A stretch of 64,000 bases of DNA. Source: Sporosarcina sp. (GTDB taxonomy: Bacteria > Bacillota > Bacilli > Bacillales_A > Planococcaceae). How positions within the stretch are numbered: the first letter of the stretch is position 1; every line of letters starts with the position of its first letter. The stretch is from positions 1 to 64,000 of the forward strand of contig JAPFCR010000012.1 of assembly GCA_026169375.1 (NCBI GenBank). The letters are read 5' to 3'. Shown here piece by piece: positions 1 through 64,000 of the stretch. The translations under genes were made by a program, and so were the position numbers. The notes beneath the pieces are model-generated. The model was not told where the DNA came from. It made no database searches and was given only the letters and a program-made list of their open reading frames with translations.

Positions 1-84
1 ATATTATGCTCGTTCCGATTCTTTTTTATTTTTTAATTTGAGTCAATTTCATAATTAACCTTACACAAAAAATTCCCGAACAAT

Positions 85-214
85 GTTGATCTCCGTTCCA
101 GGCGCACGCTTTCCGTGGGTCGGGCGGCGAGCCTCCTCGGTCGCTTCGCTCCACTGCGGGGTCTCACCTGTCCCGCTAAACCCACAGGAGTCGGCGCCTT
201 CCACTCCAATCAAC
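85..214. repeat. GC-rich imperfect palindromic dispersed repeat
   Basis: About 130 bp of GC-rich sequence in an AT-rich context, bounded by GTTGAT (85-90) and ATCAAC (209-214). Inner complementary blocks are GGCGC with GCGCC, and CCGTGGGT with ACCCACAGG. I recognise this type of element (core resembling GGAGCGAAGCGACCGAGGAG on the minus strand) as a many-copy intergenic repeat in Bacillales genomes. Its function is not known to me. It lies beyond the coaD terminator. Open frames across it are by-products of its base composition. Confidence 0.7.
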
Positions 215-340
215 GGATATCCCTTGCAATAAACGCGAACATTCAACCACTCGTTAACATTAAAGTTCGTCTTTATTACAAGAATAAGCAATTATGAAAT
301 CGATTAATTTAACTAAAATTCAACTTTTATACGCAAAGAA

Positions 341-380
341 GAGAAGGCTATTTGGTACAAGACCCAATCATAGCCTTCTT
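341..380 (-). terminator. Terminator after coaD
   Basis: Stem GAAGGCTAT...ATAGCCTTC between 343 and 378, just downstream of coaD on the minus strand. The T-rich tail is weak (TTCTTTG), so termination may be partial. Confidence 0.5.
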
Positions 381-402
381 CATGATGATTAACGTTTCTA
401 AT

Positions 403-900
<498 letters not shown>

Positions 901-906
901 TCATCC

Positions 907-1455
907 TCACTTTTCATAAATTGTTAACGCGATATTGCCATATGTATTTGCTTTCTTTATGTTAAATGGCCCGTACGCTTCCGGTAAAACTACTTTTTTA
1001 TCATGTTCGCAAATAATAATTGCATCATCTGCAAGTAATTCTGCATCTACTGCTTGTTGAGCTAATGCATAAAATCTTTTTTCAGCATAAGGCGGATCTA
1101 AAAACAAATAATTTATTTTCACGTCTAACTGGCTTAATATTTTAAGTGCATTTCGTGCATCTGTTTGATAGAGATGAATCTTTTCTTCGTATTTACATTT
1201 TTCTCGATTTGCTCGAATGATTTCACAGGCAGCTCGATTCTTCTCAAAAACATACGCTTCATCTAAACCTCTAGAAAGCGCTTCTAAAGATAGTGCGCCG
1301 CTGCCACCAAAGAAGTCCACAGCGATGCCACCACGAAAGAAAGGACCGATGATATTAAAAATGGACTCTTTCACTTTGTCTGAAGTCGGACGAGTGCTTT
1401 CCCCTTTGAGTGATTTCAATGGTAGCCCTCTACGTTCTCCTGATATGATTCTCAC
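907..1455 (-). CDS. rsmD: 16S rRNA (guanine966-N2)-methyltransferase
   Basis: RsmD methylates G966 of 16S rRNA using SAM. The 182-residue protein carries the SAM-binding motif DFFGGSG at 47-53 and the N-methyltransferase catalytic motif DPPY at 120-123. The N-terminal RIISGERRG is typical of the family. Its pairing with coaD is strongly conserved. In B. subtilis ylbG lies directly upstream; here a gene for a 474-residue unknown protein (1474-2898) is inserted between them, with only 18 bp to rsmD. Confidence 0.95.
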   Translation of the reverse strand: MRIISGERRGLPLKSLKGESTRPTSDKVKESIFNIIGPFFRGGIAVDFFGGSGALSLEALSRGLDEAYVFEKNRAACEIIRANREKCKYEEKIHLYQTDARNALKILSQLDVKINYLFLDPPYAEKRFYALAQQAVDAELLADDAIIICEHDKKVVLPEAYGPFNIKKANTYGNIALTIYEK

Positions 1456-1473
1456 TTTATTTCTTCCTACTTT

Positions 1474-2898
1474 CTAGCCACTTGTCGGCGTAAGGTTTAT
1501 CTCTTCATCTCTATTTTCAATATTCAGCTGAAAAATCCGAAGCATTGCCGACTCTTCAAAATAGAATTTTTCATTAAATTGTTCAAATGGAATCGTCTTT
1601 ATGTTAAATCTTCTATCATTAAATACATAGAATTGACGTTTTAATGGAAAGCGATATTTTTTCTCATGCCCTTCGATGTATAAAGAATGCTCATTCGAAA
1701 ATACATCATACGCTAAATCTTCCATTACTTCTTCTATTGGATAATAAATGTTATTATCTTTGACGATCGCATGATTTTCTAGTGACTCACCATCTGAAAC
1801 GACAATCTTTTTGGGATTCTCTAACAAAAACGGGTAAAAGCCTTCTTCTAATTGGCTATTCTTTGTAAAAAACGACGTTTTATAATCCGTAACCTCTTCA
1901 ATTAGCTCGTCTACAGTTTCCGCCATCGTCTTCTCTTCATTTAGCTCTCTAGCTTTCTCTTCAAATCGCTCTATAAATCGAGTAACTTGAGTAGGTGTCA
2001 AAGACTCTCTCAATTGTTTTACTGCATTCGTTGCTAAAGTAAAATCAAATTCATTATCCAAAAGAAGCGCGGTCATGACTTCAGCAGTAAATCGATCAAT
2101 CGAAACCTCATCATAATTCATATAAAACTGATTCACTGCAAACTGTTCGAGCGCATGACTTAATTCTGTTGGATGCGTCACTAAAAATCGAGACGATGCA
2201 ATATTTTGATTTTGGTCATTTAATACGATGTCCATATGAGCTGCATTTAATTGCGTAAAAAGCTTATCAAATCGCTCTATGAATTCCATCGAATCCGCAC
2301 CATATACGGTCACATACTCATTTGACTCATTTGGTAGTTGCTGTTTCTGCCAATATAAATCCGATACAGCACCACTCCCAGAAAACAACGTATAATTCAC
2401 TAAATTTAAAGTTTGGTTTCCAACTTGTTGTAGACCTGTTATCCACATGCCACCTTCGTGCACTTCATCGATGATATGAAGAACTGTCGCTTGAGGCGTT
2501 GCTTTATGAATTTTTGCGAAAATAGAACGCAATAATATGTCTTCGTCTCCCCCTGGTTCTTTCGGAATTACGTAAGAAATCGACTGTGACGTTTCTTCTC
2601 CTTCTAGGAAAGCAGTAGTCTCTTCATTCAATCGTACACAGCTATCCGCATCTTCTACACGGCAAGTGCGTTTTTCACTCGTTTTAGGCCAATTGATCTC
2701 AAGTCTGTTTGTTGATAAATTCGTAAAGTGATGACGGATTAATAATTCATTAGCGCGATGAACGATTTCAATTTCTTGGTCATAGGAAGTTTCATCTTTA
2801 TTTTTAGCCGTCACAATACTCGAATCCTTATAATGAACAAAAAACAAAAGTGTATTTAATAACAAGAGCACTATAAATGCTTTAAATAAAAACCTCAA
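1474..2898 (-). CDS. Membrane-anchored extracytoplasmic protein of unknown function
   Basis: I do not recognise this 474-residue protein. Residues 5-22 form one hydrophobic segment (FKAFIVLLLLNTLLFFV) after a short basic start, so the rest is probably outside the membrane as a type II anchored protein. The body is charged and mostly helical-looking. The last ~100 residues have a strand-rich stretch (VKDNNIYYPIEEVMEDL) faintly like copper-amine-oxidase-N-type domains, too weak for a call. The start is TTG at 2898, supported by GGGGG seven bases upstream. It sits between ylbG and rsmD, breaking a conserved neighbourhood, and its spacing suggests cotranscription with rsmD-coaD. Confidence 0.8.
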   Translation of the reverse strand: MRFLFKAFIVLLLLNTLLFFVHYKDSSIVTAKNKDETSYDQEIEIVHRANELLIRHHFTNLSTNRLEINWPKTSEKRTCRVEDADSCVRLNEETTAFLEGEETSQSISYVIPKEPGGDEDILLRSIFAKIHKATPQATVLHIIDEVHEGGMWITGLQQVGNQTLNLVNYTLFSGSGAVSDLYWQKQQLPNESNEYVTVYGADSMEFIERFDKLFTQLNAAHMDIVLNDQNQNIASSRFLVTHPTELSHALEQFAVNQFYMNYDEVSIDRFTAEVMTALLLDNEFDFTLATNAVKQLRESLTPTQVTRFIERFEEKARELNEEKTMAETVDELIEEVTDYKTSFFTKNSQLEEGFYPFLLENPKKIVVSDGESLENHAIVKDNNIYYPIEEVMEDLAYDVFSNEHSLYIEGHEKKYRFPLKRQFYVFNDRRFNIKTIPFEQFNEKFYFEESAMLRIFQLNIENRDEEINLTPTSG

Positions 2899-2984
2899 TT
2901 TACAACCCCCATCAGTGTATCGTTAAACAATCACTTGATGTACTTCTTACTATACAATAAAGCTTACACGCATCTTGAACATGA

Positions 2985-3257
2985 TTACAAACCAATCTTA
3001 TAATCATACTCTTTTGCCTTATCAGGTTTAGCGTTTTCATAAGTTGTTTTTAAAAAAGGGCGATAAGAAGGTTCTACTTTTTTAACAGATGAAATCTTTT
3101 TGACTTTACGTATAACGGATTCGACTTCATCCTGATTACAATATAAGACTACATATTTCATTTTTCTTGATATATAATGAACATGTCCATATTTTCGAAG
3201 TGATTTTGCTTGTCTTAAATTATGCAAATAAATGATTATGCCTTGTCTTTTGATCAT
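2985..3257 (-). CDS. ylbG: YlbG family protein (DUF2129)
   Basis: A 90-residue cytosolic protein beginning MIKRQGIIIYLHNLRQAKSL, typical of the YlbG/UPF0298 family found beside rsmD-coaD in Bacillales. It is basic, with no membrane segment. Biochemical function is unknown. ATG start with an upstream GAGGG. It is probably the first gene of a ylbG-unknown-rsmD-coaD transcript, with an 86 bp gap to the following gene. Confidence 0.9.
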   Translation of the reverse strand: MIKRQGIIIYLHNLRQAKSLRKYGHVHYISRKMKYVVLYCNQDEVESVIRKVKKISSVKKVEPSYRPFLKTTYENAKPDKAKEYDYKIGL

Positions 3258-3282
3258 CTTTTTCCCTCTTTTCCTACACCCT

Positions 3283-3312
3283 ACAATACCATATGTCTGA
3301 AAAGAGCTGCAA
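3283..3312 (-). promoter_or_regulatory. Candidate SigA promoter for ylbG
   Basis: On the minus strand, TTGCAG (3312-3307), 18 bp spacer, TATTGT (3288-3283), about 25 bp before the ylbG start. Both hexamers are one or two bases from consensus. Confidence 0.4.
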
Positions 3313-3536
3313 CTAGAAGAAACACTTTATAATCATTTTTCTCACTAACTTTCATATGTATGTAAGAAATTTGTTTGATTTGTTTCTTTTTTATTCGAGA
3401 AAATAACGAACTTTACTACAATAGAAATTGTGAATTTTAAATTAAAATGTGATAAGCTGGCACTCTAAAAAAATAATGATTCCTAATTCATGAGGATACG
3501 TTTTACTCGTTTGAAATCGTAAAGGAGGATTTCCCG

Positions 3537-4448
3537 ATGAACAAAAAGAAGAACGTCGCACTTACCGTGGGCGCAGCGAGTATTGCCGCCTGGGCTGCTT
3601 CAAAAGCAGTGATCAAACAAAGCCCGCGTTCTGGAAAAAAAGCGCTTGAATTTGAAAAACCTATCGTCTTAGCAAATCGCGGTGGTTTAGACGGTGCTCC
3701 GGAAAATACAATAGTTGCTTTTACATATGCCGCTAATCTAGGCGTCCACGGATTCTCTGTCAGCATACGTCTGACGAACGATGAACAAATTATCGTATTT
3801 CACGATGAATATGTAAATCGCACAACAAATCTCGAAGGTAAAGTTGCTGATTACACCCTTGAAGAATTAAAACAGGCAGATGCCGGTTATTATTATGAAG
3901 ATGATGAAGGAGACCTTCCTTACCGCGGGCAAGGGCTAACGATTTTAACACTTGAAGAACTGTTAAAACAATTCCCTCACTTATTTATTTCGATTCAAAT
4001 TCAAGATATGCCTGATACTTATGAAGGGAGTTTAATTCCTTCAAAGTTATGGTTTTTAATTGAAAAACTCGGCGTAGAAGAAAAAGTTGCTGTATTGAGC
4101 ACTTTCGATGACCAAGTCGATCGCTTTAATTTATATGCCCAAAACCGGGTAGCTATTGGAACGGGTGATAAAGAACTGAAAAAGGCTTACACTTCATATG
4201 TTAGCCAATTTGGACATTTCTATCGTCCACATACAGATTTATTTTTCAGCCCACAAAAGCTTGGCGTTTTTTCAATTGGGACAGTTGGCTTTATTCGTTT
4301 CTTAGAGAAGTTAAATATTCCAATTTACTTTACAGATGTTGAGCATCCAGTTGAAATTCAAGCGCTTGCCAAGGCCGGTGCTGCTGGTTTCATTACAAAT
4401 ACTCCTGCACGCATGATTGAAGCGCTACAAAGTGACATTGAAGAATAA
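3537..4448 (+). CDS. Glycerophosphodiester phosphodiesterase-like protein, probably inactive
   Basis: 303 residues with a hydrophobic N-terminal anchor or signal (residues 6-24), then a GDPD-type TIM barrel recognisable from APENTIVAF (54-62) and VFHDEYVNRTT (87-97). Active family members have HRG, ExD and later ExK motifs providing the catalytic histidine and metal ligands. Here they read NRG (Asn47), SVS (Ser74, Ser76) and SIQ (Ser152, Gln154). Only the second catalytic histidine, His89, is retained. I infer a non-catalytic or substrate-sensing homologue. The start is ATG with AAAGGAGG upstream. It stands alone between divergent ylbG and convergent ylbF and ends at a shared bidirectional terminator. 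Confidence 0.85.
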   Translation: MNKKKNVALTVGAASIAAWAASKAVIKQSPRSGKKALEFEKPIVLANRGGLDGAPENTIVAFTYAANLGVHGFSVSIRLTNDEQIIVFHDEYVNRTTNLEGKVADYTLEELKQADAGYYYEDDEGDLPYRGQGLTILTLEELLKQFPHLFISIQIQDMPDTYEGSLIPSKLWFLIEKLGVEEKVAVLSTFDDQVDRFNLYAQNRVAIGTGDKELKKAYTSYVSQFGHFYRPHTDLFFSPQKLGVFSIGTVGFIRFLEKLNIPIYFTDVEHPVEIQALAKAGAAGFITNTPARMIEALQSDIEE

Positions 4449-4492
4449 AAAAGTTGTACTTTCTATTTCTCGTAGAAAGTACAACTTTTTCT
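4449..4492. terminator. Bidirectional terminator between the GDPD-like gene and ylbF
   Basis: A 16 bp perfect stem, AAAGTTGTACTTTCTA (4451-4466) with TAGAAAGTACAACTTT (4474-4489), 7-base loop and T tracts on both sides. Confidence 0.9.
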
Positions 4493-4501
4493 TTTATCTC
4501 G

Positions 4502-4945
4502 TTAAGCAGAACAAGAGCAACTTCCGCCACTCCCACAACCAGTTCCACAAGATGAGTCTGTAAAAAATCCATTTCCAGTTGGAACTTTAACGGATTCTGA
4601 TACACTTTTTCCAACGACCACTCCAATTTCATCGAACAATTGTTGAACATCATTTTCTGCTATGCGAAGCGCTGCGATTTTCTCATTTAAATCTAACGCT
4701 CTTTTGCGTAAACGAATATCTTTCATCACCGTTCTATAGTCTGGGTGATAGCGCCCAAAACGTTGAACCTCTTCATAACGTTCTTTTAAATAAGTGAACT
4801 CTTTAATTTCCTTGACAAGTTCATCATCTGAATAAACAGTCTCGCGCGCTTTATTATATCGATCAACGACTTCCGAAGAAGCCACTAATTGTACAAGTTC
4901 TTCTGCATGGTCGATGATGATTAACCATTCATCAGTAATAAGCAT
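4502..4945 (-). CDS. ylbF: YlbF/RicF, RicAFT (Y-complex) subunit
   Basis: In B. subtilis YlbF (RicF) joins YmcA (RicA) and YaaT (RicT) in a cytosolic complex needed for RNase Y-dependent mRNA maturation, competence, sporulation and biofilm formation. That complex carries [4Fe-4S] clusters. The 147-residue protein is helical and charged. Its C-terminal tail CGTGCGSGGSCSC has five cysteines and suits cluster ligation. Start choice: the ATG at 4945 lies 11 bases after GGAGG. The ATG at 4954 is only 2 bases from GGAGG, and the in-frame TTG at 4963 has no Shine-Dalgarno site. Confidence 0.9.
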   Translation of the reverse strand: MLITDEWLIIIDHAEELVQLVASSEVVDRYNKARETVYSDDELVKEIKEFTYLKERYEEVQRFGRYHPDYRTVMKDIRLRKRALDLNEKIAALRIAENDVQQLFDEIGVVVGKSVSESVKVPTGNGFFTDSSCGTGCGSGGSCSCSA

Positions 4946-5035
4946 TAAATTCATCGCCTCCAATACATACTATCATACCAGATTAATGAAAGTCCGGGAA
5001 TAAGTAAGATTGGTCTTCATACACTCAAATTACTT

Positions 5036-6472
5036 TTACTTCTCTAATAAATATTGTTCTGCGATGTCTTTGTCTGAAAAAGGATAGACTTTCCCACCAA
5101 TTTGCTGTGTTTTTTCATGACCTTTTCCAGCGATTACAACAATATCTTTATCTTGAGCTTTAGTAATGGCTTTTTGAATGGCTTTTTTCCGATCAATTTC
5201 AATATCGTACATTGTATTTGGAAGAATTCCTTCTACAACGTCATTGATAATTTGTACAGGATCTTCATAGCGTGGGTTATCAGAGGTAACAATCACCATC
5301 GTTGCATATCGACTTGCCACTTCCCCCATTTTTTTTCGCTTTCCTTGGTCGCGATCCCCGCCACATCCAAAAACGACAATGATGTTGCGTTGACAAGCTT
5401 CATCCAGCGACTGAAGTACTGTTTCAAGTGCATCGGGTGTATGTGCATAATCGATCATAACTGTCACCCCACTTCTCTCAATTCTTTCCATTCTTCCTTC
5501 TGGGAGTGTTAAACGTCTAACGGGGGCTTCTATTTTTTTAAAAGTATAAGAAAGGACATCTAATGTGCTAATGGCTGCAAGTACATTGAGTTGATTGAAA
5601 TTGGCCATCTTTTTGAGTTTGATCTCTGACTGGCCTGTTGGTGTTTTCAACATCATATATGCATTTTTTTTGATCAGTTGAAAATCGGCTTGATTCGCTT
5701 CTCCAAAATAAATGGATTTCTTTATTGCTGTTTGTGCAAGCTTCATGCATTGTTCATCATCGCGATTGACAATCACGGTGTCTGCCATTTGAATGAGTCG
5801 TTTTTTCGCTTGTAAATAAGCTTCCTGACTGCCATGTTCATCATAATGATCTTCGCCAATATTTAATAATAGACCAAGGTCAATCTCACAATGCGTCAGT
5901 CGCTCTGTTGATAAACCAAGAGAAGAAGCTTCCATTACGACATGTGTGACACCATTTTTTTCACATTCAGCTAATAACGGATGTAAATACTCTGCCGGTA
6001 ATGTAGTCATCTGAGGCGTCTCTAAGCTCGTTTTCACCCCATCAACTAAAACACCTAACGTCCCAAGAACGGCAGCTTTAACACTCACACTTTTTAATAA
6101 TTGCCCAATAAAATGCGACACAGTTGTTTTACCATTCGTTCCTGTTACCGCAATGATTGTGAGTCGCTCTGATGGATTCCCTGCTAATCTTGCGCTTGCA
6201 TACGACAAGAAACGTCTACCATTCGGAACAACAATTACAGGTACTTCAAGATAAATTGGCATTGTTCGATCAACAACAATTGCCGATGCACCTAATCGAA
6301 TTGCCTCTTCAATATAACTGAACCCATCTTCACAGTTACCTTTTCGAGCAACAAATAAAAAGCCTGGTTTCACACGCTTAGAATGTTCTGTAACACCCTT
6401 TATAGGAAGTTTAAATGTATTTCCAATAAATGTACACGGCCAATCTTTTAATAATTCATGTAAAAGTAACAC
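5036..6472 (-). CDS. Second MurE-type UDP-MurNAc-dipeptide ligase (DNPR, diaminopimelate signature)
   Basis: Mur ligase of about 478 residues with N-terminal, central ATPase (TGTNGKTT P-loop, starting near residue 109) and C-terminal domains. MurE adds the third amino acid to UDP-MurNAc-L-Ala-D-Glu. The DNPR motif (about 398-401) and GKGHE are the classic meso-diaminopimelate recognition features. Start: an in-frame ATG at 6493 lacks a ribosome site, whereas AAGGAG followed by six bases leads to GTG at 6472, giving the expected LLLHELLKD N-terminus. A second MurE lies at 61738-63219. This copy is divergent from a stand-alone aspartokinase, and a SigE-like promoter lies upstream. I infer a role in spore cortex precursor synthesis; this is unproven. 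Confidence 0.85.
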   Translation of the reverse strand: MLLLHELLKDWPCTFIGNTFKLPIKGVTEHSKRVKPGFLFVARKGNCEDGFSYIEEAIRLGASAIVVDRTMPIYLEVPVIVVPNGRRFLSYASARLAGNPSERLTIIAVTGTNGKTTVSHFIGQLLKSVSVKAAVLGTLGVLVDGVKTSLETPQMTTLPAEYLHPLLAECEKNGVTHVVMEASSLGLSTERLTHCEIDLGLLLNIGEDHYDEHGSQEAYLQAKKRLIQMADTVIVNRDDEQCMKLAQTAIKKSIYFGEANQADFQLIKKNAYMMLKTPTGQSEIKLKKMANFNQLNVLAAISTLDVLSYTFKKIEAPVRRLTLPEGRMERIERSGVTVMIDYAHTPDALETVLQSLDEACQRNIIVVFGCGGDRDQGKRKKMGEVASRYATMVIVTSDNPRYEDPVQIINDVVEGILPNTMYDIEIDRKKAIQKAITKAQDKDIVVIAGKGHEKTQQIGGKVYPFSDKDIAEQYLLEK

Positions 6473-6605
6473 ATCTATCTCCTTCCCGAACATTTTATAA
6501 AGAAACGAATATATTATAAAGAACGAGGCACTTTGTTTAATAAAATTTTATATTCCTTTGTTGACTAGCATTGAGAACTTAAACAATTGATTGCCTGTTC
6601 AATCT

Positions 6606-6633
6606 ATCGTATGAACTAAATGTTTCGAATGAC
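6606..6633 (-). promoter_or_regulatory. Candidate sporulation (SigE-like) promoter for the second murE
   Basis: On the minus strand, GTCATTC (6633-6627), 13 bp, CATACGAT (6613-6606). The -10 differs by one base from the SigE consensus CATACAAT, and CATACGATA also fits the SigK -10 (CATAnnnTA). It predicts a leader of about 125 nt. Read by eye; not a scored match. Confidence 0.35.
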
Positions 6634-6656
6634 ACGAAGAAAGTTGGGAGACTTTT

Positions 6657-7388
6657 ATGATTGTACAAAAATTTGGCGGTATTGCGATGAAATGTGAGAA
6701 AATGAGGACTTCTTGCATGAAACACATCCAAGCCGCTTTACAAAAGCATAAGAAAATTGTCGTTGTTGTCTCTGCTATCGGACGATTAGGAGATCCTTAT
6801 GCTACAGATAGCCTAATAAACCTTTCCAAATCTCTTTCTGCTAATCCTGTTGCTAAGGACCTGATTGCCTCTTGTGGTGAAGTAATCGCAGCTTCTGTCC
6901 TTTCTGCGGAACTACAACATTTTGGTATTCAGAACGAAATCTTGCATGGTAAACAAACAGGGATTGTTACAGCGGGGAATTTCGGTGATGCGATAATCGA
7001 TTCCATTCACCCTACATTTATTTTACAAGCTTTAAAGGAAAATGATTGTGTCATCATTCCCGGTTTCCAAGGGATGAACAAACAAGGACAAATGATGACG
7101 TTAGGAAGGGGCGGGAGTGATTTAACAGCGGTCGCACTAGCAAATGCAATCCAAGCATCGCATGTTGAATTTTTCAAAGACGTTCCTGGTGTACTAACTG
7201 GCGACCCTACTGTCGTTTCTACTTATGAAAAATTTGATTATTTAAGCTTTGATCAACTTCTAGCTTTATTAAATACGGATAATTCTATTGTCCAAAAAAG
7301 AGCCATTTGCCTTGCAAAAGAAAAAGCGATTCCTCTATATGTGAGAGGAATCGCTACTAATGAAGCAGGTACTTGGATTTCAAGTTAA
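6657..7388 (+). CDS. Stand-alone aspartokinase catalytic domain without ACT domains
   Basis: 243 residues covering only the amino-acid kinase fold. Aspartokinase features are visible: KFGG at the N-terminus, SCGE near 89-92, GRGGSDLTA near 149-157 and DVPGVLTGDP near 175-184. Typical aspartokinases have about 400 or more residues, with C-terminal ACT domains for lysine, threonine or diaminopimelate feedback; these are wholly absent. If active it would phosphorylate L-aspartate without feedback control, feeding the diaminopimelate and dipicolinate pathway. It is divergent from the DNPR-type MurE and convergent with ylbC, with 1 bp between stop codons. An alternative is a kinase with another amino acid substrate. 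Confidence 0.8.
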   Translation: MIVQKFGGIAMKCEKMRTSCMKHIQAALQKHKKIVVVVSAIGRLGDPYATDSLINLSKSLSANPVAKDLIASCGEVIAASVLSAELQHFGIQNEILHGKQTGIVTAGNFGDAIIDSIHPTFILQALKENDCVIIPGFQGMNKQGQMMTLGRGGSDLTAVALANAIQASHVEFFKDVPGVLTGDPTVVSTYEKFDYLSFDQLLALLNTDNSIVQKRAICLAKEKAIPLYVRGIATNEAGTWISS

Positions 7389-7389
7389 C

Positions 7390-8451
7390 TTATTTTTGAT
7401 TGGGATCTTCTAATGACGATTTGATAAACGTTTGCGTGAAATAGTTGCCGTAAACACCAGTGCCTAAATGCGTAAAATCCTTCGTTAACATCGTTTTTCG
7501 ATGAACACTTGAATTTAACCAACCATGCACCGCTTCGATTGCGTCATCATAATCAAAAGCGGTGTTTTCTCCTGCTTTTTTATGGTCAATTTCCGCATTT
7601 TTTAAACGCTTTGTTAAATGCTCATTTTTGATTTCATCTTCTATTGAAACATTTTCAAGGGCTAGCTGCTCACTATTCTTTTGTGAAAATTGATTGAGTT
7701 CATAAGTACTTTGTAATTCATTCAATTGATGTTTCATTCTCATCAAATTTGTCAACTCAAAGATTTGTCTTTTAATAGTTTCATTCACTTCAAGTTGCAT
7801 TGTAGACGATAGCGGTTTTGAAACGAGTAGTTCCCCCATATAAGTCATTTCATATGGCTGATGTAAAACTAATGTCTCCGAGTCAATAAATCGCACACCT
7901 TGTAACTGACCTTCTTCTTCATCAATATACAACTGCGCAAATAAATTCTGATAAATAATTAAAGGTCTTCTATGCATATCATCACTGTTTAAAGAAAATG
8001 TATAAATGTTCTCACCAATATTTACATCCACTTCAGAACCGACAATTGTAAAACGATAAATATCATCGATGCTTTGACTAATTTCAAACGGGGCTATATT
8101 CGTTTGTTCATCTCCAGTGTATAATTGATTAATCATTCCTTCATGTGTAACGCCAACCATTAAATGAAGATCATCTTTATAAATCCACCAATCATAATGA
8201 TAATGGGATGGCTCAATACGCTCTGGTTGCCCGAATGCTTCGACTAACGCATCTACATGCTTTCCAACATACATTGAAAGACCTTCGTCAGGCCTTGACG
8301 TTTGAGGAATCGCTGAACCAATTCCTTTCTCTTCAACTGGGACAGCCCGACCTTGTTTTACGGGTGATTCTAATGGTTCGTTTTCTGTCACTCGATTTCC
8401 AGTAATATAAAAAATCAATAGAACAGCAAGACATATTATGGCTATTCTCAT
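7390..8451 (-). CDS. ylbC: YlbC-like CAP-domain (SCP/PR1) exported protein
   Basis: About 353 residues. An N-terminal hydrophobic segment (IAIICLAVLLIFYITG) anchors or exports it. The middle is a CAP-associated domain (GKHVDALVEAFGQPERIEPS onward), and the C-terminal ~120 residues are a CAP domain ending in the typical LNSSVHRKTMLTKDFTHLG block. Extracellular function is unknown; B. subtilis YlbC has the same arrangement and position. Start: a TTG at 8481 is in frame but lacks a ribosome site. The ATG at 8451 follows GGAAAAG and gives the basic-hydrophobic N-terminus. A TATAAT on the minus strand (8528-8523) may be its -10 box. Confidence 0.85.
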   Translation of the reverse strand: MRIAIICLAVLLIFYITGNRVTENEPLESPVKQGRAVPVEEKGIGSAIPQTSRPDEGLSMYVGKHVDALVEAFGQPERIEPSHYHYDWWIYKDDLHLMVGVTHEGMINQLYTGDEQTNIAPFEISQSIDDIYRFTIVGSEVDVNIGENIYTFSLNSDDMHRRPLIIYQNLFAQLYIDEEEGQLQGVRFIDSETLVLHQPYEMTYMGELLVSKPLSSTMQLEVNETIKRQIFELTNLMRMKHQLNELQSTYELNQFSQKNSEQLALENVSIEDEIKNEHLTKRLKNAEIDHKKAGENTAFDYDDAIEAVHGWLNSSVHRKTMLTKDFTHLGTGVYGNYFTQTFIKSSLEDPNQK

Positions 8452-8529
8452 AAACTTTTCCAACAAAATCCCTGCTTTCAACTTAATGTCAAGAATCTAT
8501 TTTAAGACATTGATAAACGGCTATTATAC

Positions 8530-8739
8530 CTTCTTTTTTCATCGTAGAGTCTAACTATAATTACTTTTATCATAAAACATACGGACCCAGATTACGAATA
8601 AAATTAACTAATTATATGATGGTGCATTATTTTTTATGAAGTAAATATTCAATACGTTAATTCCACTCTATTTTGTACACTTTCGAAATCATTGACCACA
8701 TATCTTACAATTGCAAATTTTATAGACACAATCTTGCCA
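8530..8739. other. Non-coding AT-rich gap between ylbC and the YugN-like gene
   Basis: Divergent intergenic region. Apart from the ylbC -10-like box at its left edge and the promoter that starts at 8740, I see no open frame, strong hairpin or repeat. Confidence 0.5.
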
Positions 8740-8768
8740 TTGCAACTGTGACGAAATTGTTTTATGAT
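8740..8768 (+). promoter_or_regulatory. SigA promoter for the YugN-like gene
   Basis: TTGCAA (8740-8745), 17 bp spacer, TATGAT (8763-8768), 51 bp before the ATG. Confidence 0.6.
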
Positions 8769-8819
8769 GAATAGGTATAGTTTATTTACTGGACGATTGA
8801 TAAAAGGAGGATTTTATAA

Positions 8820-9188
8820 ATGTATTTAGAAAACACAAACATTGAAAATATCTCAGCTGACCTACTTATCCTCGATGAAATCATGCTACAACATGATATA
8901 ATCCGTGGCGGACAATGGGACTATGAAAGAGTTACTTATGACAAGAAATATACGCTAAAAGAAGGTACTTTCTATTTACGTATTTTCGGTTATGCGCTTG
9001 AAGGCGATGTCGATAGACGTGACGCAATCATTCAGCTAAAAAAGCCTGTAATTGGTAAACATTATTACCCATTTGGCGTTGAATACGGAGAAGATGAGCA
9101 TTTCCCAAAAAGCCTTGTAAAAGATTGTGAAACAACTTTACAAAAGCTTGCTACAGCGTTAGAAAAGCATAACATAAAACAAGCTTAA
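8820..9188 (+). CDS. ylbA: YugN-like family protein (YlbA position)
   Basis: 122-residue cytosolic protein with no membrane segment. Strand-rich sequence such as GGQWDYERVTYDKKYTLKEG and the length fit the YugN-like family, to which I believe B. subtilis YlbA belongs. It stands between the cta and ylbC genes as ylbA does. Function unknown. ATG with AAAGGAGG eight bases upstream, its own SigA-type promoter and its own terminator make it monocistronic. Confidence 0.75.
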   Translation: MYLENTNIENISADLLILDEIMLQHDIIRGGQWDYERVTYDKKYTLKEGTFYLRIFGYALEGDVDRRDAIIQLKKPVIGKHYYPFGVEYGEDEHFPKSLVKDCETTLQKLATALEKHNIKQA

Positions 9189-9196
9189 TTCCTTTT

Positions 9197-9232
9197 AAAG
9201 CCGGAGAATTTACGATTCTTCGGTTTTTTATT
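9197..9232 (+). terminator. Terminator of the YugN-like gene
   Basis: CCGGAGAAT (9201-9209) pairs with ATTCTTCGG (9215-9223), followed by TTTTTTATTT. Confidence 0.85.
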
Positions 9233-9332
9233 TATTGATTTTTATATTTCACAAAACTTTCCTTAAACATTTATATTTAAACATAAATAATTGGCTATAA
9301 TGAATATAGAAAGTCTAATGGAGGTATGAGTA

Positions 9333-10391
9333 TTGGCAAAGTGGTTTACGAAGAGAAATTTTGTTATTTTATTAAGTATCATTCTAGGGTTACTGTTTTT
9401 CATTTACATCGTTCCAGTTACATTACCAATTATCTTTGCATTGTTAACTGCAATGCTCATCAACCCACTTGTGAAGCTAGTAGAAAAACAGTTCAAATGG
9501 ACACGGCAACTCGCGGTCATTTCTATTTTTATTTTTATTCTAGTCATTATCTCTTTTCTCTTATATTTTACAGTAACGAGTCTAATTGGTAAAATAATCG
9601 ATTTCACAAAAGCAGTCCCTGAATATTTCAATGCCTTATCTGGTGTTTGGATCGATATACAAAATAAATTACTTCAATTTACTTCATCTTTACCAACCGA
9701 AGTAATTGACGCGATACAAGAAGAGTCAAAAGTTATTTTGGATTCAATGAGAGTATCGATTCTTGGCCTCATTAACTATGAGAAGATCACCATGCTCTTT
9801 ACAAATGTTCCAAATTTCCTTGTTAGTTTAATCGTTTTTATGATTGCACTTTTCCTGTTCATGTTAGAATTACCCGAACTTAAAAAAATGTTTTTTCGTT
9901 CACTTACTCAATCAACAGAAGAAAAAGTTCGTTTTATGGTTTCAAAGTTAAACTCGATTTTCTTCGGCTTTTTGAAAGCCCAGCTATTGATTAGTGTCAT
10001 TATTTTCATCGTATCTTTAATTGGCTTATTCATCATTAAACCTGAGTATGCACTTGTCATGTCTATTATCATTTGGATTATTGACCTCATTCCAATACTT
10101 GGTTCAATTATCATCCTCGGTCCCTGGGCATTATATTACTTTATAAGTGGCGATGTTGGATTAGGTACTCAATTGGCGATCCTTGCTATTATTCTTCTCA
10201 TTATTCGAAGAACTGTTGAGCCTAAAGTAATGGGATCACAAATCGGACTAAAACCATTGCCTACATTGATTTCGATGTTTATTGGATTAAAACTTATTGG
10301 CTTTTTAGGCTTTTTTCTCGGACCTTTACTCGTTATTTTATTCACGACAGCTCGAGAAGCGAATATTATTAAATTTAATTTGAAGATTTGA
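9333..10391 (+). CDS. AI-2E family transporter (YtvI/PerM-like membrane protein)
   Basis: 352-residue integral membrane protein with about eight hydrophobic segments: paired helices at residues 10-45 and 60-85, a cytosolic stretch at 90-150, then helices to the C-terminus. The late segment ALVMSIIIWIIDLIPILGS followed by GPWALYYFISG is characteristic of the AI-2E/UPF0118 family. Members have been linked to autoinducer export or Na+/H+ antiport; substrate cannot be told here. The start is TTG at 9333 with GGAGG eight bases upstream. A TATAAT lies at 9296-9301, with no good -35. It is flanked by terminators and so is transcribed alone. Confidence 0.85.
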   Translation: MAKWFTKRNFVILLSIILGLLFFIYIVPVTLPIIFALLTAMLINPLVKLVEKQFKWTRQLAVISIFIFILVIISFLLYFTVTSLIGKIIDFTKAVPEYFNALSGVWIDIQNKLLQFTSSLPTEVIDAIQEESKVILDSMRVSILGLINYEKITMLFTNVPNFLVSLIVFMIALFLFMLELPELKKMFFRSLTQSTEEKVRFMVSKLNSIFFGFLKAQLLISVIIFIVSLIGLFIIKPEYALVMSIIIWIIDLIPILGSIIILGPWALYYFISGDVGLGTQLAILAIILLIIRRTVEPKVMGSQIGLKPLPTLISMFIGLKLIGFLGFFLGPLLVILFTTAREANIIKFNLKI

Positions 10392-10394
10392 ATT

Positions 10395-10444
10395 CAAAAG
10401 GGCATTCAACCGTTAAATCTTTTAACGATTGAATGCCCTTTTAT
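10395..10444. terminator. Bidirectional terminator between the AI-2E permease and ctaG
   Basis: Long stem AAAAGGGCATTCAA...TTGAATGCCCTTTT (10396-10443) with an inner CGTTAAA/TTTAACG stem, serving both converging genes. Confidence 0.9.
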
Positions 10445-10471
10445 AAGTAAACAGAGAAGTCACTGCCTATT

Positions 10472-11395
10472 TTAACTATTTGCTCGTAACTCCTGATGTT
10501 TTAATAGCTCTTTCCTTGTAATTTCATCAGCATTACTTCTTTCTTCATGTGCCCATGTGAAAAATATCTTTCCAATTACAAAGATATAAATTGCTTCTTG
10601 TGTTACTTTCATTAAAATACCACCAAGTTGTTGATCAGAAACAGCTGACATACTTGTGAATACCTCAGGTCCAGAAAGCCCTAAGCTTGAAAGGCTTGCT
10701 AATGTTCCAGCTGGTACACAAAGTGCCATTGCTTGTAGCCATGCTTCACCTTCAGTATACGTAGCGTAAACTGCCGTGTCAGCGAAAATAATGAGTGCAC
10801 ATGCTGGTGTAATTAAAATTGCACTTAAAATAACATAACCAATTTGTTGTAAACCATGTAATTTAAGCTGTCCTTCTACCTTATTCACGACTGGCCACCA
10901 GAAGAAAATACCTGCCATAAACATCGTTGCAGTAAATAAAGCATGTGCGAAGATATCTAACTTCACATTATCTAAAATCATTGGATAATGGTAAGCGGAG
11001 AACATTAAACCGAAAAACAAAACTGCAATGAGTGGCTTTGTGAAAAATCGGAATATAAAACCGAATACTTTTACTTCAAGTAATCTTGACCATATCCAAC
11101 TAGGTATTCCCATAACAAAAAGTGGCGCTACAATTAATAATAAAAGGGCCATTTGAGTCATATGAACTGAAAATAAAATATGTCCTAATATATCTACTGG
11201 CGAACCTTTCAATATATAGAGAAATACGATTCCCATTAAAAATAATATTGCTTCTTTACGTGTAAGTGCTGTACTATTCTCAAATTTATGACGCCATTTT
11301 ACCGTAATTAAAAAGTAAATAATTATAACAGCAACTAAAGATAATGCATAGTATGGACTCCATAATGCTCGAAATCCAAATATACTTAAAGGCAT
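10472..11395 (-). CDS. ctaG: Cytochrome c oxidase assembly factor CtaG
   Basis: About 307 residues and seven hydrophobic segments, the bacillal caa3 CtaG family, which is unrelated to mitochondrial Cox11. It is needed for copper delivery or assembly of the caa3 oxidase. Start: the ATG at 11413 overlaps the ribosome site. AAGGAG then nine bases leads to ATG at 11395, giving MPLSIFGFRALWSPYY, matching the known N-terminus of the family. It is last in the cta cluster, 168 bp after ctaF with a hairpin between. Confidence 0.93.
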   Translation of the reverse strand: MPLSIFGFRALWSPYYALSLVAVIIIYFLITVKWRHKFENSTALTRKEAILFLMGIVFLYILKGSPVDILGHILFSVHMTQMALLLLIVAPLFVMGIPSWIWSRLLEVKVFGFIFRFFTKPLIAVLFFGLMFSAYHYPMILDNVKLDIFAHALFTATMFMAGIFFWWPVVNKVEGQLKLHGLQQIGYVILSAILITPACALIIFADTAVYATYTEGEAWLQAMALCVPAGTLASLSSLGLSGPEVFTSMSAVSDQQLGGILMKVTQEAIYIFVIGKIFFTWAHEERSNADEITRKELLKHQELRANS

Positions 11396-11503
11396 TCGCC
11401 ATCGCTCCTTCATTAAAGTCTGTCCCTCTATTATAAAGCAATCCTACCCCAAAACACAATGAATGAAGTATGACAAATATAAATTAATTTAAAAGAAACA
11501 CAA

Positions 11504-11541
11504 AAACTCGTACGGAAATTAATTCCGCACGAGTTTTGTGT
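11504..11541 (-). terminator. Hairpin between ctaF and ctaG
   Basis: AAAACTCGTACGGAAATT pairs with AATTCCGCACGAGTTTT, one mismatch, T-rich on the ctaG side. Probably a partial terminator reducing ctaG expression, or ctaG has its own promoter just beyond it. Confidence 0.65.
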
Positions 11542-11563
11542 GTAATTTATTGAACTATACAAC

Positions 11564-11926
11564 TTAAACGTAAACTGGGTTCCACCAAACAATTGTTACC
11601 CATGTAAGAATGATTAAGAAAGCAAGTAATGCACCTGTAAATATAAACATTTCAGCAAAACCATGTCCTTCTTCATTCATATGCATGAAATAATAAAGTT
11701 GTAAACCTACCTGAACAGCAGCAAATAACAAAATAACTGGAATGACAAAGAACTTAGAAAAACCAATTATTTCTGCATTTGATGCTAATACGATTGAAAA
11801 CGAAAGTAGTGTTAAGAAAATCATCAATGAGAACATGATTACTTGTGAACGCATACCTCTTTTAGCACGTAGCTTCATAAGTTCCTGTTCGCTTTGTGAC
11901 CTCTCATAAATTTCGAAGTTCGCCAT
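11564..11926 (-). CDS. ctaF: Cytochrome caa3 oxidase subunit IV
   Basis: About 120-residue small oxidase subunit with a charged N-terminus and three hydrophobic helices, including the QVGLQLYYFMHMNEEG loop typical of bacillal subunit IV (COX4_pro). It stabilises the catalytic core. The ATG at 11926 (MANFEIYERS) is preferred over an in-frame TTG at 11935. It starts 1 bp after the ctaE stop, so translation is probably coupled. Confidence 0.93.
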   Translation of the reverse strand: MANFEIYERSQSEQELMKLRAKRGMRSQVIMFSLMIFLTLLSFSIVLASNAEIIGFSKFFVIPVILLFAAVQVGLQLYYFMHMNEEGHGFAEMFIFTGALLAFLIILTWVTIVWWNPVYV

Positions 11927-11927
11927 A

Positions 11928-12554
11928 TTAACCAATCACTCCCATCAAGTAGACTGCAGTGAAAATAAATACCCAGATAACGTCAATGAAGTGCCAGTAC
12001 AATGAGAATGTATAGTACTTCGATGCGTTATACAAGTTCAAACCACGTTTTGCGTTTCTGAAAATTAATAACGTGATCCAAACAAGTCCAATTGCAACGT
12101 GGAAACCGTGCGTTCCGACAAGTGTGTAGAAAGCAGAACTGAATGCACTGTTATTGTATGTGAAACCTAATTGTACGTAGTGAACGAATTCATAAACTTC
12201 AAGCATTAAGAAACCAAGTCCTAAGAATGCTGTAAAGCCAAGCCATAATTGCATTTTTCTAAAGTTATAGTTTCTTAAATGATACATTGCATAAACACTT
12301 GTTAATGATGATGTTAATAAAAACATCGTCATTACAAATACAAGTGGTAATTCATATAGTTCTTGAGTTGAGAACTCGAGACCAGCTGGCCCTTTGTTCT
12401 TTAACGCTATATACGTTGCGAATAGCGTTGCGAATAAAATAACTTCTCCTCCAAGGAAGAGCCAGAAACCAACGAATTTGTTTTTACCCTCAAATGTAGC
12501 TATCTCTGGTTTTTCAGGCCAAGTCTCAGGGGTAAACTTCTTATTTAAATCCAT
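11928..12554 (-). CDS. ctaE: Cytochrome caa3 oxidase subunit III
   Basis: 208-residue COX3-family subunit with five transmembrane helices, as in other Bacillales, and no metal centres. Hallmarks are FWLFLGGEVILFATLFATY near the start, LVGTHGFHVAIG, and YWHFIDVIWVFIF at the end. Its ATG overlaps the ctaD stop codon by one base (TAATG), so the two are translationally coupled. Confidence 0.96.
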   Translation of the reverse strand: MDLNKKFTPETWPEKPEIATFEGKNKFVGFWLFLGGEVILFATLFATYIALKNKGPAGLEFSTQELYELPLVFVMTMFLLTSSLTSVYAMYHLRNYNFRKMQLWLGFTAFLGLGFLMLEVYEFVHYVQLGFTYNNSAFSSAFYTLVGTHGFHVAIGLVWITLLIFRNAKRGLNLYNASKYYTFSLYWHFIDVIWVFIFTAVYLMGVIG

Positions 12555-14428
12555 TATTTTTGACCCCCTTCATGCTTAATATCCTGTAAAATTTCTTCTT
12601 TCGAAACATAATATCCTAAATCATCTTTCACTGAACGTAGTGACATCGTTACAAACGTCCAAAGTAGACCAAATATTAACAATGGAAGTCCCCAAGCAGT
12701 TTCTAGACGGAACATTGCTCCGAATCCTGCTATAAACAATCCAAATGACATTAAGAACGGAATAATTGAACCGTTCGGCATATGAATATCTTGTATTGGG
12801 ACTGCTGGTGTAATGCCAGATTTATTACCTTCTTGCTTTTCAAGCCAAACTGTATCTAACCCACGTACAAGTGGAGTTTGTGGGAAATTATAGAAGAGTG
12901 GTGGTGATTGAGTAGCCCACTCAAGCGTACGTCCATCTTCCCATGGGTCATTTCCAACACGCTCATTTTTAACTGTTGTCATAATCGCGTTAATGACAAG
13001 CACAATTACACCTGCCGCCATGAAAAACGCACCAACCGTACTAATGTAGTTCGCTAGATTCCATCCTTGACCGTCCATGTATGTAAACACACGACGTGGC
13101 ATTCCCCAGAATCCTAACCAGTGTTGAATTAAGAATGTTAAGTGGAAACCAATAAAGAATAACCAGAATGTAATCTTTCCTAGAGCTTCATTGAGCATAG
13201 TTCCAAACATTTTTGGCCACCAGTAATGTGTAGCCGCTAAAATACCTAGTACGACTCCTCCAACGATAACATAGTGGAAGTGAGCAACGATAAAGTAAGA
13301 GTCATGCAATTGATAGTCAAGTGGTGCTGCACCTTGCATTACTCCTGTTACCCCACCCATTACGAATGAAGGAATAAATCCAATTGCGTATAACATAGGC
13401 GTTGTAACTTTAATACTACCGCCCCACATTGTAAGTAACCAGTTGAAGATTTTAACCCCGGTAGGGACTGCAATCGCCATTGTCGCAACTGCGAAAATTG
13501 CGTTTGCTGTTGAACCTAAACCAACTGTAAACATGTGGTGAGCCCAAACCATGAATCCTAAGAAACCAATAAGTACTGTTGCAAATACCATGGAAGTGTA
13601 TCCAAATAGACGCTTTCTTGCGAATGTCGGGAATACTTCCGAGAAAATACCGAATGCCGGTAAAATTAGAATATAAACTTCAGGGTGACCAAAGATCCAG
13701 AAAATATGCTCCCAAATAATTGTGTTTCCACCCATCGTATGATCAAAGAAGTTACCACCAAATAGTCGGTCAAACGTTAAGAAGAACAAACCTACTGTTA
13801 ATGGTGGGAATGCGAATAAAATCATTGCCGATGCAATAAATGTTGTCCACGTAAATAGTGGCATACGCATATATGTCATTCCAGGGGCGCGCATGTTAAT
13901 AATCGTTACAAGGAAGTTAATTCCTGTCATTAACGAACCTGCACCTGCAATTTGTAAACCTATTGCATAGTAATCCATACCATGACCTGGTGAAGTAATC
14001 GCTAGAGATGTATATGAAGTCCATCCAGCGTCAGGAACTTGCCCTGTAAACCATGAAATATTGAGGAATAGTCCTCCAAACATAAACATCCAAAAACCTA
14101 ATGAGTTTAGAAATGGGAACGCTAAATCACGTGCACCAATTTGTAATGGCATAATAACGTTCATAAAACCAAATAATATCGGCATCGCGGCAAGGAAAAT
14201 CATTGTTGTACCGTGCATTGTAATTAATTGGTTAAACAACCCAGCACTAATTAAATCACTTTCCGGCTGTAATAGCTGGATACGAATAAGCATTGCTTCA
14301 ATACCGCCGAGCACAAAGAAGAATCCTCCACCAAGAAAATAAAGTATTCCGAGCTTCTTGTGGTCAACTGTCGTTAACCATTCCCATAACCAGGCACCGA
14401 AGCCTTTCTTTTGAGCAACTGAACTCAC
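12554..14428 (-). CDS. ctaD: Cytochrome caa3 oxidase subunit I
   Basis: 624-residue heme-copper oxidase catalytic subunit that reduces O2 at the heme a3-CuB centre and pumps protons. Visible landmarks are the low-spin heme ligand region (ITMHGTTMIF), the CuB/Tyr crosslink segment (FGHPEVYILILPAFG), the two-histidine motif WAHHMFTVG and heme ligands in VAHFHYVIVGG. About 12-14 membrane helices, as in B. subtilis CtaD of about the same size. GTG start with GGAGG upstream. It lies 33 bp after ctaC. Confidence 0.98.
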   Translation of the reverse strand: MSSVAQKKGFGAWLWEWLTTVDHKKLGILYFLGGGFFFVLGGIEAMLIRIQLLQPESDLISAGLFNQLITMHGTTMIFLAAMPILFGFMNVIMPLQIGARDLAFPFLNSLGFWMFMFGGLFLNISWFTGQVPDAGWTSYTSLAITSPGHGMDYYAIGLQIAGAGSLMTGINFLVTIINMRAPGMTYMRMPLFTWTTFIASAMILFAFPPLTVGLFFLTFDRLFGGNFFDHTMGGNTIIWEHIFWIFGHPEVYILILPAFGIFSEVFPTFARKRLFGYTSMVFATVLIGFLGFMVWAHHMFTVGLGSTANAIFAVATMAIAVPTGVKIFNWLLTMWGGSIKVTTPMLYAIGFIPSFVMGGVTGVMQGAAPLDYQLHDSYFIVAHFHYVIVGGVVLGILAATHYWWPKMFGTMLNEALGKITFWLFFIGFHLTFLIQHWLGFWGMPRRVFTYMDGQGWNLANYISTVGAFFMAAGVIVLVINAIMTTVKNERVGNDPWEDGRTLEWATQSPPLFYNFPQTPLVRGLDTVWLEKQEGNKSGITPAVPIQDIHMPNGSIIPFLMSFGLFIAGFGAMFRLETAWGLPLLIFGLLWTFVTMSLRSVKDDLGYYVSKEEILQDIKHEGGQK

Positions 14429-14461
14429 TTGTTTACCTCCTCTACAAAATCAAATTGTACA

Positions 14462-15553
14462 TTATTCTTCAATTGTTAATCCCATTAAATAGCCTGTTAG
14501 TGCATCCATTTCTTCATCTGTAAAGTCAGTGAATGAAGGCATTAAGTTACCAGGCTTATACTTTTGAGTATCTTCAATCCAATTCTTTAACGATTCTTCA
14601 TCGTGGTCCATAAAACCTGCAACACGGTTACGATCACCAAATGTTGTTAAGTTTGGTCCAACTGCTCCTGCATGCTCTACGCCCATATAGTCCGGGTCTC
14701 CCGCACCACTTACTGCGTGACATGCAATACAGCTTTCGGCGAATAAAGCTTCACCTTGGTCTGCAGAATCTGCATCAGCTGTAACAGCTTCTGTATCTTG
14801 CATTGCTAGAACCCAATCATCGAACTCGTCACGTGGTAATGTTTTAACTTTAAAGTCCATTAAAGCATGTGAAGGTCCGCAAAGCTCAGCACATTTTCCG
14901 AAGAAAACGCCTTCATCAAGATCTCTTGAATCTTTTTCAAACGATAAATAAAATTTGTTAACGTTCTCAACGTTATTATCTAACTTACCTCCCACAGCTG
15001 GAATCCAGAAAGAGTGTTTAACGTCTGCCGCTACTAAATTGAAATAAACTTTTTCATCTAGTGGTACAATTAACTCCTGTGCTGTTGTAACTCCAAGTTG
15101 TGGGTAATCAAACTCCCACCAGTACAATTTTGCCGTTACATCAACGACTAGATTTTCAGCATTACCATCCTCATCTACTTCACCCATTGCAGAAACGTTT
15201 CCTAACTTATAAGTGTAATAAACAGTTGGCACTGCTAATAAAAGAACTAAAAGGATTGGAATAACTGTCCAAACAAGTTCCAGTGTACTACTTCCTTCAA
15301 CTTGCTCAGGAATATGATCTTCACCTAGCTTAGAACGTCTAAAACGGATTAAAGCTACAACGTAAATGATCACGACTACCAAAATTACGAATAACATAAT
15401 TCCCGAAGACCATAGAAGTAAAAAGAACTGATCACTTGCAACTTCTCCTGCCGGCAGTAAAGTAGAAAGTTCTTGCTGACCACATCCCGCAAGGAAAATA
15501 GAAAGTGCTGTTAATAGTGCAAAAAGACGCCACTTTTTGAATCCTTTCATCAT
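14462..15553 (-). CDS. ctaC: Cytochrome caa3 oxidase subunit II with fused cytochrome c
   Basis: 363-residue lipoprotein: signal peptide with lipobox LAGC (near Cys24), two transmembrane helices, a CuA cupredoxin domain (CAELCGPSH ligands near 220-228) and a C-terminal cytochrome c domain with CIACH heme attachment and a later methionine in NLMPSF. This c-domain makes it a caa3 rather than aa3 oxidase: electrons from cytochrome c pass through the fused heme to CuA. First gene of the structural set ctaCDEF. ATG start with a moderate AGAGG site. Confidence 0.97.
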   Translation of the reverse strand: MMKGFKKWRLFALLTALSIFLAGCGQQELSTLLPAGEVASDQFFLLLWSSGIMLFVILVVVIIYVVALIRFRRSKLGEDHIPEQVEGSSTLELVWTVIPILLVLLLAVPTVYYTYKLGNVSAMGEVDEDGNAENLVVDVTAKLYWWEFDYPQLGVTTAQELIVPLDEKVYFNLVAADVKHSFWIPAVGGKLDNNVENVNKFYLSFEKDSRDLDEGVFFGKCAELCGPSHALMDFKVKTLPRDEFDDWVLAMQDTEAVTADADSADQGEALFAESCIACHAVSGAGDPDYMGVEHAGAVGPNLTTFGDRNRVAGFMDHDEESLKNWIEDTQKYKPGNLMPSFTDFTDEEMDALTGYLMGLTIEE

Positions 15554-15595
15554 CGCCTAATCATACCTCTCTTTCAATTAATGTCTTGTGTAATG

Positions 15596-15650
15596 TAAGG
15601 GGACTCCCCTCATATATATGAATTCCTGTTCCAAAGAAAGAATTCCAATA
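15596..15650 (-). promoter_or_regulatory. ctaB-ctaC intergenic inverted repeats
   Basis: Two hairpin-forming elements between ctaB and ctaC: the palindrome AGGGGACTCCCCT around 15598-15610 and GAATTC...GAATTC around 15621-15645. Neither has a clear T tail. They may attenuate or stabilise the ctaC transcript. Confidence 0.35.
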
Positions 15651-15656
15651 AAAAAA

Positions 15657-16580
15657 TTAAATGAAAAGCGAAAAAATAATAATTGATACAAAGAGTATAG
15701 TCATGTAGTTAAGTGAGTAAACAAACATTCCTGTTGCCCACTTCAAATCATCTTTCGCTTTAAACCCTCTAACTGCAAAGTATAACCAACCGATATTCAA
15801 TAATGTTGCTAATATAAGGAAAGGTGTTCCAAGTTCCGTTAATAAAAACGGTAATGGAAACAACAATAACACCCAAACGAACATGGATACTTTAGTTCTT
15901 TTAAATCCTTTAACAACCGGTAACATTGGTATATTTGCCGCTCGATATTCTTCGGTACGCCTCATTGCAAGCGCATAAAAATGAGGTGGTTGCCACATAA
16001 ACATAATTAAAAATAGCGCCCATGCCCCTGCACCTAATGAAGGTTCTACAACCGCCCAACCAATTAGTGGTGGGATTGCCCCTGAAATACTCCCAACAAC
16101 TGTATTACTTACATGCTTTCTTTTTGACCACATAGAATAGAGTACTACATAGCTGAATACCCCTGCAAGTCCCCACAGTCCTGCTGTAGTTGAAGCTGAG
16201 AACAAAAACACCTCTCCAATTATAATGAAAGTGAGTGCTAGTGCCAACACAGCCGAGTTACTAAATCGTCCGGTCACTGTCGGCCTAGACTTTGTTCTCG
16301 ACATAATTGGATCGATATCGCGGTCTATTAAATTATTTAATGCAGCTGAACCTGCGATGATAAGCCCCGATCCTGCTAGCGCATAAAACAATAAGTCTAA
16401 ACTAGCTAAAAACTTGGCCTGACTTAATTGTATCGCAAGAAAAAAACCAGTGAAAACAGTTATCATATTCGAATTCACAATGCCAATTTTAATAAGTGCT
16501 AAAAAATCTTGGAAAACTGTTGCCGTTTTTTTCTCAGCAAGCGAATCAATCGATGTGGTTATTGTACGACCGTTTGACAT
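15657..16580 (-). CDS. ctaB: Protoheme IX farnesyltransferase (heme O synthase)
   Basis: UbiA-family membrane prenyltransferase converting heme B to heme O, the precursor of heme A. About 307 residues, 8-9 helices. Aspartate-rich site NNLIDRDIDPIMSRTKSRP near 100-120 and the second conserved region around MWQPPHFYALAMR are intact. Start: ATG at 16598 lies inside the ribosome site AAGGGAGGGAG, so ATG at 16580 (MSNGRTITTS) is chosen, giving the usual length. Divergent from ctaA, as in B. subtilis. Confidence 0.95.
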   Translation of the reverse strand: MSNGRTITTSIDSLAEKKTATVFQDFLALIKIGIVNSNMITVFTGFFLAIQLSQAKFLASLDLLFYALAGSGLIIAGSAALNNLIDRDIDPIMSRTKSRPTVTGRFSNSAVLALALTFIIIGEVFLFSASTTAGLWGLAGVFSYVVLYSMWSKRKHVSNTVVGSISGAIPPLIGWAVVEPSLGAGAWALFLIMFMWQPPHFYALAMRRTEEYRAANIPMLPVVKGFKRTKVSMFVWVLLLFPLPFLLTELGTPFLILATLLNIGWLYFAVRGFKAKDDLKWATGMFVYSLNYMTILFVSIIIFSLFI

Positions 16581-16693
16581 ACCTCTCCCTCCCTTCATTT
16601 ATCTTGGATTCAATTTCCCTATACTTCACTATATCGAAATTTGCGGATGATTTCTATACTAAATTGAAAAAACTATTCGAACGACACATTTCC

Positions 16694-16787
16694 TTGACAT
16701 ATTTGTCACAATCCGCACTTTATAATAGAACATTTTAGTTACGAATATGTGAAATAAAAGGAACTTTTCCATGAACTTTTTGTGAAT
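16694..16787. promoter_or_regulatory. ctaA-ctaB divergent control region with ResD-like sites
   Basis: Contains TATAAT at 16721-16726 with an over-long spacer from TTGACA (16694-16699), the inverted repeat TGACA-TATT-TGTCA (16695-16708), and TTTGTGAAT at 16779-16787, which matches the ResD-type motif I recall from B. subtilis. In B. subtilis, ctaA expression depends on ResD. Read by eye only. Confidence 0.35.
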
Positions 16788-16912
16788 TGTCTATAAAACA
16801 TAAGGATTACTTACTCAAACCGTTGTTTTTTCGTCTTTCTTTCGTTATCATCGAAATGACAGGAAGAGTTATCAATTCATTTATTATTTCTTTAAAAGTG
16901 GGTGTCGTTTTT

Positions 16913-17827
16913 TTGAAACATCATAATTATTTAAAGTGGTTTGCAGTGTCCTCAACAATCGGAATGCTTCTGATTCTGCTCGGAGGTGCACTTGTCACAA
17001 AGACAGATAGCGGTATGGGTTGTGGACGGAATTGGCCAGGGTGTAATGGTGAACTGATCCCAACCGAAATTAATGCAGAAGTTCTCATTGAATTTTCACA
17101 TCGCCTTGTTACAGGTGTTGTCGGTATTTTAATCGTTGTTCTAGCGGTTTGGGCTTGGCGATCACTTGGACATGTTCGGGAAACAAAGTTCCTATCTATT
17201 ATGGCTGTTTTCTTTCTAATTTTACAAGCATTAATTGGCGCTGCTCAAGTATTATGGGGGCAAGGCGACTTTATTTTAGCGTTACACTTTGGGATTTCTT
17301 TAATTTCATTCGCTGCAGTTCTCTTATTAACTTTAATTGTGTTTGAAGTTGATAAAAAATATGATGCTGAACATGTACATATAGGAAAAAAATTAAAGTG
17401 GCACACAATTAGTGTAACAATTTATTCTTATATTGTCGTATATACTGGAGCTTTAGTACGTCACACAAACTCCGAACTTGTTTGTTTAGATTGGCCTTTC
17501 TGTGATAATAAAGCGATTGGACTCCCTCAAAGCTTCCATGAATGGGTACAAATGGGACATCGTTTTGCAGCAGCCCTTATCTTCATATGGATTCTTTATA
17601 TTATGATCCACGCAATCCGTCATTATAAAGATCAACGAATTCTTTATTGGGGTTGGATTATTGCATTTATATTAGTTCTTGCTCAAGTTATTTCAGGGGC
17701 AACAGTTATTTTCACTAAACTCAACTTATATATCGCACTATTCCATTCACTTTTCATCTCCTTATTATTTGGTCTTTTAACGTATATGATTTTACTCGTA
17801 TTCCGAAGTTCTAAAAAAACGGATTGA
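16913..17827 (+). CDS. ctaA: Heme A synthase
   Basis: Membrane protein that oxidises heme O to heme A for the caa3 oxidase. About 304 residues from TTG at 16913; in-frame starts back to 16787 would add a 42-residue extension absent from the family. Eight helices in two four-helix halves. Visible are the loop cysteine pair GCGRNWPGC, EFSHR, the second cysteine pair CLDWPFC, MGHRF and LFHSLF, covering the heme ligand histidines. The first cysteine loop reads WPGCNG where homologues usually have WPLCHG, a small change. The ribosome site is weak. Confidence 0.93.
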   Translation: MKHHNYLKWFAVSSTIGMLLILLGGALVTKTDSGMGCGRNWPGCNGELIPTEINAEVLIEFSHRLVTGVVGILIVVLAVWAWRSLGHVRETKFLSIMAVFFLILQALIGAAQVLWGQGDFILALHFGISLISFAAVLLLTLIVFEVDKKYDAEHVHIGKKLKWHTISVTIYSYIVVYTGALVRHTNSELVCLDWPFCDNKAIGLPQSFHEWVQMGHRFAAALIFIWILYIMIHAIRHYKDQRILYWGWIIAFILVLAQVISGATVIFTKLNLYIALFHSLFISLLFGLLTYMILLVFRSSKKTD

Positions 17828-17875
17828 ACTTTTTATAAACACTACACGTACACTTAACAAAACAATATAAAAAGT

Positions 17876-17923
17876 GGAAGCGTCTTATCAAATCTAATGA
17901 GATTTGATATTGACGCTTTTTTC
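17876..17923 (+). terminator. Terminator of ctaA
   Basis: AAGCGTCTTATCAAATCT (17878-17895) pairs with AGATTTGATATTGACGCTT (17900-17918), followed by TTTTTTC. Confidence 0.88.
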
Positions 17924-18009
17924 ATCTTTAAGTTCAATGCAAGACTCTTTTCTGATTTAGCTTTTATCATTGCTTCCTTCTCCTTATTCCCTTTCGCTAC
18001 TTTTTTAAT

Positions 18010-18047
18010 CAAAAAACACTCAGAACCTTAAAAAAGTTCTGAGTGTC
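18010..18047 (-). terminator. Terminator of pycA
   Basis: Perfect 11 bp stem ACACTCAGAAC (18016-18026) with GTTCTGAGTGT (18036-18046) and a T tract on the minus strand. Confidence 0.9.
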
Positions 18048-18064
18048 TGGGTTACACATAGCTT

Positions 18065-21000
18065 TTACTCTAGCATTTCAATTAATAAATCTCCTGTTGC
18101 GATTGATTCTCCTGCATCCACATGGATTGTTTTAATAATGCCATCTCGTGGTGCTTGAATTGTTGTTTCCATTTTCATTGCTTCTGTAATGAGTAAATGA
18201 TCTCCTCTTTTCACTGTCGATCCTTCCGATGTTGCAACTTTCAACACAGTACCTGGCATTGTCGCTGCAATATGAGATGGATTTGAAAGATCAGCTTTCA
18301 TTTTATGAATCACATCAGATTCCGCATTCACATCTTCGATTATAACTTCACGTGGTTGTCCATTTAACTCAAAATAAACAACACGTGTCGCATCTGAATG
18401 TGGTTCACTAATCGAAACTAACTTTACAAGGAGCGTCTTTCCCTTTTCTATTTCTATTTCTATTTCTTCACCTAAGCGCATTCCATATAAAAATTCTGGA
18501 GTATCAATCACTGATACATCGCCAAACTCTTTCGTCATTTCTAAATATTCTTCATAAACTTTCGGATATAAAGCGTAAGATAACACTTCATGACTTGAAA
18601 CTGGACGTTGTAATTTTTCATACAATGTATTTCTTATTTCTGTAAAATCAACATCCTCGAGTAATTCACCAGGACGAACAGTAATCGCTTCCTTGTCTTT
18701 TAAAATAACCTTTTGTAATTCTTTCGGGAAGCCTCCATGTGGTTGACCGATATTCCCCGCAAAAAATTCAATCACAGAATCAGGGAAGTCAATCGACATG
18801 CCTCTATTCAACACGGCATCTTCGTCTAAATTGTTTTGCACCATAAACAAGGCCATATCACCGACTACTTTGGATGACGGCGTTACTTTAACAACATCAC
18901 CAAACATTAAGTTCACACGTGCATACATTTCTTTTACTGCTTCCCAGCGATCATCTAAGCCAACTGCTTTTGCTTGCTGCTGTAAATTTGAATATTGGCC
19001 GCCCGGCATTTCATGTTTATATATTTCAGTATGTGGGCTATTCATGCCACTTTCAAAATGTTGATAGTATTTTCTTATATCTTCCCAGTAGTGTGATAAT
19101 TTCTCTAGTCCTTCCACATTCGCACGAATCGCACGATCATTACCCTGCATCGCATAATATAGTGAACTAGCTGACGGTTGAGAAGTAAGTCCTGCCATTG
19201 CCCCTAATGCTGTATCTACAATATCTACGCCCGCATCAACTGCACGTGCATACGTATAAATGCCATTCCCGCTCGTATCATGCATATGTAGATGAATCGG
19301 CAATTCTGTCGTTTCTTTCAATTCAGAAATTAATCGATAAGCTGCTTCTGGTTTTAATAACCCAGCCATATCTTTAATTGCTAAAATATGTGCACCTGCT
19401 GACTCTAGATTTTTAGCCATTTCTTTATAATATTGAACTGTATACTTATCACGTTTATCGTTTAAAATATCACCTGTGTAACAAATCGTTGCTTCCGCAA
19501 TTTTTCCTGCGTTTCGTGTTGCATCAATCGCAACTTCCATTCCTTTGATCCAGTTTAAACTGTCAAAGATTCGGAATACGTCAACGCCAGCTTCCGCAGA
19601 TTTTTTAACGAATGTTCGTATCACATTATCCGGATAATTCGTATAACCAACCGCGTTTGCGCCACGGAACAACATTTGAAACAACACATTCGGAATTTGC
19701 TCTCGTAATTTAAGTAGTCGATCCCATGGATTTTCTTTTAAAAAGCGATACGCAACATCAAATGTCGCTCCGCCCCATACTTCAAATGAAAAATAATCAT
19801 TCATTAAGCGAGCTGTTTCTGGTGCGATACTTATCATATCTGCTGTACGCATTCTCGTTGCGAGTAAAGACTGATGCGCATCCCTAAATGTTGTATCTGT
19901 TAACAATACATCATTTTGTTCTTTAATCCATTTCACTAACGCATCCGGACCTTGTGCATCTAAAATTTGCTTCGTTCCGGCTGTTGGCGATGTTAACAAG
20001 TCAATTTTCGGCTTTCTTTGTTTTTGGAAAACAGGCTTCGATTGCTTATCAATCCCTGGGAATCCATTAATTGTTACATTCCCAATATACTGTAAAATTT
20101 TCGTTCCTCTATCTAAACGTGTTGGGAATAAAAAGAGTTCAGGTGACGAATCAATAAAGCTCGTGTCATAGTCGCCAACTAAAAAGTCTTGATGTTTCAC
20201 AACATTTTCCAGAAAAGGAATATTCGTTTTAATCCCTCTAATTCTAAACTCCTGTAAGTTTCGGTCCATTTTAGATGCCGCTTCTTTAAAAGTCATTCCC
20301 CAAGTCGAAACTTTAACAAGTAACGAATCATAATGAGGCGTAATGACAGCACCTTGGTAACCATTTCCTGCATCTAAACGAACACCGAACCCACCGCCAG
20401 AACGATAAACCATTAACTTCCCTGTGTCTGGCATGAAATCATTTAAAGGATCTTCTGTCGTGACACGAGATTGAATTGCATAGCCAAATAACGGAATTTT
20501 CCCTTGTTTCGGAATTTGAACAATAGAACCATGCAAATCTTTTCCATCCGCAATATGAATTTGGGAGTGCACAATATCAATTCCTGTTACCATTTCTGTA
20601 ATTGTATGTTCTACCTGAATACGCGGATTCACTTCTATAAAATAAAACTGTCCATCCGCTACTAAAAACTCTACGGTTCCAGCATTGACATACCCAATTT
20701 TTTGCATCAGTTGAACGGCTGCGTCACAAATATCATTCCGTAATTTTTCATCTAAAGAAATTGAAGGTGCAATTTCAACAACTTTTTGATGTCTACGTTG
20801 GATTGAGCAATCTCTTTCATAAAGATGCACAACATTCCCATGCTTATCACCTAAGATTTGCACTTCGATGTGCTTTGGCCTATCGATGAACTTCTCCACG
20901 TACATCTCGTCTGATCCGAATGCAGCTTTCGCTTCAGACTTTGCACGTTCAAAAGCTTGCTCGACTTCTTCTGCTGCATGAATAATCCGCATACCGCGGC

Positions 21001-21502
21001 CCCCACCACCTAAAGAAGCTTTGACCATGATTGGATAGCCGTTCTCTTCTCCGAATGTTAAGACTTCTTTGGATGTAGAGACAGAACCATCGCTTCCTGG
21101 AATAACCGGTAAGCCCGCATCAATCGCTTGTTCACGCGCCTTTACTTTGTCTCCAAACATATTTAAATGATTTGACGTCGGTCCAATAAAAATAATACCT
21201 TCCTCTTCCAATCGTCTTGCAAAGTCAACATTTTCCGCTAAAAATCCATAACCAGGATGCACTGCATTCGCACCGCTATCTTTAGCTATTTTAATAATCC
21301 CTTCAATATCTAAATATGCATCGATTGGTTTTTTTCCTTCCCCAACTAAATAAGACTCATCCGCCTTATACCGATGGAATGACCCACTATCTTCTTCTGA
21401 GTAAATACCGACTGTCGCGATTTCTAATTCAAAACATGCTCGAAATATACGAATTGCAATTTCTCCGCGATTCGCAACGAGTATTTTAGTGATTCTTTCC
21501 AT
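18065..21502 (-). CDS. pycA: Pyruvate carboxylase
   Basis: 1145-residue biotin enzyme making oxaloacetate from pyruvate, bicarbonate and ATP. In order: biotin carboxylase (about 5-455, ATP-grasp glycine loop KASLGGGGRGMRI), carboxyltransferase (about 530-830, TTFRDAHQSLLATRMRT), allosteric linker, and C-terminal biotinyl domain with EAMKMETT, the biotinylated lysine being Lys1110. Full length, intact. ATG start. It follows ftsW by 23 bp and is probably cotranscribed. In B. subtilis the DarB protein (a homologue is at 48129) stimulates this enzyme according to c-di-AMP level. Confidence 0.98.
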   Translation of the reverse strand: MERITKILVANRGEIAIRIFRACFELEIATVGIYSEEDSGSFHRYKADESYLVGEGKKPIDAYLDIEGIIKIAKDSGANAVHPGYGFLAENVDFARRLEEEGIIFIGPTSNHLNMFGDKVKAREQAIDAGLPVIPGSDGSVSTSKEVLTFGEENGYPIMVKASLGGGGRGMRIIHAAEEVEQAFERAKSEAKAAFGSDEMYVEKFIDRPKHIEVQILGDKHGNVVHLYERDCSIQRRHQKVVEIAPSISLDEKLRNDICDAAVQLMQKIGYVNAGTVEFLVADGQFYFIEVNPRIQVEHTITEMVTGIDIVHSQIHIADGKDLHGSIVQIPKQGKIPLFGYAIQSRVTTEDPLNDFMPDTGKLMVYRSGGGFGVRLDAGNGYQGAVITPHYDSLLVKVSTWGMTFKEAASKMDRNLQEFRIRGIKTNIPFLENVVKHQDFLVGDYDTSFIDSSPELFLFPTRLDRGTKILQYIGNVTINGFPGIDKQSKPVFQKQRKPKIDLLTSPTAGTKQILDAQGPDALVKWIKEQNDVLLTDTTFRDAHQSLLATRMRTADMISIAPETARLMNDYFSFEVWGGATFDVAYRFLKENPWDRLLKLREQIPNVLFQMLFRGANAVGYTNYPDNVIRTFVKKSAEAGVDVFRIFDSLNWIKGMEVAIDATRNAGKIAEATICYTGDILNDKRDKYTVQYYKEMAKNLESAGAHILAIKDMAGLLKPEAAYRLISELKETTELPIHLHMHDTSGNGIYTYARAVDAGVDIVDTALGAMAGLTSQPSASSLYYAMQGNDRAIRANVEGLEKLSHYWEDIRKYYQHFESGMNSPHTEIYKHEMPGGQYSNLQQQAKAVGLDDRWEAVKEMYARVNLMFGDVVKVTPSSKVVGDMALFMVQNNLDEDAVLNRGMSIDFPDSVIEFFAGNIGQPHGGFPKELQKVILKDKEAITVRPGELLEDVDFTEIRNTLYEKLQRPVSSHEVLSYALYPKVYEEYLEMTKEFGDVSVIDTPEFLYGMRLGEEIEIEIEKGKTLLVKLVSISEPHSDATRVVYFELNGQPREVIIEDVNAESDVIHKMKADLSNPSHIAATMPGTVLKVATSEGSTVKRGDHLLITEAMKMETTIQAPRDGIIKTIHVDAGESIATGDLLIEMLE

Positions 21503-21525
21503 CTAACACACTTCCCTCTCTGTTT

Positions 21526-22692
21526 CTATTTCTTTTTCTCATATTTAACGAACATTGAAACGTTCATTAAAATTCCAACAGCTACTGACATTAAAATAAC
21601 TGAAGTTCCCCCGTAACTAATAAATGGTAGTGGAACACCTGTTAGCGGAATGATTCCTGTTAATCCGCCAATATTTATAAATGTTTGAATTCCTATCATA
21701 CTACCAATACCAGCTGCTAGCATTCGCGCTTGCGGATCTTTAGTCTTAAGTGCAATACTAAGTGCACGTAAAACGATAAATCCTAATCCCCCTAAAACAA
21801 TAAAAACACCAAGTACTCCTAACTCTTCGGATATCACTGCCATAATTACATCCGTATGCGGCTCAGGTAAATAACCCATTTTCTGAATAGAGTTTCCTAG
21901 ACCATGTCCAGTCACTCCACCAGACCCGATTGCGATATAACCATTAACAACTTGTAACCCTGAACCTTGACTATAATCAAATGGATTGATAAAAGAATAA
22001 ATTCGCCCTTGACGATTTTCTGTCATAATCCGATCCCAGCCAAAAAACAAAAGAATACTTAAAAATGACATACAGATAGCAATAATCCCACTAATCTTCA
22101 AAAATGTACGCTTTTTAATACCACTCGCTGCAATAACTGAAAACGCACTTACAACGATAATAAGAGACGTTCCAATATCCGTCTCAAACATAATGGATCC
22201 GACCGCAAAAACTAAAATCATAATTGGCGGCGCAATAGATTCGTTTAGGCTATCAATTGCACCTTTTTCATACTTTTTAGCGAAAACACTTGCGAAATAA
22301 ACAATAATAATAATTTTTGCAACTTCAGAAGGCTGTATATTAATACCTGCAATATTTATCAACCTTTGGGCACCAAGTTGTTCTCTACCATAGCCAAATA
22401 TATGAACAGAAAAAAGCAAAATGAGCATGCCAATTACCGAAGTCATCATGAGCTTCTTCCGCTTAAAATTCTTATAAGGGAAGAATGCCGCAACTAGAAA
22501 TGTTGGAAAAGCTAATGCTAAGTTGAATACTTGTCTTCGAAAAAAATGATCAGGTGCAAAATCATATCGCCCTACCGCCCATACTAAACTTGAACTATAA
22601 ATCATGACAAGACCAAACAAGCATAAAATTAAGTACACGAAAAAGAGCGGAAAATCAAAATTTCTTAAAAATTGTTTAACATAATTACGCAT
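21526..22692 (-). CDS. ftsW: SEDS peptidoglycan glycosyltransferase FtsW
   Basis: About 388-residue polytopic SEDS protein polymerising lipid II at the division septum with a cognate class B PBP. About ten helices. Typical motifs are YSSSLVWAVGRY, the FFRRQ loop and PFISYGGTS near the C-terminus. The ylaN-ftsW-pycA order identifies it as FtsW rather than RodA. Start: TTG at 22722 is in frame but GAGG and eight bases lead to ATG at 22692 (MRNYVKQFLR). Confidence 0.93.
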   Translation of the reverse strand: MRNYVKQFLRNFDFPLFFVYLILCLFGLVMIYSSSLVWAVGRYDFAPDHFFRRQVFNLALAFPTFLVAAFFPYKNFKRKKLMMTSVIGMLILLFSVHIFGYGREQLGAQRLINIAGINIQPSEVAKIIIIVYFASVFAKKYEKGAIDSLNESIAPPIMILVFAVGSIMFETDIGTSLIIVVSAFSVIAASGIKKRTFLKISGIIAICMSFLSILLFFGWDRIMTENRQGRIYSFINPFDYSQGSGLQVVNGYIAIGSGGVTGHGLGNSIQKMGYLPEPHTDVIMAVISEELGVLGVFIVLGGLGFIVLRALSIALKTKDPQARMLAAGIGSMIGIQTFINIGGLTGIIPLTGVPLPFISYGGTSVILMSVAVGILMNVSMFVKYEKKK

Positions 22693-22885
22693 AAAATAAA
22701 CCTCTTCTTCTTTATTAATCAACTTAAAGTTGTTTGTTTGATTTGTTGGTTATTACCCCTGAAGGTCATCATTTATAAGCAGTTCATTCAAATAATACCT
22801 AAATAACAAGAAAAGGTAAATCTTTTTCGTATTGATTTCTGCTTAGTAAATGAATCATCAAGCGCCTCTGATAAATAGTTAAACA

Positions 22886-22918
22886 AAAAACTCAAACTGT
22901 ATAGTAGAGTTTGAGTCT
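22886..22918 (-). terminator. Terminator of ylaN
   Basis: ACTCAAACT (22890-22898) pairs with AGTTTGAGT (22908-22916), followed on the minus strand by TTTTTTGTTT. Confidence 0.88.
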
Positions 22919-22923
22919 TCTGC

Positions 22924-23205
22924 TTATTTTTTCGTATATAAATCGTGTAAGACTGTCATTTCTTTCTCAAGTGAAGAAAGAATTTCATTTCCTTGCTTTC
23001 GCTCAATTAGCCCAAGCTTCACTGCAAAGTCAATTTCCCGAGCCAGTCCAAACATCTGAGTATCTAGTACCTCTTCGTATAATGGACATTGAGGCATCGT
23101 CAAGTGATCCATTTGCACTTTAATCAGTTGCGCGATTTTATCGGCATCTTCTTGCAGTTGTATCATGGCTTTTTCTTGATAAGTTTCTTTTGTTTCTATA
23201 TCCAT
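22924..23205 (-). CDS. ylaN: YlaN, iron-responsive Fur-associated protein (DUF1507)
   Basis: About 93 residues, very close to B. subtilis YlaN through the block [20 protein letters not shown]. YlaN is a small helical protein which, in B. subtilis and S. aureus, modulates Fur-dependent iron homeostasis and is needed when iron is limiting. Start: ATG at 23220 overlaps the ribosome site GGGGGG; ATG at 23205 ([10 protein letters not shown]) is seven bases after it. It has its own terminator and then ftsW. Confidence 0.93.
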
Positions 23206-23451
23206 GAGGACGCCCCCCATTATGCTATTATTTCTCGTCGGCTATTCTTAAATTGTATCTTTCACTCCAAAAAAATGCAAGTAATACCTTTTTAAAATTT
23301 TATTTTCCTACATATCTTTGATAAATCTAAATTCTCGAAATATTTTTTATATCTCATTTAATTCTAATAAGATAAGTTATCATAGTTTCCTAAAACGCAA
23401 GAAAAAGGTATACTAAAAACAGTTCGTTATTTATGTAGGGGGATAATCAAA

Positions 23452-23952
23452 TTGCAAAAAATCATTCAAATCACAGGAAATGTACAACATTCAATTACGT
23501 TAGATCCAAGTATTTGGATTTTTGATGACCGTCGTATCGATTTAGACGCTTTCTTTCAAGAGGGTTATGTAGAAAAAGATGAATTAGAAGAATACATGAA
23601 AAATATTGGTAAACATTGGTCTCGTGAAATTATGGAAGGTGCTACTTTTCCACCGACTTTAGAAACAGAAAAAGAATTTGAACAAACCAAAGAAATCACA
23701 GGTACTTATGGTATTTATTTACATCACTTTTTAAAAAACGCAATTCCTAATGAAGACGCTACAACAATTATATTTCAAACTGAAACAGCAGAAGAATATT
23801 CCTTCCCTCTGCATATGACTGAAGAATTTATTTTAAAATACAGCATGGATGGAAAGCCAATTACAGAAGACGGACCCGTTCATATTATTTTAAAAGATGG
23901 TTCAAATATCGAACAACCACTTAAAAACATCGTGACCGTCAAAATCAGCTAG
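23452..23952 (+). CDS. Conserved hypothetical protein, YlaL position
   Basis: 166-residue acidic cytosolic protein without membrane segment. The N-terminal ITLDPSIWIFDDRRIDLD looks like a conserved signature in homologues I have seen near ylaI in Bacillales, but I cannot attach a reaction to it. TTG start at 23452, supported by AGGGGG nine bases upstream. It is followed 11 bp later by ylaI, and the two are divergent from ylaN. A TATACT at 23409-23414 may be the -10. Confidence 0.75.
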   Translation: MQKIIQITGNVQHSITLDPSIWIFDDRRIDLDAFFQEGYVEKDELEEYMKNIGKHWSREIMEGATFPPTLETEKEFEQTKEITGTYGIYLHHFLKNAIPNEDATTIIFQTETAEEYSFPLHMTEEFILKYSMDGKPITEDGPVHIILKDGSNIEQPLKNIVTVKIS

Positions 23953-23963
23953 GAGGTTATTTT

Positions 23964-24167
23964 ATGCGCGTCCAATGTGTCATTTGCGATGAAATTGAAC
24001 AGTTACCAGATGAAGCAGCTCTCTCAAAAAAGTTGAGAAACCGACCGATTCATACATTCATGTGTGAGGCTTGCAGCACAAGAATTAAAGAGAAAACAGT
24101 CGCTCGTCTCGACACTGGCAACTTCTCTTTCCGACGCAGTTCACATCCAGTTGAAAAAACCTTTTAA
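23964..24167 (+). CDS. ylaI: YlaI family zinc-ribbon-like small protein (DUF2197)
   Basis: 67 residues with two Cys-x2-Cys pairs, CVIC (5-8) and CEAC near 34-37, a likely zinc ribbon. Function unknown. Strong AGGAGG before the ATG. It is the second gene of a two-gene transcript closed by the hairpin at 24172-24214. Confidence 0.88.
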   Translation: MRVQCVICDEIEQLPDEAALSKKLRNRPIHTFMCEACSTRIKEKTVARLDTGNFSFRRSSHPVEKTF

Positions 24168-24169
24168 CA

Positions 24170-24215
24170 ATAAAAAGGTTGTCTCGTCACAAACGACGCA
24201 GACAACCTTTTTGTA
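24170..24215. terminator. Bidirectional terminator between ylaI and ylaH
   Basis: AAAAAGGTTGTCT (24172-24184) pairs with AGACAACCTTTTT (24200-24212), with an inner CGTC/GACG, and T tracts both ways. Confidence 0.92.
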
Positions 24216-24227
24216 TACCAGTAACTT

Positions 24228-24590
24228 TTAGGTAACTGGATCTTCCTCTCCTTTATGTTCATTCATACGACGCACACGATAAACAATTAAAATTAACGCC
24301 GCTACAATTAAACCTTCCACAATTGGGAGGAAGAACGCAAGAAATGTTAAAATCAGACAACCTAAAAATAAAAAGATATAAATAATTAAACTTTGATAAA
24401 ACTTTAGTTTTTTTGCAAATCCTAATTTATACACTAAAGCAGACATAAGAAACACAACTGCAAAAAGTACATACCCTGCTGTTGAATAATCCATCTCACC
24501 ATTTGCTGCCGGCGTTCCTAAAAACTCATAGATGAACCGAGAAATCCCTGACATTCGATTATAGACAAACTCAGTTTCTTGAGGATTCAT
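24228..24590 (-). CDS. ylaH: YlaH-like membrane protein
   Basis: 120 residues with three to four hydrophobic segments (about 38-55, 66-85, 87-105) and a basic, charged C-terminus. The size and the place directly downstream of typA match the YlaH-like family. Function unknown. ATG start, 29 bp after typA, ending at the shared terminator. Confidence 0.85.
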   Translation of the reverse strand: MNPQETEFVYNRMSGISRFIYEFLGTPAANGEMDYSTAGYVLFAVVFLMSALVYKLGFAKKLKFYQSLIIYIFLFLGCLILTFLAFFLPIVEGLIVAALILIVYRVRRMNEHKGEEDPVT

Positions 24591-24619
24591 TTAACACATT
24601 CCTTTCACTGCCCTGCGAT

Positions 24620-26464
24620 TCATTCTTTCTCTTTAAATTTTGCTCTTTTTGTTGCACGATCTCGTTCACTTTTACCTAATATTTTCTTTCTTAAACGAAT
24701 TGAAGTCGGTGTTACTTCACAATATTCGTCGTCATTTAAATACTCTAAAGACTCTTCTAATGTCATAATTCTTGGTTTTTTTATCGTTACAGTTTGATCT
24801 TTCGTAGCCGAACGAACATTCGTCATTTGTTTTGCACGTGTTAAGTTTACAGATAAGTCATCATCTCGACTATTTTCACCAACAATCATACCTTCATACA
24901 CTTCTGTTCCGGGTTCAACAAAGATTATTCCACGCTCTTCTACGTGTAAAATGCCATAAGGAGTTGCTTTACCATTTTCCATTGATACAAGAACTCCATT
25001 TGTTCTTCCACCAACATGACCAGCTACAACCGGTTGATAACTATCAAAAGTATGGTTTAAAATACCGTAACCTCTTGTCAACGTTAGGAATTCTGTTGAG
25101 TAACCAATCAGTCCACGTGCTGGCACTTGAAATACTAAACGAACTGTTCCTGTCCCGTTATTCACCATGTCGAGCATTTCGCCTTTTCGTTGTCCAAGCG
25201 ATTCTATTACAGCTCCCGTATGCTCATCTGGTACTTCAATTTGAACTCTTTCAACTGGCTCACATTTCACACCATCAATTTCACGCACAATAACTTCCGG
25301 TTTAGAAACTTGTAATTCAAAACCTTCACGACGCATATTTTCGATTAAAATCGACAAATGTAACTCTCCACGTCCTGATACAATCCATGAATCTGCACTT
25401 GCTGATTCTACACGTAAAGAGACATCTGTTTGTAGCTGCGCATGTAAACGTTCCTCAATTTGTCTAGCCGTTACCCATTTACCTTCTCGTCCAGCAAACG
25501 GACTGTTATTGACTAAAAACGTCATTTGTAGTGTTGGTTCGTCAATGTGTAATGTTGGTAATGCTTCTGGATGCTCAACTGGACAAATTGTATCGCTGAC
25601 GTCGATGCCTTCAATGCCCGAGACTGCCACAAGATCTCCTGCGTAAGCTTCTTCGATTTCAACTCTTTTTAAACCAAGGAATCCAGCTAATTTTGTGATT
25701 CTAAAGTTTTTAGTCGTTCCGTCACGCTTAATGAGTGTAACTTGTTGTCCTACTTTTATCGTTCCACGGAATACACGACCAATCCCGATTCGACCGACAT
25801 AATCATTATAATCTAATAAAGAAACTTGGAACTGCAAAGGCTCGTCCTTGTTATCAATCGGTGCAGAAATATGCTCGATAATTGAATCATAAAGCACTTC
25901 TAATGTCTCTTCTTGATCTTCTGGATTAGACGATAAACTTGCTGTACCATTGAATCCTGATGCATAAATCACTGGGAAATCAAGTTGCTCATCATTTGCA
26001 TCAAGTTCAATAAATAACTCTAATACTTCATCAACAACTTCTTCTGGTCTTGCGAACTCACGGTCAATTTTGTTTACAACAACAATTGGCTGTAAGTTTT
26101 GTTCTAATGCTTTCTTTAATACAAAACGCGTTTGAGGCATGCAGCCTTCATAAGAGTCAACCACTAAAATAACTCCATCAACCATCTTTAAAATTCGTTC
26201 AACTTCTCCGCCAAAATCAGCGTGACCTGGTGTATCTAAAATATTGATTTTTGTATCTTTGTATTCAATTGCAGTGTTCTTCGCTAAAATTGTAATGCCT
26301 CGTTCACGTTCGATGTCATCAGAATCCATCGCTCGATCATCTACTTGTTCATTTGACCGGAAAATCCCCGATTGTTTTAATAATTGGTCAACAAGCGTCG
26401 TTTTTCCGTGATCGACGTGTGCAATAATCGCAATATTTCTTAAATCAGCACGTTCTATAGTCAT
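24620..26464 (-). CDS. typA: Ribosome-associated translational GTPase TypA/BipA
   Basis: 614-residue GTPase with G1 AHVDHGKTT (15-23), DTPGH, NKID, then domain II, EF-G-like domains III and V, and the BipA-specific C-terminal domain. It binds the 70S ribosome and supports 50S assembly and growth at low temperature or under stress. ATG start. Order typA-ylaH, divergent from ylaF, is conserved. An extended -10 (TATGCTATAAT) lies 43-53 bp upstream. Confidence 0.97.
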   Translation of the reverse strand: MTIERADLRNIAIIAHVDHGKTTLVDQLLKQSGIFRSNEQVDDRAMDSDDIERERGITILAKNTAIEYKDTKINILDTPGHADFGGEVERILKMVDGVILVVDSYEGCMPQTRFVLKKALEQNLQPIVVVNKIDREFARPEEVVDEVLELFIELDANDEQLDFPVIYASGFNGTASLSSNPEDQEETLEVLYDSIIEHISAPIDNKDEPLQFQVSLLDYNDYVGRIGIGRVFRGTIKVGQQVTLIKRDGTTKNFRITKLAGFLGLKRVEIEEAYAGDLVAVSGIEGIDVSDTICPVEHPEALPTLHIDEPTLQMTFLVNNSPFAGREGKWVTARQIEERLHAQLQTDVSLRVESASADSWIVSGRGELHLSILIENMRREGFELQVSKPEVIVREIDGVKCEPVERVQIEVPDEHTGAVIESLGQRKGEMLDMVNNGTGTVRLVFQVPARGLIGYSTEFLTLTRGYGILNHTFDSYQPVVAGHVGGRTNGVLVSMENGKATPYGILHVEERGIIFVEPGTEVYEGMIVGENSRDDDLSVNLTRAKQMTNVRSATKDQTVTIKKPRIMTLEESLEYLNDDEYCEVTPTSIRLRKKILGKSERDRATKRAKFKEKE

Positions 26465-26506
26465 GATTTCACTCCATTAATCTTTTTAAGTATGCCTAAC
26501 TGTGAT

Positions 26507-26517
26507 ATTATAGCATA
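26507..26517 (-). promoter_or_regulatory. Extended -10 promoter for typA
   Basis: Minus-strand TATGCTATAAT, a TRTGn extended -10 with perfect TATAAT. No convincing -35. Confidence 0.4.
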
Positions 26518-26564
26518 AGTAACAATAATATAACATTTTTTAGAATAGACGGAGGGTTTTAAAA

Positions 26565-26750
26565 TTGAAAGATATTAAATGGATTTTCGTCTTATATTCA
26601 CTTGCTGCAGTTTTAGCCATGTGTTTCATCGGTGTTTCGATTGGCCGCAGTAGTTTTCTAGGCATCATCATTTCGATCGTCGCTTTAATCCTTGTTATGG
26701 GTTATGGATTTAAAACAAAGAAAAAAATGCGAGAAGCTGGTACATTATAA
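26565..26750 (+). CDS. ylaF: YlaF family small membrane protein
   Basis: 61 residues with two transmembrane helices (about 6-24 and 30-47) and a basic C-terminal tail (KTKKKMREAG). It matches the B. subtilis YlaF family and position, divergent from typA. TTG start with GGAGGG upstream. Function unknown. Confidence 0.85.
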   Translation: MKDIKWIFVLYSLAAVLAMCFIGVSIGRSSFLGIIISIVALILVMGYGFKTKKKMREAGTL

Positions 26751-26788
26751 TCCATATTTTAACGTAACCGACTTCAATAAAACTTGCT

Positions 26789-26830
26789 ACAAACTGCTCG
26801 GATTCTTTCAAAATCGAGCAGTTTTTTTAT
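26789..26830 (+). terminator. Terminator of ylaF
   Basis: AAACTGCTCG (26791-26800) pairs with CGAGCAGTTT (26814-26823), extended by GATT/AATC, followed by TTTTTT. It overlaps the 3' end of suhB on the other strand. Confidence 0.88.
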
Positions 26831-27618
26831 TTCAATTCAATATAATTGCTTAATAATTCTTCATGTAATTTTGGTCGCGCAAGGATAAATGAGTTTGATG
26901 TTAACAAACTCGGCATCTCTCCACTTAAACTTGAAGGTAACGCCCCAACTTCTTTTGCAATTACCATTCCCCCAGCGATATCCCATGGTGATAATCTTAC
27001 TGATATGTAAGCATCTAACTTCCCTGATATGACATACGCCATTTCAAGAGCAGCTGAACCATAAGAGCGTGTGCCGCGGCATTCTTGGATCATATTGAGT
27101 AGTTTTTTATGATTGATATGCTGATTAGGCGCTAGCCATCTTGCATTGATGCCGATCATTGCTGTATGAACTGAACTTTCCCCAACTTGTGGTAAACGCT
27201 CATCATTTACAAATGCGCCTCCGCCTTTTTTTGCAGCATACAATTCATCTCGAACAATATCATAAATATAACCAAGCATACCAATACCATCTTTATAAAT
27301 CCCGACTGTAATCGCAAAGTTACGCTTTTGGTGTACAAAGTTCGTCGTCCCGTCGATCGGGTCCACTAGCCATGTCACACCATTTAACGACGTAACTTGG
27401 TCGCCAAATCCTTCTTCCCCTAAAATTTGATGTGTTGGATAAACTGATTGGATATGTCTAATGAAAAACTGTTCAATCTCTTGGTCAATATTTGTTACTA
27501 AATCATTCACATTCGATTTAGATTCAACTTGAATGCGTTGATAAAAAGAAAGCCTAATTTTGTGTCCCGCTTCTTTAATTAAAGACTTTGCATATCGATC
27601 TACTTCATTCCAATCCAC
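26827..27618 (-). CDS. suhB: Inositol-1-monophosphatase family phosphatase (YktC/SuhB)
   Basis: About 263-residue Mg2+-dependent sugar phosphatase. Metal site motifs: GEEGFGD (EE), VDPIDGTTNF (DxID), and C-terminal SPWDIAGG. Substrate is probably inositol phosphate or a related phosphate monoester. Start: ATG at 27672 and others upstream would add 18 residues; GTG at 27618 after AAGGATGGGG gives VDWNEVDRYAKS and the family length of about 265. Confidence 0.93.
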   Translation of the reverse strand: MDWNEVDRYAKSLIKEAGHKIRLSFYQRIQVESKSNVNDLVTNIDQEIEQFFIRHIQSVYPTHQILGEEGFGDQVTSLNGVTWLVDPIDGTTNFVHQKRNFAITVGIYKDGIGMLGYIYDIVRDELYAAKKGGGAFVNDERLPQVGESSVHTAMIGINARWLAPNQHINHKKLLNMIQECRGTRSYGSAALEMAYVISGKLDAYISVRLSPWDIAGGMVIAKEVGALPSSLSGEMPSLLTSNSFILARPKLHEELLSNYIELK

Positions 27619-27662
27619 TAGAACCCCATCCTTCCTTCGTGACCCTTCTATCCAGTATAGCA

Positions 27663-27723
27663 AAAAAGACATTCATTTACACAGTTCCCTAGTCGAGAAT
27701 GTGTTATTGAATGTCTTTTTCTT
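27663..27723. terminator. Hairpin between the YkzI-like gene and suhB
   Basis: AAAAAGACATTCA (27664-27676) pairs with TGAATGTCTTTTT (27709-27721) across a 32-base loop. Best read as the terminator of the gene at 27736 on the minus strand. Confidence 0.75.
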
Positions 27724-27735
27724 CCCTTTTGCCAT

Positions 27736-27939
27736 TTACGCGAATCCATTTAATGATTTTAACTCCTGATGAATTTCAACCAATCGGTTCTTACTTTGTT
27801 GTTGTTCTTTTTCATTATGATGTTCCATCGCATCAAACAAAGTCGCTAATTCATAGTCCAGTTCTAATCGTAGCACTTTAATGTATTCCTTCTCAACATC
27901 AGCTTTTCGAATAACATGAACGACTTGTTTCATCATCAT
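27736..27939 (-). CDS. Small conserved protein, YkzI position
   Basis: 67-residue charged, helical protein with heptad-like spacing (VLRLELDYELATLFDAMEHH), no cysteines or membrane segment. In B. subtilis the small gene ykzI sits between yktB and suhB, as here, so it may be the counterpart; I cannot confirm by sequence. Three consecutive ATGs follow GGGG. The first is given, though the second or third has better spacing. Confidence 0.7.
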   Translation of the reverse strand: MMMKQVVHVIRKADVEKEYIKVLRLELDYELATLFDAMEHHNEKEQQQSKNRLVEIHQELKSLNGFA

Positions 27940-28024
27940 ACACCCCTTTATTATTAACGTATGTAACCAAGAGGAAAATCCTTAGTTACAAGCCCTGTTA
28001 AAAATACTATTCCCAAACTTTTGT

Positions 28025-28230
28025 TATAATAAACGTGTGATAAAATGAAACTTCAATCAGTGAGGGATTTTTCCCACTGTTGAAGAGGAACACAAGCTAA
28101 AAGCCTCACGTCCTGTGACAACGCTTTTATAATCAACTTCATGTTGGTCTAAACCAATAATCAATCGGGATCTTACGGGCAGTTGCACCTTCCCTCTCCC
28201 TACTTAAGTTTTGAGGTGACGGCTTATTAC
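28025..28230 (+). ncRNA. Candidate structured leader RNA upstream of yktB
   Basis: A perfect TATAAT (28025-28030) begins a 230-base leader rich in structure. One stem is CTTCAA-CAGT-GGGA with bulges (28051-28085). Another is AAAAGC/GCTTTT (28099-28128), enclosing TCAC/GTGA. A C-rich stretch follows around 28190. There is no open frame with a ribosome site before yktB. I cannot assign a known riboswitch class. Confidence 0.35.
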
Positions 28231-28266
28231 TGGTTTATGAGAGATAAAATAAAGGAGGAAAAAATC

Positions 28267-28902
28267 GTGACATCAACTAATTCTTTTTGGAAAAATGAAG
28301 ACTTTACCTTATTTACAATAGATGGTCTGGATAATCGGATGCAAGCACTCCAAACGAACGTTCAGCCGAAGTTCAAACAACTTGGGAGAATATTTTCGGA
28401 TAAATTATCAGCACGTGGAAGTGGCGAATTCTTTCCGCACGTTGCCAAACACGCAAGAAGAACTGTGAATCCACCTACTGATAGCTGGGTTGCCATGGCT
28501 CCTTCAAAAAGGGGATATAAAGCGCTTCCACACTTTCAAATCGGACTTTGGAAAACGCATTTATTCATCATCGTTGCAGTCATTTACGAAAATCCAGACA
28601 AAAAGGGAATTGCTGAACGGCTAGAGAACAACCAAAAGCGATTATTAACACTGCCTTCATCTTACGTCTTGTCTGGTGATCACATGAAACCAGACGCCAA
28701 TTCGATTCAAAATCTCGGAGAAGCTGGACTCAATAAATTACTAACACGTCTTCAAACAGTGAAAAAAGCTGAATTTCTTGTTGGTCGCCATTTATCAAAA
28801 GAAGATGCCATCAAAATGACTGAACAACAATTTCTCCAATTTACAGAGGAAACAATCGATCAACTATTGCCGATTTATGACATCATCACAAATAATTATT
28901 AA
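28267..28902 (+). CDS. yktB: YktB family protein (UPF0637, DUF1054)
   Basis: About 211-residue cytosolic protein of unknown function, recognisable from NSFWKNEDFTLFTIDGLDNR, RGSGEFFPHVAKHARRTVNP and RGYKALPHFQIG. Start: GTG at 28267, eight bases after AAAGGAGG. Upstream in-frame starts would run into the leader RNA. B. subtilis YktB has the same length. Monocistronic, with a long structured leader and its own terminator. Confidence 0.92.
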   Translation: MTSTNSFWKNEDFTLFTIDGLDNRMQALQTNVQPKFKQLGRIFSDKLSARGSGEFFPHVAKHARRTVNPPTDSWVAMAPSKRGYKALPHFQIGLWKTHLFIIVAVIYENPDKKGIAERLENNQKRLLTLPSSYVLSGDHMKPDANSIQNLGEAGLNKLLTRLQTVKKAEFLVGRHLSKEDAIKMTEQQFLQFTEETIDQLLPIYDIITNNY

Positions 28903-28994
28903 TGCTTTTAGCGATTAATAGTAGGATATGTACAATATATACAAATCATGCAATGTAATTTTCATCAAATGTGATTCACTTAATTTTACCATCA

Positions 28995-29039
28995 TAAAAG
29001 CCAGGAATGTCCTATAGTCTTAGACATTCCTGGCTTTTC
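28995..29039. terminator. Bidirectional terminator between yktB and yktA
   Basis: 16 bp perfect stem AAAAGCCAGGAATGTC (28996-29011) with GACATTCCTGGCTTTT (29023-29038). Confidence 0.92.
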
Positions 29040-29057
29040 ATCATTTATTAATGAAAA

Positions 29058-29330
29058 TTAACTCCCTTTAATTAACTCTTCAGCGCTTCCTGTTTTCGCA
29101 TCTCTTACAATAGGATAGCCTTTATAACCGCTCGCTCTTTCAAATTCTCTAAACAACGTCTTCTCTTCAGATTTAGACGGCACAACTTTCTTGAATTGTT
29201 GATAAGCAGCGATTACCTTTCCTTTTTCAATACCTTCTTCGTAAGCACGCTCAATTACACTATAAAATTCTGTTACTTTAATAATTTCATTCGTTGACCA
29301 ATCAGTCCGGAGTGGGTAATTGTAGTTCAT
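29058..29330 (-). CDS. yktA: YktA family protein (UPF0223)
   Basis: 90-residue helical cytosolic protein beginning MNYNYPLRTDWSTNEIIKV, the UPF0223 signature. Function unknown. The ATG at 29330 is eight bases after GAGGTG; an in-frame TTG at 29357 would overlap the preceding gene's end. It lies 19 bp after the nitronate monooxygenase gene, so the two may be cotranscribed. Confidence 0.9.
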   Translation of the reverse strand: MNYNYPLRTDWSTNEIIKVTEFYSVIERAYEEGIEKGKVIAAYQQFKKVVPSKSEEKTLFREFERASGYKGYPIVRDAKTGSAEELIKGS

Positions 29331-29349
29331 TGTACGTTCACCTCGTGTT

Positions 29350-30312
29350 TTATCCAAAATTCCATTTTTCTCTAATTTCTTCCGCTTCTTTTACCATTCG
29401 TTTAAATAATTCATCGACTGACGGGACATCTTGGATTAAGCCTGTCACTTGCCCTGCCCAACCATAGCCTTTTTCATCGTCCCCGTCATAAATAAACTTT
29501 TGGTTCGCTTCACCGCTAATATAATCTTTTAACGCTTCGTAATCCGCATTTTCACTTTCCATTTGTAAAATCTTTTCTGTCCATGGATTTATGAGTGCAC
29601 GTGCTGGAGCGCCTAACGTTCGTTTGATCACAGTTGTATTTGTTTCATCACTTGAAAGCAATGCGTTTATGTACGCTTCAGAAGCATGAATACATTCTTT
29701 TGTTGCGATAAAACGCGTTCCCATTTCAATACCTTCCGCGCCTAAAGCATGCGCCGCCATCCATCCTCGACCATCTCCGATTCCGCCTGATGCAATGACT
29801 GGAATCGAAACTGCATCGACAACTTGTGGTGTTAGCACCATTGTTCCAATATCGTCACGTCCGAGATGTCCGCCACCTTCTTGACCAACGACCATTACGG
29901 CATCAGCACCTAATTCTTCTGCTTTTTCAGCTTGGCGTTTTGCTGCAACCAGTACAAGCTTTTTCACATTTGTATCTTTTAACTGTTCAAAAAATGGTGT
30001 TGGATTGCCGCCTGTGATTGACATGACTTCCACACCTTCTTCTAAAGCAGCATCTACCATATGCGCATACGGTCGGCCGCGTTGCCCGATTGCAAAGTTT
30101 ACACCGAATGGTTGATCCGTTAATTGCTTCACTTTACGAATTTCTTCTCGTAATGCTTCAGGTGACTTTAAACTCATTGCGGTAATTTGCCCAAGCCCTC
30201 CTGCGTTTGATACCGCAGCACAAAGGTCTGAATACGCTAAATGAGCAAGTCCTCCTTGAATAATCGGATATTTAATGCCAAATTTTTCAGTTACTCTTGT
30301 TGTCCATTCCAT
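29350..30312 (-). CDS. Nitronate monooxygenase family flavoprotein
   Basis: 320-residue FMN TIM-barrel enzyme. N-terminal KYPIIQGGLAHLA, GGLGQITA, then GQEGGGHLGRD and PVIASGGIGDGRG are the FMN and active-site segments of the 2-nitropropane dioxygenase family, which oxidises alkyl nitronates such as propionate-3-nitronate. The closely related enoyl-ACP reductase FabK cannot be excluded by eye. This gene does not belong to the conserved pdh-ykt order and is an addition here. ATG start. Confidence 0.88.
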   Translation of the reverse strand: MEWTTRVTEKFGIKYPIIQGGLAHLAYSDLCAAVSNAGGLGQITAMSLKSPEALREEIRKVKQLTDQPFGVNFAIGQRGRPYAHMVDAALEEGVEVMSITGGNPTPFFEQLKDTNVKKLVLVAAKRQAEKAEELGADAVMVVGQEGGGHLGRDDIGTMVLTPQVVDAVSIPVIASGGIGDGRGWMAAHALGAEGIEMGTRFIATKECIHASEAYINALLSSDETNTTVIKRTLGAPARALINPWTEKILQMESENADYEALKDYISGEANQKFIYDGDDEKGYGWAGQVTGLIQDVPSVDELFKRMVKEAEEIREKWNFG

Positions 30313-30362
30313 TGTAAAGCACCCCCACTAATTACTGTACTACATTCTTTCAGAAAATCCTG

Positions 30363-30404
30363 TTAAAAAAGGTTGGATGAGTCATTTAGACACACCAACC
30401 TTTT
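30363..30404 (-). terminator. Terminator of the deacetylase gene
   Basis: GGTTGG (30371-30376) pairs with CCAACC (30395-30400) with A/T runs on both sides (AAAAAA and TTTT). Confidence 0.75.
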
Positions 30405-30424
30405 ATATTCATGTGAAATATAGA

Positions 30425-31261
30425 TTATTCTTCTACGCCTTGAATTGTTTCAGGGTCTATAAATCCATACTCCTTTGCACGTAAGCTTTCTACAATGTCT
30501 TCTAAAGCTTCCGCAGTCCATTCTCTGTCATGCATAAGCAGGTTCGCACCATCACGCATAAACTCTGTATTAACCATAATATCCGCAAGTGCGTCTGCAT
30601 CCATATATTGTTTTTCCCAGTCGTATCCGTACGTCCAATTCATTAATAACATGTCATCATCTGCCACTAACTGCTTACTGTAATCTGTATTAATACCGTG
30701 TGGCGCACGGAAGAACTTCGGACGTTCTCCAATAATTTCTTCTACTTTATCACTCACAAACATAATTTCTTCATGCTGTTCTTCTTCTGTTAAATCTGTG
30801 AGCTTTGCATGTGTTTTCGTATGATTTCCAATTGCAAATCCCATATCATGAATTTCTTTTAAAGCTGCTTGCTGCTCATCAGAATCTAAAAAATGACCAT
30901 TAACAAAGAAAATTGCTGGTGCATCCAATTCTTTCAATGTTTTCGCCATATCTAATGCATATTTGTCTGGTGCGTCGTCAATTGTTAACAAAACAACTTG
31001 TGCATCTGCATCATCAATTGGTTGGAACCCCCAAGCTGCATCTAATTCGTAAAGCGGCTCTTTTACTTTATTCTCTTCGTCCTCGTCTTTTTCTTTTTCT
31101 TTTTCATCTTCAAGATCAATTTCTTGTTGCTCTTCATTTTCTTTTTCGACTGCTGCATCATGGTTCGTTTCATCTTGCTCTTTTTCTTTCGTTCCTTCTT
31201 CCGTACAAGCAGCTAACACTAAACTTAGGGCTGCGATTATGTAGATTATTGACTTCTTCAT
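30425..31261 (-). CDS. Polysaccharide deacetylase (NodB) lipoprotein
   Basis: 278 residues: signal peptide with lipobox LAAC (Cys19), a highly acidic low-complexity linker to about residue 70 (runs of E, K and D), then a NodB deacetylase domain. Catalytic motifs are present: TIDDAPD (metal aspartates), HTKTH (metal histidines), RAPHG and LLMHD. It probably removes acetyl groups from cell wall or exopolysaccharide amino sugars at the outer membrane face. ATG start. It stands between NMO and catalase with its own terminator. Confidence 0.9.
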   Translation of the reverse strand: MKKSIIYIIAALSLVLAACTEEGTKEKEQDETNHDAAVEKENEEQQEIDLEDEKEKEKDEDEENKVKEPLYELDAAWGFQPIDDADAQVVLLTIDDAPDKYALDMAKTLKELDAPAIFFVNGHFLDSDEQQAALKEIHDMGFAIGNHTKTHAKLTDLTEEEQHEEIMFVSDKVEEIIGERPKFFRAPHGINTDYSKQLVADDDMLLMNWTYGYDWEKQYMDADALADIMVNTEFMRDGANLLMHDREWTAEALEDIVESLRAKEYGFIDPETIQGVEE

Positions 31262-31336
31262 TTTCGATTTTCCTTTCTATATGTATATTTTAACATATTG
31301 CATCATGATGACTATACCCGCTTCTCAAAATAATAA

Positions 31337-31389
31337 AAGCGTTATGAAGATGTTTTTCAGGTAAACAACCTGTCATCTTCATAACGCCT
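31337..31389 (-). terminator. Terminator of the catalase gene
   Basis: 14 bp perfect stem GCGTTATGAAGATG (31339-31352) with CATCTTCATAACGC (31374-31387), an inner CAGGT/ACCTG stem, and TTTTATTATTTT on the minus strand. Confidence 0.92.
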
Positions 31390-31429
31390 TCTAGCTATTT
31401 CCTTTAAAAAAGAAATTCAATAAAGAAAT

Positions 31430-33499
31430 TTATAGACGATCCCAGAAGCGCTGTGTTGCAATTGCTTTTATAAACTCTTCATTGAAATTCGGATTCTTTT
31501 CTGCAAATACAACGCCTGCTAAATTATTTTGATTCGTTGAATGAATATATTTTCTTCCAGTACTCGCCACTCCAATCGGCTTGTAATGCTTATAAGCCTC
31601 TCCAACAAACTGTAAAACATTTTGCTCAAACTGTGCCTGTTGATTGCTTTTTCCACCGACTATATAAAGTGAATCTACCAAAACAGGAGAGGTCGAAACA
31701 AATGGTTTATCGACTTGAATCGTCGTGCCATCATCTCCAACTAAATCCCCCATATCTTCACTAATCACTTCTACAAAGACTCCGTATTCTTTCAACACAT
31801 CAAAAACACGTTTCACTTCTTTTCCGTTAAATCCATTGCCAATGAGAACACCTACTTTTTGCGTATAAGCATAATGCGGCGTGTTTTTCATACTGACTGC
31901 AGGTGAGCTCGCTGAAACAGGAACATTTTCTATGTCAGGTTTCTTCACCCCTACACGTTTCGCAATCGCACTTGCCATTCCCGTGTCGACATTCGCAAAC
32001 ATATCGACCACTCTTTGCCGAACTACTTTTTCCTTTACATATCCGAGGTGAAATGTAAATGTTTTAATAATATGCTCTTTCTCAACAGGGGACATACTAT
32101 TCCAAAAAAGTCTAGCTTGTGAGAAAAAATCAAAGAAAGATTCCCCAGGACGGTCCCGTGTTACACGCCCTTCTACTTTCTTTGGATAATTTTCATATCC
32201 CCCTTCTTCAGGCGGTGTTTCTGCTGGTGTATTGTTCGCTAATTGATTTTCATGATAATTAACCGAGTCAACATCAATTCGATATCTTGAGTAGCTATCT
32301 CGTTGATTATAATTTACTTTTGCAATAGGCCTATTAACAGGGATATCATTTATATTTCCCGTACCTAATCGGTGATAATCTGTATCTCGATAAGCAAAAG
32401 AACGACCTTGTAAAACTGGGTCATTACTAAAATCGATGCCTGGGACGAGTGTAGATGGATCAAAGGATACTTGTTCTTCTTCCGCGAAATGATTATCGAC
32501 GAGTTTATTTAATGTCATTTTTCCAATGATTTCAACCGGAATAACTTCTTCAGGCCAAAACTTCGTATCATCTAAAATATCAAAGTCGTACTTAAATTCA
32601 TCTTTCTCATCAATGAGCTGAATGCCTAATTCGTATTCAGGATAGGCTCCACTTGAAATGGCTTCCTTCAAATCTCGACGATGGTAATCCGGGTCTACTC
32701 CGCCTATAATATTTGCTTCGTCTAATAATAATGAATGTACGCCGAGAATCGGTTTCCATGTGAATCTGACAAACGTTGACTTCCCTTGTTCATTAATGAA
32801 ACGGAATGTATTCACTGGCCACGCTTCCATCATTCGCCAACTTCTTGGACGTCCCCTGTCAGACATGAGCCACATAATAAAATGAGCAATTTCTTGGTTG
32901 CTTGTAATATAATCCCACGCATTGTCATGAGCGACCGTAGCTTGTGGGACGTCTGTTTTTGGATTTGGCTTTACAGCATGCACAAAGTCTGCAAATTTCA
33001 TCGCATCCATTACAGAAAATACAGCAAATGAAAGTGCCAACATATCGTAATTTCCTTCTTCCGTATAAAACTTTGTCGCAAAACCACGAATGTCAACTGC
33101 CGTATCTTTAGATCCCTTACTTCCAATGAAATTTGAAAAACGAACAAATACAGGTGTTTTTGTTCCTGGCTCTTGTAAAAAACCAGCTCTCGTAACATGG
33201 CTTAATGATTTATATAACTCAAATTCTCCGTACGCACCGTCTCCTCTTGCATGAACAACTTTTTCAGGAATTCGCTCTCGGTTAAAATGAGATTGTTTTT
33301 TATAAAACTGAAAGTCTTGTAAAAGTGTAGGTCCCCGTTTTCCCGCTCTTAAAGACCAACGATCATTCGAAACCTTCGTCCCGCCATCAGTTGTTAGCTT
33401 TTTACCGGGTCCTGTATTTTGTTTTTTATACTGTTTTAACTGCTCCTCTTTCGGATTATGTTTCCCTTGGTTCTTTTTATTATGATTATCTTTTCCCAC
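31430..33499 (-). CDS. Large-subunit (KatE/HPII-type) catalase with altered distal active site
   Basis: 689 residues, the clade-2 length, with a C-terminal flavodoxin-like (DJ-1/PfpI) domain from about 545. Distal histidine His83 (VVHARG) and the proximal heme ligand Tyr370 (RSFAYRDTDYHR) are present. The segment normally DLVGNNIPVFFI, which supplies the catalytic asparagine, reads DMLALSFAVFSV (152-163), so both asparagines are lost. Classical H2O2 dismutation may be weak, or the enzyme may act as a peroxidase. GTG start with AAGGTG upstream. The N-terminal 30 residues are very basic. No adjacent regulator. Confidence 0.9.
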   Translation of the reverse strand: MGKDNHNKKNQGKHNPKEEQLKQYKKQNTGPGKKLTTDGGTKVSNDRWSLRAGKRGPTLLQDFQFYKKQSHFNRERIPEKVVHARGDGAYGEFELYKSLSHVTRAGFLQEPGTKTPVFVRFSNFIGSKGSKDTAVDIRGFATKFYTEEGNYDMLALSFAVFSVMDAMKFADFVHAVKPNPKTDVPQATVAHDNAWDYITSNQEIAHFIMWLMSDRGRPRSWRMMEAWPVNTFRFINEQGKSTFVRFTWKPILGVHSLLLDEANIIGGVDPDYHRRDLKEAISSGAYPEYELGIQLIDEKDEFKYDFDILDDTKFWPEEVIPVEIIGKMTLNKLVDNHFAEEEQVSFDPSTLVPGIDFSNDPVLQGRSFAYRDTDYHRLGTGNINDIPVNRPIAKVNYNQRDSYSRYRIDVDSVNYHENQLANNTPAETPPEEGGYENYPKKVEGRVTRDRPGESFFDFFSQARLFWNSMSPVEKEHIIKTFTFHLGYVKEKVVRQRVVDMFANVDTGMASAIAKRVGVKKPDIENVPVSASSPAVSMKNTPHYAYTQKVGVLIGNGFNGKEVKRVFDVLKEYGVFVEVISEDMGDLVGDDGTTIQVDKPFVSTSPVLVDSLYIVGGKSNQQAQFEQNVLQFVGEAYKHYKPIGVASTGRKYIHSTNQNNLAGVVFAEKNPNFNEEFIKAIATQRFWDRL

Positions 33500-33591
33500 T
33501 AAATCACCTTTTCTATTTCATTTTCTCTATCCAAATAGATTATATGATTCAGTGAATTTTTTATGCGGGTAAACTAGCAATATATACAACG

Positions 33592-33631
33592 TCAAAAAAC
33601 CTACAAGGCTATAATGCCTTGTAGGTTTTCT
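33592..33631 (-). terminator. Terminator of the pdh operon
   Basis: AAAACCTACAAGGC (33596-33609) pairs with GCCTTGTAGGTTTT (33615-33628). T tract on the minus strand. Confidence 0.92.
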
Positions 33632-33635
33632 TTGA

Positions 33636-35042
33636 TTACATCATATGGATTGGTTTACCTAAAACTACTTCTGCTGCTTCCATCGTAATTTCACCTAATG
33701 TTGGGTGAGCGTGAATCGTCATTGCAATATCTTCAAGTGTCATACCTGCTTCAATCGCAAGACCTAGCTCAGAAATCATATCTGATGCATTTTCACCAAC
33801 GATTTGAGCACCTAACAGAAGTCCGTCTTCTTTACGTGCAACTAGCTTTACAAAGCCATCTGTCTTATCTAGTGCGATTGCACGACCGTTTGCCGCATAT
33901 GGGAAACGACCCGCAGATACTTCATAGCCTTCTTCTTTTGCTTGCGCTTCGTTTAAACCAACAGTTGCAAGTTCAGGATCTGTGAAACATACTGCTGGTA
34001 TTGCTAAGTAATCAATCTCAGATTTTTGTCCTGAAATTGCTTCAGCTGCAATCTTAGCTTCATAAGATGCTTTATGTGCGAGTTGAGGTCCAGCAACGAT
34101 ATCACCGATTGCATAAATTGAACCGATATTCGTACGACCTTGCTTGTCTATTTCAATTAGACCACGGTCATCCATTTTTACACCAACTTGTTCTAAACCA
34201 AGCTCATCAGTGTTTGGACGACGACCAACTGTTACAAGTACATAATCAGCTTCGACTGTTGTTTCTTCGCCTTTTGCTTCATACGTTATTTTAACACCGT
34301 TATCTGTTTCTTCTACACCTTTAGCAGATGCTTTTGTAATAATTTCAACGCCTTTTTTCTTCAGGCCTTTTTTAACAACTTGCGTCATTTGCTTTTCAAA
34401 GCCTGCTAAAATGTCGTCCGCACCTTCAATAATTGTTACTTCAGCACCTAGGTTTGCATAAGCAGAACCCAGCTCAGTACCAATATACCCACCACCGATT
34501 ACAACAAGCTTACCTGGTACTTCTTCTAAGCTTAAAGCAGTTGTCGAGCTAAGTACGCGATCAGAAAATTTAAAGCTTGGGATTTCAACTGGACGTGAAC
34601 CCGTTGCAACAATTACGTTGTTGAATTTATATGTTTGTGCTGATTTTTCATCCATTACACGTACAGTGTGCTCATCAACGAAATAAGCTTCACCGTTTAC
34701 AACGTCTACTTTGTTTCCTTTAAGTAAACCTTCAACGCCACCTGTTAAACGTGAAACAACACTGTTTTTGAACTCTTGTGCTTTTGCAAAATCAAGCTTC
34801 ACATCAGAAGCTGTAATTCCCATAGCATCTGATTGTTGCGCGTTTACAAAACGCTGACCTACAGAAATTAATGCTTTAGATGGAATACAACCAACGTTTA
34901 AACAAACGCCACCTAATTGATCTTTCTCAACAACTGTTACTTTTTGACCGAGTTGTGCCGCACGAATTGCCGCAACATACCCTCCTGGGCCCGATCCGAT
35001 TACGAGTGTGTCAACTTCTACTGGAAAATCTCCTACAACCAT
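33636..35042 (-). CDS. pdhD: Dihydrolipoyl dehydrogenase (E3)
   Basis: 468-residue FAD/NAD flavoenzyme that reoxidises dihydrolipoyl groups of the pyruvate dehydrogenase complex, passing electrons to NAD+. FAD motif [10 protein letters not shown] (16-25), redox disulfide [12 protein letters not shown] motif [10 protein letters not shown], and C-terminal HAHPTLGE with the catalytic histidine. ATG start 4 bp after the pdhC stop. Last gene of pdhABCD. Confidence 0.98.
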
Positions 35043-35046
35043 TTTC

Positions 35047-36675
35047 TTACCCCTCCATTAATAAAAGTTCTGGATTACTTAGCAATCTCTTAATGTGGTT
35101 CAACGCATGTTGTGCTGTAGCACCATCCATCATTCTGTGGTCGAATACAAGTGATAGCGCAAGCATTGGAGCTGCAACGATTTCCCCATCTTTCACAACT
35201 GGTTTTTCAGCGATACGGCCAACACCTAAAATTGCTACTTCTGGGTGGTTAATAATTGGTGTGAACCATTGTCCACCTGCGGAACCAATGTTTGTAATTG
35301 AGCATGATGCACCACTCATTTCAGTTGGTGTCAGCTTTCCATCACGAGCCTTCACTGCAAGTTCGCTAATTTCCTCTGAAATTGCAAACATCGATTTACG
35401 ATCAGCATGTTTAATAACAGGTACGAGAAGTCCGCGGTCCGTATCTGCTGCAATTCCAATATTGTAATAATGTTTTTGAATGACTTCCTCTGTCGCATCA
35501 TCATAAGATGTATTGAGCGCTGGGAATTCACGCAAAGTACTTACAAGAGCTTTAACGATATATGGCAAGTAAGTAAGCTTAATATCTTGCTCTGCCGCTA
35601 TGCCTTTGAACTTATTACGGTGTGCAACAAGCTCAGTAACATCTACCTCATCTAATAATGTAACATGAGGAGCCGTATGTTTCGAGTTTACCATCGCTTT
35701 TGCGATAACTTTTCGAATGCTAGAAATCTTTTCACGTGTTTCCGGGAAGTCGCCTTCAGGTGTAACTGGCGCTTTTGGAGCTGATTGCGACGCTTTTTCT
35801 TTCGCTGGTTTTTCTTTCGTTGCTTCTTCTTGTACTGGTGCTTGATCGCCGCTCATAAACGCTTCAATATCTTCTTTTAATACGCGACCGTTCTTACCAG
35901 TGCCTGAAACTTGACGAATGTCTACATCATTTTCACGTGCAAATTTACGAACAGAAGGCATTGCAATAATACGACGGTTCGTATCTACATCTGCAGTGTT
36001 CGCTTTTACTGTACTTTCCTCAGCAGTTTCTTGCACTTGCTCTTCAGCTGGTCCTTCTTCATAGAGATGCTCATAACCTGGCGCATCGATTTGAATTAAT
36101 GGGTCTCCTACTACAGAAACCGTTCCTTCTGAGACAAGTAGCTTTTCAACTGTTCCTGCAACTGGTGAAGGAATTTCAACTACTGACTTATCATTTTGAA
36201 TCTCACAAAGTACATCGTCTTCTTCAATCTTTTGGCCTTCTTCTACAAGCCATTTTACAATTTCACCTTCATGGATACCTTCTCCAATATCTGGTAAACG
36301 GAATACATATGCAGCGTTCGTTTTTGCTGTGTTTTCTTTTTTCTTAACCGCTTCGCCTTCTTCAGCAGTCCCTTGAACTTGCTCTTCAGTTTCCTTTGTT
36401 CCTTGAGATGCCCCTTCTTCATATAGATGCTCATAACCTGGCGCATCGATTTGAATTAATGGATCTCCTACTACCGAAACTGTTCCTTCAGATACAAGTA
36501 GCTTTTCAACTGTTCCTGCAACTGGTGAAGGAATTTCAACTACTGACTTATCATTTTGAATCTCACAAAGCACGTCGTCTTCTTCAATCTTTTGGCCTTC
36601 TTCTACAAGCCATTTTACAATCTCACCTTCATGGATACCTTCTCCAATATCCGGTAAACGAAATACATATGCCAC
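35047..36675 (-). CDS. pdhC: Dihydrolipoamide acetyltransferase (E2) with two identical lipoyl domains
   Basis: About 542-residue E2 core. Two lipoyl domains (about 1-85 and 121-205) are identical over 86 residues, each with lipoyl lysine in [11 protein letters not shown]. Then a peripheral subunit-binding domain ([20 protein letters not shown]), an Ala/Pro/Glu/Lys linker and the catalytic domain ending with [11 protein letters not shown] (catalytic His and Asp). B. subtilis PdhC, as I recall it, has one lipoyl domain. Start: ATG at 36708 would precede the ribosome site GGAAGGG. GTG at 36675 gives [12 protein letters not shown]. Separated from pdhB by an 115 bp gap holding a strong stem-loop. 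Confidence 0.96.
36061..36315 (-). repeat. Lipoyl-domain duplication, copy 2 (inner)
   Basis: Nearly identical at nucleotide level to 36421-36675 with an exact 360 bp offset; only scattered, mostly synonymous differences. Encodes the second lipoyl domain of PdhC. Confidence 0.92.
36421..36675 (-). repeat. Lipoyl-domain duplication, copy 1 (N-terminal)
   Basis: Partner of 36061-36315. Encodes the first lipoyl domain. The two are in direct orientation and could recombine. Confidence 0.92.
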
Positions 36676-36744
36676 ATGATTCACCCTTCCTAATTTTTTA
36701 TGTTCCATTTAATCATCAACATTAAATTTATATAGCATTCAATT

Positions 36745-36784
36745 TACGTCCAGACTTTGAAAAACTTCAAAGTCTGTGACGTTC
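36745..36784 (-). other. Stem-loop between pdhB and pdhC
   Basis: CAGACTTTG (36751-36759) pairs with CAAAGTCTG (36768-36776), extended by outer ACGTC/GACGT. There is no U tract, so it is more likely a processing or stability element than a terminator. Confidence 0.65.
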
Positions 36785-36790
36785 AATTCA

Positions 36791-37768
36791 TTAAAACGTT
36801 AATACTTTTTTAGCTGTTTCAATAATATCGTTTACATCTGGCAACCAAGCCTTCTCACCTTGTGCATATGGATAAATTGTATCAGGTGCTGTTACACGTA
36901 ATACAGGCGCTTCTAAACTTAAAATTGCACGCTCTGTAATTTCTGTTACAACATTCGCCGCGATGCCAGCTTGCTTCTGTGCTTCTTGTACAACAATTGC
37001 ACGGTTTGTTTTTTCAACAGATGCAATAATTGTTTCAATATCAAGTGGGTGCACTGTACGTAAGTCAATAACTTCTACAGAATGCCCTTCTTTTTCAAGT
37101 TCTTCAGCTGCTTTTAAGCTTTCATGAACCATTGCACCATAAGTAATGATTGATAGATCAGTTCCTTCGCGTTTCACATCCGCTTTTCCAAGTGGAATTG
37201 TGTATGCTTCTTCTGGAACCTCTTCTCTAAATGAACGGTAAAGTTTCATATGCTCTAAGTAAACAACTGGATTATCATCTCTAATTGCTGAAATTAAAAG
37301 ACCTTTTGCATCATATGGTGTTGATGGGATCACAACTGTAATCCCAGGTTGTGCTGTCATTAAACTTTCTAAACTATCTGCGTGCATTTCAGGCGTTGCA
37401 ACACCACCACCAAATGGAGAACGTATTGTTACTGGTGCGTTGAAACGACCTCCACTTCTAAAACGCATACGTGCGAGTTGACCGCTAATCGAGTCCATTA
37501 CTTCAAAAACGAAGCCAAAGAACTGAATTTCCATAACTGAACGGAAACCTGTTAGTGATAACCCAATTGAAAGTCCACCAATTCCAGACTCAGCTAAAGG
37601 CGTGTCAAACACACGATCTTCACCGAATTCTTTTTGTAAACCTTCTGTTGCTCTGAACACACCACCGTTAACCCCAACATCTTCACCGAAGACGAGAACG
37701 TTTTCATCATTTTCCAACTCATTTTTCATAGCATCGTTAATTGCTTGAATCATCGTCATTTGTGCCAT
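36791..37768 (-). CDS. pdhB: Pyruvate dehydrogenase E1 beta subunit
   Basis: 325 residues. With PdhA forms the thiamine diphosphate-dependent E1 that decarboxylates pyruvate and acetylates E2. Landmarks: [15 protein letters not shown] (with the cofactor-binding glutamate), [24 protein letters not shown] and PEMHADSLE. Length as in B. subtilis. ATG start, 3 bp after the pdhA stop. Confidence 0.98.
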
Positions 37769-37771
37769 CGG

Positions 37772-38914
<1,143 letters not shown>

Positions 38915-38944
38915 TTATAATTAACTTCTTTAATGATTAGTACA

Positions 38945-39360
38945 ATCAATTCAACACCCAGTATACAGAATTAATATCACGTGGTCAAACATTGTGTTTT
39001 ATCAATCTTTAACTACATCTTTCGGATTTTCACAATACTTGAACCAACCAAACTGTATTACCACAATAAACCATCTGTACTACAATAGATTCAGTCCACC
39101 TATCATGGATTTTCACTTTATGATCAATAATAATTTAGCCGAAAATTACATCTCTCGCCATAGATTAAAACAAGAAATCTCTATAATTAACGCAGTCATT
39201 TCCGTTGAAGTTTTTCCAAATCATTATTCTAATCTAAAGTAACCCATTCACCACTAAAATCTAGCATTCTTTTTTAATTAGTAGAACAAAACTTTTCTTA
39301 TAATGTTAGATATTTCGTTATTCCTCTTCACAAATCATAAAAACCGCTTAATGATTTTCA
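38945..39360. other. Non-coding stretch between pdhA and ykyA
   Basis: More than 400 bp of AT-rich sequence. An 82-codon plus-strand frame (38994-39242) has no ribosome site and no protein-like composition. No strong hairpin or repeat seen. It presumably holds pdhA regulatory sequence. Confidence 0.45.
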
Positions 39361-39363
39361 TGC

Positions 39364-39405
39364 ATAAAAAAACAGGCACGCATTAATTAACGTACCCGCT
39401 TTTTA
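39364..39405 (-). terminator. Terminator of ykyA
   Basis: Minus-strand CGGGTACG pairs with CGTGCCTG (with G-T pairs), 10-base loop, followed by TTTTTTT. Confidence 0.75.
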
Positions 39406-39414
39406 TAATTTTAC

Positions 39415-40056
39415 TCATGATTCTTTTTTTAAAAAGCTATAAACTTCATCTCTCGTTTGATTTAATGCAGTTGTTAATTCATTAAAATCTTCTATCGCTA
39501 CAATAACAGCCTCATTTTGAGTGTTGATCGAATCAACTTGTTCATTAAGTTTTGTAACATCTGTTTCCTCATCTATTAACAAATCGTATAATGTTTCCTG
39601 CATATTCGTTAACTCTTTATATTCTTCAACAAAGACAGCGTGTGCTTCATAACGTTTTGTCACTGCTTCTTTTAATTTTTCTACTTCCTTTTGCTCATTC
39701 GCTTCTAACTTTTCTTCAACTTTATCAAATTCAGCAAATAATTCTGTCGCACTTTTCATTGCTTTTTCTTCTTCTTCAATTTTTTCTATTCTTTCTTCCA
39801 CTAACTTTTGTAACTGTTCTACATTCTCTTCTAACTGCTCTTTTTCTTCTTGTGTTAACTCCATTGTTTCATTAAATAACTTCTGCTCTTCTTGTTCAAG
39901 ATCTTGCAACTCTTTTTGACTGTCTCGATATGTATTTTCAGCACTATACATGTCTCCCAATACTTTGGATACTCTATCTTCAGTGGTCGCACTAAATGAG
40001 CAACCTGATAATAATAGTGCACCTAAAATTGCTACTGTAAATAGATGTTTTTTCAC
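39415..40056 (-). CDS. ykyA: YkyA family lipoprotein
   Basis: About 213 residues: signal peptide with lipobox LSGC, then a long, strongly charged coiled-coil region rich in Glu and Lys (QEEQKLFNETMELTQEEKE and on). It matches the YkyA family, annotated as putative cell-wall-binding lipoproteins; the function is unsettled. Start: GTG at 40056 after GGAGGGAG gives a normal signal peptide (VKKHLFTVAIL), whereas a start at 40110 would add 18 residues. Divergent from def; the pdh neighbourhood is as in B. subtilis. Confidence 0.9.
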   Translation of the reverse strand: MKKHLFTVAILGALLLSGCSFSATTEDRVSKVLGDMYSAENTYRDSQKELQDLEQEEQKLFNETMELTQEEKEQLEENVEQLQKLVEERIEKIEEEEKAMKSATELFAEFDKVEEKLEANEQKEVEKLKEAVTKRYEAHAVFVEEYKELTNMQETLYDLLIDEETDVTKLNEQVDSINTQNEAVIVAIEDFNELTTALNQTRDEVYSFLKKES

Positions 40057-40126
40057 TTGTACTCCCTCCAATTTGTTTTGAATTATAGTATTAATACTCT
40101 CATAATTCAAGCATACACCAAAATTC

Positions 40127-40155
40127 TTTCAAGCTTTTTAAAATTGGTTTATACT
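40127..40155 (+). promoter_or_regulatory. SigA promoter for def
   Basis: TTTCAA (40127-40132), 17 bp, TATACT (40150-40155), 34 bp before the ATG. Confidence 0.55.
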
Positions 40156-40189
40156 TATAAATAAATATAGGTTGAAAGGATGTTTCAAT

Positions 40190-40747
40190 ATGATTCTCAT
40201 GAAAGACATTGTACGCGAAGGTCATCCCGCGTTACGAAAACAAGCACATGCTTTATCATTCCCACTTACAGATCAAGAACGTCAATTAGGAAATGATTTG
40301 TTAGAATATGTAAAGAATAGTCAAGACCCAGATATCTCTGAAAAACATCATTTACGTGCTGGCATCGGACTCGCTGCCCCACAAGTAAATGAATCTGTTC
40401 AAATGTTTGCGTTACACATTCCTGATGAAAAAGCGGCGACAATTAGCTTTGTCGCTATAAATCCTAAGATTATTAGTCATTCTGTAGAAAAAACTTATTT
40501 TACTTCAGGTGAAGGGTGTTTATCAGTAGACCGTGAAGTGGAAGGATTCGTCCCGCGTTATGCGCGTATTACAATCAAAGCTTTTGATTTAGATGGAAAT
40601 GAGTTCAAAAAAAGATTCAAAGGACTTGCCGCAATTGCTTTTCAACATGAACTAGATCATTTAAATGGTATTATGTTTTATGATCATATTAATCAAGAAA
40701 ATCCTTATGAAGAAATTCCAAATGCTACACCTTTCGAACGTGATTAA
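40190..40747 (+). CDS. def: Peptide deformylase
   Basis: 185-residue metalloenzyme removing the N-formyl group from nascent proteins. All three motifs are intact: GIGLAAPQV, EGCLSV and QHELDHLNG, the metal being held by the Cys and two His. The length and the neighbouring ykyA identify the YkrB-type deformylase. Start: ATG at 40190, nine bases after AAAGGA; an in-frame TTG at 40172 precedes the site. Monocistronic, with own promoter and terminator. Confidence 0.97.
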   Translation: MILMKDIVREGHPALRKQAHALSFPLTDQERQLGNDLLEYVKNSQDPDISEKHHLRAGIGLAAPQVNESVQMFALHIPDEKAATISFVAINPKIISHSVEKTYFTSGEGCLSVDREVEGFVPRYARITIKAFDLDGNEFKKRFKGLAAIAFQHELDHLNGIMFYDHINQENPYEEIPNATPFERD

Positions 40748-40780
40748 AAAAGATACAAATTTTAAAATTCATCATGCTTG

Positions 40781-40830
40781 AACCGCACCCCAATTGTTAG
40801 CACTCTCTAATAATTGGAGGTGCGTTTTTA
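40781..40830 (+). terminator. Terminator of def
   Basis: Long imperfect stem from CGCACC...CAATT (40784-40795) to AATTGGAGGTGCG (40812-40824), then TTTTTA. Confidence 0.85.
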
Positions 40831-40870
40831 TGTATAGTAGAGAATGCTTCAAAGTATCTCCCTTGCCTAA

Positions 40871-40899
40871 TTGACGGAATATTCAGCCCGTGGTATAAT
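40871..40899 (+). promoter_or_regulatory. Near-consensus SigA promoter for the 23-codon gene
   Basis: TTGACG (40871-40876), exact 17 bp spacer, perfect TATAAT (40894-40899). Among the best promoters seen in the window. The predicted start near 40906 puts the ribosome site at the very 5' end of the mRNA. Confidence 0.8.
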
Positions 40900-40922
40900 A
40901 GACTACAAGGAGGGAGATTGCC

Positions 40923-40994
40923 ATGTATAAACGCCTTAAACGAAAAGTGTTGAAGCGGCTAGGTGGCATCCTCGGAAGAAAGACGATTGCATAA
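40923..40994 (+). CDS. 23-residue highly cationic peptide, autonomous mini-gene
   Basis: I do not recognise this peptide. It starts MYKRLKRKVLKRLGG and has nine Lys/Arg, no acidic residue, and Leu/Val/Ile spaced as in an amphipathic helix. Evidence for a real gene: AAGGAGGG (40907-40914) eight bases before ATG, a near-consensus SigA promoter immediately upstream, and a strong terminator starting 9 bp after the stop. The whole unit is about 130 nt. It lies alone between def and rpoY-rnjA. It could be a membrane- or RNA-binding peptide, an antimicrobial or toxin-like peptide, or a small RNA with an incidental frame. Confidence 0.65.
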   Translation: MYKRLKRKVLKRLGGILGRKTIA

Positions 40995-41000
40995 CTTTCT

Positions 41001-41032
41001 CGGCCGACCACAATATTTGGTCGGCTTTTCTT
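41001..41032 (+). terminator. Terminator of the 23-codon gene
   Basis: Perfect 8 bp GC-rich stem GCCGACCA (41003-41010) with TGGTCGGC (41018-41025), then TTTTCTTTATTTT. Confidence 0.92.
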
Positions 41033-41059
41033 TATTTTACTTTACTGGCATGATATTAT
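41031..41059 (+). promoter_or_regulatory. Candidate promoter for rpoY-rnjA
   Basis: TTTATT (41031-41036), 17 bp, TATTAT (41054-41059). The -35 overlaps the tail of the preceding terminator. Confidence 0.4.
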
Positions 41060-41102
41060 AGAGAGAAAGATTTTAATTGAACGTTAAAAAGGAGAGCATA
41101 AA

Positions 41103-41312
41103 ATGATTTATAAAGTTTACTATCAAGAAAACGTGCTAGAAGTACCAGTCCGCGAAAATACAAAAAGCATGTACATTGAGGCTGACTCAGTAAGAGAAGT
41201 TCGTCAATTATTAAAAGATCGTGACCTTAATATTGAATACATCCAATTATTGGAAGGTAAACATCTTGAACACGAGCAAGCTTCCACGCATTTTGAGCTT
41301 GAGCAGGTTTAA
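41103..41312 (+). CDS. rpoY: RNA polymerase epsilon subunit
   Basis: 69-residue small auxiliary RNA polymerase subunit (YkzG, DUF1447) that binds the core enzyme in Firmicutes. The N-terminal MIYKVYYQENVLEVPVREN and the VRQLLKDR region are typical. Strong AAAGGAG before the ATG. It is separated from rnjA by 3 bp, the conserved arrangement, so the two are cotranscribed. Confidence 0.96.
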   Translation: MIYKVYYQENVLEVPVRENTKSMYIEADSVREVRQLLKDRDLNIEYIQLLEGKHLEHEQASTHFELEQV

Positions 41313-41315
41313 GAA

Positions 41316-42983
41316 ATGAACGTCATAAAAAATAATGAAACTGGCGTTTTCGCTCTAGGCGGACTAGGCGAAATCGGTAAAAATACGTACGGTGTCCAAT
41401 TCCAAGATGAAATCATCTTAATAGATGCCGGTATCAAATTCCCAGAAGACGATTTATTAGGAATTGATTATGTCATTCCTGATTATTCTTATTTAGAAAG
41501 AAATGCTGATAAAATCAAAGGCCTTTTTATTACCCACGGCCACGAAGATCATATTGGCGGCATTCCTTATTTACTTCGAAAAGTGAATATACCAATTTAC
41601 GGCGGGAAACTTGCGCTCGGTTTATTGCGCAATAAATTAGAAGAACATGGTCTATTACGTTCAACTAAATTAATTCCAATCGACGAAGATGATGTGATTA
41701 AATTCAGAAAAACATCAGTCACATTTTACAAAACTGCACATAGTATTCCAGATGCTTTTGGTGTTGTTGTGAAAACGCCTTCTGGAAACATTGTTCATAC
41801 AGGTGACTTCAAATTCGACTTCACCCCTGTCGGTGAACCAGCAAACTTAACTAAGATGGCTAAAATTGGTGGAGATGGTGTTCTTTGTTTACTATCAGAT
41901 AGTACCAATGCTGAAATTCCAAACTTTACGCTTTCGGAACGTAAAGTTGGCGAAAGTTTAAATGAAATTTTTAGAAAAGTAGATGGACGAATTATTTTTG
42001 CAACATTTGCTTCAAATATTCATCGACTTCAACAAGTCATTGATGCTGCGCAAACACATCACCGTAAAATAGCAGTCTTTGGCCGTAGTATGGATAATGC
42101 CATTCGTATTGGACGAGAGCTTGGCTATATCGATGCACCACAAGAGTTATTCGTCGATACACGTGCTCTAAATAGCCTTCCAGCAAATGAAGTCATGATT
42201 TTATGCACTGGAAGTCAAGGTGAACCAATGGCGGCTCTTTCACGAATCGCAAATGGTACACATCGTCAAGTTCAAATTCATCCTGGTGATACTGTGATTT
42301 TCTCATCTTCACCAATTCCAGGAAATACCTTAAGCGTCAATAAAACAATTAACGCTTTATTCCGAGCGGGTGCTGAAGTGTTACATGGTTCATTAGACAA
42401 TATTCACACTTCAGGACATGGTTCACAAGAAGAACAAAAACTGATGATTCGTTTAATGAAACCAAAATACTTCATGCCAATTCACGGTGAATACCGTATG
42501 ATGAGTATGCATACTAAACTTGCAACGGATTGTGATGTGCAAGAAGATAATACATTCGTTTTAGAAAACGGTGACGTACTCGCACTGACAGAAAATAGTG
42601 CAAGGCAAGCAGGACGTATCCCTTCAGGAGACGTATATATCGACGGTAGCGGTATTGGCGACATTGGAAACATTGTTTTACGCGACAGAAAAATGTTATC
42701 CGAAGACGGCTTAGTAATTGTCGTCGCAACAATTGATAAAAAGAAAAACCGTATTGTTTCTGGGCCAGACATTATTTCTCGCGGATTTGTTTATATGCGT
42801 GAATCGGGTAAAATGATTCAAGAAGCACAACGAATGCTCACGAAACATTTACACCGAAAAATGTCAAATTCACCAAATCGCCCAGCAACGTTAAAAACTG
42901 AAATTACCGATGTTCTTGGACCTTATTTATATGATCAAACAGAACGTAAACCAATGATCCTTCCAGTGGTTTTAGAAGTTTGA
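41316..42983 (+). CDS. rnjA: Ribonuclease J1
   Basis: 555-residue metallo-beta-lactamase/beta-CASP ribonuclease with 5'-3' exonuclease and endonuclease activity, central to mRNA turnover. Zinc motif HGHEDHIGG near residues 74-82, HTGDFKFD, beta-CASP region and C-terminal [11 protein letters not shown]. Full length. Following rpoY identifies it as J1 rather than J2. Confidence 0.98.
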
Positions 42984-42988
42984 GTTAT

Positions 42989-43024
42989 TTAAAAAACCGT
43001 CGCATTTATGCGACGGTTTTTTTA
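42989..43024. terminator. Bidirectional terminator between rnjA and ktrC
   Basis: Perfect stem AAAAAACCGTCGC (42991-43003) with GCGACGGTTTTTT (43010-43022). Confidence 0.95.
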
Positions 43025-43027
43025 TCT

Positions 43028-43687
43028 TCAATGAAATAATTTCTTCTCGAAATGATGAATATCAATATCTGAACCAATGACAATTAACACATCACCATTT
43101 TGAATTTTCTCTTCAGCCCTCGGTGAGACAATAATGTCATCGGCTCTTTTAATTGCAACGATGTTAATACCATAATTTGCTCGGATATCTAAATCTATCA
43201 ACGTATCTCCTGCAATTTTTCCATTTACGTTTAACTCTGCAATTGAATGTTCGTCAGACAGATCTAAGTAGTCTAAAATATTATTCGATACAATATTGTT
43301 CGCAACCCGTACACCCATATCCCGCTCTGGTCTGACAATTTGATCGGCTCCAACTTTTTCTAATACTTTTTCATGATGGTCGTTTTGTGCTTTTACTGTT
43401 AATTTGGGAACGCCTAATTCTTTTAAAATAAGTGTTGTCAATATACTGGATTGAATATTTTCGCCAATCGCAATAATGACATGTTCTACATTATGAATGC
43501 CGAGTGAGCGTAATGCCGTTTCATCTGTTGAATCCAATGCTACTGCTTGCGTTGCAATATCGGCATACTCATCAACTAACGTTGGATTAATATCAACAGC
43601 CATTACATCCGACCCTAGCTCAACTAACTCGGAAACAATACTCCCTCCAAATCGCCCAAGTCCGATCACAACAAACTCTTTTTTCAT
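43028..43687 (-). CDS. ktrC: Potassium uptake regulatory subunit KtrC
   Basis: 219-residue cytosolic RCK protein. RCK_N Rossmann domain with GLGRFGGSI (9-17) binds ATP/ADP; RCK_C (about 135-219) binds c-di-AMP in B. subtilis KtrC, closing the channel. It assembles as an octameric ring on the membrane subunit KtrD, encoded here at 54252. ATG start. It probably forms a separate transcript, with the Cys-rich gene just upstream. Confidence 0.95.
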   Translation of the reverse strand: MKKEFVVIGLGRFGGSIVSELVELGSDVMAVDINPTLVDEYADIATQAVALDSTDETALRSLGIHNVEHVIIAIGENIQSSILTTLILKELGVPKLTVKAQNDHHEKVLEKVGADQIVRPERDMGVRVANNIVSNNILDYLDLSDEHSIAELNVNGKIAGDTLIDLDIRANYGINIVAIKRADDIIVSPRAEEKIQNGDVLIVIGSDIDIHHFEKKLFH

Positions 43688-43731
43688 ATATTTTCTCCTT
43701 CGATCTTTTTAAATTCTTCTATCTATTGTAT

Positions 43732-44052
43732 TTATGATGAGCCAGATGGTTTATCAGGTCTTGTAGAACAATAATCACACGCTTCATCATCACAAGCTTC
43801 TTCTCGCCACTCATCACAAACCTTACAATAATGCGCATCATACGCCTTGTTGTACGATAGCGAACTTAAACAGACAACACAATGATTTTGCAACACTTCT
43901 AAACGTACAATTTGATCGTCCGTTAACAAATAAGTCCCTTCGATTGTATGACGAGAATGTGCGGTGAAAAGCACATCCCCATGAAGCCCTAAATCTTTCA
44001 TCGTCCACATTCTTTCGTCAGGATCTAAATAAAGAGTCATTTTCCTGCCCAA
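43732..44052 (-). CDS. Cys-rich small protein, probable zinc binder, unknown function
   Basis: 106 residues. The C-terminal half has CVVC, YCKVC and a final C-x4-C-x2-C (ACDDEACDYC), seven cysteines in all, suggesting one or two zinc sites. The N-terminal half (MTLYLDPDERMWTMKDLG) has no recognised fold. I do not know the family. Start uncertain: TTG at 44052 is five bases after GGAG; ATG at 44040 gives MTLYLDPD with a closer, weaker site. It lies 44 bp upstream of ktrC on the same strand. Confidence 0.75.
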   Translation of the reverse strand: MGRKMTLYLDPDERMWTMKDLGLHGDVLFTAHSRHTIEGTYLLTDDQIVRLEVLQNHCVVCLSSLSYNKAYDAHYCKVCDEWREEACDDEACDYCSTRPDKPSGSS

Positions 44053-44322
44053 TCAATCTCCACCCTTACCTTCATTTTATATTTTATAATTTTTATTTTA
44101 AATAAGTTAACCTCTTTAGAGTATAACGCTTTTCAAACGACCTTAGCAATCAACGACAAAAAACTTAGTAAAGAGATTGATTTTAAAATGACCATTTACT
44201 ATTTTTTAAGCTTACTTTGGAATTGAAAAGCAATAAGGTAAGCTTGATAAAGTGCTTTTATTATGGCGTTTATGCTAATATAAATTAGCTACACGAATTA
44301 CTTTAGGAAGTTGGGTGATGAT

Positions 44323-45516
44323 ATGGCAGTACAATCGAATAATTCTGCACTTTACATTTTAATGTTCAATATGTTCATTACAATGTCAGGGATTGGTTTA
44401 ATAATCCCAATTATGCCTGAATACTTAGGCACATTTGGTGTTGCTGGACAAGTATTAGGCTTTTTAATCGCAACATTTTCACTTTCACAATTTCTTTTCT
44501 CACCCATCGCTGGTGATCTTTCAGATAAACATGGTCGAAAAAATCTAATTATTGTTGGATTACTCATTTCCGGTCTATCTCAAATTGCTTTTGCATTAGC
44601 ACCTTATTTATCATTATTATTTGTAGCTAGGTTCTTTTCTGGGATTGGTGCTGCATTTTTAGTTCCACCCATGATGGCTTTTGTCGCTGATATTACAACG
44701 ATTGAAGAGCGTGGTCGCGGAATGGGATTACTCGGCGCTTCTATGTCCCTCGGTTTTATGATTGGACCAGCGATTGGCGGGTTTCTTTCTAAAATCAGTT
44801 TATTATTTCCTTTCTACTTCGCATCTGCGGCTGCTTTTACAGCTGCAATAATTTCTTTTTTTGCGTTGCCAAATCCTAAGCCGACAATCGAAAATAGTCA
44901 GAGGAAAAGAGAAAATATTATACAACAATTAAAACGTTCAACAAAAACATCTTATTTTGTATTGTTCATTGTTATGTTTGTTTTCTCTTTTGGACTTGCA
45001 AATTTCCAATCGACGATTTCATTATATGTAGATCATAAATATGGATATACACCTTCACAAATTGCAGTTATTATTACTGTTGGAGGCTTTGTAGGCGTGA
45101 TTGCACAAACATTTATTATCAATCCGTTATTCAATCGTTTTGGTGAGATGAAAGTCGTCCATGTGAACTTACTTGTTGCGGCAATTGCTATGATTAGTAT
45201 TTTATTTGTAGATACATTTGCGACAATTTTATTCGTTTCCTCAATGTTCTTTATAGCGACTTCTTTATTACGGCCAGCTGTTAATACACTCGTCTCAAAA
45301 TTAGCAGGACCTGAACAAGGATTTGCCGCCGGAATGATTACCGCTTATATGAGTTTAGGGAATATGATTGGTCCTGCACTTGCTGGTAGTTTGTTTGACG
45401 TAAATATTACTTATCCTTATATTATTGGAACAGTGATTTTACTCATCTGCTTTACAATCGCTCTTCTTTGGGCAAGACGTAATACAGAACTTCTAAAACA
45501 AGTTGAAAATTCATAA
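44323..45516 (+). CDS. MFS drug:H+ antiporter, DHA1 (12-TM)
   Basis: About 397 residues, 12 helices. Motif A DLSDKHGRKN between helices 2 and 3 and antiporter motif C (GASMSLGFMIGPAIGG) in helix 5 place it among DHA1 exporters such as NorA, Bmr and Tet-type pumps. Substrate unknown. Start: ATG at 44323 after GGGTGATG; TTG at 44311 lies only two bases after AGGA. It is not part of the conserved B. subtilis gene order and has its own terminator. Confidence 0.9.
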   Translation: MAVQSNNSALYILMFNMFITMSGIGLIIPIMPEYLGTFGVAGQVLGFLIATFSLSQFLFSPIAGDLSDKHGRKNLIIVGLLISGLSQIAFALAPYLSLLFVARFFSGIGAAFLVPPMMAFVADITTIEERGRGMGLLGASMSLGFMIGPAIGGFLSKISLLFPFYFASAAAFTAAIISFFALPNPKPTIENSQRKRENIIQQLKRSTKTSYFVLFIVMFVFSFGLANFQSTISLYVDHKYGYTPSQIAVIITVGGFVGVIAQTFIINPLFNRFGEMKVVHVNLLVAAIAMISILFVDTFATILFVSSMFFIATSLLRPAVNTLVSKLAGPEQGFAAGMITAYMSLGNMIGPALAGSLFDVNITYPYIIGTVILLICFTIALLWARRNTELLKQVENS

Positions 45517-45581
45517 AGCGAAACCTCATATCAGCAAGCGTCTCACTGCCCGTTAATGTGGGATATATCGAATGATAAACA

Positions 45582-45627
45582 ATAAACCCCAAGCAATTCA
45601 TTAAAAATGAATCGCTTGGGGTTTTAT
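45582..45627. terminator. Bidirectional terminator between MFS and the LysR gene
   Basis: AAACCCCAAGCAATTCAT (45584-45601) pairs with ATGAATCGCTTGGGGTTT (45607-45624), one mismatch. Confidence 0.93.
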
Positions 45628-45639
45628 AATGAGTTTATT

Positions 45640-46527
45640 TTACAGTTCATGAACCGATTGAATTTGACTGGCAAACTCTTTTACAATATTTGTAAACGCT
45701 TCGACTTGTTTTAATTCGAAGGCAAATTCATAACCAACTAACCATGTATCTCGTGTTAATTCAAACTCTTCTTCACTATTTAACAAGGGAATTTTATTCA
45801 CTTTTTCATCTCCAAGTAGTGTAATCGAAGGCAATATCGCATATCCTACGCCGTTAATCGCAAGTTGCTTACATGTTTCAATTTGATCTACTGTAATTTG
45901 GTGACCCGGTTTTTGAGTAAAATGTTTTTGCCACCAATGTTGAATTTCTTGATGATAATTAGAATCGCTCTTAAATTGAATAAACGGACGCGTGGCTTCT
46001 TTCACTTCATCCAATGCTGTAATTTCTTTATCAACTAAATACAACTGATCACGAAACAGATGATGCTTTGTATTTTTCCAATCGGTTCTTCCGCGAACGA
46101 TGCCAATATGCGCTTCTCGTTCATTTAAAGCTTTTACAATTTCCGAACTCCATCCTGTAATAAGTGAAATTTGCACTTTGGGATAACGTTCTACAAACTC
46201 TTTTAACACTTGTGGAAGCCAGGATTGTCCTACAATTGACGCGCACGCAATTTTCAACGTTCCATTCACTTGATCGACAGTTGCCGCAATCTGTTCAAAA
46301 ACCTCTTCTCGTTTGACAATCGAATCTTTCGCATATTCAATGACAAGTTCTCCAGCCGGAGTTGGCTCTAATCCTTTTTGAGAGCGGATAAACAATTGTG
46401 TCCCCCACTCTTTTTCAATTGTACGTAAACGTTGAGAAAGTGCTGGTTGTGTAATAAATAGTCTTTCTGCTGCCTTTCGCATATTGCCTTCTTCAGCAAG
46501 CGTTTTGATTAACTTAAATTCATTCAT
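45640..46527 (-). CDS. ccpC: LysR-family regulator, CcpC-like
   Basis: About 295 residues: N-terminal winged helix (AEEGNMRKAAERLFITQPAL SQRL, split here) and a periplasmic-binding-type effector domain. The helix-turn-helix closely resembles my memory of B. subtilis CcpC, the citrate-responsive repressor of citB and citZ, and ccpC lies next to darB there as it nearly does here. Start: ATG at 46527, overlapping the MFS stop by 8 bp; a GTG at 46551 lacks a ribosome site. Overlap with an exporter gene also fits a local transport regulator, so the citrate role is not certain. Confidence 0.85.
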   Translation of the reverse strand: MNEFKLIKTLAEEGNMRKAAERLFITQPALSQRLRTIEKEWGTQLFIRSQKGLEPTPAGELVIEYAKDSIVKREEVFEQIAATVDQVNGTLKIACASIVGQSWLPQVLKEFVERYPKVQISLITGWSSEIVKALNEREAHIGIVRGRTDWKNTKHHLFRDQLYLVDKEITALDEVKEATRPFIQFKSDSNYHQEIQHWWQKHFTQKPGHQITVDQIETCKQLAINGVGYAILPSITLLGDEKVNKIPLLNSEEEFELTRDTWLVGYEFAFELKQVEAFTNIVKEFASQIQSVHEL

Positions 46528-48007
46528 TAATTTTTGCCAACGCCTTTCCACGTGGAATTCGTAATATTAATAAGAGACTTATGACTGCGAAGAGTGCTAC
46601 GCCTATATAAACCCATTGCAATGAATGATTCAATCCTTCTTGGAGCATCGCAAGGTCTTCTTTCGCAATTGTATTTCGTCCTTCTTCTGTTAATAACAAA
46701 TTCATATCATTTAATCCAAATTGACTTCCATTCTCTTTAAAATATTTGAGTAATGAGAAATTTAAAATCGCACCGAAAAACGCTGCTGCGACGGTATTGC
46801 CGAAATTTCGCATAAACACATTTGCTGCTGTTGATGATCCTCTTTGTCTTCTCGGAACCGCCCCTTGAATTGTAACAACAAATCCCGTAGTCGTTAGCCC
46901 CATCCCCATACCAACGAAAAAGCTTGCAATAGCTGCCCATATTGGACCTACAGAAGGAGTCATCAGCACAAATAAGATTGCCCCTATTACTAAAGATAAG
47001 CCGCCCAAAAAAGCGACTGTAAATGTCCCGTACCGCACAAGTAAATGACCAGCTATAGAAGAAGCAATTGGCCATCCAATAGACATTGCAGTCAACGTAA
47101 AGCCTGCAATAATAGCAGGTTGTTCCATGATACCTGTCACAAAAGTCGGTAAGTAAGTAGATACAGCCATTAAAATAAAGCTTGTTATAAATGACACAAG
47201 ATTTGCATATAAAATAACTGGGTTTTTCCAAATTGAAAAAGGCATCATTGGATTGATTGCGCGCTTTTCATTCCGGACAAATAATAATAATGCAATCACG
47301 CCGACAATAAGTAGTAAGACGCTGATGAAAGAATTTCTAGCAAAAGATTGTCCACCTTCTGTTAACCAATATAAAATAATGGATAAAAAAGCAGTCAGTA
47401 AAACCGCCCCTTTATAGTCAATCGTCACTTCTTTTTCAATTGCAGGCTCTCTTAAAAAGAAACCAATTCCAATCATTGACAATATCCCGAGAGGAATGTT
47501 AATCCAGAAGACATACTTCCAACTTAAATATAAAACAATTCCCCCACCGATTGCCGGACCTAAAACTGCAGATATTCCCCAAACGCTTGATAAATATCCT
47601 TGAATTTTCGCTCTTTCTTCAGTCGTATAAATATCTCCAATAATCGTCGTAACAATCGGCATAACCGCACCTGCACCTAGCCCTTGAATTAAGCGATAAA
47701 TAATAAGTTGTTCTATAGATAAGGCCAGGCCACATAATATCGAACCAATTAAAAAAACTGACATGCCAAATAAAAAAATTGGTTTACGCCCAAATAAATC
47801 TGCAAGCTTTCCATAAATTAACACAGTCACTGTACTCATCAATAAGTACGCAGAAAACACCCAACTATATCTAGAAAATCCTCCTAAATCTGAAGCAATT
47901 ACCGGCATTGCTGTCGTGACAATTGTTGCTTCAACTGCACTGACAAACATTGCAAGCATAGCGGCAATTAACACAAGAGGGCGATTTGTTTTTTTAATTA
48001 CTGTCAA
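46520..48007 (-). CDS. MFS multidrug exporter, DHA2 (14-TM, EmrB/QacA type)
   Basis: About 495 residues, 14 helices. TTAMPVIASDLGG in helix 1 region, motif A GKLADLFGRKP and motif C GISAVLGPAIGGG identify the DHA2 family. It exports cationic or hydrophobic compounds by proton antiport; the substrate is unknown. Start: TTG at 48007, seven bases after GAGGTG, rather than ATG at 48040. It is inserted between darB and the ccpC-like gene and overlaps the latter, so regulator and exporter are translationally coupled. Confidence 0.9.
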   Translation of the reverse strand: MTVIKKTNRPLVLIAAMLAMFVSAVEATIVTTAMPVIASDLGGFSRYSWVFSAYLLMSTVTVLIYGKLADLFGRKPIFLFGMSVFLIGSILCGLALSIEQLIIYRLIQGLGAGAVMPIVTTIIGDIYTTEERAKIQGYLSSVWGISAVLGPAIGGGIVLYLSWKYVFWINIPLGILSMIGIGFFLREPAIEKEVTIDYKGAVLLTAFLSIILYWLTEGGQSFARNSFISVLLLIVGVIALLLFVRNEKRAINPMMPFSIWKNPVILYANLVSFITSFILMAVSTYLPTFVTGIMEQPAIIAGFTLTAMSIGWPIASSIAGHLLVRYGTFTVAFLGGLSLVIGAILFVLMTPSVGPIWAAIASFFVGMGMGLTTTGFVVTIQGAVPRRQRGSSTAANVFMRNFGNTVAAAFFGAILNFSLLKYFKENGSQFGLNDMNLLLTEEGRNTIAKEDLAMLQEGLNHSLQWVYIGVALFAVISLLLILRIPRGKALAKINE

Positions 48008-48043
48008 TTTGATGCACCTCATTCTTCTACTGCCTATCATTCA

Positions 48044-48078
48044 CACAAAAGAAAAAGCCCCTTTACGGAGCCTCTGAG
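48044..48078 (-). terminator. Terminator of darB
   Basis: Minus-strand AGGCTCC pairs with GGGGCTT, 5-base loop, then TTTTCTTTTG. Confidence 0.7.
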
Positions 48079-48128
48079 AGTACACTGGGAGTCACACAGC
48101 GCATCCCATGAACGTTAATAATATTCTT

Positions 48129-48569
48129 TTAGTGGACATTATAAATATATTTTTTAAGCTGTTTTAAAATAACTCTTCTCGTTAAAATCCCCGAAAAAGT
48201 GCCGTCGTCTTCTACGACACATATAAAAGGCAAATCAATTAGATAATCAAAGCCTTTTTGAAATGTATCTGTCGTTTTCAACGTATCAAGTTCCGCACGC
48301 ATTAATTGATCGACGCTTATTTCTCGTAATCTTTCATATTCAATGTGAGCGAGACCAAGAATCGAATCAGTAACCGTCCGCATACTAAGCAATCCCTGCA
48401 ACTTATCCTCTGCATCCAACACTGGTATCGATGAATACCCCGTTTTCGTTAAAACGAGTAATGCGTGCTCAGCATTATTCCCTACTTGAACATGAGCAAC
48501 TTTTTCAGCAGGTATAATATAATCTTTAATGGATGTAAATAAAAAATCTTTATGTTTAATAGAAATCAA
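48129..48569 (-). CDS. darB: CBS-domain c-di-AMP receptor DarB (CbpB)
   Basis: 146-residue protein of two CBS motifs with no other domain, matching B. subtilis YkuL. DarB binds c-di-AMP; when free of it, it activates the (p)ppGpp synthetase Rel and pyruvate carboxylase. The TTG start at 48569 is supported by AAGGAG nine bases upstream. An extended -10 (TATGCTATGAT, minus strand, around 48745) would give a leader of about 170 nt. A pycA gene lies at 18065 in this window. Confidence 0.9.
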   Translation of the reverse strand: MISIKHKDFLFTSIKDYIIPAEKVAHVQVGNNAEHALLVLTKTGYSSIPVLDAEDKLQGLLSMRTVTDSILGLAHIEYERLREISVDQLMRAELDTLKTTDTFQKGFDYLIDLPFICVVEDDGTFSGILTRRVILKQLKKYIYNVH

Positions 48570-48887
48570 TAGAATCGGCTCCTTCTATCTCTATGTTTTC
48601 CTAACCATTCAAACTTTCAATGAATAAATCTCGTCATATGTGCATAAATGTTCCCATCTTTTCTCTACAAATAAAATGTGAGTAAACTGGGGAATTCCAA
48701 TGTTTCATACAAGCAAATCAATCTCTTGCTTCTCCATCATAGCATAACAATGTAAACCAGGCTTTTAAAATAGTAAGTTATTTTATGTAATTGGATAAAA
48801 AGAATCGAAAGTAGCACTTCATCATTAAAGATTTCTGATCAAATTCAGTTTTATTATACCGCTTCCTGCAATTTTAATCATCGTTAA
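48570..48887. other. Leader and intergenic region upstream of darB
   Basis: No open frame longer than about ten codons with a ribosome site. Contains the candidate extended -10 of darB near 48745 and a near-perfect palindrome CATTCAAACTTTCAATG (48605-48621) of unknown meaning. B. subtilis has abbA near this position; I find no counterpart. Confidence 0.45.
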
Positions 48888-48918
48888 AAGGACGTTCTTC
48901 AGACTGAACGCCCTTGTT
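48886..48918 (-). terminator. Terminator of the 76-residue membrane protein gene
   Basis: Minus-strand AAGGGCGTTC pairs with GAACGTCCTT across an 8-base loop, followed by TTAACG. Modest T tail. Confidence 0.7.
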
Positions 48919-48929
48919 GGTTAAAATAA

Positions 48930-49160
48930 TTATCCTAAATTTGCTGCATAATAAACGATGACAATCCCCATAAAAACCGTTGCAATTAAAATAATCCAAA
49001 CAATCGGATTCAATGTAAATGGATGTTCTTCAACTGTTTCCGAAATTTCATCTCTTCCACTCGTTAAAGCATTCAACTTAGATGTCTTCCGAATCGAAGC
49101 AATCGTTACCCACGCTAACATAATGGTCACGATAATAAATGGAACAAACCAAACAGTCAT
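48930..49160 (-). CDS. Small two-helix membrane protein of unknown function
   Basis: About 76 residues with helices at about 3-22 and 51-72, separated by a charged loop (RKTSKLNALTSGRDEISETVEEH). Not recognised. Start: ATG at 49160, seven bases after GGAGG; the ATG at 49181 precedes that site. Divergent from ykyB and closed by its own terminator, so probably a real single-gene unit. Confidence 0.75.
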   Translation of the reverse strand: MTVWFVPFIIVTIMLAWVTIASIRKTSKLNALTSGRDEISETVEEHPFTLNPIVWIILIATVFMGIVIVYYAANLG

Positions 49161-49327
49161 TTCCATCCCTCCTTTTGGCATATCATGGACATCTTATACA
49201 GAAATATGCGTAGAAACTCATTTTTAAAAAATTAGCGCTCGCTTCGGCGTCCATCACGAAGTATAGTTACTGTCTTATTTAAAGAAGAATTGTTAAAATA
49301 GAGCTAACTAATGAAAGGAGGTTTATA

Positions 49328-49792
49328 ATGAAAAATGATGAGGTCAGACAAATTGCCATTGCGGTTTACACTGTAAATCGACATGCTAAAACAGCCACAG
49401 ATAATAAACATTTATACTACTTGAAAAAAATGACGATTGAAAAATTACTCCGCACTGGGAAAGCAAAAAAAATTGGTTTACACTTCTCGGAGCATGCAAA
49501 GTACAGCCAGCAACACTCAACAACGCTTGTTCAATGCCAAGACTTCCTCTTTCATACAATACCAGAAAAAGAAGACTTTAAAATGCTTCCTCATTTAGGT
49601 CATCAAAATCACTCTTCACGTAATCCACAAGAACGTATGAATTTACGAACAGCAAAAAACATATTGTATGATTACATCAATTATGTACAGCCTAAAAATC
49701 ACTTAAAAGCCAAGAAGCATCGCCCAAAGATAAAGAGTAATCGGTCAAAATCAACACCAACTGGCTTTCGCTCTTCCTACTTAGATGGCTAA
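49328..49792 (+). CDS. ykyB: YkyB family protein
   Basis: 154-residue basic cytosolic protein. AIAVYTVNRHAKTATDN and KAKKIGLHFSEHAKYSQQHS are close to the B. subtilis YkyB sequence. Function unknown. The last 35 residues are very basic (KAKKHRPKIKSNRSKS), which may suggest nucleic acid binding. ATG with AAAGGAGG upstream. Its place near darB and ykwC agrees with B. subtilis. Confidence 0.9.
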   Translation: MKNDEVRQIAIAVYTVNRHAKTATDNKHLYYLKKMTIEKLLRTGKAKKIGLHFSEHAKYSQQHSTTLVQCQDFLFHTIPEKEDFKMLPHLGHQNHSSRNPQERMNLRTAKNILYDYINYVQPKNHLKAKKHRPKIKSNRSKSTPTGFRSSYLDG

Positions 49793-49903
49793 TTGACTTA
49801 CCGTAGCTAGGACTCGATTTAGTGAGTCCTAGCTACTTAAATCTGCTTACTTTGAAATTTCTATCCCTTTATTCTTTATCTCACTGCCAAATGGAAATAC
49901 AAC

Positions 49904-50764
49904 TCATTTATATCTTTTATAAAGTACTTGTGTACCTTTTTCACCATAACCTTGTTCAATTAATTGGTCATACATGCTACGCGCCATAGCTAAGCCTGGC
50001 AATTCAAGTTGCATCATTTCTGCTTCCGCTAACGCGATATCCATATCTTTCAAAAAGTGCTTCACGTAAAATCCTGGTTCAAAATCTCCTTTTAACATAC
50101 GCGGTGCTAAATTCGATAAAGACCATGAACCTGCTGCCCCTGATGCAATAGATGATAAGACAACATCCGGATTAAGCCCTGCATTTTCCGCATAAACAAT
50201 TGCTTCACAAACACCAATCATATTTGTTGCAATTGCAATTTGATTGGCCATTTTAGTATGTTGACCAGCTCCTGCTTCACCTTGATAAACGATATCTTCC
50301 CCAAACACTTGTAACATTGGTTCGATTTCTTTAAATACTTCTTTATTCCCACCACACATAATCGATAAAGTACCATTTTGTGCACCAATATCGCCACCGG
50401 AAACAGGTGCATCAATCGCGTTCATTTGTAATTCTTGTGCTCTTTTTGCAATTCTTATTGCGAGCGCCGGACTAGATGTTGTCATATCGATCACGATTTG
50501 ATTTTTTCTCCCAACTTCAAAAATACCTTTTTCTCCGAAATAAACTTGTTCTACATCTTTTGGATAACCAACCATCGTGAAAATGAGTTGTGCATCTTTA
50601 GCAGCGTCGGTTACCTTATCTGCCCAAACCGCACCCTCTTCAAGTAATTCTGCCGCTTTAGATTTTGTTCGTGTATAAATTGTAACTTCATAACCTGCCT
50701 TTAGTAAGTGCCTCACAACACTTTTCCCCATTACACCAATCCCCACAAATGCAATTTTCTTCAC
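49904..50764 (-). CDS. ykwC: 3-hydroxyisobutyrate dehydrogenase family oxidoreductase (YkwC)
   Basis: 286-residue beta-hydroxyacid dehydrogenase: NAD(P) motif GIGVMGKSVVRHL (7-19), substrate-binding DAPVSGGDIGAQNG, and the catalytic lysine in GAGQHTKMANQ. Substrate not determined; candidates are 3-hydroxyisobutyrate, tartronate semialdehyde or succinic semialdehyde. GTG start. Alone on its transcript. Confidence 0.92.
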   Translation of the reverse strand: MKKIAFVGIGVMGKSVVRHLLKAGYEVTIYTRTKSKAAELLEEGAVWADKVTDAAKDAQLIFTMVGYPKDVEQVYFGEKGIFEVGRKNQIVIDMTTSSPALAIRIAKRAQELQMNAIDAPVSGGDIGAQNGTLSIMCGGNKEVFKEIEPMLQVFGEDIVYQGEAGAGQHTKMANQIAIATNMIGVCEAIVYAENAGLNPDVVLSSIASGAAGSWSLSNLAPRMLKGDFEPGFYVKHFLKDMDIALAEAEMMQLELPGLAMARSMYDQLIEQGYGEKGTQVLYKRYK

Positions 50765-50885
50765 CTTTGTTCACGCCCCTTTTTATTTACAGTCTATTCT
50801 AACAGATTCTTTTAACTTTTTCTCTTAAAAATTATGTATGATTAACGCTAAACTAATCCGTCTCAATCACTTTTCTTCAACAATG

Positions 50886-50960
50886 AACAAAAAAAGAGGA
50901 CGAACTTTTAAAAGTTCATCCTAAAAGGGGGAAATGAGAATGTTGCTGTGTTCAATTATA
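50886..50960 (-). ncRNA. Candidate small RNA with C-rich loop and Rho-independent terminator
   Basis: On the minus strand: TATAAT (50960-50955), then about 60 nt containing single-stranded CATTTCCCCCTTTT, then a stem AGGACGAACTTTT/AAAAGTTCATCCT in imperfect form and TTTTTTT ending at 50889. No protein gene precedes this terminator on that strand. A C-rich patch next to a terminator is the design of Shine-Dalgarno-blocking sRNAs such as RoxS/RsaE and FsrA. The -35 is poor. Confidence 0.4.
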
Positions 50961-51190
50961 ATGTGCCCCCTTTTCAGCAGAGTTAAACATCTTTTTCTAA
51001 AAAAAATCTTTTCTTTTTCCTCATGCTTTTTTTATGCTTCGATAATATAAACATTTATAATAAAAGACTTTTTTCAAAACTTTACTCATTTCACTATTTT
51101 TTTACGAAATAGTTGTTTTTTGCCAAAATAGGAATACAATGAAACTTAAAGATGAGTCAATCGTCTATATAAGTAAGGGGAGGAAGTTAA

Positions 51191-51952
51191 ATGTTTAAGA
51201 AATCATATTTAATGTCGGTGCTACTCATTGCCATGCTGATTTTAGGGGCTTGTGGTACGTCGACTCAAAAAAGCGGATCAACAAGCAATAAGTCTAATGG
51301 ACAAGATACGACTGAAGATGTAGAGCAGAATGAAGAAGAAAATAGCGACGACGAAGATGAGTTAGAAGAGGACGAAGAAGTTATTGAAGATGAAACCGAC
51401 AACCAAGGTACTGAAGAAGATAACGATAACCAAGGTACTGAAGAAGATGATGAGTCAGAAGAAAACGGCACAAATTCTGAAGACGATCAAAACGAAGCAG
51501 AAACTGATCAATTTCAAGAAAATGCCAAGCAAGTAGATAGCGATGCACAAGATTATGCAATTCACATCCTACCAGCCTATACACTTACAAGTGAGGAACC
51601 TGGTCGAGATTCACTTTACTTAACTGAAGACGGCAATACTTTCATGAGAATTGAAACTAATCCTTTTAACCAAGATGATTATGATTACTTTAAAGAAAAT
51701 ACAGTTTCTTTATTAGAATCAACAAAAGCTGATGGTGAAACAGTATCAGAAATCACAGAAGAAAATTCATTGCCGCAAGGTGAAAACGTGAAAAATGCAG
51801 TTGGCTATACTGTTAAAGCGAATGACAGCATCTTAACAGGAATCGTCTTTGAAAAAGATGGTTTGCTTGTACGCTTAACTATTTTTGACACACCAACTCA
51901 AGAACACTACAGTAACTTCTTAAAAATGGGAGAAACCATTACAAATAAATAA
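51191..51952 (+). CDS. Acidic low-complexity lipoprotein of unknown function
   Basis: 253 residues: signal peptide with lipobox LGAC (about Cys21), a 70-residue linker almost entirely Asp, Glu, Asn, Gln and Ser, including the direct repeat DNQGTEED, then a C-terminal domain of about 145 residues (YAIHILPAYTLTSEEPG onward) that I cannot place. Anchored outside the membrane, with the acidic linker probably spanning the wall. ATG with GGGGAGG upstream; own terminator. Confidence 0.85.
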   Translation: MFKKSYLMSVLLIAMLILGACGTSTQKSGSTSNKSNGQDTTEDVEQNEEENSDDEDELEEDEEVIEDETDNQGTEEDNDNQGTEEDDESEENGTNSEDDQNEAETDQFQENAKQVDSDAQDYAIHILPAYTLTSEEPGRDSLYLTEDGNTFMRIETNPFNQDDYDYFKENTVSLLESTKADGETVSEITEENSLPQGENVKNAVGYTVKANDSILTGIVFEKDGLLVRLTIFDTPTQEHYSNFLKMGETITNK

Positions 51953-51965
51953 CAAGAATGAATGA

Positions 51966-52005
51966 ATAAAATGTGGATACTCGTAAATGAGTGTCCACAT
52001 TTTAT
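51966..52005. terminator. Bidirectional terminator between the lipoprotein and the MarR gene
   Basis: AAAATGTGGATACTC (51968-51982) pairs with GAGTGTCCACATTTT (51989-52003), one mismatch. Confidence 0.92.
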
Positions 52006-52445
52006 TTTGATAAATTTTTTACAGATAATCCAAGTTTTTTAATAAGCTGAGTCGCTGTCTCCTGCTCTTCTACATCAAGTGCTTTCATGATCTCTTCAAT
52101 TTTCCCAGCATGCTTAGGAAATATAGATTCAATTAATTCTGTTCCCTGATCTGTGATCGCAATATACGTGACCCTTTTATCTTCCTCACAACAAATACGT
52201 TGTAAAAAGCCTTTTTCTTGCAATCGATTCACAACATAAGTCATAGAACCACTTTGCAGTAAGATTTTTTGACCAATTTTTTGTATCGGTTGTCGCCCTT
52301 TATGATAAAGTAATTCAAGCACTCCAAACTCTGTGGGATTTAATCCATATTGCTCAATCAATTTACTCGATTCTTCAAGAATCACTTTACTAGCCCTAGA
52401 AAGAACGATAAACAATTGAAGTGCTCGTTCTTGATTTTCCATCAT
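52002..52445 (-). CDS. mhqR: MarR-family regulator, MhqR-like
   Basis: 147-residue winged-helix repressor. The region LNPTEFGVLELLYHKGRQPIQ through SGSMTYVVNRLQEKGFLQR is the MarR recognition fold. I assign MhqR (quinone and azo-compound stress repressor) on resemblance and on its place next to a PAS kinase, as near kinD in B. subtilis. MhqR targets are not adjacent. Cys60, conserved in redox-sensing OhrR-type relatives, is not evident. ATG start after AGGTG. Confidence 0.75.
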   Translation of the reverse strand: MMENQERALQLFIVLSRASKVILEESSKLIEQYGLNPTEFGVLELLYHKGRQPIQKIGQKILLQSGSMTYVVNRLQEKGFLQRICCEEDKRVTYIAITDQGTELIESIFPKHAGKIEEIMKALDVEEQETATQLIKKLGLSVKNLSK

Positions 52446-52538
52446 TTTTTCACCTACTATAATTCCTTCACTTTATTTTATCTTAGTATATCGAAATTAC
52501 AGCATGACTGTCAAAATAAACTCCTGATCTTGATCATT

Positions 52539-53963
52539 CTACTTTGAGTTTATTAACTTTTTAAATGCCGTTTCGTCTTTTTCAATAATTGGAAAGGTTA
52601 CGATAAAGCTTGTCCCTATGCCCACTTCACTTGAGACAGAAATTGTCCCCCCATGATCCTCCACTGTTTGCAGCACAAAAGGCATTCCAAGTCCAGTCCC
52701 ATCAGACCGTGTTGTAAAGTAAGGCATGAAAACTTGTGTTAAATTATGCGCTTCAATCCCTTTACCTGTATCTTTAATGATGACATTCACTTGACCTTCC
52801 CCGCAGTGCTGCATATAAATGGTTAACGTACCTCCAGGTTGCATCGACTCCAAACTATTTTTAAATAAATTTAAAAATACTTGTTTTAATCGCCCCTCAT
52901 CCCCCAATAAAAAAGGAACACCATCAAATTCATCCATTCTGACAATTTTAATATTTTCCATAATTGACTTAGGGCTAATTACTTGAATAATATTATCTAA
53001 TAATCCCTTAAGCGACAGTGGTTTCTTTTCAATTTTTGTTGGTTTTGATAACGTTAACATTTCACTTAAAATGTTTTCCATTCTTTCAATTTCATCTTCA
53101 ATTACATTTAAATATTTTGTCGTATCTTCATCTGCTGTTATTTTCAATAATTGCGTAAATCCTTTTAAAGTAGTAATCGGATTGCGAATCTCATGTGCGA
53201 CACTTGCCGCCATTTGCCCAACTTCCAACATAGAATCCGTTTGACCTAACTGCTCTTGTAATAATATCTTTTCTGTATAATCTGTTATTTTAAGTAAGAA
53301 TAAATCAGATACGTGATCTTGAATCATCATAATTTTATAATATCGAATGTTTTTTGTAGGGTGAATATATTGCTGAACCGTTTCAGCATATTCACTTTCT
53401 AATGCTTGCTTCTTAAACGCATCCTCGTTGAACGAATCTTCCGAAAACAAAGAAAGTACATAATCAATATTATTTCCTATAAAGCGCTCTTTTGATAGAT
53501 TAAAAAAATCATATGACAAATCATTCATATCTTGAATGTATCCATCTTTAGTACTCAAAAACAATAAACTGCTTGTATGTTTTAACGCCCCCAACCAATT
53601 CTTTTCTTGATTTTCACGAAATTTAATGGGTAAAGCAAAAAGAAGAATAATTACATTCGTCTTATGGTTAAAGTATAAATTTGTCTTTACAGTGCATTCA
53701 TTTTTGTCGTTGACTTTCATAAAAAAATGACAAACAATACTTTTTTCAAAACTCAATTTCTCTAATGTTGCTGTAAATTCTAGTGAAGACTGCTGTGCAA
53801 TAATTTGGTTAATATTACTTCCCCGACTAACTTTAAAAAATCTTGTAAAGTTTTCATTAACTTCACAAATGTCACCATTTAACTCGATAACAGCCATCGG
53901 TTTTTCTGTAGCTTCTAAAAAAAACTGAGTGCTTTCATCGATATACTCACTCGTTATTCCCAA
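52539..53963 (-). CDS. PAS-domain sensor histidine kinase, soluble, sporulation-kinase type
   Basis: 474 residues without a membrane segment. PAS-like domains at about 10-115 and 125-235, then HisKA with the phospho-acceptor in VAHEIRNPITTLKGF, N box NLFKNSLES and HATPase G boxes DTGKGI and GTGLGMPF. No receiver partner is adjacent, the pattern of orphan Spo0F-directed kinases such as KinA and KinE. B. subtilis has kinE and kinD in this neighbourhood. TTG start at 53963 with AGGAGG eight bases upstream. Signal unknown. Confidence 0.88.
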   Translation of the reverse strand: MGITSEYIDESTQFFLEATEKPMAVIELNGDICEVNENFTRFFKVSRGSNINQIIAQQSSLEFTATLEKLSFEKSIVCHFFMKVNDKNECTVKTNLYFNHKTNVIILLFALPIKFRENQEKNWLGALKHTSSLLFLSTKDGYIQDMNDLSYDFFNLSKERFIGNNIDYVLSLFSEDSFNEDAFKKQALESEYAETVQQYIHPTKNIRYYKIMMIQDHVSDLFLLKITDYTEKILLQEQLGQTDSMLEVGQMAASVAHEIRNPITTLKGFTQLLKITADEDTTKYLNVIEDEIERMENILSEMLTLSKPTKIEKKPLSLKGLLDNIIQVISPKSIMENIKIVRMDEFDGVPFLLGDEGRLKQVFLNLFKNSLESMQPGGTLTIYMQHCGEGQVNVIIKDTGKGIEAHNLTQVFMPYFTTRSDGTGLGMPFVLQTVEDHGGTISVSSEVGIGTSFIVTFPIIEKDETAFKKLINSK

Positions 53964-54131
53964 TTTTTCAACCTCCTAATGATCATTTATAAACAATACG
54001 AAGATTGATTATTTTTTTAAATAAAATCAAAAAGCTATTAAATGATTACTAAAATTGTTTCATATCTGCCAATAGATGTGTATAGGAGAAAAGGTTCATT
54101 TAATTTTGAAAAATGGGAAGTATTTATAATT

Positions 54132-54198
54132 ATTAAAAAACCACTGAAAAAGACCTATACACTATCCCCTAATGCAAGGTTTTTACAGTGGTCGAAAA
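54132..54198 (-). terminator. Terminator of ktrD
   Basis: Long stem ACCACTGAAAAAGACCT (54140-54156) with AGGTTTTTACAGTGGT (54177-54192), 20-base loop, TTTTTT on the minus strand. Confidence 0.85.
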
Positions 54199-54251
54199 GA
54201 AATTTAGTTTAGTGAATAGACTTTTGTCATATTTGGTCAGTTTTTATTTAT

Positions 54252-55604
54252 TTATCCAATAATGACTCGTTCTTCAGGATAATGATAATGGGGCTTTTTA
54301 GTTCGTCCACCGAGCGTTAGTAAAAATGAAATTAAACCAACACGTCCAATAAACATTAATATCATGATAATCACCTTTCCAATAATAGAAAGTTTCGGGG
54401 TAACCCCTAATGACATACCACAAGTTCCAAAGGCTGAAGTAATTTCAAATAATAAAGCATTCGCTGGTAAAGTAGAATCTGTAATAAGCAGTATAATTAA
54501 AGCAGCCATCACCATAAAACCTGCTAATAATATAACCGCATACGATCTAAATACATCAACAAGCTTAATTCTTCGGTTAAAGACATGAATGACTTCTTGC
54601 TTTCGCGCAAAGCTAATTAAAAACAAGATCGCAATAGCAAGCGTCGTCGTTCGAATCCCCCCACCTACTGAACTAGGTGATGCGCCGATAAACATTAATG
54701 TGCTAAGGACGATATCTGTGGCATCACTAAATTGTGTCACATCAAATGTCGTAAGTCCTGCTGAACGCGAAGAAACAGAATGAAAGAAAGAAGCAAATAC
54801 TTTCTCGTGAAATGCCATCCCTTTAAACGAATTCAACGACTCTAAAATAAAAACCATTACAGCACCAAAGACAAGCAGAATTCCAAATGTAATCGTTGTA
54901 ATTTTAGTAAACAAAGAAAAGCGGAAGTTCTCCTTTCGATTCCTCGATAAATACATTCGAACTTCAACTAAAACAGGAAATCCAATCGCCCCAAGTACGA
55001 TTAAAATCATTGTGATTAATTGGATGAAATAATCATTAAAATACATATGTAACGACATCCCTGTTAAATCAAAGCCAGCATTTGTTGTTGCGGATACCGC
55101 CATAAAAAGACCATTTAAAAGGGCTTCACCAAATGTCTCGAAATCCTTCCATAAATACAATGTGAAAATAAGCCCACCAATTAGTTCAATCGCAAAGATT
55201 AACACGACAATTTGGCGAATTAATTGAACGATATCGGCGAGGCTGTACTGATTTTGATCTGCCATAATAAGTTGTCGTTCCCGCATGCCAATTTTCTTTC
55301 TCATCATTAACCAAAAAAATGTACCAATCGACATAATGCCAATTCCGCCAAGTTGTAAAACAATCATTAACATTATGATGCCAAATGACGAGTAAGTGTC
55401 ACCTATCGTAATCGACGTTAACCCAGTGACACTCACCGCACTTACTGAGGTAAATAAACTATCAATAAACTTTACTTCCACGCCCGGCTGATAAACACCC
55501 GGTATATTTAAAAGAAGGAAAGAAAATGCTATCGCTAAAAAATAATAAAATACAATAATTTGTACAGGTGTAAATCGTTTAATCGTTTGGCGATGATTTC
55601 TCAT
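54252..55604 (-). CDS. ktrD: Potassium transporter membrane subunit KtrD
   Basis: 450-residue Trk/Ktr/HKT protein with four membrane-pore-membrane repeats. The four selectivity-filter segments are visible: VTGLTSI, TTNAGFDL, SSRSAGLTT and FGTCGMSLG, each with its filter glycine. Sodium-dependent K+ uptake gated by the cytosolic ring KtrC (43028). ATG start; 24 bp after meeY, possibly cotranscribed with it. Confidence 0.95.
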   Translation of the reverse strand: MRNHRQTIKRFTPVQIIVFYYFLAIAFSFLLLNIPGVYQPGVEVKFIDSLFTSVSAVSVTGLTSITIGDTYSSFGIIMLMIVLQLGGIGIMSIGTFFWLMMRKKIGMRERQLIMADQNQYSLADIVQLIRQIVVLIFAIELIGGLIFTLYLWKDFETFGEALLNGLFMAVSATTNAGFDLTGMSLHMYFNDYFIQLITMILIVLGAIGFPVLVEVRMYLSRNRKENFRFSLFTKITTITFGILLVFGAVMVFILESLNSFKGMAFHEKVFASFFHSVSSRSAGLTTFDVTQFSDATDIVLSTLMFIGASPSSVGGGIRTTTLAIAILFLISFARKQEVIHVFNRRIKLVDVFRSYAVILLAGFMVMAALIILLITDSTLPANALLFEITSAFGTCGMSLGVTPKLSIIGKVIIMILMFIGRVGLISFLLTLGGRTKKPHYHYPEERVIIG

Positions 55605-55628
55605 TCCTTTTCCTCCTTAACGCATTGA

Positions 55629-56378
55629 TTATTTTCTTCTGCCTTCTTTAATCCCTTTAAGATAACCATGTAAAGCAATCCCAACTAACACGATCCAAAA
55701 CGTTGCTTTCCATACTGTCGTATTTGGAAAACCTGGATCGATAATTTGTAGTTTCTCATGAGCTAACGTTAAGACGACTAGCTTTACGCCTACCCACCCA
55801 ACAATAAGAAATGCTGCGGTTTCAAGCGATGGATATTTCTCTAATAAAACAACAAATTTCCTTGCAGCAAATCGCATAATAATGAGTCCAATAATACCAC
55901 CAAGTAACATGACGGTAAATTGTCCACCGTTAATGCCACCTACGTGAAAGTCTCCCCATTCTGGCAATGTTACTGCTAACGCTACTGCTGCTAACATGGA
56001 ATCGAGTGCGAAAGCAATATCTGCAAGTTCAACTTTAAGAACGGTCATCCAAAAACCTGATTTTTTACGTTTCTTTAAATGTACCTCATTCGAATTACCT
56101 TTTTGCTCTAGTATGCTTTTAATGGCAATAAACAATAAATAAGTCGCACCTAAAGCTTGAATTTGCCATATATCAACTAAAAATGTAATCATAAACAACG
56201 CTGCAAATCTAAAAATAAATGCGCCTGCTAATCCATATAATAATGCTTTTTTCTGTTGGACTCTCGGTAAATGTTTGACCATAACTGCCATAACAACTGC
56301 ATTATCCGCAGCTAATAATCCTTCAAGCACAATTAATACGATTAGTACCCATGCATACTCTAAAAAAATTGCTTCCAT
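55629..56378 (-). CDS. meeY: TerC-family manganese exporter MeeY (YkoY)
   Basis: 249-residue membrane protein, about seven helices, with TerC motifs LEGLLAADNAVVMAVM and ALDSMLAAVA whose acidic residues would bind metal. B. subtilis YkoY (MeeY) exports Mn2+, supporting metalation of exported enzymes. ATG start. The identification is strengthened by a yybP-ykoY manganese riboswitch directly upstream, the same pairing that gave the riboswitch its name. Confidence 0.95.
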   Translation of the reverse strand: MEAIFLEYAWVLIVLIVLEGLLAADNAVVMAVMVKHLPRVQQKKALLYGLAGAFIFRFAALFMITFLVDIWQIQALGATYLLFIAIKSILEQKGNSNEVHLKKRKKSGFWMTVLKVELADIAFALDSMLAAVALAVTLPEWGDFHVGGINGGQFTVMLLGGIIGLIIMRFAARKFVVLLEKYPSLETAAFLIVGWVGVKLVVLTLAHEKLQIIDPGFPNTTVWKATFWIVLVGIALHGYLKGIKEGRRK

Positions 56379-56495
56379 TATGATGCCCCCCTAGTAGTTT
56401 TACTGTACCGAATCAAATATCCTTCATTCTTAAATGTAGTGAACCGTGTGTAGATGAAAACAATAAACATAAATTCTCCCTTACTTATTCAAATT

Positions 56496-56640
56496 AAAAA
56501 GACCCTCACCTAATAAAAGGCAAAGGTCTCGCAAAGTCGGAATTTACTTTTACAATTTCGGCTATCATAACCGATGGCAAGGCCATGTATTGACGATTAT
56601 GAAATAGGTCTCCCTATTGCTACTCCCCCTTGACATATAG
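56496..56640 (-). promoter_or_regulatory. yybP-ykoY manganese riboswitch with terminator platform
   Basis: Minus strand. Aptamer signature GGGGGAGTAGC (56630-56620), CGTCAATACATGG (about 56596-56584) and GCGAGACCTTTGCC (56532-56519). The last segment also forms the left arm of a terminator, AGACCTTTGCC with GGTGAGGGTCT (to 56500), then TTTTTA. Mn2+ binding should hold GAGACC in the aptamer and block the terminator, turning meeY on. Confidence 0.93.
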
Positions 56641-56676
56641 TCAAAAGATATTAAGTTATTGGGTACTTTTGCCTTT

Positions 56677-56706
56677 ATTATACCACTTTATATTTTGGAT
56701 TAGCAA
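56677..56706 (-). promoter_or_regulatory. SigA promoter for the meeY riboswitch transcript
   Basis: Minus strand TTGCTA (56706-56701), 18 bp, TATAAT (56682-56677). Predicted start near 56670, about 290 nt before the meeY ATG. Confidence 0.55.
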
Positions 56707-56804
56707 TATTTATATGACGCGTTGTCTTCAAAACTTCATAGTAAACATAACCTATACTTTACTATAGTCAACTCTCTATGAAATTATGCACAACATTCAT
56801 TGCA

Positions 56805-56856
56805 AATAGTAAAAGTCGTCCGCAAATCGAAATGACCGTACCGGACGACTTTTACT
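56805..56856 (-). terminator. Terminator of the RND exporter gene
   Basis: 15 bp perfect stem AGTAAAAGTCGTCCG (56807-56821) with CGGACGACTTTTACT (56840-56854), just after the stop codon. Confidence 0.88.
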
Positions 56857-56864
56857 ATATCAAG

Positions 56865-59800
56865 TTAAAAACGTTTTTGAACTGAAGCTGTTTTTCTTCG
56901 ACGCTTTCTCATATCTTTGTCGAATAAACTATAAATCACAGGAACGATATATAATGTCAGTAATGTTGAACTAACCAATCCGCCAATCACCGCAATTCCC
57001 ATCGGTTGGTTCATTTCTGTTCCCTCACCAAGACCGAGTGCTAGTGGCAATAAGCCAAAAATTGTTGTGAGTGCAGTCATTAAAATCGGACGAACACGAT
57101 CACGCGTCGAAATGATAATCGCTTCAAAAGAAGGAATTCCTTTTGCTTTTTGTTGATTAATATAATCGACTAAAATAATTCCGTTGTTGACAACGATACC
57201 AACAAGCACTAATATCCCAATAATCGTCGTTACACTAATCGGTGTATTCGTCACAAACGAACTCAGTGCGACACCAATTAGCATGAGCGGGACAGAAATC
57301 ATAATAACAAGCGGATACTTAAAGGATTCGAATTGAGCTGCCATGACGATATAGACAAGAACTACGGCAAGCGCTAAAGCAAGCATCATATCATAAATCG
57401 CACTTTCAAATAGTTCTCGATCTCCTCCGTATGACATTTCAATGTTTTTAGGTAATGCCAATTGGTCGATTAATGTATTCACTTCTTTTGTCATTTCGCC
57501 TAATGACGCTGTTGATACATATTGCACATCAAATGAAATCGAATATGCTTGATCTATCCGGCGAATTGAAACTGGGCTATCAGTAATGCCAACTTCCGCC
57601 ATTTCTTCAAGTGCGATAAATTCTCCCGTTTGTGTGCGCAATTTAATTTTCTTTAATTGCTCTATATTTTCTCGATTTTTTTCTTCATACTGAACATAAA
57701 CACCTATTACCTTTTCATCTTCATCGATGATTTGTGTAGCCATTTGACCACGTGTAATGTGATTAATCGAATCTGCAATTTGATAAGGAAGGAATCCATA
57801 TTCATCTGCTTTTTCACGGTCAATCTCGATTTCAATTTCTTCTACGCTATTTTCTACTGTGCTTGATACTTCTTGGACAGTTTCCAATCGTTCGAGCGCT
57901 TTTGTCACATCTTCTACGGCATTTGTTAGACGTGTTTCATTCGTATCTTTCAGTGAAAATGACAAAGTATTCGGCGTGGAACCAGATGCAGTTTGTAAAT
58001 TAAAGTTAAGTTCTGCTTCTTGATCAATAGCTTCTAAAACTTTCGGTTGAACATGATCAACAAATTCAAAAATAGAGCGGTTTCGTTCGGATAATGGCAG
58101 GAGTTTCACATAAACTTCTCCCCGCTCTGTATTCGAAGACCCTTGTGATAAACTTTCCTGGGTGCCACCGACTAGACTTACATACACATCGACATCTTTT
58201 TCTTCTTTTAATTGCGCTTCAATTTTATCGATAACTTCTTCTGTTGCTGCTGAAGAGGAGCCGTTTGGTAATTGAACAGATATACTCACAAAACCTTCAT
58301 CTGTCGCCGGTAAAAATTCAGTCCCTACTTTGTATAAACCAAATCCACTTCCGACTAAAAGAACGACTGTCGCCCCTAATACAATGATGCGATGGTGAAG
58401 CGCCCATTTAACCGAACGTAAAAACCGGTTAAGCGATTTCGAACGACGACGCCTTGCTTCTATATCGGTTTTCGTTTCTTTCAACATACGACTCGCCATC
58501 ATCGGTACAACAGTTAGCGCAACAATTAATGATGCAAACAAACTAAATGAAATCGTTAGCGCAAATTCAGTGAAAATCTCCCCAATAATCCCCGTAATAA
58601 AAATAACCGGAACAAACACAGCTAAAGTTGTTAATGTGGAAGCTGTAATCGCACCCCCGACTTCTTTTGTTCCATCAGATGCAGCTAGTTTCGGTGTTTT
58701 CCCCATCACTAAATGACGCTCTATATTTTCAATGACAACAATCGCATTATCTACAAGCATTCCGATTCCAAGTGCTAGTGCACCTAATGTCATAATATTT
58801 AAGGTGAAATTTGCGAAGTACATCATGACAAATGTGACAATGACGGAGTAAGGAATTGCGACACCGATAATAATTGGACTTTTAACACCTTTTAGAAATA
58901 GAAATAAAACAATCATTGCAAAAAGGCCACCTAAAATAAGTGATTGTCCTGTATTGCCAATTGCTAGCTGGATATAATCGCCTTGGTCAAATAATAAATC
59001 AGCTTTTACATCTTGAAAGGCTTCTGTTTCGAGTAAATCATCTAATGTTTTTTTAAATGCTTTTGATACTTGGGCTGTATTTGCACCAGACTCTTGTAAT
59101 ACGGACATGAGAACAGCTGCTTCATCATTCGCACGTGTAATCGTTGAAGATTCCGCCTCTTTTAACACTACATGACTGACATCACTAATTCTGACTTTCT
59201 CGCCGCTTATTGGATGTGTCAAAATGGGAATCGATTTAATATCTTCAATAGACGTCAGCATACTCACAACACGCGTTGTCAACTGTTTCTCTTTTGTTGT
59301 TATTGGTTCACCTGGCATGGACACATGACTCGCCTGAATAACTTGAACGATGTCTTCTTGTGTCAGTTCATTTTCTTCCAATTTTTCTTGACGTAAATTG
59401 ATTTGAATTTCTTCTACAACATCACCTGAAGTCGTTACACTTGCGACACCTTCAATTCGTTGAAGTTCGCGCTCTAACTCTTCTGATAGATGACGAATGT
59501 CCGATTCTTCAGATTCGGCACGTAAAGAAAGCTGGATAACCGGAAATTGTGCCGGATCAAACTTCATTAATCGCGGTGCACTTGCCCCGTCTGGGATAGG
59601 TGCTTGGTCAATTCTTTGCATAACATCTAACTGTGCATCATCAATTTTGGTCGACCAATCGAACATTAATAAAACAAACGTTGATCCTTCTTGAGAAGAT
59701 GTTTGGATCGTTTTCAATCCGGGCGTTGTCGATAAACTGTTTTCAAGTGGCTTCGTTAGTTTTTCATTCACTTCTATCGGTGAAGCCCCTGGGTAACTCG

Positions 59801-59945
59801 ACACAACTACTGCTACAGGAGGATTCAACTCTGGAATGAGCGTCATAGGAATACGAAAAAAAGAAACGACTCCGAGAATAATGACAAGAAACATCGTGAC
59901 AATAGTAAATACGGGTCGTTTAATCGAAAAATCACTAAGCTTCAT
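56865..59945 (-). CDS. RND-family efflux transporter (SwrC/AcrB type)
   Basis: 1026 residues with the AcrB layout: one N-terminal helix, a large extracytoplasmic loop, six helices, a second loop and five helices. SDFSIKRPVFTIV at the start, LGIGMLVDNAIVVIENIER in helix 4 (proton-relay Asp), and NQPMGIAVIGGL near the end. B. subtilis SwrC exports surfactin and other amphiphiles. No membrane fusion protein gene is adjacent, as usual in Gram-positive relatives. ATG start. Own terminator. Confidence 0.93.
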   Translation of the reverse strand: MKLSDFSIKRPVFTIVTMFLVIILGVVSFFRIPMTLIPELNPPVAVVVSSYPGASPIEVNEKLTKPLENSLSTTPGLKTIQTSSQEGSTFVLLMFDWSTKIDDAQLDVMQRIDQAPIPDGASAPRLMKFDPAQFPVIQLSLRAESEESDIRHLSEELERELQRIEGVASVTTSGDVVEEIQINLRQEKLEENELTQEDIVQVIQASHVSMPGEPITTKEKQLTTRVVSMLTSIEDIKSIPILTHPISGEKVRISDVSHVVLKEAESSTITRANDEAAVLMSVLQESGANTAQVSKAFKKTLDDLLETEAFQDVKADLLFDQGDYIQLAIGNTGQSLILGGLFAMIVLFLFLKGVKSPIIIGVAIPYSVIVTFVMMYFANFTLNIMTLGALALGIGMLVDNAIVVIENIERHLVMGKTPKLAASDGTKEVGGAITASTLTTLAVFVPVIFITGIIGEIFTEFALTISFSLFASLIVALTVVPMMASRMLKETKTDIEARRRRSKSLNRFLRSVKWALHHRIIVLGATVVLLVGSGFGLYKVGTEFLPATDEGFVSISVQLPNGSSSAATEEVIDKIEAQLKEEKDVDVYVSLVGGTQESLSQGSSNTERGEVYVKLLPLSERNRSIFEFVDHVQPKVLEAIDQEAELNFNLQTASGSTPNTLSFSLKDTNETRLTNAVEDVTKALERLETVQEVSSTVENSVEEIEIEIDREKADEYGFLPYQIADSINHITRGQMATQIIDEDEKVIGVYVQYEEKNRENIEQLKKIKLRTQTGEFIALEEMAEVGITDSPVSIRRIDQAYSISFDVQYVSTASLGEMTKEVNTLIDQLALPKNIEMSYGGDRELFESAIYDMMLALALAVVLVYIVMAAQFESFKYPLVIMISVPLMLIGVALSSFVTNTPISVTTIIGILVLVGIVVNNGIILVDYINQQKAKGIPSFEAIIISTRDRVRPILMTALTTIFGLLPLALGLGEGTEMNQPMGIAVIGGLVSSTLLTLYIVPVIYSLFDKDMRKRRRKTASVQKRF

Positions 59946-60019
59946 AAATATGTCCTTCCTTTAAACACTTTTCATCATCATAATGAATATTCTGTATAAG
60001 TTCAACATACAAAACAAGC

Positions 60020-60068
60020 TAAACCCTGCGATGATCCGTTTTAGTATTCAAACGATCGCAAGGTTATC
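60020..60068 (-). terminator. Possible terminator of prfC
   Basis: Imperfect stem AAACCCTGCGATGATCCGTTT / AAACGATCGCAAGGTT in broken form between 60022 and 60066, with only a mixed T tail. Confidence 0.45.
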
Positions 60069-60079
60069 GCTAGCTGATT

Positions 60080-61654
60080 TTATAATAAACTATACAAGTC
60101 AATCTCAGGATGTTTGTCTTGGAACCAACGCATTGAGAAATCATTTTCAAATAAGAACACGAGTTGGTCATAACGATCTTTTACGAGCATTGCACGTTGC
60201 CCCGCCATCGTTTCGGTGACATCTTTTTCATTATGAATCCAACGCGCTACTTTAGATCCGATATTTTCCATTTGTACTTCTACGTTGTATTCATTTTTCA
60301 TCCGATGTTCAAATACTTCAAACTGTAATTGTCCGACAGCACCAAGTAATACTTCCTCTGTATGAAGCGTTCGGTAATATTGAATGGCACCTTCTTGGAC
60401 AAGTTGTAAAATTCCTTTATGGAAATGCTTCGACTTCATCACGTTTTTTGCCGTTACTCTTACAAATAGTTCGGGCGTAAATTGTGGCAAAGAAGCAAAT
60501 GAAAAATTCGACTTTCCGCCAATGACCGTATCACCGATTTGATAATTTCCTGTATCATGCAAGCCAATAATATCTCCAGCGACTGCTTCATTCACTGTTT
60601 CTCGGTCATCTGCCAGAAATTGGGTTGTTTGCGTCAATTTAAATGAACGATCAATTCTTGGTACTTTTACCGTCATACCTCTATTAAATGCACCTGATAC
60701 AATTCGAACAAAAGCAATACGGTCTCGGTGGGCTGGATTCATATTCGCTTGGATTTTAAAAATAAAACCCGTAAATTCATCTTTTTGCGGATCAATTGCT
60801 TCTTCCTCCGTTGTTAAGCGTGCTTGTGGCGCTGGTGCAAATTGTAAAAATGTTTCTAAGAATGTTTGGACACCAAAATTCGTGAGTGCACTTCCGAAAA
60901 AGACTGGCGTTAACTCACCTTTTGCGACTCGTTCTTCGGAAAATTCATTCCCTGCCTCATTTAACAATAAAACATCTTCTAGCGCTTGTTCATAATAAGC
61001 ATTATCTGTCATCGGATGCGCTTCAGCTAATTCTCCCTCATCATTAAGTGCTAAGAAACGGTCTTCTCCTTCAGCGCGTGATTGCTCAATACGATGATTG
61101 AATCGGTCATAAATCCCAAGAAACTCTTTTCCCATCCCAATTGGCCAGTTCATTGCATAAGACTCAATTCCAAGCACTTCTTCTAATTCTTCCATTAAAT
61201 CTAAAGGTGCTTTCCCTTCACGATCCATTTTATTAATAAACGTGAAAATCGGAATGCCGCGCATACGACAAACTTTAAATAATTTAATCGTTTGCGGTTC
61301 TACGCCTCGCCCAACGTCAATCATCATGACTGCTGCATCTACTGCCATCAGCGTTCGATACGTATCTTCACTGAAATCTTCGTGACCCGGTGTATCTAAA
61401 ATATTAATTCTTATACCTTCATATTCAAACTGCATCACTGAAGATGTGACTGAAATTCCTCTTTGCTTTTCAATTTCCATCCAGTCAGAAGTTGCATATT
61501 TCCCAGTTTTTCTTCCTTTAACTGTACCCGCATCTCGGATTGCTCCGCCGAAGTAGAGTAGCTTCTCTGTAATTGTAGTTTTCCCAGCGTCAGGATGCGA
61601 AATAATCGCAAAGGTACGTCTGTCGTTAATTTCTTCATCAATTGACTTACTCAT
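60080..61654 (-). CDS. prfC: Peptide chain release factor 3
   Basis: 524-residue translational GTPase that recycles RF1/RF2 after peptide release. G1 [19 protein letters not shown], the RF3-specific insertion [37 protein letters not shown] and NKMDREGK are present. Full length. ATG start, 83 bp after murE on the same strand. The murE-prfC neighbourhood is known from staphylococci. Confidence 0.97.
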
Positions 61655-61737
61655 TTTACTAACTCCCTTATATAAAGAAGAACTATCCTTCCTGCTGAAA
61701 ATAGCCTAGCAATCAAGATAGCCCTTTTTCTTTCTGT

Positions 61738-63219
61738 TTACTTTATTTCTTTTGCTTTAAACTTTTTTGTCGCTTCTTCTAGTGCGATTGCTGCATCCGA
61801 ATGTGGATACTTTTCGCGACCAATAATTTGGAAATCTTCATGACCTTTCCCTGCGAATATAATAATATCATCTTCTTCCGCAACTGCAATGGCATGACGA
61901 ACCGCATCCACTCGATCACCAATACAAGCGTAATTTTTATGTTGCATGCCTGCTTCAAGTTCCGATAAAATCGTTTCATAAGGCTCATCACGTGGATCAT
62001 CTGTCGTTAAGACGACATAATCTGCTTTCGATGCTTCTTCTGCCATAATTGGCCGTTTTACCCGGTCTCGATTTCCGCCTGTGCCAATTAAAAAGATAAT
62101 TTTATTCTTTTTATATGGAAGCACCGCATCAATCGCTTTCTCAATCGCATCCGCCGTATGTGCATAGTCGATATACATCGTAACTGGTAAATTTGTTTCC
62201 ACTTTCTCCATACGTCCTGCAATCGGCCTGATTTCCGCTAAAAAAGCGACAATGCTTTCAATTGATAGCCCTTTTGCATATAAAGCTGCTGTCGTCGCAA
62301 GCGCATTCGAGACGCTAAACTCGCCAATTAACTTCATCTCCACATGAAAGACGCCTTCAGGTGAAACGAGTGTAAACGAAGTACCATCTGCTCTTAGTCG
62401 AATGTCTTTTCCGTGAAAATCAGCTTCATGGTGAATCCCATATGTTAAAATTGGATAACTTGTTTTCTCGGAAAACTTCTCATGCCATGGATCATCGATA
62501 TTCACAACTGCATATTTTCGTTCTTCTAAATTTTGACCGAGTTGTGCAAATAATAATCCTTTCGCATCTCCGTAATTTTCCATCGTTCCGTGAAAGTCTA
62601 AGTGATCATGTGTTAAATTTGTGAAAATCGCGATGTCAAATTCCGTTCCAGCTAACCGTCCTTCGACGAGTCCGTGAGAAGATACTTCCATCGTCATCGT
62701 CTCACAGCCTTCACGTGCAGCTTGTGCAATTATTGACTGCGTTGCCAGTACATGTCCCGTTGTATTCTCAGTTTCATACAACGTTCCATTTAAATTAAAA
62801 CCAATTGTTCCTGAAACAGCAGACTTTTCATTCGCCGCTTGTAAAATCGAATGAATCATACCACTGACACTTGTTTTCCCGTTCGTTCCTGTCACACCAA
62901 TCATCGTCATTTTTTTCGATGGGTAGTGGAAAAAACGTGGTGCCAACAAGCCAATTGCACGGGATGTATTCGGTACTGTCACAACAGCAACTTTTTCTAC
63001 ATCAACAACAACCGGCTGCGATGCAACAATAACACGTGCCCCGTTGTCTACTGCCTGTTCGACAAAATCATGTCCGTCTACAGTAAACCCTTCAATGCAC
63101 ACAAAAACACCACCAGGTTGAACAGCACGTGAATCGACTTCGATGTCAGGTACCACGGCTGGTAATGTTCCTGTAATCTGTTGAATCGGTAATATTGAAA
63201 ATAACTCTTTTGTATCCAT
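61738..63219 (-). CDS. murE: MurE UDP-MurNAc-tripeptide synthetase (vegetative copy)
   Basis: 493-residue Mur ligase with P-loop TGTNGKTS, HLD-type TNLTHDHLDFHG (carbamylated-lysine region follows) and C-terminal GKGHED. It adds the third stem-peptide residue during peptidoglycan precursor synthesis. The specificity motif reads DDPR (about 407-410), not the canonical diaminopimelate DNPR of the paralogue at 5036, so it may accept L-lysine; this is not decidable by eye. Start: ATG at 63219, six bases after GGAGG. It lies outside any cell-division gene cluster, next to prfC as in staphylococci. Confidence 0.93.
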   Translation of the reverse strand: MDTKELFSILPIQQITGTLPAVVPDIEVDSRAVQPGGVFVCIEGFTVDGHDFVEQAVDNGARVIVASQPVVVDVEKVAVVTVPNTSRAIGLLAPRFFHYPSKKMTMIGVTGTNGKTSVSGMIHSILQAANEKSAVSGTIGFNLNGTLYETENTTGHVLATQSIIAQAAREGCETMTMEVSSHGLVEGRLAGTEFDIAIFTNLTHDHLDFHGTMENYGDAKGLLFAQLGQNLEERKYAVVNIDDPWHEKFSEKTSYPILTYGIHHEADFHGKDIRLRADGTSFTLVSPEGVFHVEMKLIGEFSVSNALATTAALYAKGLSIESIVAFLAEIRPIAGRMEKVETNLPVTMYIDYAHTADAIEKAIDAVLPYKKNKIIFLIGTGGNRDRVKRPIMAEEASKADYVVLTTDDPRDEPYETILSELEAGMQHKNYACIGDRVDAVRHAIAVAEEDDIIIFAGKGHEDFQIIGREKYPHSDAAIALEEATKKFKAKEIK

Positions 63220-63232
63220 CAAAATCCTCCAT

Positions 63233-64000
63233 TCAATCCATCATTGGTGAAGTTACATAAGCGTAAACTAGTCGTGCCGTTGCTTGTAAAGAATCGATAT
63301 GTGTTCGTTCAAGTGCATGTGATGATTCAATTCCTGGACCGAATAAGGCATGCTTCACATCAAATCCCGCACGGATTGCCGCAGAAGCATCTGATCCATA
63401 ATAAGGATAAATATCTAGTTGATACGGAATGTCTTGAGCTTTTGCTAATGAAACGAGCTGCTGTGTTAATTCATAATGATACGGTCCGCTCGAATCTTTT
63501 GCACAAATTGAAACTGTATATTCATCAGACGTTTGACCATCACCAATTGCGCCCATATCAACGGCAATATATTCTACGGTTTCTTCTGGAATATTTGAGT
63601 TTCCACCGTATCCAATTTCTTCATTATTTGAAATGTAGAAATGCGTTGTATGTGGCAAATGAATTTCTTCTTTTTGAATCATCCGAACAAGTTCAATGAG
63701 TAAAGATGTACTTGCTTTATCATCCAAATGACGCGATTTAATAAAACCGTTCTCTGCCGCTTCAAATCTCGGATCAAAAGAAACGAAATCGCCTACTTCT
63801 ATTCCAAGTTTGCGCGTATCTTCTGCATTCAATACTTTTTCATCAATTCGAACTTCGATATTATCAGCATCTCTCTTGGCAGTCCCTGCATCTTTATACA
63901 CATGTACTGTCGTTTGATGCATCAGAATTGTACCGCTAATTTTTGCTCCAGACGCTGTATGTATCGTACAATATTCTCCTTCAACAGAATGCCAATTAAA
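63233..64000 (-). CDS. M42 family metallopeptidase (partial, N-terminus beyond window)
   Basis: C-terminal 256 residues of a cobalt/zinc aminopeptidase of the M42 (glutamyl aminopeptidase/cellulase M) family. The frame stays open to the last base of the window, reading FNWHSVEGEYCTIHTASGAK before the first internal ATG at 63922, so the gene is cut by the window edge. Metal and catalytic motifs: HLDDKAS, NNEEIGYGGNSN, AVDMGAIGDG and the final FGPGIESSHALERTH. 13 bp before murE, so probably cotranscribed M42-murE-prfC. Confidence 0.93.
   Translation of the reverse strand, partial: FNWHSVEGEYCTIHTASGAKISGTILMHQTTVHVYKDAGTAKRDADNIEVRIDEKVLNAEDTRKLGIEVGDFVSFDPRFEAAENGFIKSRHLDDKASTSLLIELVRMIQKEEIHLPHTTHFYISNNEEIGYGGNSNIPEETVEYIAVDMGAIGDGQTSDEYTVSICAKDSSGPYHYELTQQLVSLAKAQDIPYQLDIYPYYGSDASAAIRAGFDVKHALFGPGIESSHALERTHIDSLQATARLVYAYVTSPMMD

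Follow-up and report, generated by a model that had tools for sequence, protein, structure and literature searches.

According to Linnett and Tipper in the 1970s, Bacillus (Lysinibacillus) sphaericus reportedly builds a lysine-type vegetative wall and a DAP-type (diaminopimelate) cortex, and a second, DAP-adding ligase activity is said to appear at its sporulation and to have been assigned to the mother cell. While the sphaericus activity is known as an enzyme activity, here we describe a gene, its genomic slot, a promoter element and a family-wide co-loss with spoIVA. The described proteins closest to those of our locus are the DAP-type MurE of Bacillaceae (Neobacillus, Bacillus and Halalkalibacter), the lysine-adding MurE of S. 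aureus (4c12) and of T. maritima (4bub), and, for the kinase, DapG of the dpaA-dpaB-asd-dapG-dapA operon. Among the matches listed from the open literature (most subscription journals fall outside it), no title or abstract opening mentions a murE for sporulation or a sporulation aspartokinase lacking ACT domains. An earlier sequence-only reading of this DNA knew of no genetic description of such a pair.

The window (the whole stretch of Sporosarcina sp. DNA that was analysed, 64,000 nucleotides) contains the following features.

4502..4963, minus strand: ylbF homologue, a fixed flank of the slot
5036..6493, minus strand: murE2, predicted DAP-adding UDP-MurNAc-tripeptide ligase, sporulation-associated (485 aa)
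6494..6656, no strand: divergent intergenic region between murE2 and the kinase gene (163 bases)
6605..6634, minus strand: promoter-like sequence for murE2 with conservation across relatives (TGTCATT, 14 bases, CATACGATA)
6657..7388, plus strand: solo aspartokinase catalytic domain, DapG-derived (243 aa, no ACT domains)
7390..8481, minus strand: gene for a CAP-domain protein (presumably ylbC, a name given by position), the other fixed flank of the slot
61738..63222, minus strand: murE1, a different MurE with DDPR, predicted to be the vegetative ligase that adds lysine (494 aa), adjoining prfC (60080-61654)

The sequence-only reading had described a full-length second MurE with a canonical DNPR, a divergent 243-residue aspartokinase domain without ACT domains and a different MurE at 61738, and all three descriptions hold. 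The 485-residue product of murE2 has three Mur-ligase domains, each above its Pfam cut-off in a domain search of the window, with the P-loop GTNGKT at residues 118-123, DNPR at 405-408 and GKGHE at 456-460. The kinase at 6657-7388 carries an AA_kinase domain at residues 1-230, no ACT domain was found in it by the domain search, and the 405-position model NF006068 matches it over positions 3-246 only (251.7 bits against a cut-off of 474). The ligase at 61738-63222 has 494 residues and the motif DDPR. The window's own genome (90% complete) has six matches with Mur-ligase domains, two of which are MurE1 and MurE2.

We consider it probable that MurE2 is the mother-cell DAP-adding ligase for the cortex in lysine-type spore formers, its specificity and its expression both being read from sequence. 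MurE1 would add lysine in the vegetative wall; a SigE/SigK-type promoter would turn MurE2 on in the mother cell, where this sporulation-specific UDP-MurNAc-L-Ala-D-Glu:meso-DAP ligase would be the source of the cortex precursor, and the same precursor pathway would then yield DAP-peptidoglycan around the forespore. The solo kinase, a DapG catalytic domain that has lost the ACT (feedback) domains and lies beside murE2, would give more aspartyl-phosphate and with it more DAP and dipicolinate, without end-product inhibition. Such a role as a feedback-free flux booster, in which the kinase's activity and lack of regulation are deduced from sequence alone, we give slightly better than an even chance. 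The combined picture is evenly balanced: a spore-wall precursor module in which a second MurE lets one cell make two peptidoglycans, and in which a re-sited, feedback-stripped DapG frees the flow to DAP and dipicolinate only in sporulation.

As for the origin of the kinase, NF006068 stands for DapG because a Neobacillus match above its cut-off (L324) is the gene flanked by asd and dapA in the dpa operon, whose order there is dpaA-dpaB-asd-dapG-dapA-rnjB. The cut-off is passed by none of 151 genomes of the window's family, by all six outgroups and by one of 14 control genomes. In the window's genome, the order is dpaA-like, dpaB-like, asd, dapA and rnjB, with dapG gone from between asd and dapA, and gene lengths agree with a dapG-less operon in six of seven further family genomes (for genus g3, asd and dapA lie outside the stretch read). 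The DpaA-like protein of the family (L263; L318, 5632-6417; L254-L265) scores 40-88 bits against the TIGR02853 cut-off of 320, and its gene is followed by a dpaB-like flavoprotein gene. In a tree of catalytic domains built by a careful method (one DapG, L274, and one LysC, L278, were dropped for want of an open frame of the required length), a branch with 100/100 support unites the five DapG with 19 solo kinases, and the 13 LysC and eight AK3 fall outside it. We read the solo kinase from this placement as a truncated DapG, of DapG ancestry; it differs from DapG in consisting of nothing but the catalytic domain (237-275 aa among the rows of this tree), without ACT domains, and in lying beside murE2. 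The loss of the ACT domains suggests a loss of feedback.

The solo kinase is present in 57 of the 151 genomes, from six genera, and in all 57 it is divergent from MurE2 within about 200 bases (genome positions were compared by eye); in genus g5, MurE2 was likewise seen beside the kinase, over a shorter span than in the other genera. A 288-residue frame in G028, a short LysC-like match, was excluded from this count. The solo kinase was listed in none of the six other sporulating genera (of 12) and is thus optional; the sampled members of these six genera form one clade in the tree of neighbouring proteins (see below), together with two non-sporulating genera. The sequence-only reading had the pair supply both the cortex precursor and the flux for it: the MurE half is well supported by co-occurrence with spoIVA and by the promoter element (see below), while the module half is weakened by this optional kinase.

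The same absence from half of the sporulating genera would suit a solo kinase that is a pseudo-enzyme, or an enzyme that has switched substrate, retained for a partner or regulatory role. Position 174, which is Thr in 18/18 full-length DapG/LysC and in the AK3 group, is Lys in 19/19 solo kinases, so that activity is not assured, and the usual Arg-Glu before Asp68 is lost. Against this, K5, T50, E75, R151 and D155 (which we take to be substrate residues) are invariant in 18/18 rows (16 of them different), the predicted structure (mean pLDDT 92) has aspartokinases as its best structural matches, and dN/dS is 0.026-0.124 in 10 close pairs (NG86; dS above 1 in one pair). With the corresponding values for MurE2 at 0.034-0.156 (10 close pairs; NG86; dS above 1 in two pairs), both genes appear to evolve under purifying selection. 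We regard the pseudo-enzyme as a possible but less favoured explanation than the flux booster.

The sequence-only reading had also placed a SigE-like promoter at 6606-6633. Its location, its minus strand and its conservation in relatives were confirmed, but the -10 box suits SigE and SigK alike, so SigE is one of two candidate sigma factors. MurE2 has a conserved -10 of the CATANNNTA type plus a conserved upstream element, together presumably a promoter of the mother-cell type by consensus. Using the pattern NNC, 16 or 17 bases, CATANNNT[A/G], which had been loosened after the result for a stricter -10 (A or G allowed as the final base; C at -35), we found matches in 44 of the 50 upstream regions of MurE2, compared with 1/47 for ylbF, 3/29 for ylbC, 1/27 for GDPD, 1/22 each for rsmD, yugN and ctaG, 0/22 for ylbG and 4/35 for the kinase, all scored with the identical relaxed pattern. 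Since the rows in these counts are related, we also give the tally by genus: each of the 12 genera has at least one match. The stricter -10 alone is found in 40 of the 50 MurE2 regions (shuffles: mean 2.18, maximum 7). Upstream of the family's spoIVA genes (in B. subtilis, spoIVA is a SigE gene), the same type of -10 is found in 14/20 by a pattern fixed after viewing these regions, behind a different conserved upstream box; the six spoIVA genes without this -10 are from g3, g14, g10 and g18. In its -35 box MurE2 departs from spoIVA, and SigK matches this box no worse than SigE does. Scored with consensus strings, the SigE score of MurE2 (19.25) is hardly higher than those of neighbouring genes (17.5-19.4), and its SigK-type score is 15.0 against 12.2-13.5. 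We also tried the dpaA-like genes as a yardstick for SigK and rejected them, as CATANNNTA is found upstream in just 1/12, far from the start.

For the kinase, CATANNNTA is found upstream in 16/35, but its promoter cannot be judged from this, because the region searched also covers the beginning of MurE2. Inspection of 6494-6656 by eye showed another conserved block, GAATAYATTA (in the kinase sense), which many relatives have close to where MurE2 starts. Should this block be the -10 of the kinase, murE2 and the kinase would have promoters pointing towards each other, with transcripts that overlap at the 5' end.

MurE2 and MurE1 form separate clades with full support. MurE1 carries DDPR in 21/21 sequences. 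Its closest relative of solved structure is the lysine ligase of S. aureus, at 452 bits (323 for the runner-up); MurE2 scores just 172 bits against that enzyme. Among the four solved ligases aligned, three have DNPR, and the T. maritima lysine ligase has DDPR as in MurE1; MurE2 instead has DNPR, though it scores 262 bits to that same enzyme. MurE1 was found in 25 of 28 family genomes tested, in sporulators and non-sporulators alike; no orthologue was found in G004 (g4) or in G001 and G020 (both g2). G004, the only g4 genome tested, has MurE2 and no MurE1 orthologue, so its vegetative enzyme must be another. A divergent third MurE of 512-525 aa is present in 5/5 genomes of g4 and g2 (G004, G135, G041, G020 and G001; L335, L336, L332, L329 and L334), with SRSH (g4, 3/3) or SKSH or SKSD (g2) at the DNPR site and GCQGMD for GKGHE; it is possibly the vegetative ligase of these genera, and g4 retains MurE2 as well.

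From the motif residues we infer that MurE2 is specific for DAP. DN[PASC]R is retained in 28/28 MurE2 rows (27 of them different), and its Asn and Arg are presumably DAP-binding residues; R381, N406, R408 and E460 are invariant in 14/14 MurE2, at positions that we take to be DAP contacts in E. coli MurE. MurE2 also scores 460.2 bits (cut-off 373) with the NCBIfam DAP-ligase model NF001126 over profile positions 3-484 of 486, a model that alone gives no proof of DAP specificity, since a DDPR-bearing MurE (L333) clears it too. Overall similarity gives no pointer to DAP either, because the T. maritima lysine ligase, at 262 bits, is the second-best solved match of MurE2 (best 270; the next, a DAP ligase, 239). 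This match, together with the replacement of the Pro of DNPR by A, S or C in seven of the 27 different MurE2 (DNPR in the other 20) and the lack of a certain reading of specificity from the motif, would suit an enzyme that is sporulation-specific but puts lysine or ornithine into the germ-cell wall or a different layer of the spore, with DAP entering otherwise. We think this improbable, as the Asn and Arg are kept in every row, the DAP-ligase model is passed (a weak argument, as noted), MurE1, shared by sporulators and non-sporulators, already resembles a lysine enzyme, and a promoter of the mother-cell type suits the cortex and not the germ wall. The preferred reading is still that of a DAP-adding MurE2.

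In the tree that separates it from MurE1, MurE2 is a clade of its own (100/100) with branches longer than those of MurE1. Like the DAP-type MurE of Bacillaceae, it is a full-length three-domain ligase with DNPR, and it differs from them in sitting between ylbC and ylbF as a second MurE in the same genome. When MurE2 was constrained to group with the Bacillaceae/Listeria sequences and a copy from family f38, p-AU was 0.083; descent from the MurE of the division cluster is thus neither shown nor rejected. That f38 genome (G288; L327, L333), outside the window's family, carries, besides spoIVA, a MurE1-like ligase (58%) with DDPR and a MurE with DNPR. A further Mur-ligase gene lies 1.2 kb past the end of the frame of the latter, in the same orientation. 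This spacing seems to fit murE-mraY-murD of the division cluster, the neighbours being putative, and suggests a two-ligase solution with the DAP enzyme at its old place.

MurE2 lies between ylbC and ylbF in 20/20 positive loci (from 10 further genera), and likewise in the window (genus g1) and in S. highlanderae (L117, placed in Caryophanaceae by the tree listing). Genus g1 also contains G166, in which SpoIVA matches at the very place and with the very score seen in the S. highlanderae genome (G151); we accordingly assign the window to Sporosarcina as delimited by the database. The locus order is cta - ctaG - yugN - ylbC - [kinase] - MurE2 - ylbF - GDPD - ylbG - rsmD - coaD. In spoIVA-less genomes the slot is empty, with no match to MurE2 or the kinase at 1e-5 in any of 22 loci (of 34 such genomes in the first set); ylbF stays in 22/22 and ylbC in 21/22.

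In all co-occurrence counts, spoIVA is taken as the proxy for sporulation. The kinase was always found with MurE2 (57/57), and MurE2 follows spoIVA in 172 family genomes, of which 121 have both, 47 have neither and four, all of genus g2, have both eroding to differing degrees. The first set (151 genomes) has 113, 34 and four genomes in these categories, and the further set (21 genomes) has eight with both and 13 with neither. MurE2 was called present at a best E-value of at most 5e-93 (113/151 genomes); in the other 38 genomes the best value lies between 4e-50 and 2e-77, where MurE1 or other ligases also score. SpoIVA is present in 117 of the 151 genomes, including all 113 with MurE2 (in G099 as a contig-end piece only), and all 12 genera with spoIVA have MurE2, when g2 with its decaying spoIVA is set apart. 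Non-sporulating and DAP-type relatives, where the sequence-only reading would not expect it, gave no MurE2 in any of the 47 family genomes without spoIVA and no match around coaD in six outgroup Bacilli (both flanks of the slot were recognised in four; the Paenibacillus stretch has a 24% match to MurE1), so this check does not refute that reading. With spoIVA as proxy, MurE2 is restricted to spore formers. Two spoIVA-less genomes of genus g7 (G162 and G167) have two MurE-like matches each, with 34-36% identity to MurE2.

Single genomes can mislead in such counts, given that PMC3533761 describes a frameshifted spoIVA in the known spore former L. sphaericus C3-41. Sporulation of the family differs in other ways too, as several engulfment genes are missing from Planococcaceae according to PMC7924749.

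In a 52-row tree of seven neighbouring proteins of the sampled loci (quick method), the presence of MurE2 changes six times among 48 family rows, five times without g2. The count itself cannot show direction; the one common slot makes losses the likely direction of these changes. Genus g2 (L197-L200) has been caught in the midst of losing sporulation, with spoIVA and the MurE2/kinase pair at different stages of decay: G020 has an intact spoIVA, G038 and G054 an interrupted one and G001 a remnant. All four g2 slots hold remains: in G020 the open frames measure 436 residues for MurE2 (with GKGNE in place of GKGHE) and 223 residues for the kinase, and G001, G038 and G054 have pieces; G020 keeps its intact spoIVA despite a badly diverged MurE2 and kinase. 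It is very unlikely that the loss of MurE2 is mere genome decay in specialised lineages, with only an indirect match to sporulation: spoIVA and MurE2 could both vanish in shrinking genomes, and g2 genomes are small (2.6-2.8 Mb), but G031, a non-sporulator of 4.1 Mb, has no MurE2, the spoIVA-bearing G100 has kept it at 2.5 Mb, the flanking genes of the slot remain, presence changes six times on the tree and the promoter element is conserved.

If MurE2 is the cortex ligase, as we consider probable, a gene would be assigned to an enzyme activity reportedly known since the 1970s, and it would account for a DAP-type cortex in spore formers whose vegetative wall is of the lysine type. For the family, MurE2 is a marker that accompanies spoIVA in about six losses (the likely direction of change), and the solo kinase may be a natural case of an aspartokinase that has shed its feedback domains. 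The chemistry of the cortex also becomes testable in these bacteria, as removal of one non-vegetative gene should abolish the cortex and leave growth unharmed.
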